Source: a virus | IMG/VR virus record: IMGVR_UViG_3300020147_000007 | Span: 1 to 39,174 of that record | Reading direction: 5' to 3' (one strand) | DNA: 39,174 nt | Shown: one piece after another, positions 1 to 39,174 of the stretch | How positions within the stretch are numbered: the first letter of the stretch is position 1 | How the letters are laid out: each line of letters starts with the position of its first letter | The notes under the pieces: model-generated | Seen by the model: the letters and a program-made list of their open reading frames with translations, nothing else | What the model was told of the DNA's origin: nothing | The model's database searches: none | Program-made: the position numbers and the translations under genes

Positions 1-127
1 AGCTGGCCGCTTCGCCCGCCTTCGTCCGTGAGTGTGAGGAGGAAGGCGGGCAGCCGCACATCGCGGCCCGGGAGGCGGTCGAGCATGTGTTCGACCTGCC
101 GCATCTGAACAAGTGGCGGGTGCCGGC
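1..127. repeat. Terminal direct repeat, left copy (contig closes into a circle)
   Basis: These 127 bases are identical to 39048-39174. A small reading frame that starts at 38972 continues unbroken across the join and stops at 161, so the two ends are one locus. An overlap of exactly 127 is a common assembler k-mer length, so the repeat is more likely an assembly signature of a circular or circularly permuted genome than a biological direct terminal repeat. Confidence 0.9.
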
Positions 128-161
128 GGTGCTGGACCTGCTGCGCGAATACGGGGCTTGA
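1..161 (+). CDS. 3' part of the small protein that begins at 38972 (spans the join)
   Basis: The frame enters the window at position 3 and ends with TGA at 159-161. Joined to its beginning at 38972, it encodes a 78-residue acidic, probably soluble protein with the local motif EEEGGQPHIAAREAVEHVF. I do not recognise the family. The next gene starts one base after the stop, so it belongs to the rightward early operon. Only the C-terminal part lies here; the complete gene is read across the circular closure. Confidence 0.75.
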   Translation, partial: LAASPAFVRECEEEGGQPHIAAREAVEHVFDLPHLNKWRVPAVLDLLREYGA

Positions 162-162
162 C

Positions 163-354
163 ATGCACGTCGATCTGGAAATTGCACGCAAACATGCCGA
201 GCGAGTGCTGGAGATTGCGAAGGTTCTTGACGCCACGGGATACACCATCCAGAAGTCGGAAAGGCGCGATCACTTGCGCTCCGTTCAAGGCGTGACCGGC
301 GAATACCTCGCCCGCGCCATCTTGCGCTACATCGCCGACACGGAGGCAAAATGA
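163..354 (+). CDS. Small early protein, unknown function (63 aa)
   Basis: Begins one base after the stop of the preceding gene and ends in an ATGA overlap with the next, typical of a coupled phage operon. The protein is mainly helical and charged (segment ARKHAERVLEIAKVLDATGY), with no membrane segment and no cysteine pairs. No family is recognised. Support is operon position and tight spacing rather than homology. Confidence 0.65.
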   Translation: MHVDLEIARKHAERVLEIAKVLDATGYTIQKSERRDHLRSVQGVTGEYLARAILRYIADTEAK

Positions 355-521
355 AGTCCGTCATCGCCACCCTGTTATGGACCGTCACGGCGACGTGCCT
401 TCTGGTCACGCTGTTCCGTGCCGCCACCACCCCACACGACGTGGACATCATTCCGCTGGCGCTGTGCTTTGCCGCGATCCTGGTATTCACGGTGGCCGCT
501 GGCCGGCCCAACAAGCGTTGA
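351..521 (+). CDS. Small two-helix membrane protein (56 aa)
   Basis: Starts at the ATG overlapping the previous stop (ATGA at 351-354). Two hydrophobic stretches, about residues 4-22 and 34-50, are separated by a short polar loop (RAATTPHDVD), and the C-terminus is basic (GRPNKR), predicting a helical hairpin in the inner membrane. Function unknown. Accessory membrane proteins of this size are common in early phage operons; nothing ties this one to lysis, whose genes lie elsewhere. Confidence 0.65.
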   Translation: MKSVIATLLWTVTATCLLVTLFRAATTPHDVDIIPLALCFAAILVFTVAAGRPNKR

Positions 522-528
522 GGTAGAC

Positions 529-753
529 ATGCACACGATGCCTCGCTACACCAACCTCGCACTCAAGCGCTGCTCCGACAACCGTGAGCGCGCGTTCGCC
601 ATATCGGCCGCCACGGTCGGCAAGCTCAAGATGCACCCGCCTGTCCCAAGGGAGAAGGCGCTGGTGGTGATCCAGGAGCCGGAGCATTCGTCGCCGGGAT
701 GGGATTACGATGAAGAACTCGCCCATGGCTTCGATCTGAAGTATGGGCAGTAG
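529..753 (+). CDS. Early protein, unknown function (74 aa)
   Basis: The frame starts at ATG 529, seven bases after the previous stop; a second in-frame ATG at 538 is possible. The protein has a basic N-terminal half and an acidic C-terminal half (DYDEELAHGFDLKYGQ), is soluble and has no recognised domain. It is followed by a 94-base gap before the SSB-like gene, the longest non-coding stretch in this part of the operon. Confidence 0.6.
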   Translation: MHTMPRYTNLALKRCSDNRERAFAISAATVGKLKMHPPVPREKALVVIQEPEHSSPGWDYDEELAHGFDLKYGQ

Positions 754-790
754 GCCATCTGTCGGGCCTAACTGAAGGCGGCAGGCCGAC

Positions 791-810
791 GCCGTGGCGG
801 GCTCCACGGC
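791..810. other. Hairpin in the leader of the SSB-like gene
   Basis: GCCGTGG (791-797) pairs with CCACGGC (804-810) around a six-base loop, a perfect 7-bp stem about 38 bases before the SSB-like start. There is no T-run after it, so it is not a convincing terminator. It could be a transcript-processing or translation-control structure. Confidence 0.4.
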
Positions 811-847
811 ACCCACAATGCGGTGAAAGATTCCGCGAGGTCACAAG

Positions 848-1597
848 ATGAGCCGTTCCAATCCTACTGAAACCAGTTCCAACCCGTGTACACGATGGTT
901 TGAGTACGCGGGAGGTTCCGATGGTGGCGTGGTCCGCTACTACGACAAGGAGAAAAAGGAGAACGTGGACGTAGGCGACAAGTTCACATTCCTTCTTCTC
1001 GATGAGCTTTCTTCCGTGAAGGGTTGGCACGACGCCAGCGACAGCGGCATCTACTCCAACGAGGTTCGGGACACGCGCCAGGATGTGCTGGTGGTCAAGT
1101 CGTTCAAGGGCGGAGAACTGGCGAGCGGCCTGTACGCCAACATCCGCGACCGGGTGGGCAACTTCGGCGGGCACTTCGTGATGTCCTGCTACATCGCCTA
1201 CCGCAACGAGAACGGCGGCTACTCGCTCGGCAACATCGGCTTCAAGGGCGCCGCTCTGAACGCATGGGTCGAGTTCAAGAAGTCGTGCCCGACCAAGAAC
1301 GGGCGAAAGGCGTTCTATGTGGACGCCATCAAGATCGACGGTTTTGACGAAGGCACGAAGGGACGAGTTACCTACCGCGTTCCTCACTTCAAGCTGACTC
1401 CGGTCAGCGACGAGGCCAATGCAAGCGCTATCGCGCTGGACGAGGAATTGCAGGCGTTTCTTGCCGACTACCTGCGCCGTGGACGGGTGGAGCAGGCGGA
1501 AGTGGCGAAGTCTGCAACGCCGGCCGAGCCGGCGCCTGAGCGTCAGGAAAGCAGGCGTTCGCACGAAGATTTCGTAGACGACGACATCCCGTTCTGA
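848..1597 (+). CDS. ssb: Single-stranded DNA-binding protein, SSB-like
   Basis: A 249-residue soluble protein ending in an acidic stretch and the tip FVDDDIPF, matching the partner-binding C-terminal tail of bacterial SSB (DDDIPF in E. coli). The body is rich in aromatic and basic residues and strand-like segments, as expected of an OB-type ssDNA binder, then a Pro/Ala/Glu-rich linker (about 215-238) precedes the tail. It is preceded by GAGG nine bases before ATG 848 and followed seven bases on by a RecB-like exonuclease, so the pair probably acts in phage DNA replication or recombination, with the tail recruiting host proteins. The fold is inferred from the tail, size and context. Confidence 0.75.
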   Translation: MSRSNPTETSSNPCTRWFEYAGGSDGGVVRYYDKEKKENVDVGDKFTFLLLDELSSVKGWHDASDSGIYSNEVRDTRQDVLVVKSFKGGELASGLYANIRDRVGNFGGHFVMSCYIAYRNENGGYSLGNIGFKGAALNAWVEFKKSCPTKNGRKAFYVDAIKIDGFDEGTKGRVTYRVPHFKLTPVSDEANASAIALDEELQAFLADYLRRGRVEQAEVAKSATPAEPAPERQESRRSHEDFVDDDIPF

Positions 1598-1604
1598 GGT
1601 CAGC

Positions 1605-2264
1605 ATGCCTACTCCCAAGAAAGGTTACTTCTTGGCTGACGGCACCCAAGTCCCCGGCACCACTACGGTGCTGGGGCGCTTCAAGGAGTCCGGCGCCCTG
1701 CTGCGCTGGGCCTGGAAGCAGGGGAAAGACGGCCTGGAACTGTACGAGACGCGCGACAAGGCGGCCGAAATCGGCACCGCCGCGCATGCGATGGTGGAAG
1801 CCCGCATCAACGGTGCGGATCCGGAGGATCGCGAGGAGCTTCACGCGCTGGACGAGGCTGGGAAGAAGCGGGCTCGCAACGCATTCCGCATGTACGAGCG
1901 CTGGGCCGCCATGTCGAACCTGAAGATACTGCACCAGGAGATTCCGCTGGTGTCAGAGGCCTACCGGTTCGGCGGAACGCCGGATGCCATCGGGCTGGTG
2001 GATGGCGAGTTGTGCCTGGTGGACTGGAAAACCAGCAACGGCGTCTATTCCGACTACCTGCTGCAGTTGGCCGCGTATCGGCTGCTGTGGGAGGAGTTGC
2101 ACCCGGATCAACCGCTGACCGGTGGGTTCCACCTGTGCCGTTTCTCCAAGGACTTCGGCGATTTCTCACACCACTACTACGACGAATTGGACAGCGCGCG
2201 CCAGATGTTCATCCATCTCCGCGCCGCTTACGAGTTCGACAAGGAACTGAAGGGGAGGGCGTGA
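1605..2264 (+). CDS. PD-(D/E)XK exonuclease, RecB/Cas4-like
   Basis: A 219-residue protein with the ordered motifs of RecB-family nucleases: His61 in IGTAAHAM, Asp127 in GGTPDAIG, Asp140 and Lys142 in LVDWKTS, and Gln154/Tyr158 in LQLAAYRL. These form the metal-binding centre of PD-(D/E)XK exonucleases. It lies directly after the SSB-like gene and overlaps the next start by one base (TGATG). The likely role is resecting DNA ends for recombination or degrading host DNA. No recognisable single-strand annealing protein sits beside it, unlike lambda Exo-Bet or RecE-RecT pairs. Confidence 0.85.
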   Translation: MPTPKKGYFLADGTQVPGTTTVLGRFKESGALLRWAWKQGKDGLELYETRDKAAEIGTAAHAMVEARINGADPEDREELHALDEAGKKRARNAFRMYERWAAMSNLKILHQEIPLVSEAYRFGGTPDAIGLVDGELCLVDWKTSNGVYSDYLLQLAAYRLLWEELHPDQPLTGGFHLCRFSKDFGDFSHHYYDELDSARQMFIHLRAAYEFDKELKGRA

Positions 2265-2545
2265 TGTCTTATTACAACACCGTACCCATCCAAGGCGATC
2301 TGCTCGCGCAGGCTCACCGCATCGCCGGCCAGCAGGACCAGGCCGTGCTGGCGATCTTCCAGGACGGCAAGCCGCACACGCCGTCCGATGTGTGGCAACG
2401 CCTGGTCAACGGCGGCCGCAATCTGCTGCTTACGTCGGTTCGCAGAAGCGTGACGACGCTGGAGCATGCCGGCGCGCTCGTGAAGCTGGACGAGGTGCGC
2501 ATGGGCCCTCACGGGCGTCCGGAACGACTCTGGAGCAAGGCATGA
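2264..2545 (+). CDS. Small winged-helix-like protein (93 aa)
   Basis: ATG 2264 overlaps the exonuclease stop by one base, with AGGGGAGGG just upstream. The pattern AVLAIFQDGKPHTPSDVWQRL, then SVRRSVTTLEHAGALVKL, then a basic GPHGRPERLW end, resembles the helix-turn-helix plus wing of small DNA-binding proteins whose second helix region is followed by a 'gain of rigidity' hairpin. The family is not identified. Coupling to the nuclease suggests a role in DNA metabolism or local regulation. Confidence 0.65.
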   Translation: MSYYNTVPIQGDLLAQAHRIAGQQDQAVLAIFQDGKPHTPSDVWQRLVNGGRNLLLTSVRRSVTTLEHAGALVKLDEVRMGPHGRPERLWSKA

Positions 2546-2961
2546 CCCCCGAGGAACGCAAGCGGCGCAACGTGGCCGCGTCCCTGCGCTACCAGCGTCG
2601 CATGATGGCCGAGGACTCCCCAGCCGGGGAACGGTTCCGGGCCCGTCGCCGGGAGATGGACCGCAAGCGCCGGGAGCGAAAGCGGGCCGGCGAAACCGAC
2701 CGGATCGCCACACTGGCCGCCAGGATCGCCGCCAGCAACGCCACACGGCGCGCGCAGGCCGTGATCAAGGCCGAGGCCGCCAAGCGGTCCGCGCAGAAGG
2801 CCGTGAAGGCCAATGCGCTGGCATCCCTTCCGGAGCCCAAGGTCGAGCGCCAGACGGTGGAGCAATGGGTGGCGGCCGGCGGCCAGATCGAGGTGTTGCC
2901 GAGCCAGCTGGGCCAGGCGTTCAGGGGGTTGGGGCGCGGCGTTGCCGTGAGCCTGTACTGA
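2542..2961 (+). CDS. Highly basic early protein (139 aa)
   Basis: Overlaps the previous gene as ATGA. The first 60 residues are extremely Arg/Lys rich (EERKRRNVAASLRYQRR; RKRRERKRAGE), followed by an Ala/Lys-rich helix (about 62-100) and a more hydrophobic end with VEQWVAAGGQIEVLPSQLGQ. It looks like a nucleic-acid-binding protein with long helices or a coiled coil. Because it follows SSB and exonuclease genes, an accessory DNA-binding or annealing role is possible, but this is inference only. Confidence 0.65.
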   Translation: MTPEERKRRNVAASLRYQRRMMAEDSPAGERFRARRREMDRKRRERKRAGETDRIATLAARIAASNATRRAQAVIKAEAAKRSAQKAVKANALASLPEPKVERQTVEQWVAAGGQIEVLPSQLGQAFRGLGRGVAVSLY

Positions 2962-3048
2962 TGGCCGGTTTCTTTCGGTTCCTGCGTGTATAGGATCATG
3001 GACATTCCCAACCCTGATACTTTCTTTGAATCGTGGAGGCAACGACTC

Positions 3049-3501
3049 ATGAACCACCACCCCGCCGAGGCGCCTGTGGCAGTGACGAATGAGATGGTTC
3101 TGTCTGCTGCGGAAGCCTTCTTGATGCACCCTGCATGTGCGGACACGACCGTAGGGCACGGGCCTATTCGCGCAGCGCTTGAGGCGGCGAACCTCTACCT
3201 CCGCCCCGACCCCGAGGTGACGGCGCTGCGGGCTGAGGTTGAGCGGTTGAAATCGGCTGAGGATGGTTGGAAGCAGCTGGTCGAAAACTGGGAAGCGTGG
3301 GCGAAGGCTGTGCAGGATGACATCGTATCGAATGCCGCCATTGCGAAGATCGCGCAGGAACGAGTGGCCCGCGTCCGCGCTCTGGCGGATGAGTGGTACG
3401 CACAGGCAAATGAGCCTGCTGGCGAACCGTACACAGCAGCGGATAACGCACGCGAGCAATGCTCGGTCGAACTCCGCGCCGCACTGGAGGGCCCCAAGTG
3501 A
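3049..3501 (+). CDS. Early protein with coiled-coil, unknown function (150 aa)
   Basis: The frame is open from 2986, but the ATG at 3049 is chosen because GGAGG lies at 3035-3039, nine bases upstream, while the ATGs at 2986 and 2998 have poor ribosome sites. The protein has a heptad-like helix (PEVTALRAEVERLKSAEDGW) followed by another long helix, and ends in RAALEGPK. Proteins with this build (short globular N-terminus, one coiled coil, repeated Ala) are common unknowns of phage early regions. It ends in a TGATG overlap with the zinc-ribbon gene. Confidence 0.65.
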   Translation: MNHHPAEAPVAVTNEMVLSAAEAFLMHPACADTTVGHGPIRAALEAANLYLRPDPEVTALRAEVERLKSAEDGWKQLVENWEAWAKAVQDDIVSNAAIAKIAQERVARVRALADEWYAQANEPAGEPYTAADNAREQCSVELRAALEGPK

Positions 3502-3713
3502 TGGACATTTCCTGCCCGGCTTGCGGCTCCAATGACCGCCTACACTACAAGGTCGTTCCCGATTCGCGCCTGAACTACACCTCGCGCGACGGTTCGGATA
3601 CTACCGAGCACTTCGGCCCGATCCGCGACTACACCTGCCGGAACTGTGACTTCAAGTTCCTGGTGGAGGAAGACGAGATCGAACAATCCGAGCGCGCAAT
3701 GGGAGAGCGGTGA
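3501..3713 (+). CDS. Zinc-ribbon protein (70 aa)
   Basis: Starts in the TGATG overlap at 3499-3503. Two CxxC knuckles (Cys5/Cys8 in SCPACGS; Cys46/Cys49 in YTCRNCDF), about 40 residues apart, form a classical single zinc ribbon with strand-like segments between and an acidic helix afterwards (LVEEDEIEQSE). Such ribbons act in nucleic acid or protein binding; no partner can be named. Confidence 0.7.
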   Translation: MDISCPACGSNDRLHYKVVPDSRLNYTSRDGSDTTEHFGPIRDYTCRNCDFKFLVEEDEIEQSERAMGER

Positions 3714-3976
3714 TGCCGACTGACAGCGAAATCCTGACTGGCATGGCCGATCACTTCGGGCCGCGCGGTGACATCACCGTGGACGAAGCAGACACCCTCC
3801 GCAAGTACGCCGCGATTGCGCGGGCGGTTGAGAGTGAGGAGTGGAAGCTGGTTCCGAAGGCCGCAACGATGGAGATGATCAGCGCGGCTCGCGAGTCGGG
3901 CGCCGAGTTCGGATTCGGCTACCACTACGTCAAGGCAATCGCCGCCGCCCCGCAGTTCCAGGAGGAGGGGAAGTGA
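3713..3976 (+). CDS. Early protein, unknown function (87 aa)
   Basis: ATG 3713 overlaps the preceding stop (TGATG); a GTG one codon earlier is a less likely alternative. The protein contains two recurring phage elements: an N-terminal helix pair (ADTLRKYAAIARAVESEEW) and a central KLVPKAATMEMISAARES segment seen in many phage unknowns that begin 'WKLVP...T.EM..A'. Function unknown. It overlaps the following GTG start as GTGA. Confidence 0.6.
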   Translation: MPTDSEILTGMADHFGPRGDITVDEADTLRKYAAIARAVESEEWKLVPKAATMEMISAARESGAEFGFGYHYVKAIAAAPQFQEEGK

Positions 3977-4152
3977 ATCGACTTTTGAAATTCCTGCTTC
4001 GTCTGACTGGCGGCCGTCCGATGTATCGCGGCAAGCCACTGTTCACCGACGTGGTGAGCGGCAAGACCGTCTACCACTACACCGACCGTCTCGGCCGCGA
4101 CTGGATGGCGAATCGAGGATTCCACCTTTTCCGAGTGCCTCGCCATGACTAA
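3973..4152 (+). CDS. Small basic protein with GTG start (59 aa)
   Basis: The start is GTG 3973 inside a GTGA overlap, with a very strong G-rich ribosome site (GGAGGAGGGG, 3961-3970) just before it. The protein is basic with an amphipathic N-terminal helix (NRLLKFLLRLTGG) and several aromatic residues (TVYHYTDRLGRDW). Function unknown. Its purine-rich ribosome site matches the C-rich loops of the RNA at 32156-32212. Confidence 0.6.
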   Translation: MNRLLKFLLRLTGGRPMYRGKPLFTDVVSGKTVYHYTDRLGRDWMANRGFHLFRVPRHD

Positions 4153-4612
4153 CCCCGACACCATCGCAGTGATCGTGGGGGAGAAGACCTGCTACGTATG
4201 CCGAGAGACGAAGCCGTCTAGTCAGTTTGCCTTGGCAAGGCGCGACCTGATGTGCAAACCATGCCGAAAGGAGTACGACAAGGCGCGCAGGCACCGTGCT
4301 TCACCAGTCAACGACTCCCCGGCAGCAAGGGCACGGAAGCGTCGGTGGAACATGGAAAACAAGAACCCATACAAGCAGGCGGCCAGAAGGGCTGTGCGGT
4401 CCGCTATAGAAAGAGGGGACTTGGTTCCTCGCGATGAGTGTGAAGCCTGCGGCGAGTCGCCGATGCGATCTGACGGGGTTCGCGCCGTCCAAGCTCACCA
4501 CGATGACTACAGCAGGCCCTTGAGCGTGCGATGGCTGTGCCCACGCTGTCACCGCGCCTGGCACAAGGTAAACGACGCCGCCATGCCCCAGGAGCCCGAC
4601 GAAGATGAGTAA
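4145..4612 (+). CDS. HNH-type zinc protein, putative endonuclease
   Basis: A 155-residue protein with an N-terminal CxxC pair (CYVCRETKPSSQF, then LMCKPCRKEY), a basic middle, then a second zinc site and an HNH-like core: CEACGES, QAHHDDYSRPLSVRWLCPRCHRAWH. The HHDD...LCPRCH...H layout matches HNH proteins common in phages, where His-His and the CxxC/H set support a beta-beta-alpha-metal fold. It could be a nicking or homing endonuclease, or a catalytically inert DNA-binding protein. It overlaps its neighbours by eight bases on both sides, as part of the operon. Confidence 0.65.
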   Translation: MTNPDTIAVIVGEKTCYVCRETKPSSQFALARRDLMCKPCRKEYDKARRHRASPVNDSPAARARKRRWNMENKNPYKQAARRAVRSAIERGDLVPRDECEACGESPMRSDGVRAVQAHHDDYSRPLSVRWLCPRCHRAWHKVNDAAMPQEPDEDE

Positions 4613-4829
4613 GCCCGTATTCACGGCTGCTGAGGTCAACGAGTGCTTCGACCTGTTGCTCGACAAGGGACCGCGACTGATCCCCGTGGAAGTGTTGGAG
4701 TCCATGCGCTCAACGCTGCTCGACTTCACCGAAGAGGGTGAGGCCGATGACGAGGACGACGTTCAGTGCCAAGAGTGCGGAGAGGTTGGCTGCAATGGCG
4801 AATGCCTCGGCTACATGCACGGAGACTGA
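4605..4829 (+). CDS. Acidic protein with C-terminal zinc-like knuckles (74 aa)
   Basis: A helical N-terminal half (FTAAEVNECFDLLLDKGPRL) is followed by a strongly acidic stretch (EEGEADDEDD) and a cysteine cluster VQCQECGEVGCNGEC (C-x2-C-x4-C-x3-C) that could bind one metal. Its first five codons are nearly the same as the next gene's (MSKP). Function unknown; it could be a small regulatory or DNA-mimic protein given the acidic charge. Confidence 0.6.
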   Translation: MSKPVFTAAEVNECFDLLLDKGPRLIPVEVLESMRSTLLDFTEEGEADDEDDVQCQECGEVGCNGECLGYMHGD

Positions 4830-4830
4830 G

Positions 4831-5271
4831 ATGAGTAAGCCCGAAACCGAGAAGCTGCCGAACAACATCGCGCAGGCAATCAGCGACGTGCAAGGCGACG
4901 CCGCAGATGGGTCGAAGTCCGACCTTGAGCGCTCGCGAGCACGTCTCGAAAAACTCATCCTCGCCGCGATCCGCGCGAAGGGCGGTGGGGAGGCTGCGGC
5001 CTTCGTGAATCCTACGGGCGAGATCGTCCGCTTGGGGTCTGGCCAACTCGCGCCCGGCACGAAGCTCTACACCACGCCCACCCCCGCGCCGGATGCGGTG
5101 GAGTATGTAAGCTTCGACGAACTGTTCAACGTAGCGTGCAAGGCATGGGACGCACATCAGGCTGCGTGCCGCATTACGACACCTGCGGGATCGCTGGAGA
5201 AGGTGATCGCAGAGGTTCACCGGCGCGTGTTCGCCCACGCCCGCAGCGCTGGAGGGGAAGGGAATGGCTGA
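4831..5271 (+). CDS. Mosaic early protein beginning MSKPETEKL (146 aa)
   Basis: ATG 4831 is one base after the previous stop. The first 28 bases are identical to the start of the minus-strand gene at 33041, and both proteins also carry a TP(A)PAPDA-type linker, so the two look like mosaics that share an N-terminal cassette. A middle segment (AAFVNPTGEIVRLGSGQLAPGTKLYT) resembles the recurring phage element 'AW...G..LY'. The C-terminal part is a predicted helical domain (YVSFDELFNVACKAWDAHQAACR). No function is known. Confidence 0.65.
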   Translation: MSKPETEKLPNNIAQAISDVQGDAADGSKSDLERSRARLEKLILAAIRAKGGGEAAAFVNPTGEIVRLGSGQLAPGTKLYTTPTPAPDAVEYVSFDELFNVACKAWDAHQAACRITTPAGSLEKVIAEVHRRVFAHARSAGGEGNG

Positions 5272-5860
5272 GTTGCAAACCATCGACATGCACAAGAACA
5301 ACGGCCTGCTGTGCGACTTCTGGACGCGCTGGCGAATCTCTGGCGACTACATCAGGTGCGGATGGTGTGACCGTCCGCAGTTGACCAGCTATGCAGACAA
5401 CGACTTCCCCCACGCGGACTTCTGCCCGGTCAAGGACAAGCCGACGATGGAGCGTCACCCGTGGCGCACCTACGCTGCGCTGCTCGCTCCGCTGATGGAA
5501 CGCCGCGCCCCTGAGCCGGCTGGGCGGGAGGATGATACCGAGGTCGTAATCGCCCGCCTGTACGCGGCCGCTAGGCACGTTGATCTAGCGAGGCAGAAGC
5601 TTCCTGACGCATTCAACCATCAGGAAGCGAACGACATCATCGACGCCATTAACCTCCTGCGCCGCCTGTCGCACAGGGCGGGGGATGTCGTGGCGTGGAT
5701 CGATCCGAAGGACATTGCATCTGTGCGCGCTTGCGCCGTCACCAGCCATGCGGCACGTAAGGTGATGGTGTCGGCCGCGCCCACCTCGAAGCGGTCCGTT
5801 CCGCTATACGCCCCCTCCGCGCCGGTGGCGGGGTCGGGGGAGGAGAATGGCAATGGGTAA
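5264..5860 (+). CDS. Early protein with zinc-like N-terminus, unknown function (198 aa)
   Basis: Overlaps the previous gene by eight bases. The N-terminus has scattered cysteines and aromatic residues (GLLCDFWTRWR; IRCGWCDRPQ; DFCPVKD) that could form a small metal site. The middle is helical (VVIARLYAAARHVDLARQK; DIIDAINLLRRL). The end carries the common phage 'VAWIDP...SVPLYA' element, also suggested in the neighbour at 4831. Function unknown. Confidence 0.65.
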   Translation: MAELQTIDMHKNNGLLCDFWTRWRISGDYIRCGWCDRPQLTSYADNDFPHADFCPVKDKPTMERHPWRTYAALLAPLMERRAPEPAGREDDTEVVIARLYAAARHVDLARQKLPDAFNHQEANDIIDAINLLRRLSHRAGDVVAWIDPKDIASVRACAVTSHAARKVMVSAAPTSKRSVPLYAPSAPVAGSGEENGNG

Positions 5861-6113
5861 GCACACGCCTGGGCCGTGGATGTTGGGCAATGGCTCACGC
5901 GCCACTGGCTTCACAGTGAAGATCGCGAGTGACGAACTGCTGGTTGGAGGGTATGGCCTGAAATCGGAAGCCAACGCCCGTCTGATCGCCGCCGCTCCCG
6001 ACCTACTGGCAGCTCTGGAACTAATCGAGCGCAACAGCACAAAGGCTGACTGGGCCGACGACATTTGGGCGGCGCTGGTCAATGCCATCGCCAAAGCCCG
6101 AGGTGACACATGA
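5853..6113 (+). CDS. Phage early protein of the HTPGPW...NARLIAAAPDLLAAL family (86 aa)
   Basis: The signature KHTPGPW at the N-terminus and ANARLIAAAPDLLAALE in the middle is a widespread phage family of unknown function, well known from Proteobacterial phages. ATG 5853 is chosen over ATG 5847 because GGAGGA (5839-5844) lies eight bases from the former and only two from the latter. The C-terminus is a short helix. It overlaps an 11-codon open frame (6110-6145) that links it to the next gene. Confidence 0.8.
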   Translation: MGKHTPGPWMLGNGSRATGFTVKIASDELLVGGYGLKSEANARLIAAAPDLLAALELIERNSTKADWADDIWAALVNAIAKARGDT

Positions 6114-6141
6114 CCTGGACCCCCACCGCCGAGAACATCGC

Positions 6142-6258
6142 ATGAGAGACCAGGACACCGCGAAACTCGAAACCGCCATTGGCAGGCTGGTCATAGCAGT
6201 GGCGGCGCTTATCGCCGCCATGCTGCTCGCCGCACTGACATGGTGCTTACTGGCTTAG
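6142..6258 (+). CDS. Single-pass small membrane protein (38 aa)
   Basis: ATG 6142 overlaps the stop of an 11-codon frame (6110-6145) that itself overlaps the previous gene as ATGA, so ribosomes could pass along. The protein has an acidic N-terminus (MRDQDTAKLE) and one long hydrophobic helix (about 13-38). It ends the rightward operon and its stop overlaps the end of the leftward tailspike gene by four bases. Function unknown. Confidence 0.55.
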   Translation: MRDQDTAKLETAIGRLVIAVAALIAAMLLAALTWCLLA

Positions 6259-8246
6259 TAGGCTGCGTAGTTCTTCGGCTTGGTCACGCGGATGCGGAAC
6301 GTTCCAGTAGGCGGCTGATAGGCTACGCCGGAGTTGTTCGTCAGCACTATCGTCACTGAATTGAGCGAGTCAACATAGCCGCTCAGGGACAACCCGTTAA
6401 GGCTGCCACTGTACGAGACGGCCACGAAATCGCCAAGCGACGCGCCGCCGCAACTGACCACACGGGTCGCCGTGGAATTGTTCGACACCGTAGGCGGAGC
6501 CCAAGCGTTCGTGAACTCAAGCGACGGACCGGTGTACTTGCACACCGAGCCCTGCACCAGTTCCGGAGCGGTCAAATGGTTGCCGTTGAACTCGTTGCCG
6601 ATCAGCGTGATGTTGGTCAGGCTCGTCGAGTTGTCGTAGTACCCATAGGTCTGAGTGTGGGTGCCCTGAGTGTCGAAGCACTTGTTGTTGGAGTAGATGC
6701 TTCCGTTGGCGTTGAACGTAGCGTTGGCGTAGCGCGACACGATGCCAGGATCAGGGGCCGACAACGCATTGTTGAAGCAGATGTTGCTATCGACAACCGT
6801 GTTCTGACCCCCATTGACGATGCCGTTGCCGGAATTGTTGTAGCAGATGTTTCCCTTGATGACCGATTGCGGTCCCCAATTCTCTATGCCCATCGGGCGC
6901 GTCGCATTGGTATCGATGCCGACACCGCCGCGCAGACGGTTGTTGCTGATCGTGTAGCGCGCGGAATTGGCGACATCCTGCTCGGTCGTGACTCCCGCGC
7001 CGAAGCCCCACCCGAACACGTCGTTGTCGTCAATCGTCGTGTCGGTGCAGCTAAAATCCATGCCCGACTTGTCGCAGGTGTTTCCGGTCACCTTGCCGTT
7101 GAACGAGGAGCGCGACGACGACGACACCAGAATCGCCTGGTTGTAGCTGTTCGACATCACCGCCCGTGAGATGTAGTTGTCCTTGATAACGAAGTTGCGA
7201 GGTCCGTTCATCGTGATGCCGCAGCCCGTCAGATTCAGGATGCGGCAACGCTCGACCGTGATGTCGGTCGGGTTGACGAAGGCGATCACCGCCTCCGAGC
7301 CCACCGTCACCGGGCGGCTGTTGAACTGCACCGTGACGCCAGCGAAGCGCAACCCCGTCGCAGGCAGCCATTGCAGAAACGCACCACCGTTGAGCGTTAC
7401 CGTGTTTGCGGCGGTGACCGTGGCGCCCATCTCGCCGATCCACGATGCCAGCAGGCCGCCAATGGGCGCGCTGACGAGGAAATTTCCGTAGGGGAGGATG
7501 AGCGGCATCCCGCGCGCGGCCGCCTCGGCGTCCGCTGCAATCAGGGCTGCACGGTCATCGGTGATGCCATCGCCGACCGCCCCTTTGTCATACGGGGTGA
7601 TTCTCTCGCGCTGTTTGTCCTGCACAGTGCGGTCAACCGACCCGGCGCCAGACTGCCGAAATTTCAGCTTCGTTCCCTGGATCGCGGCAATCGGCGACAC
7701 CGTGGCGTCTACGACGGCACCGTCTGCCACCGTGGCGATGGCCGGGGGAACCGCGTTCTCCAGCCCGGACAGGTCTGCTTTCCAGCGGAGCAGGTTCAGG
7801 GCCACCGGGCCTGGCAGTTCGTTGGAGACGCCCGTGGTCTGCGGAGGCAGTACCACCGCACGGTCCACTACCTCGCCCTGCTGGCCGACGATCATGGTGA
7901 GCTTATCCAGTCCACGCTCATGGGACTCGGCCGGGAACGGGTCGTTGGCGATGTAGTCGATCTCCTGCGTGATCGGAACGTTGCGCAGGATCGACAGGCG
8001 CTCGGTGTTGTTGGCCGGCGGCGTCACCACGGTGACCATGCCGCCGCTGGGCTGACCGGCGCCCTCCACTGAGAATCCATCCGGCCCCAGGCTGTCCAGA
8101 ACCAGCTCCGTGGTGGCGTTGGTCGCAATCACGGTCCGCAGGACCCGCAGGTGCGAGTTCTCCAGGAACCGGAACGTGACGGGGAAATCAACCGTCACCC
8201 CATTGCCGGTGTAGTCGTTGCGGTTGACGGTGCTGGTGACGGTCAT
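6255..8246 (-). CDS. Tailspike / tail fibre with right-handed beta-helix
   Basis: A 663-residue receptor-binding protein. Residues 1 to about 135 match the T7 tail-fibre N-terminal domain that attaches to the tail (VNRNDYTGNGVTVDFPVTFRF; LDKLTMIVGQQGEVVDRAV). At about 222-231 the motif GAVGDGITDD starts a pectate-lyase-like beta-helix with many short N-rich rungs (NNRLRGG, GNICYNNSGNGIV). Such spikes usually degrade or bind host surface polysaccharide. The C-terminus, rich in Thr/Ser and strands, is likely for trimerisation. It is the last leftward gene, eight bases after the internal protein gene, and the best site for host-range variation. Confidence 0.9.
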   Translation of the reverse strand: MTVTSTVNRNDYTGNGVTVDFPVTFRFLENSHLRVLRTVIATNATTELVLDSLGPDGFSVEGAGQPSGGMVTVVTPPANNTERLSILRNVPITQEIDYIANDPFPAESHERGLDKLTMIVGQQGEVVDRAVVLPPQTTGVSNELPGPVALNLLRWKADLSGLENAVPPAIATVADGAVVDATVSPIAAIQGTKLKFRQSGAGSVDRTVQDKQRERITPYDKGAVGDGITDDRAALIAADAEAAARGMPLILPYGNFLVSAPIGGLLASWIGEMGATVTAANTVTLNGGAFLQWLPATGLRFAGVTVQFNSRPVTVGSEAVIAFVNPTDITVERCRILNLTGCGITMNGPRNFVIKDNYISRAVMSNSYNQAILVSSSSRSSFNGKVTGNTCDKSGMDFSCTDTTIDDNDVFGWGFGAGVTTEQDVANSARYTISNNRLRGGVGIDTNATRPMGIENWGPQSVIKGNICYNNSGNGIVNGGQNTVVDSNICFNNALSAPDPGIVSRYANATFNANGSIYSNNKCFDTQGTHTQTYGYYDNSTSLTNITLIGNEFNGNHLTAPELVQGSVCKYTGPSLEFTNAWAPPTVSNNSTATRVVSCGGASLGDFVAVSYSGSLNGLSLSGYVDSLNSVTIVLTNNSGVAYQPPTGTFRIRVTKPKNYAAY

Positions 8247-8254
8247 GGAACCCC

Positions 8255-10735
8255 CTACTGGACGGTTTCGGACGGCGGTGCGATGAACTCCTGCCCGGTG
8301 CGCTGCTGCATTTCACGCTCCATGCGCGCCAGGCTCCCCGGATTCATCCACTCCTGGAGATGATAGAACGCGCCATAGTCCAGCGCGATCCGCAGATAGA
8401 ACAGGTTGAGGAACGGGGTGTTGCCTTGCACGAAGCGCACGCCGGCCGCGCCCGCGTCTTGCCCCTGCACCACCCGACTGGCGATGCCGGCGATGCCCTG
8501 CGAGCCCAGCACGTCAGACACGGTGGGGCCGAACAGCTGCAGCCCCGCGTCGCCGAAGCGGCGGTCCAGCACCTGGGAGAACAGGATGTCGCCATAGAGC
8601 CCAGCGCCGCCGCCTTGCTGGAACGCGGCCACCCAGGTGCGCCAGTCCTTCGGGTCGCGGGGCACCTTGCCCTTGGCGAGGTCCTTGAGCGTGGAGGCGG
8701 CGTAACCGAACAGCGAGGTGAGCGCGATCATCTGCGTCACTCCCCACATGCCGCCCTGCTTGAACTCGCGACCCGCGACGCGCTGCGTGAACGCCAGCGG
8801 GAAGGACTTGAACTGCATGATGAAGCGCACGGCCTCGCCCACGGCAGTGCCCTTGGCGGTTCCCTGCTTCATCAGGCCGCGCGTGGCGGCGTCGGGCATC
8901 AGCATCATGTAGCCGTTCTGGTCGGCGAAGTAGGCGCGGAACTGGCGCGCGATCTCCGAACGGAGGTTACGGATACGGGCCGGCGTAGGTTCCACGTCGC
9001 GGGCCTTGAGGTAGGCCGCGAAGGGGGCATCGGGCAAATCCTCCAAATTTTTGGGGGAAAGGAACTTTGAGCCCTCGATTTCGGCCGCTTCGGTCTGCCG
9101 GAAGATGTCCCACTTCCCGCTGTCGATCCCGTACAGCTCCAGCGTGCCCTTCAGCGCGCCCAGGCCGTCGAAGCTCGTGCCGGCCTGCCTGGCCAGGTTG
9201 GCCGACAGCAGCTCCGCCACCGCCTCGCGCATCGAGTCGGTCCACCGGTTCTGCAGGTTCAGCGTGTAGAACTTGTGCTGCAGGGACCCGAGCCGGCCGG
9301 CCACGTTGTCGTCCGGCACGAAGCGGTTGGCGGTCAGCTTCCCGGCCAGCGAGTTGATCACCACCCCCAGGTCGGCGTACAGGCCGAGCTTCTCGGCGTT
9401 CGGGGTGCCCTGGAACAGCTTGCTGATGCCGGACCCCAGCAGGTCCAGCGCGTTGAGGCCGTTGTACTTCGCCCCCAGGGCCATGACGCCCAGGTCCGAC
9501 ACCGAGGACAGCACCGAGCCGCCGAGCGAGGCCATGCCCTGGATGGCCCGGATCGACGCCGAGACCGTCGCCACGGTGTCGTTGGCGGGGATGTCCAGCG
9601 AGCCGTCCAGCTCGGCCAGGTACAGCCGCTTGGCGCTCTTGGCGTCGCTGTCGAAGCGGCGGATGTCGTCGCTGGACCGACCTTCCTTGCGCATGCGCTC
9701 GCGCGTCTGCGTCACGATCCGGTCGAAGTTCATCTCATAGTTCGGGCCCAGCGTGTTCATCAGGGCCGTGGCCTTGGCCTGCCGGCGAAGCCCGGCCACC
9801 ACCGCCTCGTGTAGCGTGCCGGCGCCGAACTGCGCGTTGTACCGGCCCCAGGCATCGGCGTCCCGGAAGTGGATGACTCGCTCGTGGGAGAGCTTCTTGC
9901 CCACGCTCTGCAGGCCCTTGCCCACGGCCGGCTGCGTGCCCTCCGGCTTCAGGTGCACCCCGGTGGACAGGCCCTGCCAGATGCCCTCCAGGATCGCGTC
10001 CATCTCGGACGGATCCACCTCCATCTCGTCCGCCATGCGGGACAGGTCGAAAGTCTCGCGCGCGGTCGCCAGCCACTCGTCGGCGGATTTGGCGATGCGC
10101 ACGCGGTCGTGGAACGTGCTGGTAATGTAGCCCTTGGCCTGGCCGATCCAGGCCCCGGCGTCGTTGGCCTGGCGCCGGCTGTACTCCTGCCACTTGCGGA
10201 TGGCCTTGCCCACGCCCACGGCGATGTCCGGCAGGTCGTCCACCGACTCGTCACGGGACAGCCGGAACAGGACCTTGGCGACCTCGGCGTCGATCTGCCC
10301 GGTCGTGTAGGCGTCCAGCCCCCCCTCCACCTTGGCGATGTCGGCGATCAGACCGCCCAGCACGAAGTCCTCGGCCGCCTGCTGGTCGGTGCCGATGCTC
10401 GAACGAGCGCCCATGCGGGCGTCCTGCGTACCCACCAGTATCGCCTTCAGGCCCGCGCCGGGCTTGTCCGCCCACACGTTCGCCAGGTAGTCCACCGACT
10501 CCAGCGTGCGAGCCTGGTTGATCGCGGCGTTGCGTTGGGCCAGCACCGATCGCAGCTCGGCGGCTTCCGCGAACTCGCGCTCCACCGCCAGCAGGGCGTC
10601 GTTGTACCCCAGCGAGGGGTTCTGCGAGCGCAGCAATGCGGCACGTCGGTTGATCTTGCGCGCCAGGGCGTCGGCCTCCTTCTGCGTGACCTCGCGCCCC
10701 AGGGCTTCCGCCATCACTTCCAGGCACACGCTCAT
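8255..10735 (-). CDS. Internal virion / DNA-ejection protein (826 aa)
   Basis: Begins at ATG 10735 in an ATGA overlap with the preceding gene; a longer frame through 12280 is only a shadow of that gene. The sequence is Ala/Leu-rich and helical, with a short hydrophobic stretch near MWGVTQMIALTSLFGYAAS (about residue 670) and large charged regions, fitting the big internal proteins ejected into the cell by podoviruses. It occupies the T7 gp15/gp16 position ahead of the tailspike gene. No enzymatic motif is seen. The assignment is by position, size and composition. Confidence 0.7.
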   Translation of the reverse strand: MSVCLEVMAEALGREVTQKEADALARKINRRAALLRSQNPSLGYNDALLAVEREFAEAAELRSVLAQRNAAINQARTLESVDYLANVWADKPGAGLKAILVGTQDARMGARSSIGTDQQAAEDFVLGGLIADIAKVEGGLDAYTTGQIDAEVAKVLFRLSRDESVDDLPDIAVGVGKAIRKWQEYSRRQANDAGAWIGQAKGYITSTFHDRVRIAKSADEWLATARETFDLSRMADEMEVDPSEMDAILEGIWQGLSTGVHLKPEGTQPAVGKGLQSVGKKLSHERVIHFRDADAWGRYNAQFGAGTLHEAVVAGLRRQAKATALMNTLGPNYEMNFDRIVTQTRERMRKEGRSSDDIRRFDSDAKSAKRLYLAELDGSLDIPANDTVATVSASIRAIQGMASLGGSVLSSVSDLGVMALGAKYNGLNALDLLGSGISKLFQGTPNAEKLGLYADLGVVINSLAGKLTANRFVPDDNVAGRLGSLQHKFYTLNLQNRWTDSMREAVAELLSANLARQAGTSFDGLGALKGTLELYGIDSGKWDIFRQTEAAEIEGSKFLSPKNLEDLPDAPFAAYLKARDVEPTPARIRNLRSEIARQFRAYFADQNGYMMLMPDAATRGLMKQGTAKGTAVGEAVRFIMQFKSFPLAFTQRVAGREFKQGGMWGVTQMIALTSLFGYAASTLKDLAKGKVPRDPKDWRTWVAAFQQGGGAGLYGDILFSQVLDRRFGDAGLQLFGPTVSDVLGSQGIAGIASRVVQGQDAGAAGVRFVQGNTPFLNLFYLRIALDYGAFYHLQEWMNPGSLARMEREMQQRTGQEFIAPPSETVQ

Positions 10736-12423
10736 CCGTTGGACCTCATCATGCACAGGGTCATTGCCTTCACGGCGTCGGTGGTCAGCTTCAGGTCGTC
10801 GTCCAGCGCCTCCGGCTCGCCGCCGGCCGCCTTCACCCGCGCTTGCTCCTCGGCCAACGACTCCTTCGCCAGGGTCAAGGCGTCCGGCTCGGCCTCGGCC
10901 AGCACGGTGTCCGCCGCCTCGCTGGCGCGCAGGTTGGCGCCGTCGGTCTGCTGGCCGTTGACGCCGGCCCGTTCCACCGCCGTGCGGTACGCCACCGGGT
11001 CGGCGGAGAACTGGCGGTCGGCGAGCATCGCCGGAGTCACGTCCAGTGGCCGGCCGTCGATCATTTGTGCCACAGCCTGGCGCAAGGCGGCCGCCTGCGT
11101 GGATTGTTCCAGCGATGCAACAAAGTCGCGCTCGGCGGTCGTCGGCTCGATGGCCTCGGCCAGCTTCGGGTATGGCCCTTCGGCCTGCGGGGCCGGCACC
11201 GCCTCCGTGCGCGCGCGCAGGGACACCGTGGACTCGTCGGCCGCGCTGCGGAACGCCTGCCCAGCCTCGGTGCGGTACTCGGCGGCACGCCCACGCAGGC
11301 CCGTCTGCGCATCCCCCAGCACGCCCCCGCGCTCCTTGGCGAGCTTGAGCATCGCCGTACCCACCCCTTGCCGGCGGAACTCCGGCGCGACCTCGATGGT
11401 CGGCGGGGTGCCGTCGTTGGCGTACACCAGCTCGCCGATTTTCTGGTCGCCGGCAAAGGCTTCCACCCGCCGCACCTGGCCGAACTCGGAGAAGTCGGTG
11501 CCCGCCGGGGCCTCGCGGTCCACCAGCCGGAACTCGCCGGCCTTGGTGGTGGCGATGAACTCGTCCGGGACCACGCGCTCCAGCACCGGCTGGCGCACCT
11601 CTGGCGCGGCCACCATCTCCGGCGCCGGGCGAAGTTCCACCGGCTCCTGCTTCGGAAGCACCGGCTTGCGGATTTCCACGTCCATCGGGTTGCCGTGGAT
11701 GTCCCGGACCAGCCCGACCCCGGCGTGCAGCAACGCGCCGAAGGCAGCACCACCGGCGATGTTGAGCAGCGAGTCGTACGCGCTGTAGTCGTTGCGCCAC
11801 TGCTGCTGACCGGCGTAGATCAGCGGCTCGGCCAGCGCCGCACCGACCGCACCCTCCGTGGCCCCCACGCCCGCCCGCACGCCAGCCCGGCCGATCATGC
11901 TTCCCGCGTTCTTGAGCAGCTGTGCGTAGCGCGCCTCGCCCACCACCGGCACGAACGCCAGGCCGATGTTGGCCGGGTCGATCAGCGAGCCCACCAGCAT
12001 GCCGGCGACCTGCGGGCTCCAGCCGTCGTAGCCGGCCATCAGGGTCTGGCGCTTCTGCTTCTGCCGGTTGAGGTCGATCAGCAGGTCGAGCGTGGAACGG
12101 CGGATGCCCTGCGGGTACTTCTGCAGCGGCACGTCCACGCCCGCGTCCTTCGCCATCTGCTGCGCCTCGTCCGGCGTCACCATCGGCGACTTCGCCACGT
12201 TGATGCCCGACAGCGGGTTGCCCGCCATCATCGGCCCGGGGAACAGCGGCGCATCGAGTCCGGCCGCGTCCGTGGCCCACACCTTCAGCGCGGTCCAGGC
12301 CGACCCGGTGGGGCCGGTCGCCAGCGCATCGTCCATCGAGGCGCTGAACGCTTCCCCGGCGGTGGAGATGCCCTCCAACTGCTCGGGCTCGGGGGCGGCG
12401 AACGGGCGCGACAGGACCGGCAT
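10732..12423 (-). CDS. Internal virion protein carrying a GNAT-like domain (563 aa)
   Basis: The N-terminal ~230 residues are hydrophobic/alanine-rich helices with membrane-like segments (VAGMLVGSLIDPANIGLAFV; GGAAFGALLHAGVGLV), as in ejection proteins. A middle segment (about 295-385) looks like a GNAT fold: GELVYANDGTPPTIEVAPEFRRQGVGTAMLKLA, with the acetyl-CoA loop (Q/R)-x-x-G-x-G. The C-terminal part is charged and helical. It starts one base after the transglycosylase gene stop (TAATG-type junction at 12423). An active acetyltransferase in the particle, or a structural use of the fold, are both possible. Confidence 0.65.
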   Translation of the reverse strand: MPVLSRPFAAPEPEQLEGISTAGEAFSASMDDALATGPTGSAWTALKVWATDAAGLDAPLFPGPMMAGNPLSGINVAKSPMVTPDEAQQMAKDAGVDVPLQKYPQGIRRSTLDLLIDLNRQKQKRQTLMAGYDGWSPQVAGMLVGSLIDPANIGLAFVPVVGEARYAQLLKNAGSMIGRAGVRAGVGATEGAVGAALAEPLIYAGQQQWRNDYSAYDSLLNIAGGAAFGALLHAGVGLVRDIHGNPMDVEIRKPVLPKQEPVELRPAPEMVAAPEVRQPVLERVVPDEFIATTKAGEFRLVDREAPAGTDFSEFGQVRRVEAFAGDQKIGELVYANDGTPPTIEVAPEFRRQGVGTAMLKLAKERGGVLGDAQTGLRGRAAEYRTEAGQAFRSAADESTVSLRARTEAVPAPQAEGPYPKLAEAIEPTTAERDFVASLEQSTQAAALRQAVAQMIDGRPLDVTPAMLADRQFSADPVAYRTAVERAGVNGQQTDGANLRASEAADTVLAEAEPDALTLAKESLAEEQARVKAAGGEPEALDDDLKLTTDAVKAMTLCMMRSNG

Positions 12424-15095
12424 TACTTCAGCCCTCGCGCCAGCGAATCCAGTCGCGCAGTCTCGCGGGCGCGCAGGTATTCCGGCACCGGTTCGTTCTG
12501 CACGTCGGTGAACTTGGCCTGGATCGGCTGTCCGCCCGCATCCAGCGCCGGCTTGCCCGCCACCATGAGGTAGGCCCCGTCTCCGGTTTCATTGGTGATC
12601 CACCGCCCGTTCTGGCGCACGTTGCGCGCGATGCGTGCCCGGCTCTCGATGTCCGACAGCCCGGGCATGGACGCCGACAGGTACATGTTCTCGGGCATCT
12701 GCGCGGCCAGGCGGTTGCGCAGGCCCTGGGCCACGGCGTCGGCGTCGAAGTCATTGGGGATGCGCACGCCGTCGCGCACCGTCTCGCGGTCGGCGTACAG
12801 GGTCTGGTAGGCCATGCCGGCCGCTTCCTGCGGGCTGGAGGCTTGCCCCGAGATCAGGTAGCTCGTCGCCAGCGAGATGCCGCCGTTGAGGTAGCGGGTC
12901 GCCGCGCCGGTGTCGCCCGAGCCGTCCAGCCCGGTGACCGTGAACGTCGCCGTCAGCGGGGCGAACGCCTGGTTCACCGCCTCGCGGATCTGCGCCGGCT
13001 TGATGCTCGCGGGCAGCAGCTTGTTGGCTTCCTCCGGCTTCACCGCGCGCGCCTGCGCCAGTTGCGAGATGACGTTGCTCGGCACCCCTTCCATCGCGAA
13101 CCATCCCAGGTCCCCCGCCTTGTCCCCCACCTGGCGGATCGCGGCGTAGCTGCCCAGCTGCTTCGGGAGCTGAGAGAAGCGGGTCACCGCCAGCGGGTCG
13201 CCGTTCTGCACGCCCACCTGGAAGCCCTTGGCGAGCCCGGTCACCACCTCGTTGGGGAGCTTGGGCTCAAGCACGCCCCACGCCTTCTGCTGGGCGAACG
13301 AGGCCGTGACGTACTTCGCCTGCGCGGCGTTGACCGCCTCGTACTGTTCCCGGGTCTGCTGGGTCTGCGGGGTGTTGTAGAAGTCGCTCGCGGCCTTCTG
13401 CCACTCCGCGTAGGCCATCTGCACGCCCTGCGAGGACTGCACGGCAGCCAGTCCGGGGTCGTTCTGGCGCAAGGCCAGGAGGCTCTTGGCCTTCGCCGCC
13501 AGCGTGTCGCGGACGAACTGACGGTTCTCGCGGTCCTCCGAGCCCTCGGGGTTGGGCATGGCCGCCACCGACTGCAGCTCGGCGTTGCTCAGGCCCGGCA
13601 ACTGCTTGAGGCTGGCGGCCATCTGCTGGTAGCCCAGCAACTGGCGCTGCTTGATGATCGCCTGCGCGGGGCCGAGGAAGGTCACCATCTCGTCCATGCC
13701 CGGGACCTCGATGGGGTCGCCGGCCTTGGCCGTGGCCTCCAGGTCCTCCATGCGCTGCTTGAACAGGTCGCGGTCCACCGCGAAAGCGGCCTCGCGCTGG
13801 CGGTTGATCTCGGCCAGGCGCGACTGCGCCGCCGAACGCACGGACAGCTGCTGCTCCGGGGACAGCAGGCGGAAGGCAATCGCCTCCTCCGAGTCCATCG
13901 CCGCCACCGGCTGGGCCTGCTCGATCTTGCCCAGCTTCTCGATGTACCGGCGCGTCTCCTCGGGCATCGCGGCCAGGTCCTTCGGCCCCTTCGGATACCA
14001 CCACTTCCCGCTCTGCGTCTGGTACGGGCGGCCGGCGATCCAGCCCCGCGTCGCCTCCGGGCCCATGTTGTGGGCGGCCGCAATCGCCATCGGGTCGCCG
14101 TTGAACTCGCGCTGCTGGTCGGCGATGTACGCCTGCCCCAACTGGTCGTGGTAGGCGGCCGTCTCCGCGTCCTGGGCCGAGTCGCCCGTGCGGCCGCGCA
14201 GGAACACGTCCGGGCGCCAGGCGATGCCCAGCTTGGCCGCCTGTTCCTTGGCCGTGCTCTCCAGCAGCTGGTACTTGCCGTAGGCGTGGACGGTCCTGCC
14301 GTCCTTCGTGGTGATCGCCGGGCCCTTCAGCACTTCGCCGGAGTCGGCGTACATCCGGCCGCCGGACTCGTTGCGGATGATGCCCTCCACCACGTCGCCG
14401 GACGGCTTGAGCACCGGCTCGGCGATGCCCAGCAAGCCGTTGATCGTGGATAGCGTGCGGGTCGGATCGGCCTCGGCCTGTACCTTGGCGACCGACAGCG
14501 CGGCGGCCTGGCTGTTCTTCTGGATCAGCGCCTGTTTTTCGGTCAGCGACAGTTGCGTGTCGGCCATCACCGCGTCGTTGAGCTTCGCCAACTCCAGGCC
14601 GAACTGGGTGGGCGCCTGCGCCCCGAACGCCGCCACGGTGTCGTAGCTCTGCTGGTACTGGCCGGTGCGGAAGTCGGTTTCGATCTTCACCTGCGCATCG
14701 GCACCCTCCAGCATGTAGCGGGTGCGCAGCTCGTTGGAGCGCGCGCGCACCAGTTCCTTGGCTCGGGGCGCCAGCCCCTGCTCGGCCTTGTTGGCGTAGT
14801 CCTCGATGTAGGAGCTGATCTGCTCGGCGATCGGCGGCTGGCCCGGCGTCCACGCCTTGTGGATCCGGTTGTACTCGTTGCGGAAGTCCAGCTGCGCCTG
14901 CGGCTCCAGCGACGCCAGCTGCGCGCGGGCGTTGTTGATCTCGCTCTGCTCGTGCGCCTCGGCCAGCCGGTTGGCGTAGGCGGCGAACCCGGAGAAGTCC
15001 AACTCTGGGGCGCGCACGGACATGCCGGTGCCGCCGGAATCCACCCGCCCCAGCGGCGTGCCGACCTGTTCCTGGTACTGCTCGATGCGGGCCAT
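12423..15095 (-). CDS. Internal virion protein with lytic transglycosylase domain (890 aa)
   Basis: A large virion protein with an SLT-type domain at about 232-350: GIIRNESGGRMY (catalytic Glu243), HAYGKYQLLESTAKEQA, AAYHDQLGQAYIADQQ and AIAAAHNMGPEATRGW, which are the ordered motifs of lytic transglycosylases. It cuts peptidoglycan during genome entry, as T7 gp16 does. The rest is long helices typical of ejection proteins. It starts in a TGATG overlap with the gp14-like gene and ends adjacent to the GNAT-containing gene, within the tail/internal-protein cluster. Confidence 0.85.
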   Translation of the reverse strand: MARIEQYQEQVGTPLGRVDSGGTGMSVRAPELDFSGFAAYANRLAEAHEQSEINNARAQLASLEPQAQLDFRNEYNRIHKAWTPGQPPIAEQISSYIEDYANKAEQGLAPRAKELVRARSNELRTRYMLEGADAQVKIETDFRTGQYQQSYDTVAAFGAQAPTQFGLELAKLNDAVMADTQLSLTEKQALIQKNSQAAALSVAKVQAEADPTRTLSTINGLLGIAEPVLKPSGDVVEGIIRNESGGRMYADSGEVLKGPAITTKDGRTVHAYGKYQLLESTAKEQAAKLGIAWRPDVFLRGRTGDSAQDAETAAYHDQLGQAYIADQQREFNGDPMAIAAAHNMGPEATRGWIAGRPYQTQSGKWWYPKGPKDLAAMPEETRRYIEKLGKIEQAQPVAAMDSEEAIAFRLLSPEQQLSVRSAAQSRLAEINRQREAAFAVDRDLFKQRMEDLEATAKAGDPIEVPGMDEMVTFLGPAQAIIKQRQLLGYQQMAASLKQLPGLSNAELQSVAAMPNPEGSEDRENRQFVRDTLAAKAKSLLALRQNDPGLAAVQSSQGVQMAYAEWQKAASDFYNTPQTQQTREQYEAVNAAQAKYVTASFAQQKAWGVLEPKLPNEVVTGLAKGFQVGVQNGDPLAVTRFSQLPKQLGSYAAIRQVGDKAGDLGWFAMEGVPSNVISQLAQARAVKPEEANKLLPASIKPAQIREAVNQAFAPLTATFTVTGLDGSGDTGAATRYLNGGISLATSYLISGQASSPQEAAGMAYQTLYADRETVRDGVRIPNDFDADAVAQGLRNRLAAQMPENMYLSASMPGLSDIESRARIARNVRQNGRWITNETGDGAYLMVAGKPALDAGGQPIQAKFTDVQNEPVPEYLRARETARLDSLARGLK

Positions 15096-15718
15096 CAGCC
15101 GCCCCCCATGATGCTGTTGTACCCGCCGATGGAGCCGTAGCCGCCCGACAGCCCGTAGCCGGTGAAGCCCCCGCTGCTGCCCGAGGTGAACCCGCCCACG
15201 TTGTTGCCGAAGTTGCCCAGCGAGCCCTGGCCGTAGGCCCCGGAGTTGGTGGTCGGGGCCGTGGTCGCGGAGGTGCCCACGCTCTTGCCCATGAAGAACT
15301 GCGAGGCCGCGTTGAACCAGCGCATGCGCATGGCCGACTTGGCCGCCATCCGCAGCGAGGACTTGTTGTAGTCGTGCACCGCCGCCTTGTTGAGCAGGCC
15401 CGCCCGCTCCAGTGCCCCCGCATAGCGCACGTTGAGGGCGTCCAGTTCCGTATTGGCGGTGGAGCTGCGCATCACGTCCAGGTTCGAGCCGCCGAACCCG
15501 GTCCCCGACTCGGCGATGGCCGCGCGCTGGGCCCCCAGGGCCCGCCGGGCGTTGCGGCGGATCTCCTCCTCTTTGGCGCTGTACTGGCGGCCGGAGATTT
15601 CGGCATTGGCCCGGGCGATGTCGGCCTCGCGCCCCTCCAGTTCGCCCTGGTTACGCAGCTGGTTGGCCTGCTGCCGCCCCTCCACCAGTGCGCCCACCGC
15701 GTTGAAGATGTTTCCCAT
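15095..15718 (-). CDS. Internal virion protein, gp14-like (207 aa)
   Basis: The first 150 residues are helical and charged (QQANQLRNQGELEGREADI; EEEIRRNARRALGAQRAAIAESG), then a Gly/Ser/Tyr-rich disordered tail (GGFTGYGLSGGYGSIGGYNS). The local pattern GTGFGGSNLDVM is typical of the phage proteins that sit before the transglycosylase in podoviral tail clusters (T7 gp14 position). It overlaps both flanking genes by one base. It likely forms part of the ejected channel. Confidence 0.7.
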   Translation of the reverse strand: MGNIFNAVGALVEGRQQANQLRNQGELEGREADIARANAEISGRQYSAKEEEIRRNARRALGAQRAAIAESGTGFGGSNLDVMRSSTANTELDALNVRYAGALERAGLLNKAAVHDYNKSSLRMAAKSAMRMRWFNAASQFFMGKSVGTSATTAPTTNSGAYGQGSLGNFGNNVGGFTSGSSGGFTGYGLSGGYGSIGGYNSIMGGG

Positions 15719-16155
15719 CAGACGATCCTCGCGTACATGTAGGCGTCACTTCCGTCCGGGAAGAACCGGCGCAGCGGTGTCGGTGTTTCGTTCGTGAACC
15801 CCAGCAACCGTGCCCACCGCTCCCCGTTGCGGAAGCCGGCACAGACGTGCATCTCCACCCTCGGGCAATGGTAGCCGTCAATGAAGCCCCTGAGGAAGCG
15901 CGTCAACGGCAGCAGCACCGGCGGCGCCGACTTGTCCAGCAGGATCCACACCGCCATCCGGTTGCCCCACGGAAACCCACAGCCGCCGATGGCGATCAGG
16001 CGGCCGTTCCACGTGAAGCTCCACACGTCCTCGTGCGCGCGCTTGGCGACCAGCTGCCGCACCTTCTCCGCGTCCGACAGCGGCGGGTCCTGTGGCTGGA
16101 CGATGGGATCCAGCAGCAACGCATCCGCATCGGTCATGGGGCGCACCTCGATCAT
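15718..16155 (-). CDS. GNAT-fold protein, internal virion protein A-like (145 aa)
   Basis: The pattern MIEVRPMTDADALLLDPI, then WSFTWNGRLIAIGGCGFPWGNRMAVWILL, then HVCAGFRNGERWARLLGFTNE follows the GNAT order: N-terminal strand-helix, central beta strands, and the late N-x-x-x-x-R-x-L-G-F element. Podoviruses encode such a protein at this place (T7 gp13 is of this fold). The classical acetyl-CoA pyrophosphate loop is weak, so it may be structural rather than an active acetyltransferase. It is coupled to both neighbours by stop-start overlaps. Confidence 0.65.
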   Translation of the reverse strand: MIEVRPMTDADALLLDPIVQPQDPPLSDAEKVRQLVAKRAHEDVWSFTWNGRLIAIGGCGFPWGNRMAVWILLDKSAPPVLLPLTRFLRGFIDGYHCPRVEMHVCAGFRNGERWARLLGFTNETPTPLRRFFPDGSDAYMYARIV

Positions 16156-16454
16156 CGGACCTGATTCCCCGGCCGGTCGGGGCGGTCGGGGCGGTCTCCA
16201 CCCATGCCTCCGCCGCCCGAAGCGGGCGGTCGTCCGGCCGCCACCGCTGCCAGGCGCACGTCCCGGTGCGCTGCGGCAATGCGCGACACGCTCGACACCT
16301 GCCCGGCGCCCCCGGTCATGCGCACGCTGTCGGCGCCCTCCTCCTTGGCGGTGCCCCCCAGCACCACGGACAGACCAGGCTCCCCGGACCCGGTGAGGCC
16401 GCGCAGCTCGCCGTTCTCGCGGCGCAGGGCGTTCATCATGCTCAAGGGGGTCAC
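16152..16454 (-). CDS. Small Gly/Arg-rich tail-cluster protein, GTG start (100 aa)
   Basis: Start GTG 16454 overlaps the tail tube B stop as GTGA, and its stop overlaps the GNAT gene start as ATGA, so the frame is well placed despite having no ATG. It opens with [19 protein letters not shown], has a Gly/Ala-rich middle and a proline/arginine/aspartate-rich end (GGDRPDRPDRPGN). No family is recognised. A short structural or assembly protein is likely from its position. Confidence 0.65.
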   Translation of the reverse strand: MTPLSMMNALRRENGELRGLTGSGEPGLSVVLGGTAKEEGADSVRMTGGAGQVSSVSRIAAAHRDVRLAAVAAGRPPASGGGGMGGDRPDRPDRPGNQVR

Positions 16455-18919
16455 ATCCGCTCCTCCACCTTCATCTGCGGGAACAGCGCCACCAGCGTGC
16501 ACGGCAACGGCTGATCCCACAGCACGCGCACTCGGCCGTTCTTCGTGTAGCCCTCCGGGTAAGCCGTGGTGATGTCGCCGGTCAGGATGTTCGGCGGCTG
16601 GTCCATCGGCATGTAGTCGGCGCGGTAGTCGAACGGCACCTCCGCCCCCTCCGGGCCGCACTTGCCCCCCAAGGTCTCGAACACCCGGAACGTGCACTGG
16701 TGGATGCGCTTGATCTTGCCCTGGGCGGTGCCGTTGGCCGCGCCCCCCTCGATCCGCATCGTCACCAGTTCCGCATTCGCTGGCAGCCCCACCTGCACCT
16801 TCGGCGACGGAGCCTGCAACGTGATCATGCCTCCGGTCACCGTGCGATTCGGGTGCGCCGCGCCTTCCACCGTCAGGGTCACCACCTCCCCCTCCAGGTA
16901 GCCCAGGCCGGTGATCTCGTTGCGCGCCCAACTGACGTTCGGTGCCGCAATGCCCCGCAGACTGGCCGGGATGGCGGTCACGAAGGTGACGTTGGCCGTC
17001 GTGGGACTGGTCACGGTGTCCACACGCACACGGGCCTCCTCCCCCGACGGCGAGGCCACCAGCACCAGCCAGTCGCCTTCATCGGCGCCCGTCATGGCGA
17101 TGCCGGTCACGGTCACCGCACCGATCTCTCCGGGCGACCAGGTAACACCCCCGGTGATCGTGGCGGTCGCTCCCGGCACGAAGCCGTCGAACGTGGCGCC
17201 GCTGTCGGAGAACAGGGCGTCCTCCAGCTCCTGGTCGCTGGTCCAGTCTTTTTCCATGTACTCGATGTAGCGAGTCGGGTTGCCGTTGATCACCCGGTAG
17301 ACCTGCAGCCACACCTGGTCGTAGGTGCCGTCCGGCGACGGGATCACCACCAGCGACTCGACCATGCCCTGTTCGCCCGACCCGCCCCCGATTCGGTGCG
17401 GGTGCCAGCCCAGCACGTCCTGCTCCAACTGGTAGGTGAGCGCGATCAGGTCGCCGTTGTTGCAGCAGGCCCACATTTCCGAGTGCGGCTCAAGTGCGAA
17501 GTCGGCCTGGATGATCTGCCCGTTGGCGATGTGCCCCGACATCACCATCAGGTCGTTGGCCTCGAAGCTGTTGGTGTTGAACGAGAACCGAATGTCGCGC
17601 ATGCGCTTGCCGCTGCGCTGGGTGAACAGCACCGAGTCGCCAATCATCGGCGGCGGCACCTGGCGCGCGCCGTAGGCGCTCTCCTGCGATGCCTTGATGT
17701 TGCCCGGGCCGAACACCTCCGACTCCGTGACCTGGCCGACCGCGAACTCCGCGCCCCGGGTGCCCACCAGCAGCACGTCCTTAGGCGCCATCCACACGCC
17801 GGCATTCGTCTCCGACGAGCCGATGGTGATGTGGAAGGCCGAGTCCGGCAGCGTCTCGGCACCGTCCCGGGAGGCGAAGTTCTCGAAGTCCCCCGCCACC
17901 GATCCCCACAGCTCCTGCCCGCGCAGGAAGCACAGGCGCTCGCGGAAGATGGTCGTCAGCGACGGGTAGCCCACGCTGGAGCGCCAGGCCGCCTTGGCCC
18001 ACTTGGTGGACGCATTCGACGCGCCGACCGCCTGCGAGGGAATCTCGGAGATCACCGTGGCCCCGGCCGTGGTGCCCGCCGCCGAGGTGATCAGCGCGAT
18101 GCCGTACCCCGAGTGAACGTACTGCCACTGCACGCCCGCGTCGCCGTCGAACTTCGCCCCCTCCCGATGCGTCGGCTTCACCGAGCCGGTCGTGGCGGCA
18201 TTGAGCGCACGGTAGACGTTGGAGTCAGAGCGCCGCTCGGCGCCCAGGGCGATGGTCTTGCCCACCTCCCACACCAGGTAGCCGTCCACCTTCTTCTGCT
18301 CCAGCAGGAACAGCGTGCCCACCATGTCGGCGGTGAAGATCGCCGTGGAAGCGGTCAGGGTGATCGCGCCGGTCGCCGCCGAGGCGTACACCGTCGTCGT
18401 CTGGTCCGGGTCCACGTCCTCAAATGGGCCGTTGGTCAGGTTGGCGTCGGTGAACGTCCAGTTCGTGACCGCCAGGCGCGAGAGCTTCTTGGGCGGGTAG
18501 TTCGGGTGGGCGATGAAGATCACGTCGCCGGTCTGCACCATGTCCAGCCGGAACGTGCCGTCGGTGTTGGTCAGGTCGGCGATGCCGTAGGGCGAGGCGA
18601 TCTCATACGGCACCCCGCCGCTCAGCAGCACCCCGTTGTCGGTGTAGAACCGGACGTAATGATCGCCGAACTCCAGCACATAGCTGTCATCTTCTGAGAA
18701 AATGAACTTCGCCAGCCACGACCGCTGGGTCATGACCTTAGTCTGAGCGACGAACCGGGTCCCCGAACGACGCACGGCTGGTCCTTGCGGGATCGGCCGG
18801 AAATTGCGCATGCGGTGGCAGCCATTGCCGTACTTGGCGAGGGTAACGCGCCCCTCCAGGTACGGCGACAGCTCGCCCGCGTTGAACGAATCCTGTACCG
18901 GCGCGACGTTCGCGCTCAT
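16451..18919 (-). CDS. Tail tube protein B (gp12-like nozzle) (822 aa)
   Basis: The start is set at ATG 18919 ([24 protein letters not shown]), which overlaps the upstream homing-endonuclease stop as ATGA. The [44 protein letters not shown]-type N-terminus (residues 10-55), [12 protein letters not shown] and long beta-rich body match the large podoviral tail nozzle family (T7 gp12 is 794 residues). It forms the distal tail tube with tail tube protein A. Its original partner gene (19383) is separated from it by an inserted HNH gene. Confidence 0.8.
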
Positions 18920-19377
18920 CCGACATGGCTCCAGCCGATACCGCGGCGGGCGCGATGGACGGTGCATGAACTCACGCCATACTTGGCCGCAAGCTTCGCG
19001 CACGACAGCGCAGACGCGCGGATGTCTCGCACAGCCTCGTCTGTCAGCTTCGCCAGTTTGTGGGCGCGCCCGCGCTGCGTGACTTGGCGACCCTTCCTGT
19101 CACGGTCATGGCTGTTGTCGGCCCACGTGCCCAGGAACAGGTGGTCCGGATTGACGCAAGCAGGGGTGTCGCATTTGTGGCAGACGGCAATTCCTTCTGG
19201 GATTTGGCCTCGGTACGTTTCCCACGACAATCGGTGCGCTAACTTATGGAAGACGCGCCCGTATCCATTATGGATATAGCCAGTCCACAGCCAGCAGCCG
19301 GACTCAGTCACCGGGATTGAGCGGCTCTCAATGAAGGCAACCGGATTATTCCCCATCTTTGGCCCGCGTTTCTTCAT
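18916..19377 (-). CDS. HNH homing endonuclease with C-terminal HTH (153 aa)
   Basis: The start is ATG 19377 with AGGGG upstream, six bases after the tail tube A stop. The HNH core is [16 protein letters not shown], then [27 protein letters not shown] (residues 46-92): His48, the CxxC/C cluster and His79/Asn88 fit the HNH family of freestanding phage endonucleases. The C-terminus ([34 protein letters not shown]) is a helix-turn-helix for site recognition. It sits between tail tube A and B genes, which are adjacent in relatives, so it is a mobile insertion that keeps the operon intact. Confidence 0.85.
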
Positions 19378-19382
19378 TGTTA

Positions 19383-20006
19383 TCAACCCCTTAGCCGCGC
19401 AAAATACCATGAATCGTCACTGGAATAGTCCGGCGGAAGCTCGATGGCGTTGGACCGCACCGCGCGCCGCACGGCCATCTGGTACTCGTCCAGCGCGAGG
19501 CGGCGCTTCTCACTCGACTGGGTGATCTGCTCGGCGATCTCGGCGGCCAGGCGGCAGGCGAAGGCATTGCCGAAGGTCGGGTCCCACAGGGTCGTGTCCG
19601 GGGTCTTGGCGATGTAGCGGATCGGCATCGGGTTGCTCGGGGGCGAGCCGCCCGGGCGCCCGTACAGGAGCTTGCGCCCCTCGATCACGTACAGCTGCGT
19701 GGGGAAGGTGCGGTAGTCCGACAGGTCCGGGCCCACGTCGAAATTCAGGATCGACAGCAGGCGAAGGCAGTCGGTGGGCAGTTGGTACTGCACGGCATAG
19801 CCGAAGGCCGGCGTCGCCACGTCCGCCGCCAGTTGCGCGCGCTTGATCGAGAACGACCACTTGCGCGAACGCAGCTCGTCCTCCAGCACCACGTCGAACA
19901 TGCTGTTGAGCAATGCCCCCCGGGTGGTGCTGTCGTCCAGGTTGATGATGCGCTGCTCGCCGATCTTGCTCAGCGCGCGGTTGGCCCATTCGGTTCTCGA
20001 CGCCAT
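19383..20006 (-). CDS. Tail tube protein A (gp11-like) (207 aa)
   Basis: ATG 20006 follows AGGAG nine bases upstream. The protein starts [30 protein letters not shown]..., with [16 protein letters not shown] and later [12 protein letters not shown] and [20 protein letters not shown], the pattern of the podoviral head-to-tail adaptor (T7 gp11, about 196 residues). It builds the proximal tail tube between the portal and nozzle. The next gene downstream is an inserted HNH endonuclease rather than tail tube B. Confidence 0.85.
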
Positions 20007-20020
20007 CGCCGAATCTCCTG

Positions 20021-20914
20021 CTATGCGCCGATGCGCGGGGGTGCATTCCGGTAGGGGTGGTCGGAGGGAAGCATGGACGGTAGCCCCACCTTCCAGGCCA
20101 GCCAACCCTCCAGCTTCTGGCACTCGGCATCGGTGTACACGCTGTCCTCGATGCAGCCCCAGTGCATGTTGGTCAACGACTGCGCCACCGTGCCGCTGTT
20201 GAAGAAGCCGATGTAGGCGCTGTTCGTGGCCGAGAAGTTGGCCGCCGCAAAGCCGGTGGCCTCGCTCACGTTCACCAGCGCGTTGCCGCTCTGGCACAGC
20301 CGGAAATTCTTGGTCGGCGTCCCAGCCCCCACCACGGCGCCGAAGTTGTCCAGCCGCAGGATGCCGATCCACGGCGCCACGCCGATGTTGCTGGTGCCGA
20401 TGTCGTCGCCGTTGGCCGTGTCGCCGTCCAGGCATCGCACGGTGGTGCGCGGGCAGTTCGCCACCGTCGGGCTGGCCGCGATGGCGCAGCGCGTGCTGCT
20501 GGCGCTGGTCGTGGTTGCGTTGACGATGGCGGAGTTGAACGCAACGGGGTTCGGGTCCGAGAACCGGCCGAAGAACACCATGGTGCAACCTGCCTTGGCG
20601 TTCAGCAGGCCGCCCAGCCCGGCCGTGAAGTTCATGGACTGCGCCGACTGCCCGGGAGCGATGAACGCCGGGGCGTTGTTGAATCCCAGATCGGCCTTGT
20701 GCGAGATCAGGTTCGGGGCGATGAACGCGCCGCCGTACACCGGCCGGATCGTCTGCAGCACGTCCCCGCCGTCCTTGGTGAACGTGTCCGGGCGGCCGGC
20801 GTCCACCGCCAGGCTGGGCGGGTTGGTCAGGTTGAGCGGGGTCCACAACGACGAACCGCCACTCTCCGCAGCGGTTCCGTGCCCCACACCGAACGCTACG
20901 GAACGGGCGGTCAT
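20021..20914 (-). CDS. LamG-like structural protein (297 aa)
   Basis: A beta-rich protein whose end, AECQKLEGWLAWKVGLPSMLPSDHPYRNAPP (residues 260-290), is the distinctive closing motif of LamG/concanavalin-like domains found on phage structural proteins ('...EGYLAHKWGL...LP..HPY...PP'). The front has LWTPLNLTNPPSLAVDAGRPD. Such domains bind sugars or decorate capsids and tails. It starts in an ATGA overlap with the preceding small structural gene. Confidence 0.7.
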   Translation of the reverse strand: MTARSVAFGVGHGTAAESGGSSLWTPLNLTNPPSLAVDAGRPDTFTKDGGDVLQTIRPVYGGAFIAPNLISHKADLGFNNAPAFIAPGQSAQSMNFTAGLGGLLNAKAGCTMVFFGRFSDPNPVAFNSAIVNATTTSASSTRCAIAASPTVANCPRTTVRCLDGDTANGDDIGTSNIGVAPWIGILRLDNFGAVVGAGTPTKNFRLCQSGNALVNVSEATGFAAANFSATNSAYIGFFNSGTVAQSLTNMHWGCIEDSVYTDAECQKLEGWLAWKVGLPSMLPSDHPYRNAPPRIGA

Positions 20915-21234
20915 AGCGTCGTCGTGGCAGCCATCGCGTAGAAGCCCGACGGCGTGCCGCCCGTCAGCACCGCCCGGATCTGGCCCGGCGGCAGGGTGAA
21001 ACCGATCATGCCGGCGGCGGTCAACGACACCGTGGTCTGGGTTCCCGTGGATGGGTCCAGGGCCTTCACGTCCAGCCAGGTGCCGGCCGGCCCCAAGTAC
21101 TGCAGGGTCGCCGTCGTGCCACCGAAGGTGCCGTCGAACGTGGCGATGCCCGAACCACCGGTCCAGACCATGGCGGCGCCGTTGCCGGCGGCACTGACGT
21201 TGGACAGCAGGGTCACCGAGTAGGAGTTGCTCAT
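20911..21234 (-). CDS. Small beta-rich structural protein (107 aa)
   Basis: ATG 21234 is preceded by AAGGAG with good spacing. The protein is Gly/Thr/Ala-rich and predicted all-beta (SYSVTLLSNVSAAGNGAAMVW; TATLQYLGPAGTWLDVKAL; GQIRAVLTGG), without cysteine or membrane segments, like small capsid- or tail-associated proteins. Function is not identified. It is translationally coupled to the LamG-like gene, suggesting the two products act together. Confidence 0.65.
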   Translation of the reverse strand: MSNSYSVTLLSNVSAAGNGAAMVWTGGSGIATFDGTFGGTTATLQYLGPAGTWLDVKALDPSTGTQTTVSLTAAGMIGFTLPPGQIRAVLTGGTPSGFYAMAATTTL

Positions 21235-21244
21235 GGGCGACTCC

Positions 21245-21442
21245 TTAGGCCGGCGGCCACGAATCAGTCAGGATGTACTGGATCATCGCGCCCAGCGCCT
21301 TCACGGTCGCTTCCTTCGAGTTCTGCGCGGCGTCGTAGGTGACGCGCAGGTCGAAGTGCGCGGCCGGGGTGGCAGCGGCGCCTTCGGTCACGTCCTGTGC
21401 CAGGTCGGCGCCCACGTTGGCGGAGTAATAGCGGTCGGCCAT
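21245..21442 (-). CDS. Small structural-region protein (65 aa)
   Basis: Begins at ATG 21442 with an AGGAGAG ribosome site. The sequence MADRYYSANVGADLAQDVTEGAAATPAAHFDLRVTYDA ends in a helical segment (SKEATVKALGAMIQYILTDSW). Similar small proteins with the ending 'ALEA..R.I.' occur next to phage capsid genes. Function unknown; probable virion or assembly component by position. Confidence 0.65.
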   Translation of the reverse strand: MADRYYSANVGADLAQDVTEGAAATPAAHFDLRVTYDAAQNSKEATVKALGAMIQYILTDSWPPA

Positions 21443-21492
21443 CTGAATCTCTCCTGTGAGAAGGGGCGGCTGTTACACCGCCCCTCCGTGGG

Positions 21493-21987
21493 TCACTCGA
21501 CGAAGGTCAACGAGACGCCGGCTGCACCGGTCGCCGTGGCGGCGGCGGTCAGGGTCAGCACCACGTCGTACTCGCGCATCGGGTCGGCCGTCAGGCCCAG
21601 CACTTCCCAGATGCGCTTGGCGCGGTTGGCCGGGCCGTAGGTCGCGGTGTTGGCGCCCAGGATGTTGATGCCCGCCGAGGCCGTGGCGATGGACTGCGCG
21701 GCCGCGAAGAAGTCCGCATCCACGACCGCACCGCCGTTCGCCACCGTCTGGTACAGGCCGATGTCGGCCGCGGCACCGGTGATCGCCTGGCAGAACACCG
21801 AGGCGCCGGTAACGATGGCGTCCGAGTTGATCCGGCACAGACGGTAGGTGGAGGCGATGCTGTCGCCGTTGGTGACGGTCATCTGGTCGGCCACGACCTT
21901 GGCCGAAGCCGAGGCCGAGGTGGCGTTCGCCAGCACACCCGAGTTGCGGGAGGTCAGAGCCGCCGAGGTCAGGTTCACAACTGCCAT
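21493..21987 (-). CDS. Structural-region protein, Ala/Thr-rich (164 aa)
   Basis: ATG 21987 has GAGGAG upstream. The protein is rich in Ala, Thr and Ser with strand-like segments (SIASTYRLCRINSDAIVTGASVFCQ; TADPMREYDVVLTLTAAATATG). The motif GDSIASTYRLCRI...A.DIGLYQT is seen in phage proteins located directly after the major capsid gene, probably head-associated. The neighbouring capsid gene is separated by an inserted LAGLIDADG endonuclease. Confidence 0.65.
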   Translation of the reverse strand: MAVVNLTSAALTSRNSGVLANATSASASAKVVADQMTVTNGDSIASTYRLCRINSDAIVTGASVFCQAITGAAADIGLYQTVANGGAVVDADFFAAAQSIATASAGINILGANTATYGPANRAKRIWEVLGLTADPMREYDVVLTLTAAATATGAAGVSLTFVE

Positions 21988-21999
21988 GATGGTTTCTCC

Positions 22000-22455
22000 T
22001 CAGAGAGATACTTTGGATTTGGAACGGTAAATCGCCATGCAGGCCCGGCAATTACGATGAGAACTGCCGGGCTTGTTGTACGTATTTTCTGGCGTGTACT
22101 CGTGCCCGCGACTGCAATGTGTTCGATTGCGGTAGTGAGAGCCGTAGGACTTGCCCTTCCAATACTCCAAGCATTCCCGGATTCGCTGCTGCCGACGAGG
22201 CGACATCAACGGATACACCGTCATCATGATTCCAGCTGCACGCGAACCAACGGCGTCCAGCCTCCAATACTTCCTGCCTCTCTTGTCGGCGCGGTAGTAC
22301 CTCACCCCGCCAATCAAGCTCTGCGTTTTCTCGATATGCCATTCGTCCTTCTGGGAAACGCTCACCGCAATGGTTGTCTTGCGCTTCCCGAAGTACCCCT
22401 CGCCATCGAGGAACCCAGCGAGCCAGTGAATATCTTTGGCTGTGACGCCGCCCAT
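22000..22455 (-). CDS. LAGLIDADG homing endonuclease with zinc-like tail (151 aa)
   Basis: ATG 22455 lies six bases after the capsid stop and has GAGG eight bases upstream, within the end of the capsid gene. Residues 11-23 are [13 protein letters not shown], a single LAGLIDADG motif whose acidic residue binds the catalytic metal. The C-terminal [14 protein letters not shown]...[11 protein letters not shown] resembles the zinc module normally attached to HNH proteins, so this looks like a composite. It probably acts as a dimer and is a mobile element placed after the conserved capsid gene. Confidence 0.8.
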
Positions 22456-22460
22456 CTTTC

Positions 22461-23372
22461 TTACCTCGCCCACGCCTTCACGACCTTCTTTTCCTCAAGA
22501 CGCGAGGCACCGAAGGTGGCGGAGGCGTAGAGCTGCCAGGGGATCGCGCGGAGGTCCGTGCGCTCGTCAATACGGACGTTGATGTCCTTCCACAGGCCGA
22601 TGTAGCCGCCGGACTTGGCGAACATCAGCACCGGGGTGGACGTGCCGGCCGCGTCATCCGTGCCGTCGAACTCCGTCAGGCGTTCGCAGTGGATGAAGTT
22701 GAAGCCCAGGAAGCGGTCGATCATGCCGTCCCGCAGGACCGGCGTGCCGTCGCGCAGCTGGTTGAAGTCTTTGCTGGTGATCTGGATTTCGGCCAGCAGC
22801 TGGGCGTGCGCCTTGGCGTTGACGACGCAGTACAGCTCCTCGCCCATCACGTCCACGTCGTTCGCCATCAGGATCTGCAGGCCGGCACGCAGCTTCGCCA
22901 CGTTCATGCCCGAGGCCGCGCCGCCCACGTTCACCGAGACGGTCTGGCCGCTGCCGAACGGGGTGGACACGGTGCCGGACTTGCCGGTCATGTTGGCGTT
23001 GAGCAGGCCGTCGATGATCGTGCGGTCCTTGCGGCGGTTCAGGGCCGCCACGGCCGCGCGGGCCAGCTCCTGCTTGTCGTCGGTGATCTGACGGATCAGG
23101 TCGTTCTTGTCCTTGAGCTGGTTCAGGTCCCAGTTGCGGGGCAGAATCCAGCGGCGATCCAGCGGCGCGTCGGTGCGCGGCATCGGGGCGAAGCGCTCGG
23201 TGTTCTCGGTGGCTTCGACCAGACCCACCTGGTCCACCGGGGACGCCTGCTCACCGTAGTGATTGGCACCCACGCGGATGGCGCGCTGGAGCTTGCTTTC
23301 GAGCTGCTGCGACAGCAGTTCCACGTCGGTGGCGAACTGCTGTGCGTAGAAGGTAGGGCTGTTGATGGACAT
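22461..23372 (-). CDS. Major capsid protein (303 aa)
   Basis: The start ATG 23372 follows GAGGA seven bases upstream. The protein reads [28 protein letters not shown], then [25 protein letters not shown], and ends [15 protein letters not shown], the pattern of a phage capsid family found in podoviruses and allied siphoviruses. It lies directly downstream of the scaffold gene, in the usual place, and is the most abundantly needed product. A 157-base gap with hairpins precedes it, unusual in this packed genome. Confidence 0.85.
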
Positions 23373-23529
23373 GGGGTGTTCCTCAAAGGAAGGGATGGAC
23401 ACTTCGTTTTGAGGTTCCCCGGCATGCCGGACCCCTATGCTCCCCTCCCCGGGGAGCGCAGGGCACACTTTCGTGCGGTCAGGCGGCCACGTGGGTTATC
23501 GCCTGGTTCACAACGCTATCACATCGCCA
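23373..23529 (-). promoter_or_regulatory. Capsid gene leader with two GC-rich hairpins
   Basis: This 157-base leader between scaffold and capsid genes contains two palindromes: CCGGCATGCCGG (about 23419-23430) and GCTCCCC-loop-GGGGAGC (23439-23457). Neither is followed by a U-run on the minus strand, so they are not simple terminators. They could stabilise the capsid mRNA or mark a processing site that raises capsid over scaffold output. No convincing -35/-10 pair was found here. Confidence 0.4.
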
Positions 23530-24369
23530 TCACGGAAGGGAAGCGTTGGCGACGATCTGCTTGAGTCGCGCGTACTCGTTGCGGGCCTGCAAGTCGCCAT
23601 CGGTGAAGCGCTGGAACCATGCCTTGTCCTGGCCCAACTGCTGCAGCCGCGCACGGGCGCCGTCCACCGTCATGCTGGCGGCCGGATCGACCTTGCCGTC
23701 CACGAACTTCGCCTCCCCCAGCTTGGCGCCGATCTCGGCGAACAGCTTGCCGAACGCCTTGGGCCCCAGCGCATCCTTGAGGATGTCCATGTGGTCCTGG
23801 GTCAGTCCCGCCTTGGGGCCGAACTCGTTCATCGCCCGCTCGGCCTGCTGGTTCAGGCGCTCGAACTCGCCGCCCCACTCGCTCTTGAGTTCAGCCATCT
23901 CACGCTCGTTGGCCGACTTCAGCTGCGCATCGGCCTCGGCGGCGGCCGCCCCCTGAATCGAGTAGAAGTCCTCAATCAGGCCCTTCGCCATTTCCGCCGG
24001 CACCTTGCGGCCCAGCATCTTCTCGGCCATCGGGCCCAGCAGCGAACCGTCCGCGCCCTCCGGGGCCTTGAGGCCGTAGTCCTCCGCCTTCTCCGGCGGG
24101 GCGAAGCCCAGGCGCTTATGGATGTCGCCCCACGCCGGGTCGTCGGCCGCCTCGGGGAGCTTCAAGATGCGCTCCGGCGGCGCGCCCATCATCTTCTCCA
24201 GGTTGCGGTACGAGGTCAGCGCCTTGTCCGGCGTGTCCCAGCCCTTCAGTTCCGCGAAGCCGCGCAGCGCTTCATCGCCCACGCCGCCGTACCACTTCGC
24301 ATCCGTCGTCGTCGTCGTTTGCGACGGGTTGCCGGTCGTATCGACCGACCCGGTGGTTTCATCAGCCAT
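23530..24369 (-). CDS. Scaffold / head assembly protein (279 aa)
   Basis: ATG 24369 has GGAGAAG upstream. The protein is acidic at the N-terminus (ADETTGSVDTTGNPSQTTTTT), then charged helices (EKAEDYGLKAPEGADGS; EREMAELKSEWGGEFERLNQQAERAM), and a C-terminal helical segment. This low-complexity start, helical middle and position between portal and capsid genes fit podoviral scaffolding proteins (T7 gp9 position). It would chaperone capsid assembly and leave the head before packaging. Confidence 0.8.
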   Translation of the reverse strand: MADETTGSVDTTGNPSQTTTTTDAKWYGGVGDEALRGFAELKGWDTPDKALTSYRNLEKMMGAPPERILKLPEAADDPAWGDIHKRLGFAPPEKAEDYGLKAPEGADGSLLGPMAEKMLGRKVPAEMAKGLIEDFYSIQGAAAAEADAQLKSANEREMAELKSEWGGEFERLNQQAERAMNEFGPKAGLTQDHMDILKDALGPKAFGKLFAEIGAKLGEAKFVDGKVDPAASMTVDGARARLQQLGQDKAWFQRFTDGDLQARNEYARLKQIVANASLP

Positions 24370-24544
24370 TTCGCTTCTTCTCCGGTTTGGCGGCACTTGC
24401 CGCAGGGGTGTCGTACAGCTTCACAGCATCGTGGGCGTGCCGGGCGGCCTCAGAGATCGCCACGCCGGCCTCGCAGGTCAGCAGCAGACGGCTCAACGCC
24501 ATCTCGTAGGTGCGCAGGTAAATCTGGTGCTGCTCGGGGGTCAC
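24362..24544 (-). CDS. Small head-region protein, GTG start (60 aa)
   Basis: Starts at GTG 24544 in a GTGA overlap with the Bbp19-like gene and ends overlapping the scaffold start by eight bases. The sequence MTPEQHQIYLRTYEMALSRLLLTCE is helical; the C-terminus is basic (ASAAKPEKKRNG). Function unknown; a small conserved gene between the Bbp19-like protein and the scaffold is common in such clusters. Confidence 0.65.
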   Translation of the reverse strand: MTPEQHQIYLRTYEMALSRLLLTCEAGVAISEAARHAHDAVKLYDTPAASAAKPEKKRNG

Positions 24545-24834
24545 ACGTCCTCCTCGTTGGCCTTCAGGATGTCGGCCTCGCTGACGTTCAGTTGCGCCTG
24601 GATCCGCAAGTACACCTGGCGGCGCCCCTCCTGGATCGCCATCGCAATCGGGTCCACGGTCTTGTTCAGGCTCAGCGGCGCATTGCCCCGGTACGCCCCG
24701 CAGAACCGGGCCAGGTCCCGCATGACGTAGGCGCCGGACTTGGACAGCTCGTCGCCGTCGGGCAGCTGGAAGCACTCACGGTAGGACTGCTTTCGCAGCA
24801 GCAGGCGGCGGATGCGGTCGGTCAGCGCCTTCAC
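24541..24834 (-). CDS. Bbp19-like phage protein (97 aa)
   Basis: The pattern VMRDLARFCGAYRGNAPLSLNK, followed by DPIAMAIQEGRRQVYLRIQAQLN, matches the Bbp19 family named after a Bordetella podophage: an early RF.GAYR motif, then a conserved EGRR helix. It is normally encoded between the portal and the scaffold, exactly as here. Function is not known. It overlaps the portal gene stop by four bases. Confidence 0.75.
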   Translation of the reverse strand: MKALTDRIRRLLLRKQSYRECFQLPDGDELSKSGAYVMRDLARFCGAYRGNAPLSLNKTVDPIAMAIQEGRRQVYLRIQAQLNVSEADILKANEEDV

Positions 24835-26465
24835 AGCATCCCCACCGCGCTTGGGGTGGACTGGGCCAGCAACTGCGCCTCAGCCAGGTCCTTCGCGCCC
24901 TTGCCCAGCAGCGGGGCGGCCTGCACCACCTGCGCGGCCTGCTCCAGGCTGGCTTGCTGTTCGTTGTTCGCGGCCGTCTGTTCTTCGGACAAGCGCACGT
25001 CTTGCGGCACGCCCTGGATATCCGCCATCCGCATGGACCACTTGCTCCAGTCCATGCCGTTCAGGACCTCGGGCTTGATCGGGATCACCGGAGTCATCTG
25101 CTCGAGCCAGCGGGCCATCGCCGCGCCCTCGCCGGCCTGCTGCATCCGGTCCAGCGGCGAGGTGAACTTGACCGCCGTGAACCCGCCGGCCTCGGCCAGC
25201 TCCGGCGGCATTTCCGGCATCAGGCCGGGGACGTGGCTCAGGATGTCCAGCTCGCGCTCGATCATCGGCGACAGCAGCTCGGACTGCTGGCGGCCCACGG
25301 TCGGGCCCAGCAGCTCGCCCTTCTCCTGCGCGCGCAACAGGGCCTCTGTGGCCGTCATCTGCGGCTGCTCCACCAGAATCTGGAACAGGTCCACGAAGAA
25401 CGCCGAGTTGATGACCACGCGCGACTCCTGCACGAACTCCAGGCCCAGGTTCAGGTTGGCCCCGTTCTGGAACGGCACCACACGCGGCTGCCCGTTGTCG
25501 TCCAGCCAGCCCCGGTTAAGGGCGCCCGACTTCATGTTGAACGACTCCAGCGCGTCGTCGTCCACGGTCATCAGCGGCGGATGCACCGCGTGCTGGCCGG
25601 CACGCAGGATGGTCTTTTGCTGCTCGTTGATCAGGTTGAGCGTGTTCAGCACCATGTTGGCCGGGCCCCGGCCGTAGGTTTCGCGCGGCGCGGTCAGAAA
25701 CCGGCTGGGCAGGTACGGCATGGTCCGGTAGCCGCCTTCCTCGATGATCTCCCGGCCCTCGCAGGCCAGGTAGTACGAGGAGTACCGCATGCCCCGGTAG
25801 TCGCGCCGGTTCGGATCGTAGTTGCGGTTGTCCTTGACGCAGTGCAGGAACTCGAACTCCTGCTGGTCCTTGGCCCGGCGGATGTGGTCGGGCAGCTTGT
25901 CGCCCCACTGCGTCCGGGCCTGGTGCGCGGTCAACTTGAACTTGCGGTGCACCCGGTCCTGTCGGTTGGCGTAGTCCACGCCCCACCACACCTCGCCCAC
26001 GTACAGCGAGCGGTAGGACAGGTCCTTGCCGATGTCGTCGTCCAGGAACATGCAGCCGTTGCCGAAGGCACCCAGGCTCATGTACGTCTCGGCCGTGGCG
26101 TAGGTGAACCCGGCGCGCGGCGAGTAGCGGGCGCGGAACAGGATGTCCGTCACCTGCTCGCAATACAGCTTCACGGAGTGGTTGTTCGCCAGCTCCTCCC
26201 AGCGCGGCTCCAGTCCGTGCCAACGCTGCGTGCGCGGGGTCAGCAGGGATTCCACCGCAGCGGCGAAGCGGGTCAGCGCCAGCGAGGCGGTGGAGTCGAA
26301 CTGGAACTCGGAACGCCGTTCACCTTGAACGGAATCCTGGCGGAGAAACAGTGCGCACTCGGGCCACACAATCTCGGCCACCCGCTGGTTCATGGAATCG
26401 AACTGGAATCGAGCCGACTCCATCGCCTGCTGGTCGTTGAGGATGTCTTCAACCTTCACGGACAT
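24831..26465 (-). CDS. Portal (head-tail connector) protein (544 aa)
   Basis: Matches the T7-type portal family (T7 gp8 is 536 residues): RVAEIVWPECALFLR, WHGLEPRWEEL, YMSLGAFGNGCMFLD, GRGPANMVLNTLNLINEQQKT and VEQPQMTATEALLRAQEKG are characteristic blocks. A dodecamer at one head vertex, it guides DNA in and out and binds terminase and tail. ATG 26465 lies inside the end of an inserted HNH gene, with which it overlaps by ten bases. The C-terminus is Gln/Ala-rich helical. Confidence 0.9.
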   Translation of the reverse strand: MSVKVEDILNDQQAMESARFQFDSMNQRVAEIVWPECALFLRQDSVQGERRSEFQFDSTASLALTRFAAAVESLLTPRTQRWHGLEPRWEELANNHSVKLYCEQVTDILFRARYSPRAGFTYATAETYMSLGAFGNGCMFLDDDIGKDLSYRSLYVGEVWWGVDYANRQDRVHRKFKLTAHQARTQWGDKLPDHIRRAKDQQEFEFLHCVKDNRNYDPNRRDYRGMRYSSYYLACEGREIIEEGGYRTMPYLPSRFLTAPRETYGRGPANMVLNTLNLINEQQKTILRAGQHAVHPPLMTVDDDALESFNMKSGALNRGWLDDNGQPRVVPFQNGANLNLGLEFVQESRVVINSAFFVDLFQILVEQPQMTATEALLRAQEKGELLGPTVGRQQSELLSPMIERELDILSHVPGLMPEMPPELAEAGGFTAVKFTSPLDRMQQAGEGAAMARWLEQMTPVIPIKPEVLNGMDWSKWSMRMADIQGVPQDVRLSEEQTAANNEQQASLEQAAQVVQAAPLLGKGAKDLAEAQLLAQSTPSAVGML

Positions 26466-26926
26466 ACAGCACCCTCCTGATAGACCATCTTGGCCTGTCG
26501 GTATGCCTCGGCGGCCTCCTTGGGCGTTGCGAACGACTTAGCGTAGAACGTTCCGTCTTGCTTTGTGATGCGAGCCTCGAACCTATTCCCCTTCCTCCGA
26601 ACACCTCGAAGACCCAGCTTGTTGTTTTTGCGTGGAGCATGGACGTTCTGCATGTTGGCTTGGCGCGGAACATCGCGGAGATTGACGATCCTGTTATCTC
26701 CACGATCCCCATTAATGTGGTCCACCTCGCCGCCGGGCCACTCCCCATGCGTGATGAACCACGCGAGCCGATGGGCCAAATACTCACGACCGCAAAGCTT
26801 GATGCCGCGATACCCGTCTTTCCTCACAAACCCACAAGCGCCCTGGTTCGGGCCAGGACGCTTCTTCACCCACCGGAACTCCCCGGTATTGGGGTCGTAA
26901 CTGATGCGCGACAGGTCCATCCTCAC
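26456..26926 (-). CDS. HNH homing endonuclease with AP2-like domain (156 aa)
   Basis: The start is GTG 26926 in a GTGA overlap with the gene before. The HNH core is YLAHRLAWFITHGEW followed by EVDHINGDRGDNRIVNLRDV (residues 49-86): Asp69-His70 and Asn78/Asn82 are the catalytic and metal ligands. The C-terminal GLRGVRRKGNRFEARITKQDGTFYAKSFATPKEAAEAYRQA (105-145) is an AP2-like DNA-binding module, a pairing typical of phage homing endonucleases. It lies between the small gene at 26923 and the portal, as an insertion. Confidence 0.85.
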   Translation of the reverse strand: MRMDLSRISYDPNTGEFRWVKKRPGPNQGACGFVRKDGYRGIKLCGREYLAHRLAWFITHGEWPGGEVDHINGDRGDNRIVNLRDVPRQANMQNVHAPRKNNKLGLRGVRRKGNRFEARITKQDGTFYAKSFATPKEAAEAYRQAKMVYQEGAVCP

Positions 26927-27150
26927 TGCCCCACGAGGGTCTTCTGACCAACGGTCGGCGTGGCGATGTTCTGCTGCCCCCGGGTGAGGTTGTAGCGCTG
27001 CCGGCCCTTACGGCGACGCAGCCGCATCTCGTCCTCGGCGGTCTGTGCCGCCTGGTCGATGGTCGGCGTCGGCGTGGTCTGCTGCTGAACGATGGTCGTG
27101 TTGTTGGCCGGCGCCTTGGGGCGCTTGAAGATGGATTTCACGAAGCCCAT
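26923..27150 (-). CDS. Small Gln/Thr/Arg-rich gene between terminase and portal (75 aa)
   Basis: MGFVKSIFKRPKAPANNTTIVQQQT opens with an amphipathic basic segment, followed by a Thr/Gln-rich linker, then a highly basic stretch (RLRRRKGRQRYNLTRGQQ). Short genes with 'IF..PKAP' starts occur between the terminase and portal genes of many phages; no function is established. A structural or head-completion role is possible. Confidence 0.65.
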   Translation of the reverse strand: MGFVKSIFKRPKAPANNTTIVQQQTTPTPTIDQAAQTAEDEMRLRRRKGRQRYNLTRGQQNIATPTVGQKTLVGQ

Positions 27151-27162
27151 ACGGGGAACCCC

Positions 27163-28539
27163 CTACATTTGCGCGTACTGCGAACGGGATGAGGCGGGGC
27201 GCCGGTTCATCAGTGGCCGGTGTCCACGCGCGAGTGTACGGAAAGCATCGGCCCCATGCGAGGCCCAGTCGTGCTTCGGGCGGTCATGAAACTTTTTGAG
27301 GTCGTCCGACCACTCCCGGTGGTACATGCGCAGGCAGTCCAGCCCTCGCGCCATCCGCAGGTTGGCGTCGTCCTGCGTCTCCTCAAGGAACGGCAGGGGG
27401 TGGGTGCCGAACTCGCAGTTCATCAGGAACTCGCGAGTGCTGTTGATTGCCGCCGCCAAGCTATCATCCCTCGGCACGATCCGGTTGCGGATGCCCTTGC
27501 GGGCCAGCATCAACGAGATGGACTCGACGTTCATCCCCTCGGTCTGCACCGGATGGCTGCCGTCGTGCGGCAACAGATGGTCGGTGTAGGTGTAGGGCAT
27601 GCCGTGCAGGCGCTTGGTGAACCATTCCAGCCCGACATTACTGCCCTCCAGGTAATTGATGATGCGAGGGCCGTTACCCACGTCCTGCCAGAACCAGACG
27701 CACATCGAGTCCGAAAGCCCCTTGCCCAAGTCCCAGGCCGTGCCCACGGGGAACTTCGGGTTCCACGTGAACTCCGGACCGATCCGGCCCATTGCCTCCA
27801 GCCGGCTCATCTGCTGGCCGTAGTACGCGCCGGGCAGGCTGGCTGAACGGGAACAGTAGAACTCCTGGCTGATGATCGCCTCGGCCTCCTGGTCGCCACG
27901 CTCGGCGGCCAGTTCTCGCTTCTCGGCGTCAATTTGCTCCTGACTCAGCACGCCGGTGTCGGCGACAGTCAGAGTTTCCCCATACCAGTCCTCCGCGCCC
28001 TTGGCGTAGTCCACCATCTTGGCGAAGTGGTTGTTGCCGCGCGTGGTGCTGATGAAGATGGCCCAGCCGCCGTTCTCGCGCAGGATTGGGCGGATGTAGG
28101 CCCAGGCGTTTGGGTCGGCCAGCGCGTACTCCGAGAACACCACGCCCTTCGGAGGAGCGCCCACCAGGCTGTTGTAGTTGTCCGAGCCCACGACCTGCCA
28201 CAACGAGCCGGTCTGGAACTCAATCGCCATCTCTTGCTCTCGGGTGGTCTTGCGGATCTCCTTGGGGAAAGCCAGGTCGATGCGCTTCTTACCCTTGTGC
28301 GGGTCCACGGCCGTCCAGATCGCCTTACGGGCCTGACTGGCCTCCGGCAGCATGTGCCAGTAGGTGCCCGGCTCCAGCACGCAGCAGCGCGCGGCCCAGT
28401 GCAGTGCAATGTCGTCCTTGCCCGCTCGGCGATGCCATTCCAGCGCCACGCGGCGGATTCCACGCTCCAGCGCGCCCCAGGCGTTCATCTGGTAGCCGCG
28501 CGGGCGCCAGCCGTTGGCGGGGAGTTCGATCTCAGGCAT
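27163..28539 (-). CDS. terL: Terminase large subunit (458 aa)
   Basis: The packaging motor. The ATPase part has the Walker A variant HRRAGKDD (36-43), Walker B VVFSEY (133-138) and coupling motif ISTTRG (163-168). The nuclease part has Asp270 in TAWDLG, Asp326 in LPHDGS and Asp431 in HGADAFR, the RNase H-like metal triad. At 458 residues it is shorter than T7 gp19, and its motifs resemble headful-type terminases rather than the T7 type, in line with the circular ends of the contig. The start overlaps the small subunit gene by eight bases. Confidence 0.93.
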   Translation of the reverse strand: MPEIELPANGWRPRGYQMNAWGALERGIRRVALEWHRRAGKDDIALHWAARCCVLEPGTYWHMLPEASQARKAIWTAVDPHKGKKRIDLAFPKEIRKTTREQEMAIEFQTGSLWQVVGSDNYNSLVGAPPKGVVFSEYALADPNAWAYIRPILRENGGWAIFISTTRGNNHFAKMVDYAKGAEDWYGETLTVADTGVLSQEQIDAEKRELAAERGDQEAEAIISQEFYCSRSASLPGAYYGQQMSRLEAMGRIGPEFTWNPKFPVGTAWDLGKGLSDSMCVWFWQDVGNGPRIINYLEGSNVGLEWFTKRLHGMPYTYTDHLLPHDGSHPVQTEGMNVESISLMLARKGIRNRIVPRDDSLAAAINSTREFLMNCEFGTHPLPFLEETQDDANLRMARGLDCLRMYHREWSDDLKKFHDRPKHDWASHGADAFRTLARGHRPLMNRRPASSRSQYAQM

Positions 28540-28963
28540 CGGTCAGCTTGACGATCTTCACGATGAGCGGCGAATCGGCATCGCCGGCCAATGCCAGCTT
28601 GTCGCCGTACTTCTTGGGCTTGAGCTTGGAGGCTACCCATTTGCGGGCCTCAACACGCAGGCGATTACGGGCTACGGCGGTGGAGTCGAACACGACGGCG
28701 GTAGTTCCGCCCCCCATGTCCTTCACCGTCGTATCAGCTTCGTCAGCGATGGAGACGATTTCATCAGCCAAAGTCTCGGCCTGTTCCTCTTTCGCGCGCG
28801 TGTATTGTTCTACGAACCCTTCCTGAGTCCTGAACCAGTTGAAGATTGTTGCAACACTGGGCATATCGTCCGCCTTACAGATGGCGCGCAGGGACTTGCC
28901 CTCGACGATCTGCTCGCAGATGGCGTCAGCCACCTCTTGCGTGTAGCTGGAGGGGCGTGCCAT
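28532..28963 (-). CDS. terS: Terminase small subunit (143 aa)
   Basis: The N-terminal DNA-binding helices are ADAICEQIVEGKSLRAICKADDMPSVATIFNWFRT (residues 12-46), then a long charged helix with KEEQAETLADEIVSIADEA, and the closing RLRVEARKWVASKLKPKKYGDK (about 101-122) that is characteristic of this small-terminase family. It recognises the packaging start site and activates TerL, whose gene overlaps downstream. Confidence 0.9.
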   Translation of the reverse strand: MARPSSYTQEVADAICEQIVEGKSLRAICKADDMPSVATIFNWFRTQEGFVEQYTRAKEEQAETLADEIVSIADEADTTVKDMGGGTTAVVFDSTAVARNRLRVEARKWVASKLKPKKYGDKLALAGDADSPLIVKIVKLTDA

Positions 28964-28964
28964 A

Positions 28965-29168
28965 TCAGAGCCCCTCGCTCACTGCACCACCGGCGGCCAT
29001 CACCAGTGCCTTGTTGGCACGCCGCAGCACGGTCCTGTGGTCATCCAGCGCAACGAGCGCGGAATCGAGTTCATCCCGGGCCCGGCACACGCGCTCCGAG
29101 GCGACCCGGTATGCCTCGGCGGCCTCCTTGGCGTTCTGCGAAGCCATCTCCAGCGTCATGGTTTCCAT
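28965..29168 (-). CDS. Small helical protein before terminase (67 aa)
   Basis: Ends one base before the small terminase gene. It is almost entirely helical with alternating charges (NAKEAAEAYRVASERVCRARDELDSALVALDDHRTVLRRANKALV) and resembles a coiled coil; the C-terminus is Gly/Ala-rich. The start could be ATG 29168 or ATG 29159. No function is known. Confidence 0.6.
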   Translation of the reverse strand: METMTLEMASQNAKEAAEAYRVASERVCRARDELDSALVALDDHRTVLRRANKALVMAAGGAVSEGL

Positions 29169-29169
29169 A

Positions 29170-29367
29170 TCAACCTGCGATGAGACGTTCGAGGACGGTG
29201 TAGACGATCAGCCCCAGCACCAGGATGGGGCACCACAGGACGGCGAAGATGCCGAACGCGGCGACCAGGCCGGCAGGCTTGTTGCTCCAGATGCCTCGGA
29301 ACAGGAGCAGGTCCACCAGGGACGGGCTGCGGGGGATGGGGCGGTCGTTGCGGAGGTGCGGGGTCAT
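29170..29367 (-). CDS. Small membrane protein (65 aa)
   Basis: ATG 29367 overlaps the stop of the preceding frame as ATGA. The N-terminal third is polar and basic (MTPHLRNDRPIPRSPSLVDLLLFRGIW); a hydrophobic segment of about 25 residues follows (GLVAAFGIFAVLWCPILVLGLIVYTVL). One transmembrane helix is likely. Its place near the spanin genes allows a lysis-linked role but does not prove it. Confidence 0.6.
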   Translation of the reverse strand: MTPHLRNDRPIPRSPSLVDLLLFRGIWSNKPAGLVAAFGIFAVLWCPILVLGLIVYTVLERLIAG

Positions 29368-29744
29368 GCGCGTCGCTCCCAGCGGTAGCGCGGCCTAACG
29401 CCGACTGGTTCGAGGCCGAACAGGCCGATCACGAAGCCGCACGCCGAACGAGTCCGCGACCTATACGGCTGACGCACCCACCGCCACGCCGGGCACGTCT
29501 CGCGGTCCTGCAGCAGGATGCAGCGCAGGCGCTCGCGGGCGAGCATCGCGCTGGTTTGCTTAGGCCGGCTTCCTACATGAACCGCGACCAACCCGCCAGG
29601 AAGGAAAATGCCTGGCGACAGCGCCATGCGCGACAGGCACTGGCCGGCCGTGAACTCCTCTTCGGCCACTAGGCTCGGCGGCCCACCGGTGGTGAGGCGT
29701 TCCATGTGCCGGTACTTGCGCGGACTGATCATCGCGTTCTTCAT
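29364..29744 (-). CDS. Unknown basic protein next to the spanins (126 aa)
   Basis: Starts at ATG 29744, overlapping the Rz stop as ATGA, and ends in an ATGA with the membrane protein gene. The protein is basic with many Arg/Pro and several Cys residues (CLSRMALSPGIFLPGGLVAVHVG; RLRCILLQDRETCPAWRW; RYRWERRA). No domain is recognised. The overlaps at both ends make the reading frame credible even though its composition is unlike its neighbours. Confidence 0.55.
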   Translation of the reverse strand: MKNAMISPRKYRHMERLTTGGPPSLVAEEEFTAGQCLSRMALSPGIFLPGGLVAVHVGSRPKQTSAMLARERLRCILLQDRETCPAWRWVRQPYRSRTRSACGFVIGLFGLEPVGVRPRYRWERRA

Positions 29745-30259
29745 GGGGCGATCTTCGCTTGTTCGGTGGCCCAGTTCCACAGCCCTACCGCCTTGGTGAG
29801 TTCGGCGTGGCAGGCGGCGTAGTTGGCGGCGACGGTGGCGGCAGCGTCTTGAGCACTGACGGGTTCGGCCGCAACGCCTCCGGGGGCAGCGGGTAGCGGC
29901 TCGTTGCGTGCGGCGGCGTCGTGGAGCAAGCGCCAACCACCAGGCAGAGGGGGAGTATCCAGCGGGACATAGACGGGCACCTGCTTCACGATGGTGTCGC
30001 CCTTCACCTGCACGGTGCGGACGACTTCGACGGTTTCGGTCACGACCTTCACGGTTACCTTGGAGCGGGCGCCCTCCAGTTCCGCCTCCAGCGCGCGGCG
30101 TTCCTGTGCCTCGGCGGTCGCGGCCGCATCCCACAGGGCCTGCCGCTCGCGCGCCCCCTGCCGCTCCTTCCACTCACCGTAGGCCAGCGCCGCCACGATC
30201 AGGCCGGCGAAGGCCACCAGCTTCCAGTATCGGGCCAGGAGCATGAGGGCAGCGGTCAT
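29741..30259 (-). CDS. Rz: i-spanin, Rz-like (172 aa)
   Basis: An inner-membrane spanin: residues about 12-28 form one N-terminal membrane anchor (WKLVAFAGLIVAALAYG), then a long charged helix suited to coiled coil (EWKERQGARERQALWDAAATAEAQERRALEAELEGARSK, 29-67), then a periplasmic part. The outer-membrane partner Rz1 is nested inside it in another frame at 29785-29970. The two join inner and outer membranes in the last step of lysis. The start overlaps the preceding small gene as ATGA. Confidence 0.85.
   Translation of the reverse strand: MTAALMLLARYWKLVAFAGLIVAALAYGEWKERQGARERQALWDAAATAEAQERRALEAELEGARSKVTVKVVTETVEVVRTVQVKGDTIVKQVPVYVPLDTPPLPGGWRLLHDAAARNEPLPAAPGGVAAEPVSAQDAAATVAANYAACHAELTKAVGLWNWATEQAKIAP
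29785..29970 (-). CDS. Rz1: o-spanin lipoprotein, Rz1-like, nested in Rz (61 aa)
   Basis: An alternative frame entirely inside Rz. It encodes a lipoprotein signal (MSRWILPLCLVVGACS) with a lipobox ending in Cys15, followed by a Pro/Thr-rich mature part (STTPPHATSRYPLPPEALR; LPPPSPPTTPPATPNS). This is the hallmark of the outer-membrane o-spanin, and proline richness is typical of Rz1. It should be processed by signal peptidase II and meet Rz across the periplasm. Confidence 0.85.
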   Translation of the reverse strand: MSRWILPLCLVVGACSTTPPHATSRYPLPPEALRPNPSVLKTLPPPSPPTTPPATPNSPRR

Positions 30260-30426
30260 GCCTCCCCCTCCGTGCGCGAGGTCGCCAGCCACACCAGCAT
30301 CTGCGCCTCCTCGACCGTCTCGCACAGGATGACGTGGCACAGGCCGATCTGGCTGGCCTCGTCGTCGTGCATCAGCGCCACCACGCGGCGATCCTCGGGG
30401 ACCTGGATGTCGGTCCAAGGCTTCAT
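30256..30426 (-). CDS. Small protein between holin-like gene and Rz (56 aa)
   Basis: ATG 30426 overlaps the upstream stop as ATGA, and its own stop overlaps the Rz start the same way. A longer open frame exists, but the short start is favoured by the coupling. The protein (MKPWTDIQVPEDRRVVALMHDDEASQIGLCHVILCETVEEAQML) is acidic, soluble, and probably alpha/beta. Function unknown; its setting is the lysis cassette. Confidence 0.6.
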   Translation of the reverse strand: MKPWTDIQVPEDRRVVALMHDDEASQIGLCHVILCETVEEAQMLVWLATSRTEGEA

Positions 30427-30860
30427 ACCTTCGGCTCCGGCAACGGCTTGGCCGGCTTCTTGGCGAACACCCGGCGTAGGAATTTTCCTACCCACGGCGC
30501 CAGCAGGCCGACGATGGACCCCACGAACACCGCGCGGAACAGGTCACCGGGAGTACGGGAGGCGAACAGCTGGGAGCCGACGCACGCGGCCAGGGCCACG
30601 ATGAAGGCAAGGCCGTCCGGCGACAGGTACACCCGCTGGTTGCACTGCTCGACCGAGACGCGCTCCTTCAGCCACGCCAGCACCGCCAGCAGTAGCGCGC
30701 CGACGCCCGTCAGGACGCCGGCCGCCGTGCCCTGGGTCCACGCCTGCAGAGCAGTGGGCGCCGCGCTCAGCACGTCCAGCACACCCTTGCCGTGCAGGGC
30801 CAGCGAGCCCAGCAGCGTGCCCACAGCGGCGATCCAGACGGTGAGTCGGCCCTTTTCCAC
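30423..30860 (-). CDS. Multi-pass membrane protein, holin candidate (145 aa)
   Basis: Start GTG 30860 with GAGG six bases upstream. Hydrophobic segments are seen at about 7-25, 46-64, 84-97 and 106-125, with a basic C-terminus (GKFLRRVFAKKPAKPLPEPKV), a charge arrangement usual in holins. It lies between an upstream TM gene and the spanins in the lysis block. An alternative is a membrane protein of the virion or immunity; no family is recognised, so the holin call rests on topology and position. Confidence 0.6.
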   Translation of the reverse strand: MEKGRLTVWIAAVGTLLGSLALHGKGVLDVLSAAPTALQAWTQGTAAGVLTGVGALLLAVLAWLKERVSVEQCNQRVYLSPDGLAFIVALAACVGSQLFASRTPGDLFRAVFVGSIVGLLAPWVGKFLRRVFAKKPAKPLPEPKV

Positions 30861-30868
30861 GGTTCACC

Positions 30869-30961
30869 TCACTTGGGCTTCTTGTCCTTCTTGGCCGGCG
30901 GCTGCTTGGCCGGGGCCGACTTCGGTTTGACGGGCGGGGTGATGATCACGGGGGTCGCCAT
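30869..30961 (-). CDS. Tiny Pro/Lys-rich frame (30 aa)
   Basis: ATG 30961 overlaps the preceding stop (TAATG) and the frame ends nine bases before the holin-candidate GTG. The product is MATPVIITPPVKPKSAPAKQ followed by a Lys-rich end. Short, overlapped and compositionally extreme, it may be a genuine micro-protein or a coupling leader. It is not supported by homology. Confidence 0.4.
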   Translation of the reverse strand: MATPVIITPPVKPKSAPAKQPPAKKDKKPK

Positions 30962-31263
30962 TACTGCTTCTCCTTCGGTTTCAGTTCCGGCGCCATCATG
31001 TAGATGGCGTTCAGGTAGTGGTTGAGGTCATCGATCTTGCGACTGTGGTCCAGCAGCGCCGCCGCCAGGAACATGTTGATGCCGAACATGACCATGCAGG
31101 CCGTCAGCGCCGCCCACAACGCGATCCCACCCGCATTGAGCGTGATCGAGTTCACATTCTGACTGCCCGAGTGATTGGTATGCGTCATCCGGTCCACGGC
31201 CTTCTTTATCTCGTCCGCCTTGTGCTCCAACCCCGTAATCCTCGGGCCGATGGGCTGTTCCAT
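30961..31263 (-). CDS. Single-pass membrane protein in the lysis block (100 aa)
   Basis: A helical, charged N-terminal half (EQPIGPRITGLEHKADEIKKAVDRM), one clear transmembrane helix (about residues 45-68, GIALWAALTACMVMFGINMFLAAALL) and a short charged tail. This design, coiled helix plus one membrane span, is shared by several phage accessory lysis or holin-like proteins. Start ATG 31263 follows the previous stop by three bases. Confidence 0.65.
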   Translation of the reverse strand: MEQPIGPRITGLEHKADEIKKAVDRMTHTNHSGSQNVNSITLNAGGIALWAALTACMVMFGINMFLAAALLDHSRKIDDLNHYLNAIYMMAPELKPKEKQ

Positions 31264-31266
31264 GCC

Positions 31267-31557
31267 TCACTCCCCGTGTGTGAGCTTCCATTGGGTGTTC
31301 AACCGCTCCAGCATCAACTGCACCTGCACCAGCGTGGCGTCCACCCGGTCCAGCCGAGCCGTTACCTGCGCCAGGTCCGAACGGGTCGCCACGTCGTCCT
31401 TGGTCGCCAGCCGCTCCATCTTCTGCTCTAGAGACGTAATCCGGGCCTCGGACCGGTCAGCGCGCTCCACGAACCGGCGCAGCAGCCAGAAGGCCATGCC
31501 ACCGCCGCCCAGCGCACCCAGGATCGCGTTCACCAGGGACTCGGGGGTGAAGTTCAC
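31267..31557 (-). CDS. Membrane-anchored coiled-coil protein, GTG start (96 aa)
   Basis: Start GTG 31557 is fixed by a GTGA overlap with the endolysin-candidate stop. One membrane helix is followed by a long coiled coil: NFTPESLVNAILGALGGGGMAFWLL then RRFVERADRSEARITSLEQK, ATRSDLAQVTARLDRVDATL and LMLERLNTQW. Proteins of this layout (a small N-terminal TM, then leucine-heptads) are encoded next to endolysins in many phages and may form holin-like pores or anchors. The exact role is unknown. Confidence 0.65.
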   Translation of the reverse strand: MNFTPESLVNAILGALGGGGMAFWLLRRFVERADRSEARITSLEQKMERLATKDDVATRSDLAQVTARLDRVDATLVQVQLMLERLNTQWKLTHGE

Positions 31558-32066
31558 AGGCGGACCCCGTATTGCATGGCCGCCGTGTAGCGCTCGCGCC
31601 AGTGGGCGTACCCCGGCTTGCCGGGACGCCAGTTGCGCACATAGACCTCCCACGCATCGTCAGCCGCGCCGATGGCAGGGAGCGGACCCGGATCGGTCCA
31701 CAACAGAAGACGCGCGAAGGCAGCGGCCAGAACGTCATCTGTCTCCAGAGCAAGCCACACGGAACGAGGATCGGCCGGAACGCCACGGGCGAGGCATACG
31801 GACTGGGCGTTGCGCTTACTGGCCGGATGGGTCAGGACGCCTTTCACGCCGCCGCCACGCTCAAACTGCCACCCTCCACGTGCTGGGCCCTTGCCGCCCC
31901 CGTCGAGGACCTGGTAGCGGCACCAGCGGCCGCTCTTGAACCCTTCTTGCAGGGCGATAGCGCGCAGCAGAACTCGGGCTGGGGCTGAATCCATGCCGCT
32001 TGGCAGGATGGCGAGCGCCTGACTGATCGCGTCCTCGATCTCGGCGAGCGGGTACGTGATAGCCAT
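31554..32066 (-). CDS. Candidate endolysin (muramidase/transglycosylase-like) (170 aa)
   Basis: A compact soluble protein with RAIALQEGFKSGRW (Glu41), then GPARGGWQFERGGGVKGVLTHPAS (60-83) and a C-terminal WEVYVRNWRPGKPGYAHWRERY. A Glu in a helix followed by a glycine-rich strand with Trp-Gln-Phe-Glu resembles the active-site layout of goose-type and phage lysozymes, and the gene opens the lysis block with membrane proteins and spanins after it. No signal peptide is visible, so export would be by a holin. The enzymatic class is inferred. Confidence 0.55.
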   Translation of the reverse strand: MAITYPLAEIEDAISQALAILPSGMDSAPARVLLRAIALQEGFKSGRWCRYQVLDGGGKGPARGGWQFERGGGVKGVLTHPASKRNAQSVCLARGVPADPRSVWLALETDDVLAAAFARLLLWTDPGPLPAIGAADDAWEVYVRNWRPGKPGYAHWRERYTAAMQYGVRL

Positions 32067-32090
32067 GTGATGCCCCTATGGTCTACGGGC
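32067..32090 (-). promoter_or_regulatory. Endolysin leader with ribosome site in a hairpin arm
   Basis: The ribosome site AGGGG of the endolysin candidate lies in the 3' arm of an inverted repeat: ATGCCC upstream and GGGCAT downstream on the minus strand, loop GTAGACCATAG. Pairing would hide the ribosome site and delay lysis protein synthesis. If transcription starts at the candidate promoter at 32091-32119, part of the 5' arm would be missing, so the effect depends on which transcript is read. Confidence 0.35.
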
Positions 32091-32119
32091 ATGCTGGCAC
32101 ACTATGGCTTGTGGTTCAA
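32091..32119 (-). promoter_or_regulatory. Candidate late/lysis promoter directly after the terminator
   Basis: On the minus strand TTGAAC (32114-32119) and CAGCAT (32091-32096) are 17 bases apart, at the right place to restart transcription for the endolysin and all structural genes after the terminator at 32120-32152. The same pattern (TTGACG, 17 bases, CAGCAT) occurs before the replication gene at 36924-36952. The -10 matches the sigma-70 consensus at only three of six positions, so this is a candidate only. Confidence 0.35.
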
Positions 32120-32152
32120 CCAGAAAGACGAAGGCCCAGCGGTGGCTGGGCC
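32120..32152 (-). terminator. Rho-independent terminator on the minus strand
   Basis: An 8-bp GC-rich stem, GGCCCAGC/GCTGGGCC (32133-32152 in total), encloses loop CACC, then the T-rich run TTCGTCTTTCT on the minus strand. It ends transcription of the early leftward unit and of the structured RNA just upstream, before the lysis/late genes. There is no matching T-run on the plus strand, so it works in one direction only. Confidence 0.8.
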
Positions 32153-32155
32153 TCG

Positions 32156-32212
32156 GAGGGTTGTCGGCCGCAGGGAGGGCGGCGCTACCGGAGGGGAGCC
32201 GGTGAAACCCTC
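32156..32212 (-). ncRNA. Structured small RNA: three-way junction with two C-rich loops
   Basis: The minus-strand RNA closes with GAGGGTT (32206-32212) paired to AACCCTC (32156-32162). Inside are two perfect 5-bp stems: ACCGG/CCGGT (32187-32203) with loop CUCCCCU, and GCCGC/GCGGC (32167-32183) with loop CCUCCCU. Both seven-base loops are complementary to Shine-Dalgarno-type sequences (AGGGGAG, AGGGAGG), which fits an RNA that binds ribosome sites. A terminator follows four bases on. No gene overlaps it. This is a prediction from base pairing; the 5' end and expression are unknown. Confidence 0.55.
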
Positions 32213-32220
32213 AAAACAGC

Positions 32221-32291
32221 GCAGGCTGTCTTATCCAATTGGACGACTGGCGCGGTCAGAGCCAGGCGGGAATCGAACCCGCGTCTCCTGC
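32221..32291 (-). tRNA. Candidate circularly permuted tRNA (3' half before 5' half)
   Basis: On the minus strand, a 3' half (GCAGG, AGAC, T-stem GCGGG/CCCGC with loop TTCGATT, acceptor strand CTGGCTC, T) at 32258-32291 comes first. A five-base link (32254-32258, sharing the T) precedes a 5' half at 32221-32253: acceptor strand GCGCCAG, TC, then a canonical D-arm with loop AATTGGATA (A14, GG18-19, A21). CTGGCTC and GCGCCAG pair at six of seven positions, and GCAGG pairs fully with CCTGC as the anticodon stem. The anticodon loop is split between the two outer ends, so identity is unresolved. Two ordinary but broken tRNA remnants are an alternative. Confidence 0.4.
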
Positions 32292-32306
32292 TTGATTGGC
32301 GGGGTG

Positions 32307-32377
32307 GCCGGTGCTGATCTCCGGCTTTGCCAACGAACGGCCGTAACGTTGGCGGTTCGGACCTGCGGCCTTGCCGC
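32307..32377 (-). other. Run of hairpins before the tRNA-like element
   Basis: Upstream on the minus strand are GCGGC/GCCGC (32365-32377, 3-base loop), a 7-bp GCCAACG/CGTTGGC stem (32329-32353, 11-base loop containing ACGGCCGT) and GCCGG/CCGGC (32307-32325, 9-base loop). The whole 32307-32412 stretch has no gene. With the tRNA-like element, the C-rich-loop RNA and the terminator it may form one long structured non-coding transcript starting in the upstream gene. Confidence 0.45.
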
Positions 32378-32412
32378 GCATCAGCCTGCGCATTCACCCC
32401 TTACCTCAAACC

Positions 32413-32604
32413 TTACCCCGTTTCCTGTCCAGCGCCAACCCGCCTGGCGTTCTTGGCATCCTTCTCGGCCCGTCGTGCAGCCGCCAAGCACTTGCAAAGT
32501 GCCGATTGAAGGAGAAGCATGTTCTTGATCTTGGCCGCACGCTTCGATGCCGTCATCGCTGCATAATAGTCGATAGCCCTCTGCATTTCAGGCTTGAAGC
32601 TCAT
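32413..32604 (-). CDS. Small basic helical protein (63 aa)
   Basis: ATG 32604 overlaps the upstream stop as ATGA; an ATG nine bases earlier (32613) is possible. The protein is strongly helical and basic (MSFKPEMQRAIDYYAAMTASKRAAKIK; LAAARRAEKDAKNARRVGA). Function unknown. It is the last gene before the structured non-coding stretch and so the last product of the leftward early unit. Confidence 0.6.
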   Translation of the reverse strand: MSFKPEMQRAIDYYAAMTASKRAAKIKNMLLLQSALCKCLAAARRAEKDAKNARRVGAGQETG

Positions 32605-33041
32605 CCTTCCCATCCAGCGCTGCGGGCGATGGCTGCCTCGATGTACACCGCGCCGTCAAGCAGTTCCTCCTGCATGTGGCGCAGCCAGTCGGCCAGCGAC
32701 AGATCGCCTCGCTCGGTCGTGACGCCGTACTTGGCGAGGCCAACGCGCGACCGCTCCATCAGTTTCGTTCGCACCGCCTCGACGTTCGCATCCGGCGCGG
32801 GGGCGGGCGTGGCCGGGTAGTTCGTTGCGGAACATGCGACGCACTCGAACAGGACTCCGGCCCCGCACTCAGGGCATGGCGGATTGATGCCGCCCAGCAG
32901 TTCTTCCATCGCCTCGCCGATGGCAAGGTGCAGCGTAGCCGGTCCTGTGACCCACTTTCCTTCGGGGCAGTGGGCGCGAATCTCAGCGGCGATAGCGTTG
33001 TCGATCCGCTCGCGCAGCTTCTCGGTTTCGGGCTTACTCAT
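32601..33041 (-). CDS. Mosaic protein with nucleotide-hydrolase-like C-terminus (146 aa)
   Basis: The N-terminus MSKPETEKL has 28 bases identical to the start of the gene at 4831. A cysteine pair set (PPCPECGAGVLFECVACSATN) and a TPAPAPDA linker follow. The C-terminus, MERSRVGLAKYGVTTERGDLSLADWLRHMQEELLDGAVYIEAAI, matches the phage domain 'R..G..KYG...W..H..EEL.DA..Y' usually annotated as a dATP/dGTP-type diphosphohydrolase-like domain (DUF5664). A role in nucleotide pool control is plausible but not shown. Confidence 0.65.
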   Translation of the reverse strand: MSKPETEKLRERIDNAIAAEIRAHCPEGKWVTGPATLHLAIGEAMEELLGGINPPCPECGAGVLFECVACSATNYPATPAPAPDANVEAVRTKLMERSRVGLAKYGVTTERGDLSLADWLRHMQEELLDGAVYIEAAIARSAGWEG

Positions 33042-33184
33042 CGTTTGCTCCACTCTGCAAAGATCACATCCGCCCACCGGTTGACCAGTCGCGGCCATCC
33101 GGTTTCACGGCACCAGAAGATGAAGTCCATCTCAATCAGGAACTCATCATCATCCCACCCCAACGCGCCCCAACCCTTGTCCAT
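33038..33184 (-). CDS. Small aromatic-rich protein (48 aa)
   Basis: ATG 33184 to a stop overlapping the next gene's start as ATGA. The protein is rich in Trp, Phe and Asp (MDKGWGALGWDDDEFLIEMD; WPRLVNRWADVIFAEWSKR) and probably helical. It overlaps the end of the VRR-NUC-like gene by 35 bases. Function unknown. Seven Trp/Phe-rich stretches in 48 residues and tight coupling argue for a real gene. Confidence 0.55.
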   Translation of the reverse strand: MDKGWGALGWDDDEFLIEMDFIFWCRETGWPRLVNRWADVIFAEWSKR

Positions 33185-33461
33185 CTCGCACCCCCACGGC
33201 TAGTAGTGCCTCGTCAACGGTCGTTACCACTTTCACCGGCCAAACCCGGTGGAAGTCCACCTGTGCGTCAGTGAGCTTTCGCTCGCTCGGAGGACGTTTC
33301 CCATCCTTCACCTCAAGGAACGTGATCTGGCCGGCCAACAGGACACACAGGTCCGGGCAACCTTTCCCGACTGCCCCGAGGTCAAGGACAGCCGCACCGA
33401 CTTTGCGCAGCGCAGCGACAATTTCCCCGTGATTGGCGTCACGACGTGCAGCCCTACGCAT
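33150..33461 (-). CDS. VRR-NUC-like PD-(D/E)XK nuclease (103 aa)
   Basis: The signature RRDANHGEIVAALRKVGAAV, then GCPDLCVLLAGQITFLEVKDGKRPPSERKLTDAQ fits the small PD-(D/E)XK nucleases of phages: Glu13 in the first helix, Asp37, then Glu50-x-Lys52 and Gln67. This family includes structure-specific (Holliday or flap type) nucleases. It sits beside a Ref-like protein and NinB, forming a recombination cluster. The gene ends overlapping the following small ORF. Confidence 0.75.
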   Translation of the reverse strand: MRRAARRDANHGEIVAALRKVGAAVLDLGAVGKGCPDLCVLLAGQITFLEVKDGKRPPSERKLTDAQVDFHRVWPVKVVTTVDEALLAVGVRDGQGLGRVGVG

Positions 33462-33727
33462 CGAACAGCCTCCGAATCGTCACCGCCAGCGCATCAATCT
33501 CATCCATCTTCATCACTCGCCACATGGTCCTGCGGCCATGAATGCCGTTCTCTGACCCTTGATGGCAATCTTGGCACAGCGCCACGCAGGTCCAGTGCTG
33601 TCCCTGGTTGATGTGATGGGCCGCACTCGGTGGGGGGGTGGTCACACAGAGAGCACGGGAGAGACTTCACCGCCTCGATGTGCGTCGCCTCGGCCTTGGT
33701 GAATGCTTTGGAGTTCTTCGACCTCAC
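33454..33727 (-). pseudogene. Ref-like HNH nuclease gene, broken by a 1-base frameshift
   Basis: Start GTG 33727 (GTGA overlap with NinB). The frame reads MRSKNSKAFTKAEATHIEAVKSLPCSLCDHPP, then falls out of frame at a run of seven C on the minus strand (33632-33638). A second frame continues as PSAAHHINQGQHWTCVALCQDCHQGSENGIHGRRTMW to the stop at 33454. Together they give about 90 residues of the phage Ref/HNH-type nuclease family (CxxC, HH, CxxCH). One fewer C would restore it. A sequencing or assembly indel, a real mutation, or a programmed shift are all possible. Confidence 0.7.
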
Positions 33728-34152
33728 CAGCCCGTCTCCCTGGTCGTGAACTTCACGCCATGTTCGGCGCCGAACGCATGGCACCACTCGATCAGTTCCC
33801 CCATCTCCTTTTTGCTCATCTGGCTGGTGCGCTCGTAGATCACATCCACACCCACGCCGTCCAGCGCCGGCACCATCATGGGCCGGTCACCGCGCTCACG
33901 CAGCCAGGCGGCTGTGCAAAGACGCTTCCAGACTCCGGCCGGGAACTTCTGCCCCTGCCAAACCACCTGGTCGGCGATGTCGTTCAGTGCCGCATGCAGC
34001 GCCGCATTGGCGGCCAACGAGCGCTTCGGATCCTGCACGACCACTTCGCAGCCGTTGTGCCACCCACGGATGACGCTGGCGACGAACTCCAGCCGCTTGG
34101 TGTCCTCGGCGGTCTTGAGGCCGCTCGGGAAACGGAAGGTGCGGCGAGTCAC
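33724..34152 (-). CDS. ninB: NinB / Orf family recombination protein (142 aa)
   Basis: The pattern RSLAANAALHAALNDIADQVVWQGQKFPAGVWKRLCTAAWLRE, then PALDGVGVDVIYERTSQMSKKEMGELIEWCHAFGAEHGV is diagnostic for NinB (lambda Orf), a single-strand-binding recombination mediator that helps load recombinases in place of host RecFOR. Length is in the family range of about 146. It heads a block of Ref-like and VRR-NUC-like nucleases. Confidence 0.9.
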   Translation of the reverse strand: MTRRTFRFPSGLKTAEDTKRLEFVASVIRGWHNGCEVVVQDPKRSLAANAALHAALNDIADQVVWQGQKFPAGVWKRLCTAAWLRERGDRPMMVPALDGVGVDVIYERTSQMSKKEMGELIEWCHAFGAEHGVKFTTRETGW

Positions 34153-34412
34153 ATTGCCTCGCCATGGACTTCGTAGAAGAAGTCCTCCAGTTCTCTAGGG
34201 CGGTTTGGCATGGTCCTGACGAACGCCAGTGCGCGCCTGAGGACCGATTCATGCCTCGCGGCATCCACGCATTCGATAACCTCGTAGCCACGGGATTCGA
34301 TTTCATCAATCAGGTCGTCGTCATTCAGGCAGCCCATGATGTCATCCTCGTGGATGTCGATATCTACATCCACCTCTGTCTCAACCGAGACGGTTTTCGT
34401 GATCGTCGGCAT
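34149..34412 (-). CDS. Acidic early protein (87 aa)
   Basis: ATG 34412 with GGGGAG upstream; it ends overlapping NinB's start as ATGA. The N-terminal half is very acidic with alternating Val/Glu/Asp strands (SVETEVDVDIDIHEDDIMGCLNDDDLIDEIESRGYEV) and the end is helical. Such acidic beta-rich fronts are seen in several phage unknowns. Function unknown; a DNA-mimic or protein-binding role is possible from its charge. Confidence 0.65.
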   Translation of the reverse strand: MPTITKTVSVETEVDVDIDIHEDDIMGCLNDDDLIDEIESRGYEVIECVDAARHESVLRRALAFVRTMPNRPRELEDFFYEVHGEAM

Positions 34413-34632
34413 TTTGCTCCCCTTCGATGTCCATCTGTCCTGGTTCAGGATTGGCAAACTGCAGGGGCGTCACCACGTGACGGCCGCACATCAGTGGCCC
34501 TCCTCGCTTCTCCGGCTTGAATGCCTTGCGCAGCGTCTCCCGCGTCGCCTTGACCCTGATTTCCGAATACGGCCTCCCGGTTGCATCAAGGCTGTCCGCC
34601 AGCCTTGCTACCCTCTCCACTATCGTCACCAT
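34381..34632 (-). CDS. Early protein, unknown function (83 aa)
   Basis: ATG 34632 is chosen because GGAGG lies five bases upstream. The sequence MVTIVERVARLADSLDATGRPYSEIRVKATRETLRKAFKPEKRGGPLMCG is helical then basic, with a short polar end. It overlaps the following gene by 32 bases. Proteins with 'YSEIRV..ATRETL.KAF' are common unknowns of phage early regions. Confidence 0.65.
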   Translation of the reverse strand: MVTIVERVARLADSLDATGRPYSEIRVKATRETLRKAFKPEKRGGPLMCGRHVVTPLQFANPEPGQMDIEGEQNADDHENRLG

Positions 34633-34634
34633 AA

Positions 34635-34862
34635 CTACCTCCGTTTCTGGAACCGCTCCGGCCACAGCCTCGCGCTGCTCCGGGTGTCGGCCTGCTCAGT
34701 GGGCTCCCACGAGTAGTACGGCCTCACCATTGCTCCAAGCCGGAACGCCCCGTGCGAGTAGTGCATCGGCTCCCCGTCGTCGTAAGGGGTGAGCCGTACC
34801 CAGAATATTCCAGGGTGATCAGGCTCTTCCTGCGTTGATAAAGAGTGTCTATTTACGCTCAC
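34635..34862 (-). CDS. Small early protein downstream of an HNH insertion, GTG start (75 aa)
   Basis: GTG 34862 is preferred because GGGAG lies nine bases upstream; an ATG at 34883 has no ribosome site. The start overlaps the end of the HNH gene by 14 bases. The body, PGIFWVRLTPYDDGEPMHYSHGAFRLGAMVRPYYSWEPTEQAD, is beta-rich. Its first residues (VNRHSLSTQEEP) resemble the 18-residue frame on the other side of the HNH gene (SRHPLSQQEPP), so the HNH may have landed at this gene's 5' end. Confidence 0.6.
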   Translation of the reverse strand: MSVNRHSLSTQEEPDHPGIFWVRLTPYDDGEPMHYSHGAFRLGAMVRPYYSWEPTEQADTRSSARLWPERFQKRR

Positions 34863-35379
34863 GCCTGTGAACTCCCAAAACAAAATGGGCGTGCCTCACA
34901 TTTTCTGCATTGGTGACCCACTCAAGATTTTCGGGCCTGTTATTCCGCTTACGTCCATCCTTGTGGTTTACATGAAGGCCTTCTTCATAGCCCTTGCAGA
35001 ATGCCAGAGCCACGCAACGGTGGACGAAAATCGGCCTGCCATTAACGCCAATGACTGGATAGCCATGCTGGCTCAACTTCGTGTGGCACAGCCGCCGGCT
35101 CAGAGTTTTCACAACCCCAGATACTGTTTTCACGGTTGTTGGTGCAATTCTTATCCTCCCGTGAGTGCTAACTTCTCTGCAATGCAATCCAGGGACTCGA
35201 ACCCATATTTCAGGGTCATAGAGAACTCCACCCGCAGGAGCATCTACATGCTGCTGCATTTGAGGCTCGCCAGACTTCGTCCCAAGCGGATCGCCATACC
35301 TGCGGAGTCGTCTGTAGTGCGTCGGGCAAAGCCCACGGGCCATCTTTCCTCGCAAGCAACCATCAACCTTACATGTCAT
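34849..35379 (-). CDS. HNH homing endonuclease with N-terminal zinc finger (176 aa)
   Basis: ATG 35379 is chosen over 35385 because GGAGG is seven bases before the first and only one before the second. The N-terminus MTCKVDGCLRGKMARGLCPTHYRRL has C-x4-C-x9-C-x2-H spacing, a zinc-finger module common in phage endonucleases. The core GLHVNHKDGRKRNNRPENLEWVTNAENVRHA (134-164) is the HNH domain. Codon use is more A/T-rich than its neighbours, consistent with recent arrival. It interrupts the small early genes on the leftward unit. Confidence 0.85.
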   Translation of the reverse strand: MTCKVDGCLRGKMARGLCPTHYRRLRRYGDPLGTKSGEPQMQQHVDAPAGGVLYDPEIWVRVPGLHCREVSTHGRIRIAPTTVKTVSGVVKTLSRRLCHTKLSQHGYPVIGVNGRPIFVHRCVALAFCKGYEEGLHVNHKDGRKRNNRPENLEWVTNAENVRHAHFVLGVHRRERK

Positions 35380-35432
35380 TTCCATACCTCCGCCTGTGGC
35401 GGTTCCTGCTGCGACAGCGGGTGCCGGCTCAC
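35376..35432 (-). CDS. 18-residue frame at the HNH border, possible gene remnant
   Basis: Starts GTG 35432 in a GTGA overlap with the gene before and stops in an ATGA overlap with the HNH start. The product MSRHPLSQQEPPQAEVWK resembles the N-terminus of the protein at 34862, suggesting it is the stranded original 5' end of that gene after HNH insertion. It may equally be a tiny coupling frame. No homology is claimed beyond this similarity. Confidence 0.4.
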   Translation of the reverse strand: MSRHPLSQQEPPQAEVWK

Positions 35433-35590
35433 AGCGCGCGCCTCACCTGATCGGCCCGCACCATAGCCAACCATGCCTTGCACTGCCGGATAGCGAGCCA
35501 CGGGCGGTCGGACTGCATGGCCGCGTAAGCGATGATCTCGGCGTCCGAGCAGCCAGAGGCGGCCAGGTCGTAGCAGTCTGCAGCGGTCAC
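35429..35590 (-). CDS. Small helical early protein, GTG start (53 aa)
   Basis: GTG 35590 overlaps the upstream stop as GTGA. The protein is helical: MTAADCYDLAASGCSDAEI, then MQSDRPWLAIRQCKAWLAMVRADQVRRAL. Similar short proteins with a 'YDLAA.G..DAEI..YA' start occur in phages. Function unknown. It is easily missed because it lacks an ATG and is under 60 codons. Confidence 0.65.
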   Translation of the reverse strand: MTAADCYDLAASGCSDAEIIAYAAMQSDRPWLAIRQCKAWLAMVRADQVRRAL

Positions 35591-35988
35591 TTCGTCTCTC
35601 CCGGCTCTTCGTCTTCAACGTCGGCGCTGCGGTAAACCGGCCACACTGCGTTGGACTCGTCCAGCATCCGGCGAATCTCCGCGATGTTGCGCTGCGCCAC
35701 CTCGTCCGACACCACCTTCGCCGGCAGGGCCGGAAGCTCCTCGGCTTTCGGCATGTTTCGGATCAGGTCAGCCGGAGTCGGCCAGTCCGTTTGCGTGGCG
35801 GCCAGTGCGCGGAACGCCTGCGCGATACGCGGTCGGTCGCGAATCTCATCCCACACGCGGTTGTACGTGAGGGCATCAATCCACGCCGCGACGGTCCCTT
35901 GCGCCATTTCCGCCGAAGGCGAACCCGGGAGCCTCAAGCAAAAGAGCTTCTGCACCCCGGTCGTGATTGCCGTTGCGAACCAATCCAT
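35587..35988 (-). CDS. Replication-associated protein after YdaU (133 aa)
   Basis: ATG 35988 is supported by GAGGA eight bases upstream and overlaps the end of the YdaU-like gene by 113 bases in another frame. The sequence MDWFATAITTGVQKLFCLRLPGSPSAEMAQGTVAAWIDAL, then DWPTPADLIRNMPK is seen in phage proteins placed after the replication initiator, where a helicase-loading or initiator-partner role is suspected. No ATPase motif is present, so it is not a DnaC-type loader on its own. Confidence 0.6.
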   Translation of the reverse strand: MDWFATAITTGVQKLFCLRLPGSPSAEMAQGTVAAWIDALTYNRVWDEIRDRPRIAQAFRALAATQTDWPTPADLIRNMPKAEELPALPAKVVSDEVAQRNIAEIRRMLDESNAVWPVYRSADVEDEEPGETK

Positions 35989-36766
35989 GCTTCATTTCCT
36001 CAAGGTTGATGATGGCCTGCATGTCGCGGGAGGGCGCTCGCGGAGCCGGCGCGGGAGCGGCCGGAGGATCCCAGTCGTTCAGGTAGTGCCCACCTGGCCC
36101 CAGGAAGCGGGAAGCCTGCATGACGAACTCCGTCCCCACCTTTCCCGTGATCTGCATGAAATTGGCGTAGCGGGTAACGCCCTGCATTAGGTCAGCGAAA
36201 GCGACCCCTTCCCGCACCCTAGCCTCGAAACACTTCCTGGCGTCGGCCTTGCTGTTGCTCCCGCCCCGCTTCGGGTACGCCTGCCACAAGGCGTCGAAAT
36301 CTGCGTTCGGTGCGGCTTGCCGCACAGAGCTTTTGATCTTCTGGTTTTGGGTTATGGGTATTGGGTTATGGGTAGCATTGCCTTCGCAATGCGTTCGCAT
36401 TGCGTTCGCATTGCGTTCGCTTGCCTCAGCCATTGATACACGGGCTTTTGCGGCCCATCTTGCGGCAGCGGACTCTCGGGCCTTGTCGGATTTTTTGTAG
36501 AAAGAGGCGATGACCTCGTCGGCCTTTTCGTTCCGCCAGCCGTCGTCGCAAAGGCGGAAGAACTCGTAAAGGACCCGCTCGATGGCTGCTTTTTCGTCCT
36601 TCCCCCGGGCGCCGGCCAGGCGCTGAACCGTCGCCAGATCGACCGGCAACGGCTTCTCTTTGTCGTAGTAGATTCGGAGGAGGCGATTGTAGGCCCCGTC
36701 CTCCAGGAGGCTCAGGTGCCCGGCCTTGGTGACGTAATCGCCGATGTGGAGCGGGAAGAAGTGCAT
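35876..36766 (-). CDS. YdaU / DUF1376 replication initiator-like protein (296 aa)
   Basis: The start ATG 36766 gives MHFFPLHIGDYVTKAGHLSLLEDGAYNRLLRIYYDKEKPLP, the defining DUF1376 (YdaU) block, a winged-helix domain found where lambda-like phages carry gene O. The middle (about 100-150) is disordered and is encoded by tandem repeats that look like an origin (36347-36420). The C-terminal part (DFDALWQAYPKRGGSNSKADARKCFEARV) is a second helical domain found in phage replication proteins. It probably binds its own internal iterons and recruits the host helicase. Confidence 0.8.
   Translation of the reverse strand: MHFFPLHIGDYVTKAGHLSLLEDGAYNRLLRIYYDKEKPLPVDLATVQRLAGARGKDEKAAIERVLYEFFRLCDDGWRNEKADEVIASFYKKSDKARESAAARWAAKARVSMAEASERNANAMRTHCEGNATHNPIPITQNQKIKSSVRQAAPNADFDALWQAYPKRGGSNSKADARKCFEARVREGVAFADLMQGVTRYANFMQITGKVGTEFVMQASRFLGPGGHYLNDWDPPAAPAPAPRAPSRDMQAIINLEEMKHGLVRNGNHDRGAEALLLEAPGFAFGGNGARDRRGVD
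36347..36420. repeat. Iterons and AT-rich tandem repeat: putative replication origin inside the initiator gene
   Basis: Four tandem 11-base units at 36377-36420 (plus strand: ATTGCCTTCGC, AATGCGTTCGC, ATTGCGTTCGC twice) are followed on the left by two copies of the 14-base unit TTGGGTTATGGGTA (36347-36374) and an A/T-rich stretch at 36328-36348. Iterons inside the initiator gene next to an AT-rich segment are the arrangement of the lambda origin in gene O. The protein here encodes low-complexity N/A residues (NANAMRTHCEGNATHNPIPITQ), so the DNA repeats rather than the protein seem to be under constraint. Confidence 0.65.
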
Positions 36767-36923
36767 AGGACAATGCCCAGGGTGGTTACGGCTGCCGGTT
36801 ACTTGGCAGTCCCACTGGTAGGTGCGGAGGGCGACCCGTACTGGGGCCGACAACCGCAACCACGCTGGACACTGCCCTCCATATCCCGCCTGCCAACGGG
36901 AGCCGGCCTCAGCCGGTAACACA

Positions 36924-36952
36924 ATGCTGCCGCAGCCGTCACGCTACGTCAA
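36924..36952 (-). promoter_or_regulatory. Candidate promoter before the replication gene
   Basis: On the minus strand TTGACG (36947-36952) and CAGCAT (36924-36929) are 17 bases apart, the same combination as the candidate late promoter at 32091-32119. It sits in a 213-base gap (36767-36979) that also has two hairpins (CCGGC-TGAG-GCCGG; TCCCG-TTGGCAGG-CGGGA) and no gene. A transcript from here would include the YdaU-like gene and its iterons, and could activate the origin. Confidence 0.35.
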
Positions 36953-36979
36953 CAAGTCATAACGCCGTTCGTCGCCTCG

Positions 36980-37357
36980 TCACGAACCTTGCTTGCCCCA
37001 TTTTGTCGCCTTGCACAATTCCACAACGCGCCGGCACTGTTCTTCGTTCATCATCCCGATATGACAGTCTTTCCCATGGATGCCTAGACGTTCCGCCAGC
37101 CAGCTGTAAGCCTGCCCACGCTTCATGTGGCCGTCCTTCCAGACCGGATCGAACGCCGCATGGGCGGCCTGTTTGGCCTCACGAAGCTCCGCGTTAGCCA
37201 GCCTGCCTAGCGGAACCTGCGTTCCGGGATGGCAGCCGACGCGGGCCTTGCAGGGCTGGCAGCGCCATATCCATTTGTCACGCAGCTTCGGCAAGTGGGG
37301 GTAAACCTCCGCACCGGTTACCAGCTCCGGCGCGCTCCCGCAGTAGTCACACTTCAT
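36980..37357 (-). CDS. DUF3268 zinc-binding protein (125 aa)
   Basis: ATG 37357 with AGGAGA upstream. The sequence MKCDYCGSAPELVTGAEVYPHLPKL, then WRCQPCKARVGCHPGTQVPLGRLANAELREAKQAAHAAFDPVWKDG and AYSWLAERLGIHGKDCHIGMMNEEQCRRVV is the DUF3268 phage/prophage family, with two CxxC knuckles and conserved His/Asp positions. Function is not established; a nucleic acid role is suspected. It is in the leftward early unit. Confidence 0.8.
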   Translation of the reverse strand: MKCDYCGSAPELVTGAEVYPHLPKLRDKWIWRCQPCKARVGCHPGTQVPLGRLANAELREAKQAAHAAFDPVWKDGHMKRGQAYSWLAERLGIHGKDCHIGMMNEEQCRRVVELCKATKWGKQGS

Positions 37358-37373
37358 CGCTATCTCCTGTTCG

Positions 37374-37724
37374 TCACGAACCTTGCAAGGGCCGCCAAAC
37401 GACGATTTCGTCATCCTCGGCCGCATTGCACATGTCTGCTGTACCATTGCCGCCAGGAAAGGCGATCACCGCTTCAGGGTAGAGTAGGAGCATCGCCCTG
37501 TTGCGCATAGGTCCCGCCGCCTTTCCGTAGAACTTCCACATGGCCTTAACGACGGCGCAGTGAATGCCTCGCGCCTCGGCCCATTCGGACGCCAAGGCAT
37601 CAGCGCCAGATGCCCCTCCCACGATGACCATACTGATTGCTCGCCTTGCATTGGCCCTATCCATCGCCAAGAACAGCGCTTCACGGTCAGCAAAGTCACG
37701 GCCTCCGCAAACCATAACTTTCAT
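37374..37724 (-). CDS. DUF2493 (SLOG-superfamily) protein (116 aa)
   Basis: MKVMVCGGRDFADREALFLAM begins with the GGRDF loop of the DUF2493 family, followed by VIVGGASGADALASEWAEARG and VIAFPGGNGTADM, the glycine-rich Rossmann-like nucleotide-binding features of the SLOG superfamily. Such proteins bind nucleotide-derived ligands and are frequent in phages and defence contexts. The exact role is unknown. Located ahead of the DUF3268 gene. Confidence 0.85.
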   Translation of the reverse strand: MKVMVCGGRDFADREALFLAMDRANARRAISMVIVGGASGADALASEWAEARGIHCAVVKAMWKFYGKAAGPMRNRAMLLLYPEAVIAFPGGNGTADMCNAAEDDEIVVWRPLQGS

Positions 37725-37748
37725 GATCTCTCCTTGCGCCAGCTGTTG

Positions 37749-37931
37749 TTAGTGCTTATTGAGCGTGAAGAATGGGTCGTCTCCGTAAAGCTCATCAAGC
37801 TCAGGGTCTTCCGCGCCATTGCGCCACGCCTCTATGCGCTGAATCTCGGCGATCTCGCAGCCCTCGCACTTGATGGTGAAGTAATGCTCCTCCATCGCGG
37901 TCAGGAGTCGCCCGCAGTCTTTGCAGTTCAT
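37749..37931 (-). CDS. Small zinc-knuckle protein (60 aa)
   Basis: MNCKDCGRLLTAMEEHYFTIKCEGCEIAEIQRIEAW has two cysteine pairs (CKDC, CEGC) 17 residues apart that can form a zinc ribbon, then an acidic tail (GAEDPELDELYGDDPFFTLNKH). It may bind nucleic acid or a protein partner. It overlaps the upstream small membrane gene as ATGA. Confidence 0.65.
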   Translation of the reverse strand: MNCKDCGRLLTAMEEHYFTIKCEGCEIAEIQRIEAWRNGAEDPELDELYGDDPFFTLNKH

Positions 37932-38026
37932 CTCTCCCTCTCAATCAGTCGGAAGGCCATTGAGGCCACAGCCCACGCCACCAGCCCGCAGGCCACGGGT
38001 AATACGCACAGCAACAGCGTCCACAT
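37928..38026 (-). CDS. Small membrane protein (32 aa)
   Basis: ATG 38026 follows a GGGGGCGG ribosome site and the stop overlaps the next start as ATGA. The product, MWTLLLCVLPVACGLVAWAV followed by ASMAFRLIERER, is one membrane helix with a basic end. Function unknown; tiny membrane proteins of this type often modulate host envelope or superinfection. Confidence 0.5.
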   Translation of the reverse strand: MWTLLLCVLPVACGLVAWAVASMAFRLIERER

Positions 38027-38037
38027 ACCGCCCCCTG

Positions 38038-38250
38038 TTACCAGTACCTGCGTGTCTTCTCCCGCAGGTCGCAGTCCATCACACATCCCAGTATCCGGCC
38101 ATCGTCCAGCAGCTCGCGGCACTCGGCGTTGATCGCGTCGTGCGCCACCGTCCCGCGTGTCCAGTCGTCGGCCGTCGTCGCCTCCGTCAGCGCCTGCCGC
38201 TCCAGCGCGCGGAGGTGGATCAGGTGTTGCACGCGCTCGGTGAGGGTCAC
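38038..38250 (-). CDS. Small early protein, GTG start (70 aa)
   Basis: GTG 38250 overlaps the HTH gene stop as GTGA. The sequence MTLTERVQHLIHLRALERQA, then ATTADDWTRGTVAHDAINAECRELLDDGRILGCVMDCDL is helical with a Cys-rich end. It is directly coupled to the HTH gene and probably co-expressed. Function unknown. Confidence 0.6.
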   Translation of the reverse strand: MTLTERVQHLIHLRALERQALTEATTADDWTRGTVAHDAINAECRELLDDGRILGCVMDCDLREKTRRYW

Positions 38251-38417
38251 GTCACCTTCCCCTTGGCGAACGACTGGATGACCTGGGTCACGTAGGCGCG
38301 TGAGCACTGGACCTCATCAGCGATCTTCTGGTGGCTCATGCCCGGCTTTCGGCTCAGTCGCAGGATGCGCGACTTGCGCTCCTTAGACTGCTTCATGCGT
38401 TCCTGGTATGGCGTCAC
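38247..38417 (-). CDS. Small HTH regulator (56 aa), first leftward gene
   Basis: GTG 38417 is chosen because GAGGAGG lies seven bases upstream. The 56-residue product carries a helix-turn-helix at about 27-48 (MSHQKIADEVQCSRAYVTQV), preceded by a basic helix (QSKERKSRILRLSRK). The size and fold recall small phage repressors or Cro-like proteins. It borders the operator-like region at 38418-38572 and so probably controls both divergent early promoters, including its own. Confidence 0.7.
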   Translation of the reverse strand: MTPYQERMKQSKERKSRILRLSRKPGMSHQKIADEVQCSRAYVTQVIQSFAKGKVT

Positions 38418-38572
38418 TTCTCATCCTCCTCTGTGGGTACGGTCACCTTACACCATCAGAAGGTAACTTGCTTACCGTCTGTCGGAGAGCGTGACCCGAC
38501 GAACGGTAGGTTACTTACTTGCAAACTCCCACAGGAGGAGTAATCTAGGCTCCAACAGCAAAGGGGAGCGAC
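38418..38572. promoter_or_regulatory. Divergent control region with operator-like repeats
   Basis: The 155 bases between the leftward HTH gene and the rightward early genes hold AGGTAACTTGCTT (38461-38473) and AGGTTACTTACTT (38508-38520), 11 of 13 identical. The first lies in a perfect inverted repeat GGTAA-CTTGC-TTACC (38462-38476). A related element GGTCACCTTACACC lies at 38441-38454. For the rightward unit TTGCAA (38519-38524) and TAATCT (38541-38546), 16 bases apart, are a candidate promoter that overlaps the second site. This layout suits a two-way repressor switch; the regulator is probably the gene at 38247-38417. Confidence 0.55.
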
Positions 38573-38674
38573 ATGACCGACCGAGACACCGAATGGAAAT
38601 GGACGCTGGGCCTGATCGCCGGGTTCAGCGCCATCATGCTGCTGGCAATGGCGAAGCTGGCCGGAATGGTTTGA
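38573..38674 (+). CDS. Small membrane protein, first rightward gene (33 aa)
   Basis: ATG 38573 follows GGGGAG at good spacing. The product MTDRDTEWKWTLGLIAGFSA followed by IMLLAMAKLAGMV is one membrane helix after a short acidic/aromatic start. Function unknown. As the first gene after the control region it would be made earliest. Confidence 0.55.
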   Translation: MTDRDTEWKWTLGLIAGFSAIMLLAMAKLAGMV

Positions 38675-38706
38675 TTACAACGTTCAAGGGGATAGGAGGA
38701 GACGAC

Positions 38707-38970
38707 ATGAACACCAATACCAACCCGCTGGCGGTGATGGAGCGCGACGCCGTACAGGCCGTGCAATGGCGAGTTTCGCAGGGAGAGAACGTCCTCACTC
38801 TTGCAACCGAATCCGATGAAGCCCGCGCCGCCGTGGCCGAGCTGGTGGAGGCGGCGAACGAAGGGCTCGCGATGCTCGATACCTTCAACGTCGAATACGG
38901 CATGTTCCCGGAACAGATCGCGCATCTGTCTGCCCTCCGCGCCGCCCTCGCCGCTTTCGAGGTGAAGTGA
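38707..38970 (+). CDS. Early protein, unknown function (87 aa)
   Basis: Preceded by AGGAGGAG, a strong ribosome site. The protein MNTNTNPLAVMERDAVQAVQ, then ARAAVAELVEAANEGLAMLD is helical with acidic patches. It resembles generic phage early unknowns with 'AVAELVEAAN..LA'. The next gene starts one base after its stop. Confidence 0.65.
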   Translation: MNTNTNPLAVMERDAVQAVQWRVSQGENVLTLATESDEARAAVAELVEAANEGLAMLDTFNVEYGMFPEQIAHLSALRAALAAFEVK

Positions 38971-38971
38971 C

Positions 38972-39174
38972 ATGTCTATCGGACGCGCATTGTGTGAGCC
39001 GCCGGAAGGCGCCGACTACACCGACTTCATCACCGAGGCGGCCGACAAGCTGGCCGCTTCGCCCGCCTTCGTCCGTGAGTGTGAGGAGGAAGGCGGGCAG
39101 CCGCACATCGCGGCCCGGGAGGCGGTCGAGCATGTGTTCGACCTGCCGCATCTGAACAAGTGGCGGGTGCCGGC
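38972..39174 (+). CDS. 5' part of the small protein that crosses the join (78 aa in full)
   Basis: ATG 38972 begins MSIGRALCEPPEGADYTDFI, and the frame runs to the end of the window and continues at 1-161 after the circular closure, stopping at 159-161. The complete protein has 78 residues, is acidic and helical, and has no recognised domain. It is evidence that the contig ends meet. Confidence 0.75.
   Translation, partial: MSIGRALCEPPEGADYTDFITEAADKLAASPAFVRECEEEGGQPHIAAREAVEHVFDLPHLNKWRVP
39048..39174. repeat. Terminal direct repeat, right copy
   Basis: Identical to 1-127. Together the copies close the contig into a circle. The biological genome may be linear with circularly permuted ends, as headful packaging would give. 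Confidence 0.9.

What the first reader, a model, noticed from the sequence alone, without database searches (positions are those of the whole stretch)
32221..32291. A tRNA written in permuted order: 3' half directly before 5' half
The minus strand carries a textbook T-arm (5-bp stem, TTCGATT loop) and 3' acceptor strand, and just five bases later a matching 5' acceptor strand (six of seven pairs) and a canonical D-arm (A14, GG18-19, A21). The ends of the two halves, CCTGC and GCAGG, also pair as an anticodon stem. Six features matching across two separately placed halves is hard to get by chance. Permuted tRNA genes are known in some algae and archaea and need end joining; I know of no established case in this type of phage. 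The anticodon loop is not resolved, and the mark against it is a mismatch in the acceptor and an extra base before the anticodon stem.
Basis: partly seen in the sequence, partly recalled or inferred. Interest (0 to 1): 0.9.

Follow-up and report, generated by a model that had tools for sequence, protein, structure and literature searches.

The report
Permuted tRNA-like module in phage leader
Beside its lysis gene this phage encodes an RNA piece shaped like a transfer RNA with its two halves swapped; it most resembles the tRNA-mimicking part of bacterial Y RNAs, so it is probably a tRNA look-alike that folds as written and not a scrambled working tRNA.

Summary
At 32291-32221 (minus strand) lie an anticodon-stem strand, variable bases, T-arm, 3' acceptor strand, a 5-nt cap, 5' acceptor strand (6 of 7 pairs), D-arm, and the other anticodon-stem strand. 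A scanner for this order found it and nothing else in 2.39 Mb, against 0 in 23.9 Mb of shuffled sequence. Swapped, the halves are called a tRNA by ARAGORN. The reading as a permuted tRNA gene needing end joining is not supported: no natural 7-nt join gives U33, no RtcB or Rnl1 ligase was found, and an 81%-TerL relative lacks the module. As written, the RNA can fold into a tRNA shape closed by the anticodon stem with a capped acceptor. That is the layout of the tRNA-like domain of bacterial Y RNA (YrlA), the best Rfam match (24.5 bits, below the 69-bit cut-off). Neither Ro60 (TROVE) nor DUF2828 was found in the record, so it works like YrlA but membership is unproven. It sits 3' of an apparently undescribed phage RNA scaffold, conserved in over 100 phages, around which T-arm hairpins are about 23-fold enriched. 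Other phages carry more permuted modules, several beside TROVE or DUF2828 (vWA) genes.

The parts
32301..32400 (-). Leader RNA 'core': P1 (GGGGTG 32400-32395 with CACCCC 32306-32301), hairpin 1 (GCGC-AGGCTGAT-GCGC 32391-32376), variable insert, hairpin 2 (GCCGG-AGATCAGCA-CCGGC 32325-32307), possible loop-loop pairing GCTGAT/ATCAGC
   Evidence: blastn hits in 356 phage records at E<=10, mostly to this element; 91 distinct copies, P1 pairs 2-6 at least 94% paired with 4-5 standard pair types each; no Rfam match
32221..32291 (-). Permuted tRNA-like module
32287..32291 (-). anticodon-stem strand 39-43, GCAGG
   Evidence: pairs 5/5 with 32225-32221
32266..32282 (-). T-arm GCGGG-TTCGATT-CCCGC
   Evidence: best-conserved part of alignment A1
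32259..32265 (-). 3' acceptor strand CTGGCTC
   Evidence: 6/7 pairs with 32253-32247
32254..32258 (-). TGACC cap joining the two acceptor strands
   Evidence: the same place holds 3-8 nt in other phage modules
32247..32253 (-). 5' acceptor strand GCGCCAG
32228..32244 (-). D-arm GTC-CAATTGGATAA-GAC with A14, G18 G19, A21
32221..32225 (-). anticodon-stem strand 27-31, CCTGC (extra G at 32226)
   Evidence: competing hairpin ACAGC-CTGC-GCTGT
32211..32214 (-). TTGA, predicted to pair with TCAA 32295-32292 and lengthen the closing stem across a bulge
   Evidence: constrained fold, -30.5 kcal/mol
32131..32154 (-). Intrinsic-terminator-like hairpin 3' of the module
   Evidence: 1 found, 0.6 expected in shuffles, so weak
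31554..32066 (-). Next ORF downstream, lysozyme-like
   Evidence: part of it matches DNA annotated lysozyme in Burkholderia phage AH2; PHROG 3108, unknown function

Best explanation
It is a tRNA-like RNA module in circularly permuted layout, of the YrlA (bacterial Y RNA) kind, carried in the untranslated RNA upstream of the phage's lysis gene, right after a widespread phage RNA scaffold. It probably folds as transcribed: T-arm, acceptor stem capped by five bases, and D-arm form a tRNA elbow, and the anticodon stem is the helix that ties the module to the rest of the RNA. No cutting or joining is needed. Shown: sequence order, pairings, non-randomness, lack of a usable anticodon loop, resemblance to YrlA and to permuted modules of other phages. 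Inferred: that it is transcribed from the late promoter, that host tRNA enzymes (TruB, TrmA, dihydrouridine synthases) or other tRNA-binding factors such as PNPase, as reported for YrlA, recognise the elbow, and that the phage gains stability or a tRNA decoy for its leader RNA.
For: Best Rfam match is YrlA, E 0.008, across T-arm, capped acceptor and D-arm. It can fold as written with all four helices. Not seen in 24 Mb of shuffles. No usable anticodon loop can be joined. Nine permuted modules from six phage lineages including the window align with 96.5% of cells paired and covariation 0.872 against 0.246 in shuffles. Other phages carry such modules beside TROVE or DUF2828 genes: Caulobacter phage CcrColossus, Klebsiella KP2025 and phi1_175008, Enterococcus EA1, Pseudoalteromonas J2-1. 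L163 has the same closed-by-anticodon-stem form between tRNA genes. T-arm hairpins outside called tRNA genes are 23-fold enriched around the leader core. YrlA domain definition: PMC8394870.
Against: YrlA score is below the gathering cut-off and pairs of ordinary tandem tRNA genes reach 16-27 bits. No Ro60/TROVE or DUF2828 was found in the record. No second copy of this module was found; relative L140 lacks it. The basal stem is short and has a competitor fold. Covariation members were selected by the same pairings. No expression data.
Confidence: 0.68

Rival explanations
1. A true permuted tRNA gene: the RNA is cut and its outer ends joined in the anticodon loop, giving a tRNA-Arg-like molecule.
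For: Swapped halves pass ARAGORN. Six elements in other phage contigs restore a full anticodon stem, U33 and a purine at 37 when joined, so permuted tRNA sequences with decoding-type loops do exist in phages; two of those phages carry an Rnl1-type RNA ligase.
Against: No natural 7-nt join in the window has U33. No RtcB or Rnl1 match in the record. Extra base before the stem, acceptor mismatch, no encoded CCA.
Confidence: 0.05
2. A genuine phage Y RNA that binds a Ro60/Rsr protein of the host or of an unsequenced part of the phage.
For: YrlA-like layout; similar modules sit beside TROVE or DUF2828 genes in other phages.
Against: No TROVE or DUF2828 match in the record; none of the long P1 stems seen near those genes; score below cut-off.
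Confidence: 0.15
3. Debris of tandem tRNA genes: the 3' half of one and the 5' half of the next, kept by chance after loss of the outer halves, or an attachment-site relic.
For: Tandem tRNA pairs give the same local order and similar model scores. tRNA genes and tRNA-like pieces abound near the leader core.
Against: No outer halves are recognisable on either side. Both anticodon strands still pair 5/5 although they would come from two genes. No integrase among the proteins tested, though not every ORF was scanned.
Confidence: 0.12

Closest known systems
YrlA RNA (Rfam RF02553), tRNA-like domain of bacterial Y RNAs
   Same: Order T-arm, capped acceptor, D-arm, closed by a basal stem; best Rfam match; definition from PMC8394870.
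   Different: 24.5 bits against a cut-off of 69; no Ro60 found; short basal stem; placed 3' of a phage leader scaffold.
YrlA-like modules of phages
   Same: Permuted tRNA-like modules in CcrColossus, Klebsiella, Enterococcus, Pseudoalteromonas and Synechococcus phages. Presence of YrlA in several phages is already stated in PMC7765460, which cites Sim and Wolin 2018.
   Different: Several of those lie beside a TROVE or DUF2828 gene and are closed by a longer outer stem; the window has neither.
Circularly permuted tRNA genes of algae and archaea
   Same: 3' half written before 5' half.
   Different: Those restore a decoding tRNA; the window cannot form a U33 anticodon loop. None of 45 library papers holding the phrase 'permuted tRNA' is, by title and abstract, about phages.

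Membership tests
YrlA / bacterial Y RNA | tRNA-like domain in the order T-arm, capped acceptor, D-arm | tested here: met
YrlA / bacterial Y RNA | Rfam score at or above gathering cut-off | tested here: not met
   24.5 against 69 bits
YrlA / bacterial Y RNA | Basal stem joining the two ends | tested here: inconclusive
   5 bp plus a bulged extension, near-equal in energy to a competing hairpin
YrlA / bacterial Y RNA | Ro60/Rsr partner gene nearby | tested here: not met
   No PF05731 or PF11443 match in the record; host unknown
YrlA / bacterial Y RNA | Binding to Rsr or PNPase; modification by TruB and DusA | not testable with these tools
   needs biochemistry
Circularly permuted tRNA gene | Halves form a tRNA cloverleaf after swapping | tested here: met
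   ARAGORN on all natural joins; 0 of 3000 shuffles
Circularly permuted tRNA gene | Joined anticodon loop of 7 nt with U33 | tested here: not met
Circularly permuted tRNA gene | Splicing signal and joining enzyme | tested here: inconclusive
   No RtcB or Rnl1 match in the record; host not known; bulge-helix-bulge motif not tested
Circularly permuted tRNA gene | Order and pairing kept in relatives | tested here: not met
   L140 (TerL 81%) keeps the leader core but not the module; no other copy of this module by pattern in viral or bacterial collections
Tandem tRNA genes | Complete outer halves on both sides | tested here: not met

The most novel reading that the evidence does not exclude
Phage leaders use a conserved RNA scaffold (P1, two hairpins with complementary loops, hypervariable insert) onto which tRNA-mimicking modules in normal, reduced or permuted layout are repeatedly grafted; the window shows the permuted form without any Ro60 partner. 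This would be a general phage device for recruiting or distracting tRNA-binding factors.
Probability: 0.3. Interest if true: 0.8.

Novelty: new variant of a known kind. Interest (0 to 1): 0.55.

Why it matters
It shows that the permuted tRNA shape known from Y RNAs also occurs in a phage leader RNA without a detectable Ro60 partner, and that such modules are common in phages. If the leader scaffold really collects tRNA mimics, phages may use them against tRNA-handling or RNA-decay systems, which can be tested directly by deleting the module.

Tried and rejected
Group I permuted intron-exon or other known ribozyme: no Rfam match. Copies of the same module elsewhere: pattern scans of viral contigs gave none or complete tandem tRNA pairs; bacterial genomes and 300 genomes of the order of a relative's host gave none. 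YrlA score as proof: dropped, because tandem tRNAs score alike. Model R1 for discrimination: dropped, tandem pairs reach 53 bits. ORF 24831-26465 as Ro60: it is a head-tail connector. Pas sRNAs as the leader core: no link found. Sequence search of the DUF2828 protein against solved structures: no hit. Plasmid hit H88: ordinary tandem tRNA sequence.

Full report
Observation. The minus strand at 32291-32221 carries, in this order, GCAGG, four variable bases, a T-arm, CTGGCTC, TGACC, GCGCCAG, TC, a D-arm, A, G and CCTGC. ARAGORN and Rfam gathering scans find no gene there in the written order. A scanner for T-arm, acceptor hairpin and D-arm in this order gave one hit, this one, in 2.39 Mb of phage DNA and none in 23.9 Mb of shuffled sequence. 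Given the 3' half, the 5' half has a chance of about 0.006 in the allowed 38 positions, and about 3e-5 if CCTGC must follow. The scanner was written after seeing the element, so these numbers are a guide. After swapping, ARAGORN calls a tRNA for every natural join, against 0 of 3000 shuffled modules; but 0.9% of unrelated 33-mers joined to the real 3' half also pass, so ARAGORN alone is weak evidence for the 5' half.

Is it a permuted tRNA gene? The joined anticodon loop would be one of eight 7-mers; none has U33. In a formal join test the window fails. No RtcB or Rnl1 match was found in the record. The nearest relative with this leader region, L140 (terminase 81% identical), has the upstream RNA core in the corresponding place but no permuted module. 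I therefore reject a decoding tRNA made by end joining, with a small remaining probability.

What it looks like. The best Rfam match is YrlA, the Y RNA-like RNA (24.5 bits, E 0.008). YrlA has a tRNA-like domain with D, T and acceptor arms and a basal stem that holds the Ro60 homologue Rsr, and it is modified by DusA and TruB (PMC8394870). In the window the same layout can form without cutting: the anticodon stem is the basal helix and the acceptor is capped by TGACC. The fold energy is ordinary (z -1.5) and a hairpin of nearly equal energy competes with the basal stem. The score is below the Rfam cut-off, and tandem tRNA genes reach 16-27 bits, so the score does not prove membership. No TROVE or DUF2828 gene was found in the record. 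So it works like a YrlA domain, but membership in the Y RNA family is not shown.

Other phages. Searching phage records with the YrlA model turned up permuted modules that are not tandem tRNAs in two large phages, and a pattern from their outer stem gave more. Nine modules including the window align with 96.5% of cells paired and a covariation score of 0.872 against 0.246 in shuffles (members were selected by these pairings). Six of seven elements with the outer stem can be joined to give a 5-bp anticodon stem, a 7-nt loop, U33 and a purine at 37, each at a chance of 0.2-0.8% in shuffles. Named phages carry such modules: Caulobacter phage CcrColossus beside a TROVE gene, Klebsiella phages KP2025 and phi1_175008, Enterococcus phage EA1 and Pseudoalteromonas phage J2-1 beside DUF2828 genes, and Synechococcus phage S-CRM01 without a detected partner gene. 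One such protein combines DUF2828 with DUF7788 and a sub-threshold vWA match; a relation to Ro60 is my inference. YrlA in phages is already mentioned in the literature (PMC7765460). I read these as phage Y RNAs; whether the ones with good anticodon loops also mature into tRNAs is open.

Surroundings. Just 5' of the module, 32400-32301, is an RNA element hit in most of 356 phage records found at a loose E-value. Among 91 distinct copies chosen by hairpin 2 alone, P1 pairs 2 to 6 are at least 94% paired with four or five standard pair types each, which is strong evidence of a structured RNA; no Rfam family matched it. In HK620 it lies between gene Q and the late terminator before the holin; in the window a weak terminator-like hairpin (32154-32131) and a lysozyme-like ORF follow. 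T-arm hairpins outside called tRNA genes are 23-fold denser within -250 to +400 of this core than elsewhere in 118 loci (15 in 77 kb against 17 in 2.02 Mb; loci were picked by the core, and some may share ancestry). Some are minihelices, one is a tRNA lacking the anticodon arm (L119, 34.2 bits). The window's permuted module is the only one near this core found with the strict scanner.

Conclusion. A real, non-random, permuted tRNA-like RNA module; most likely a tRNA mimic of YrlA layout in a phage leader RNA. Novelty is a variant of a known kind; the leader scaffold with grafted tRNA mimics is the more open part.

Noticed in passing
window 32400-32301 (-) and loci L002-L129: Structured phage RNA core (P1, GCGC-AGGCTGAT-GCGC, variable insert, GCCGG-AGATCAGCA-CCGGC) with strong covariation, in over 100 phage contigs, without an Rfam match.
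   Followed up: partly
118 core loci, e.g. L012, L019, L040, L050, L077, L087, L119: T-arm-like hairpins outside called tRNA genes are 23-fold enriched around the core; L119 has a tRNA without anticodon arm inside the insert.
   Followed up: partly
L005-L011, L146: Just 3' of the core, two T-arm minihelices in a row, e.g. CCACC-AGTAAAT-CGCGGGTTCGATTCCCGC-TA-GGTGG.
   Followed up: no
L144/L188 11513-12180, L189 6077, L193 156 and 347, L208 3630, L154 (-) 3688: Permuted tRNA-like elements, most closed by AAGACYC...GRGTCTT with CTAACAGCA after it; joined ends restore Asn, Glu, Asp, Gln and Cys-type anticodon arms. The outer stem covaries (AAGGCGC/GCGCCTT, AAGACGC/GCGTCTT).
   Followed up: partly
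L219, L220, L221, L222, L225, L208: Permuted tRNA-like modules lie next to TROVE or DUF2828 (vWA-like) genes in named phages, suggesting phage Y RNA and Ro60-like pairs.
   Followed up: partly
G544:C1:195078-195689 and G547:C1:40350-40961: T4 RNA ligase 1 family gene about 8-10 kb from the arrays with permuted elements.
   Followed up: no
L191, L199: The AAGACTC-CTAACAGCAA...GAGTCTT frame also encloses sequence without tRNA features.
   Followed up: no
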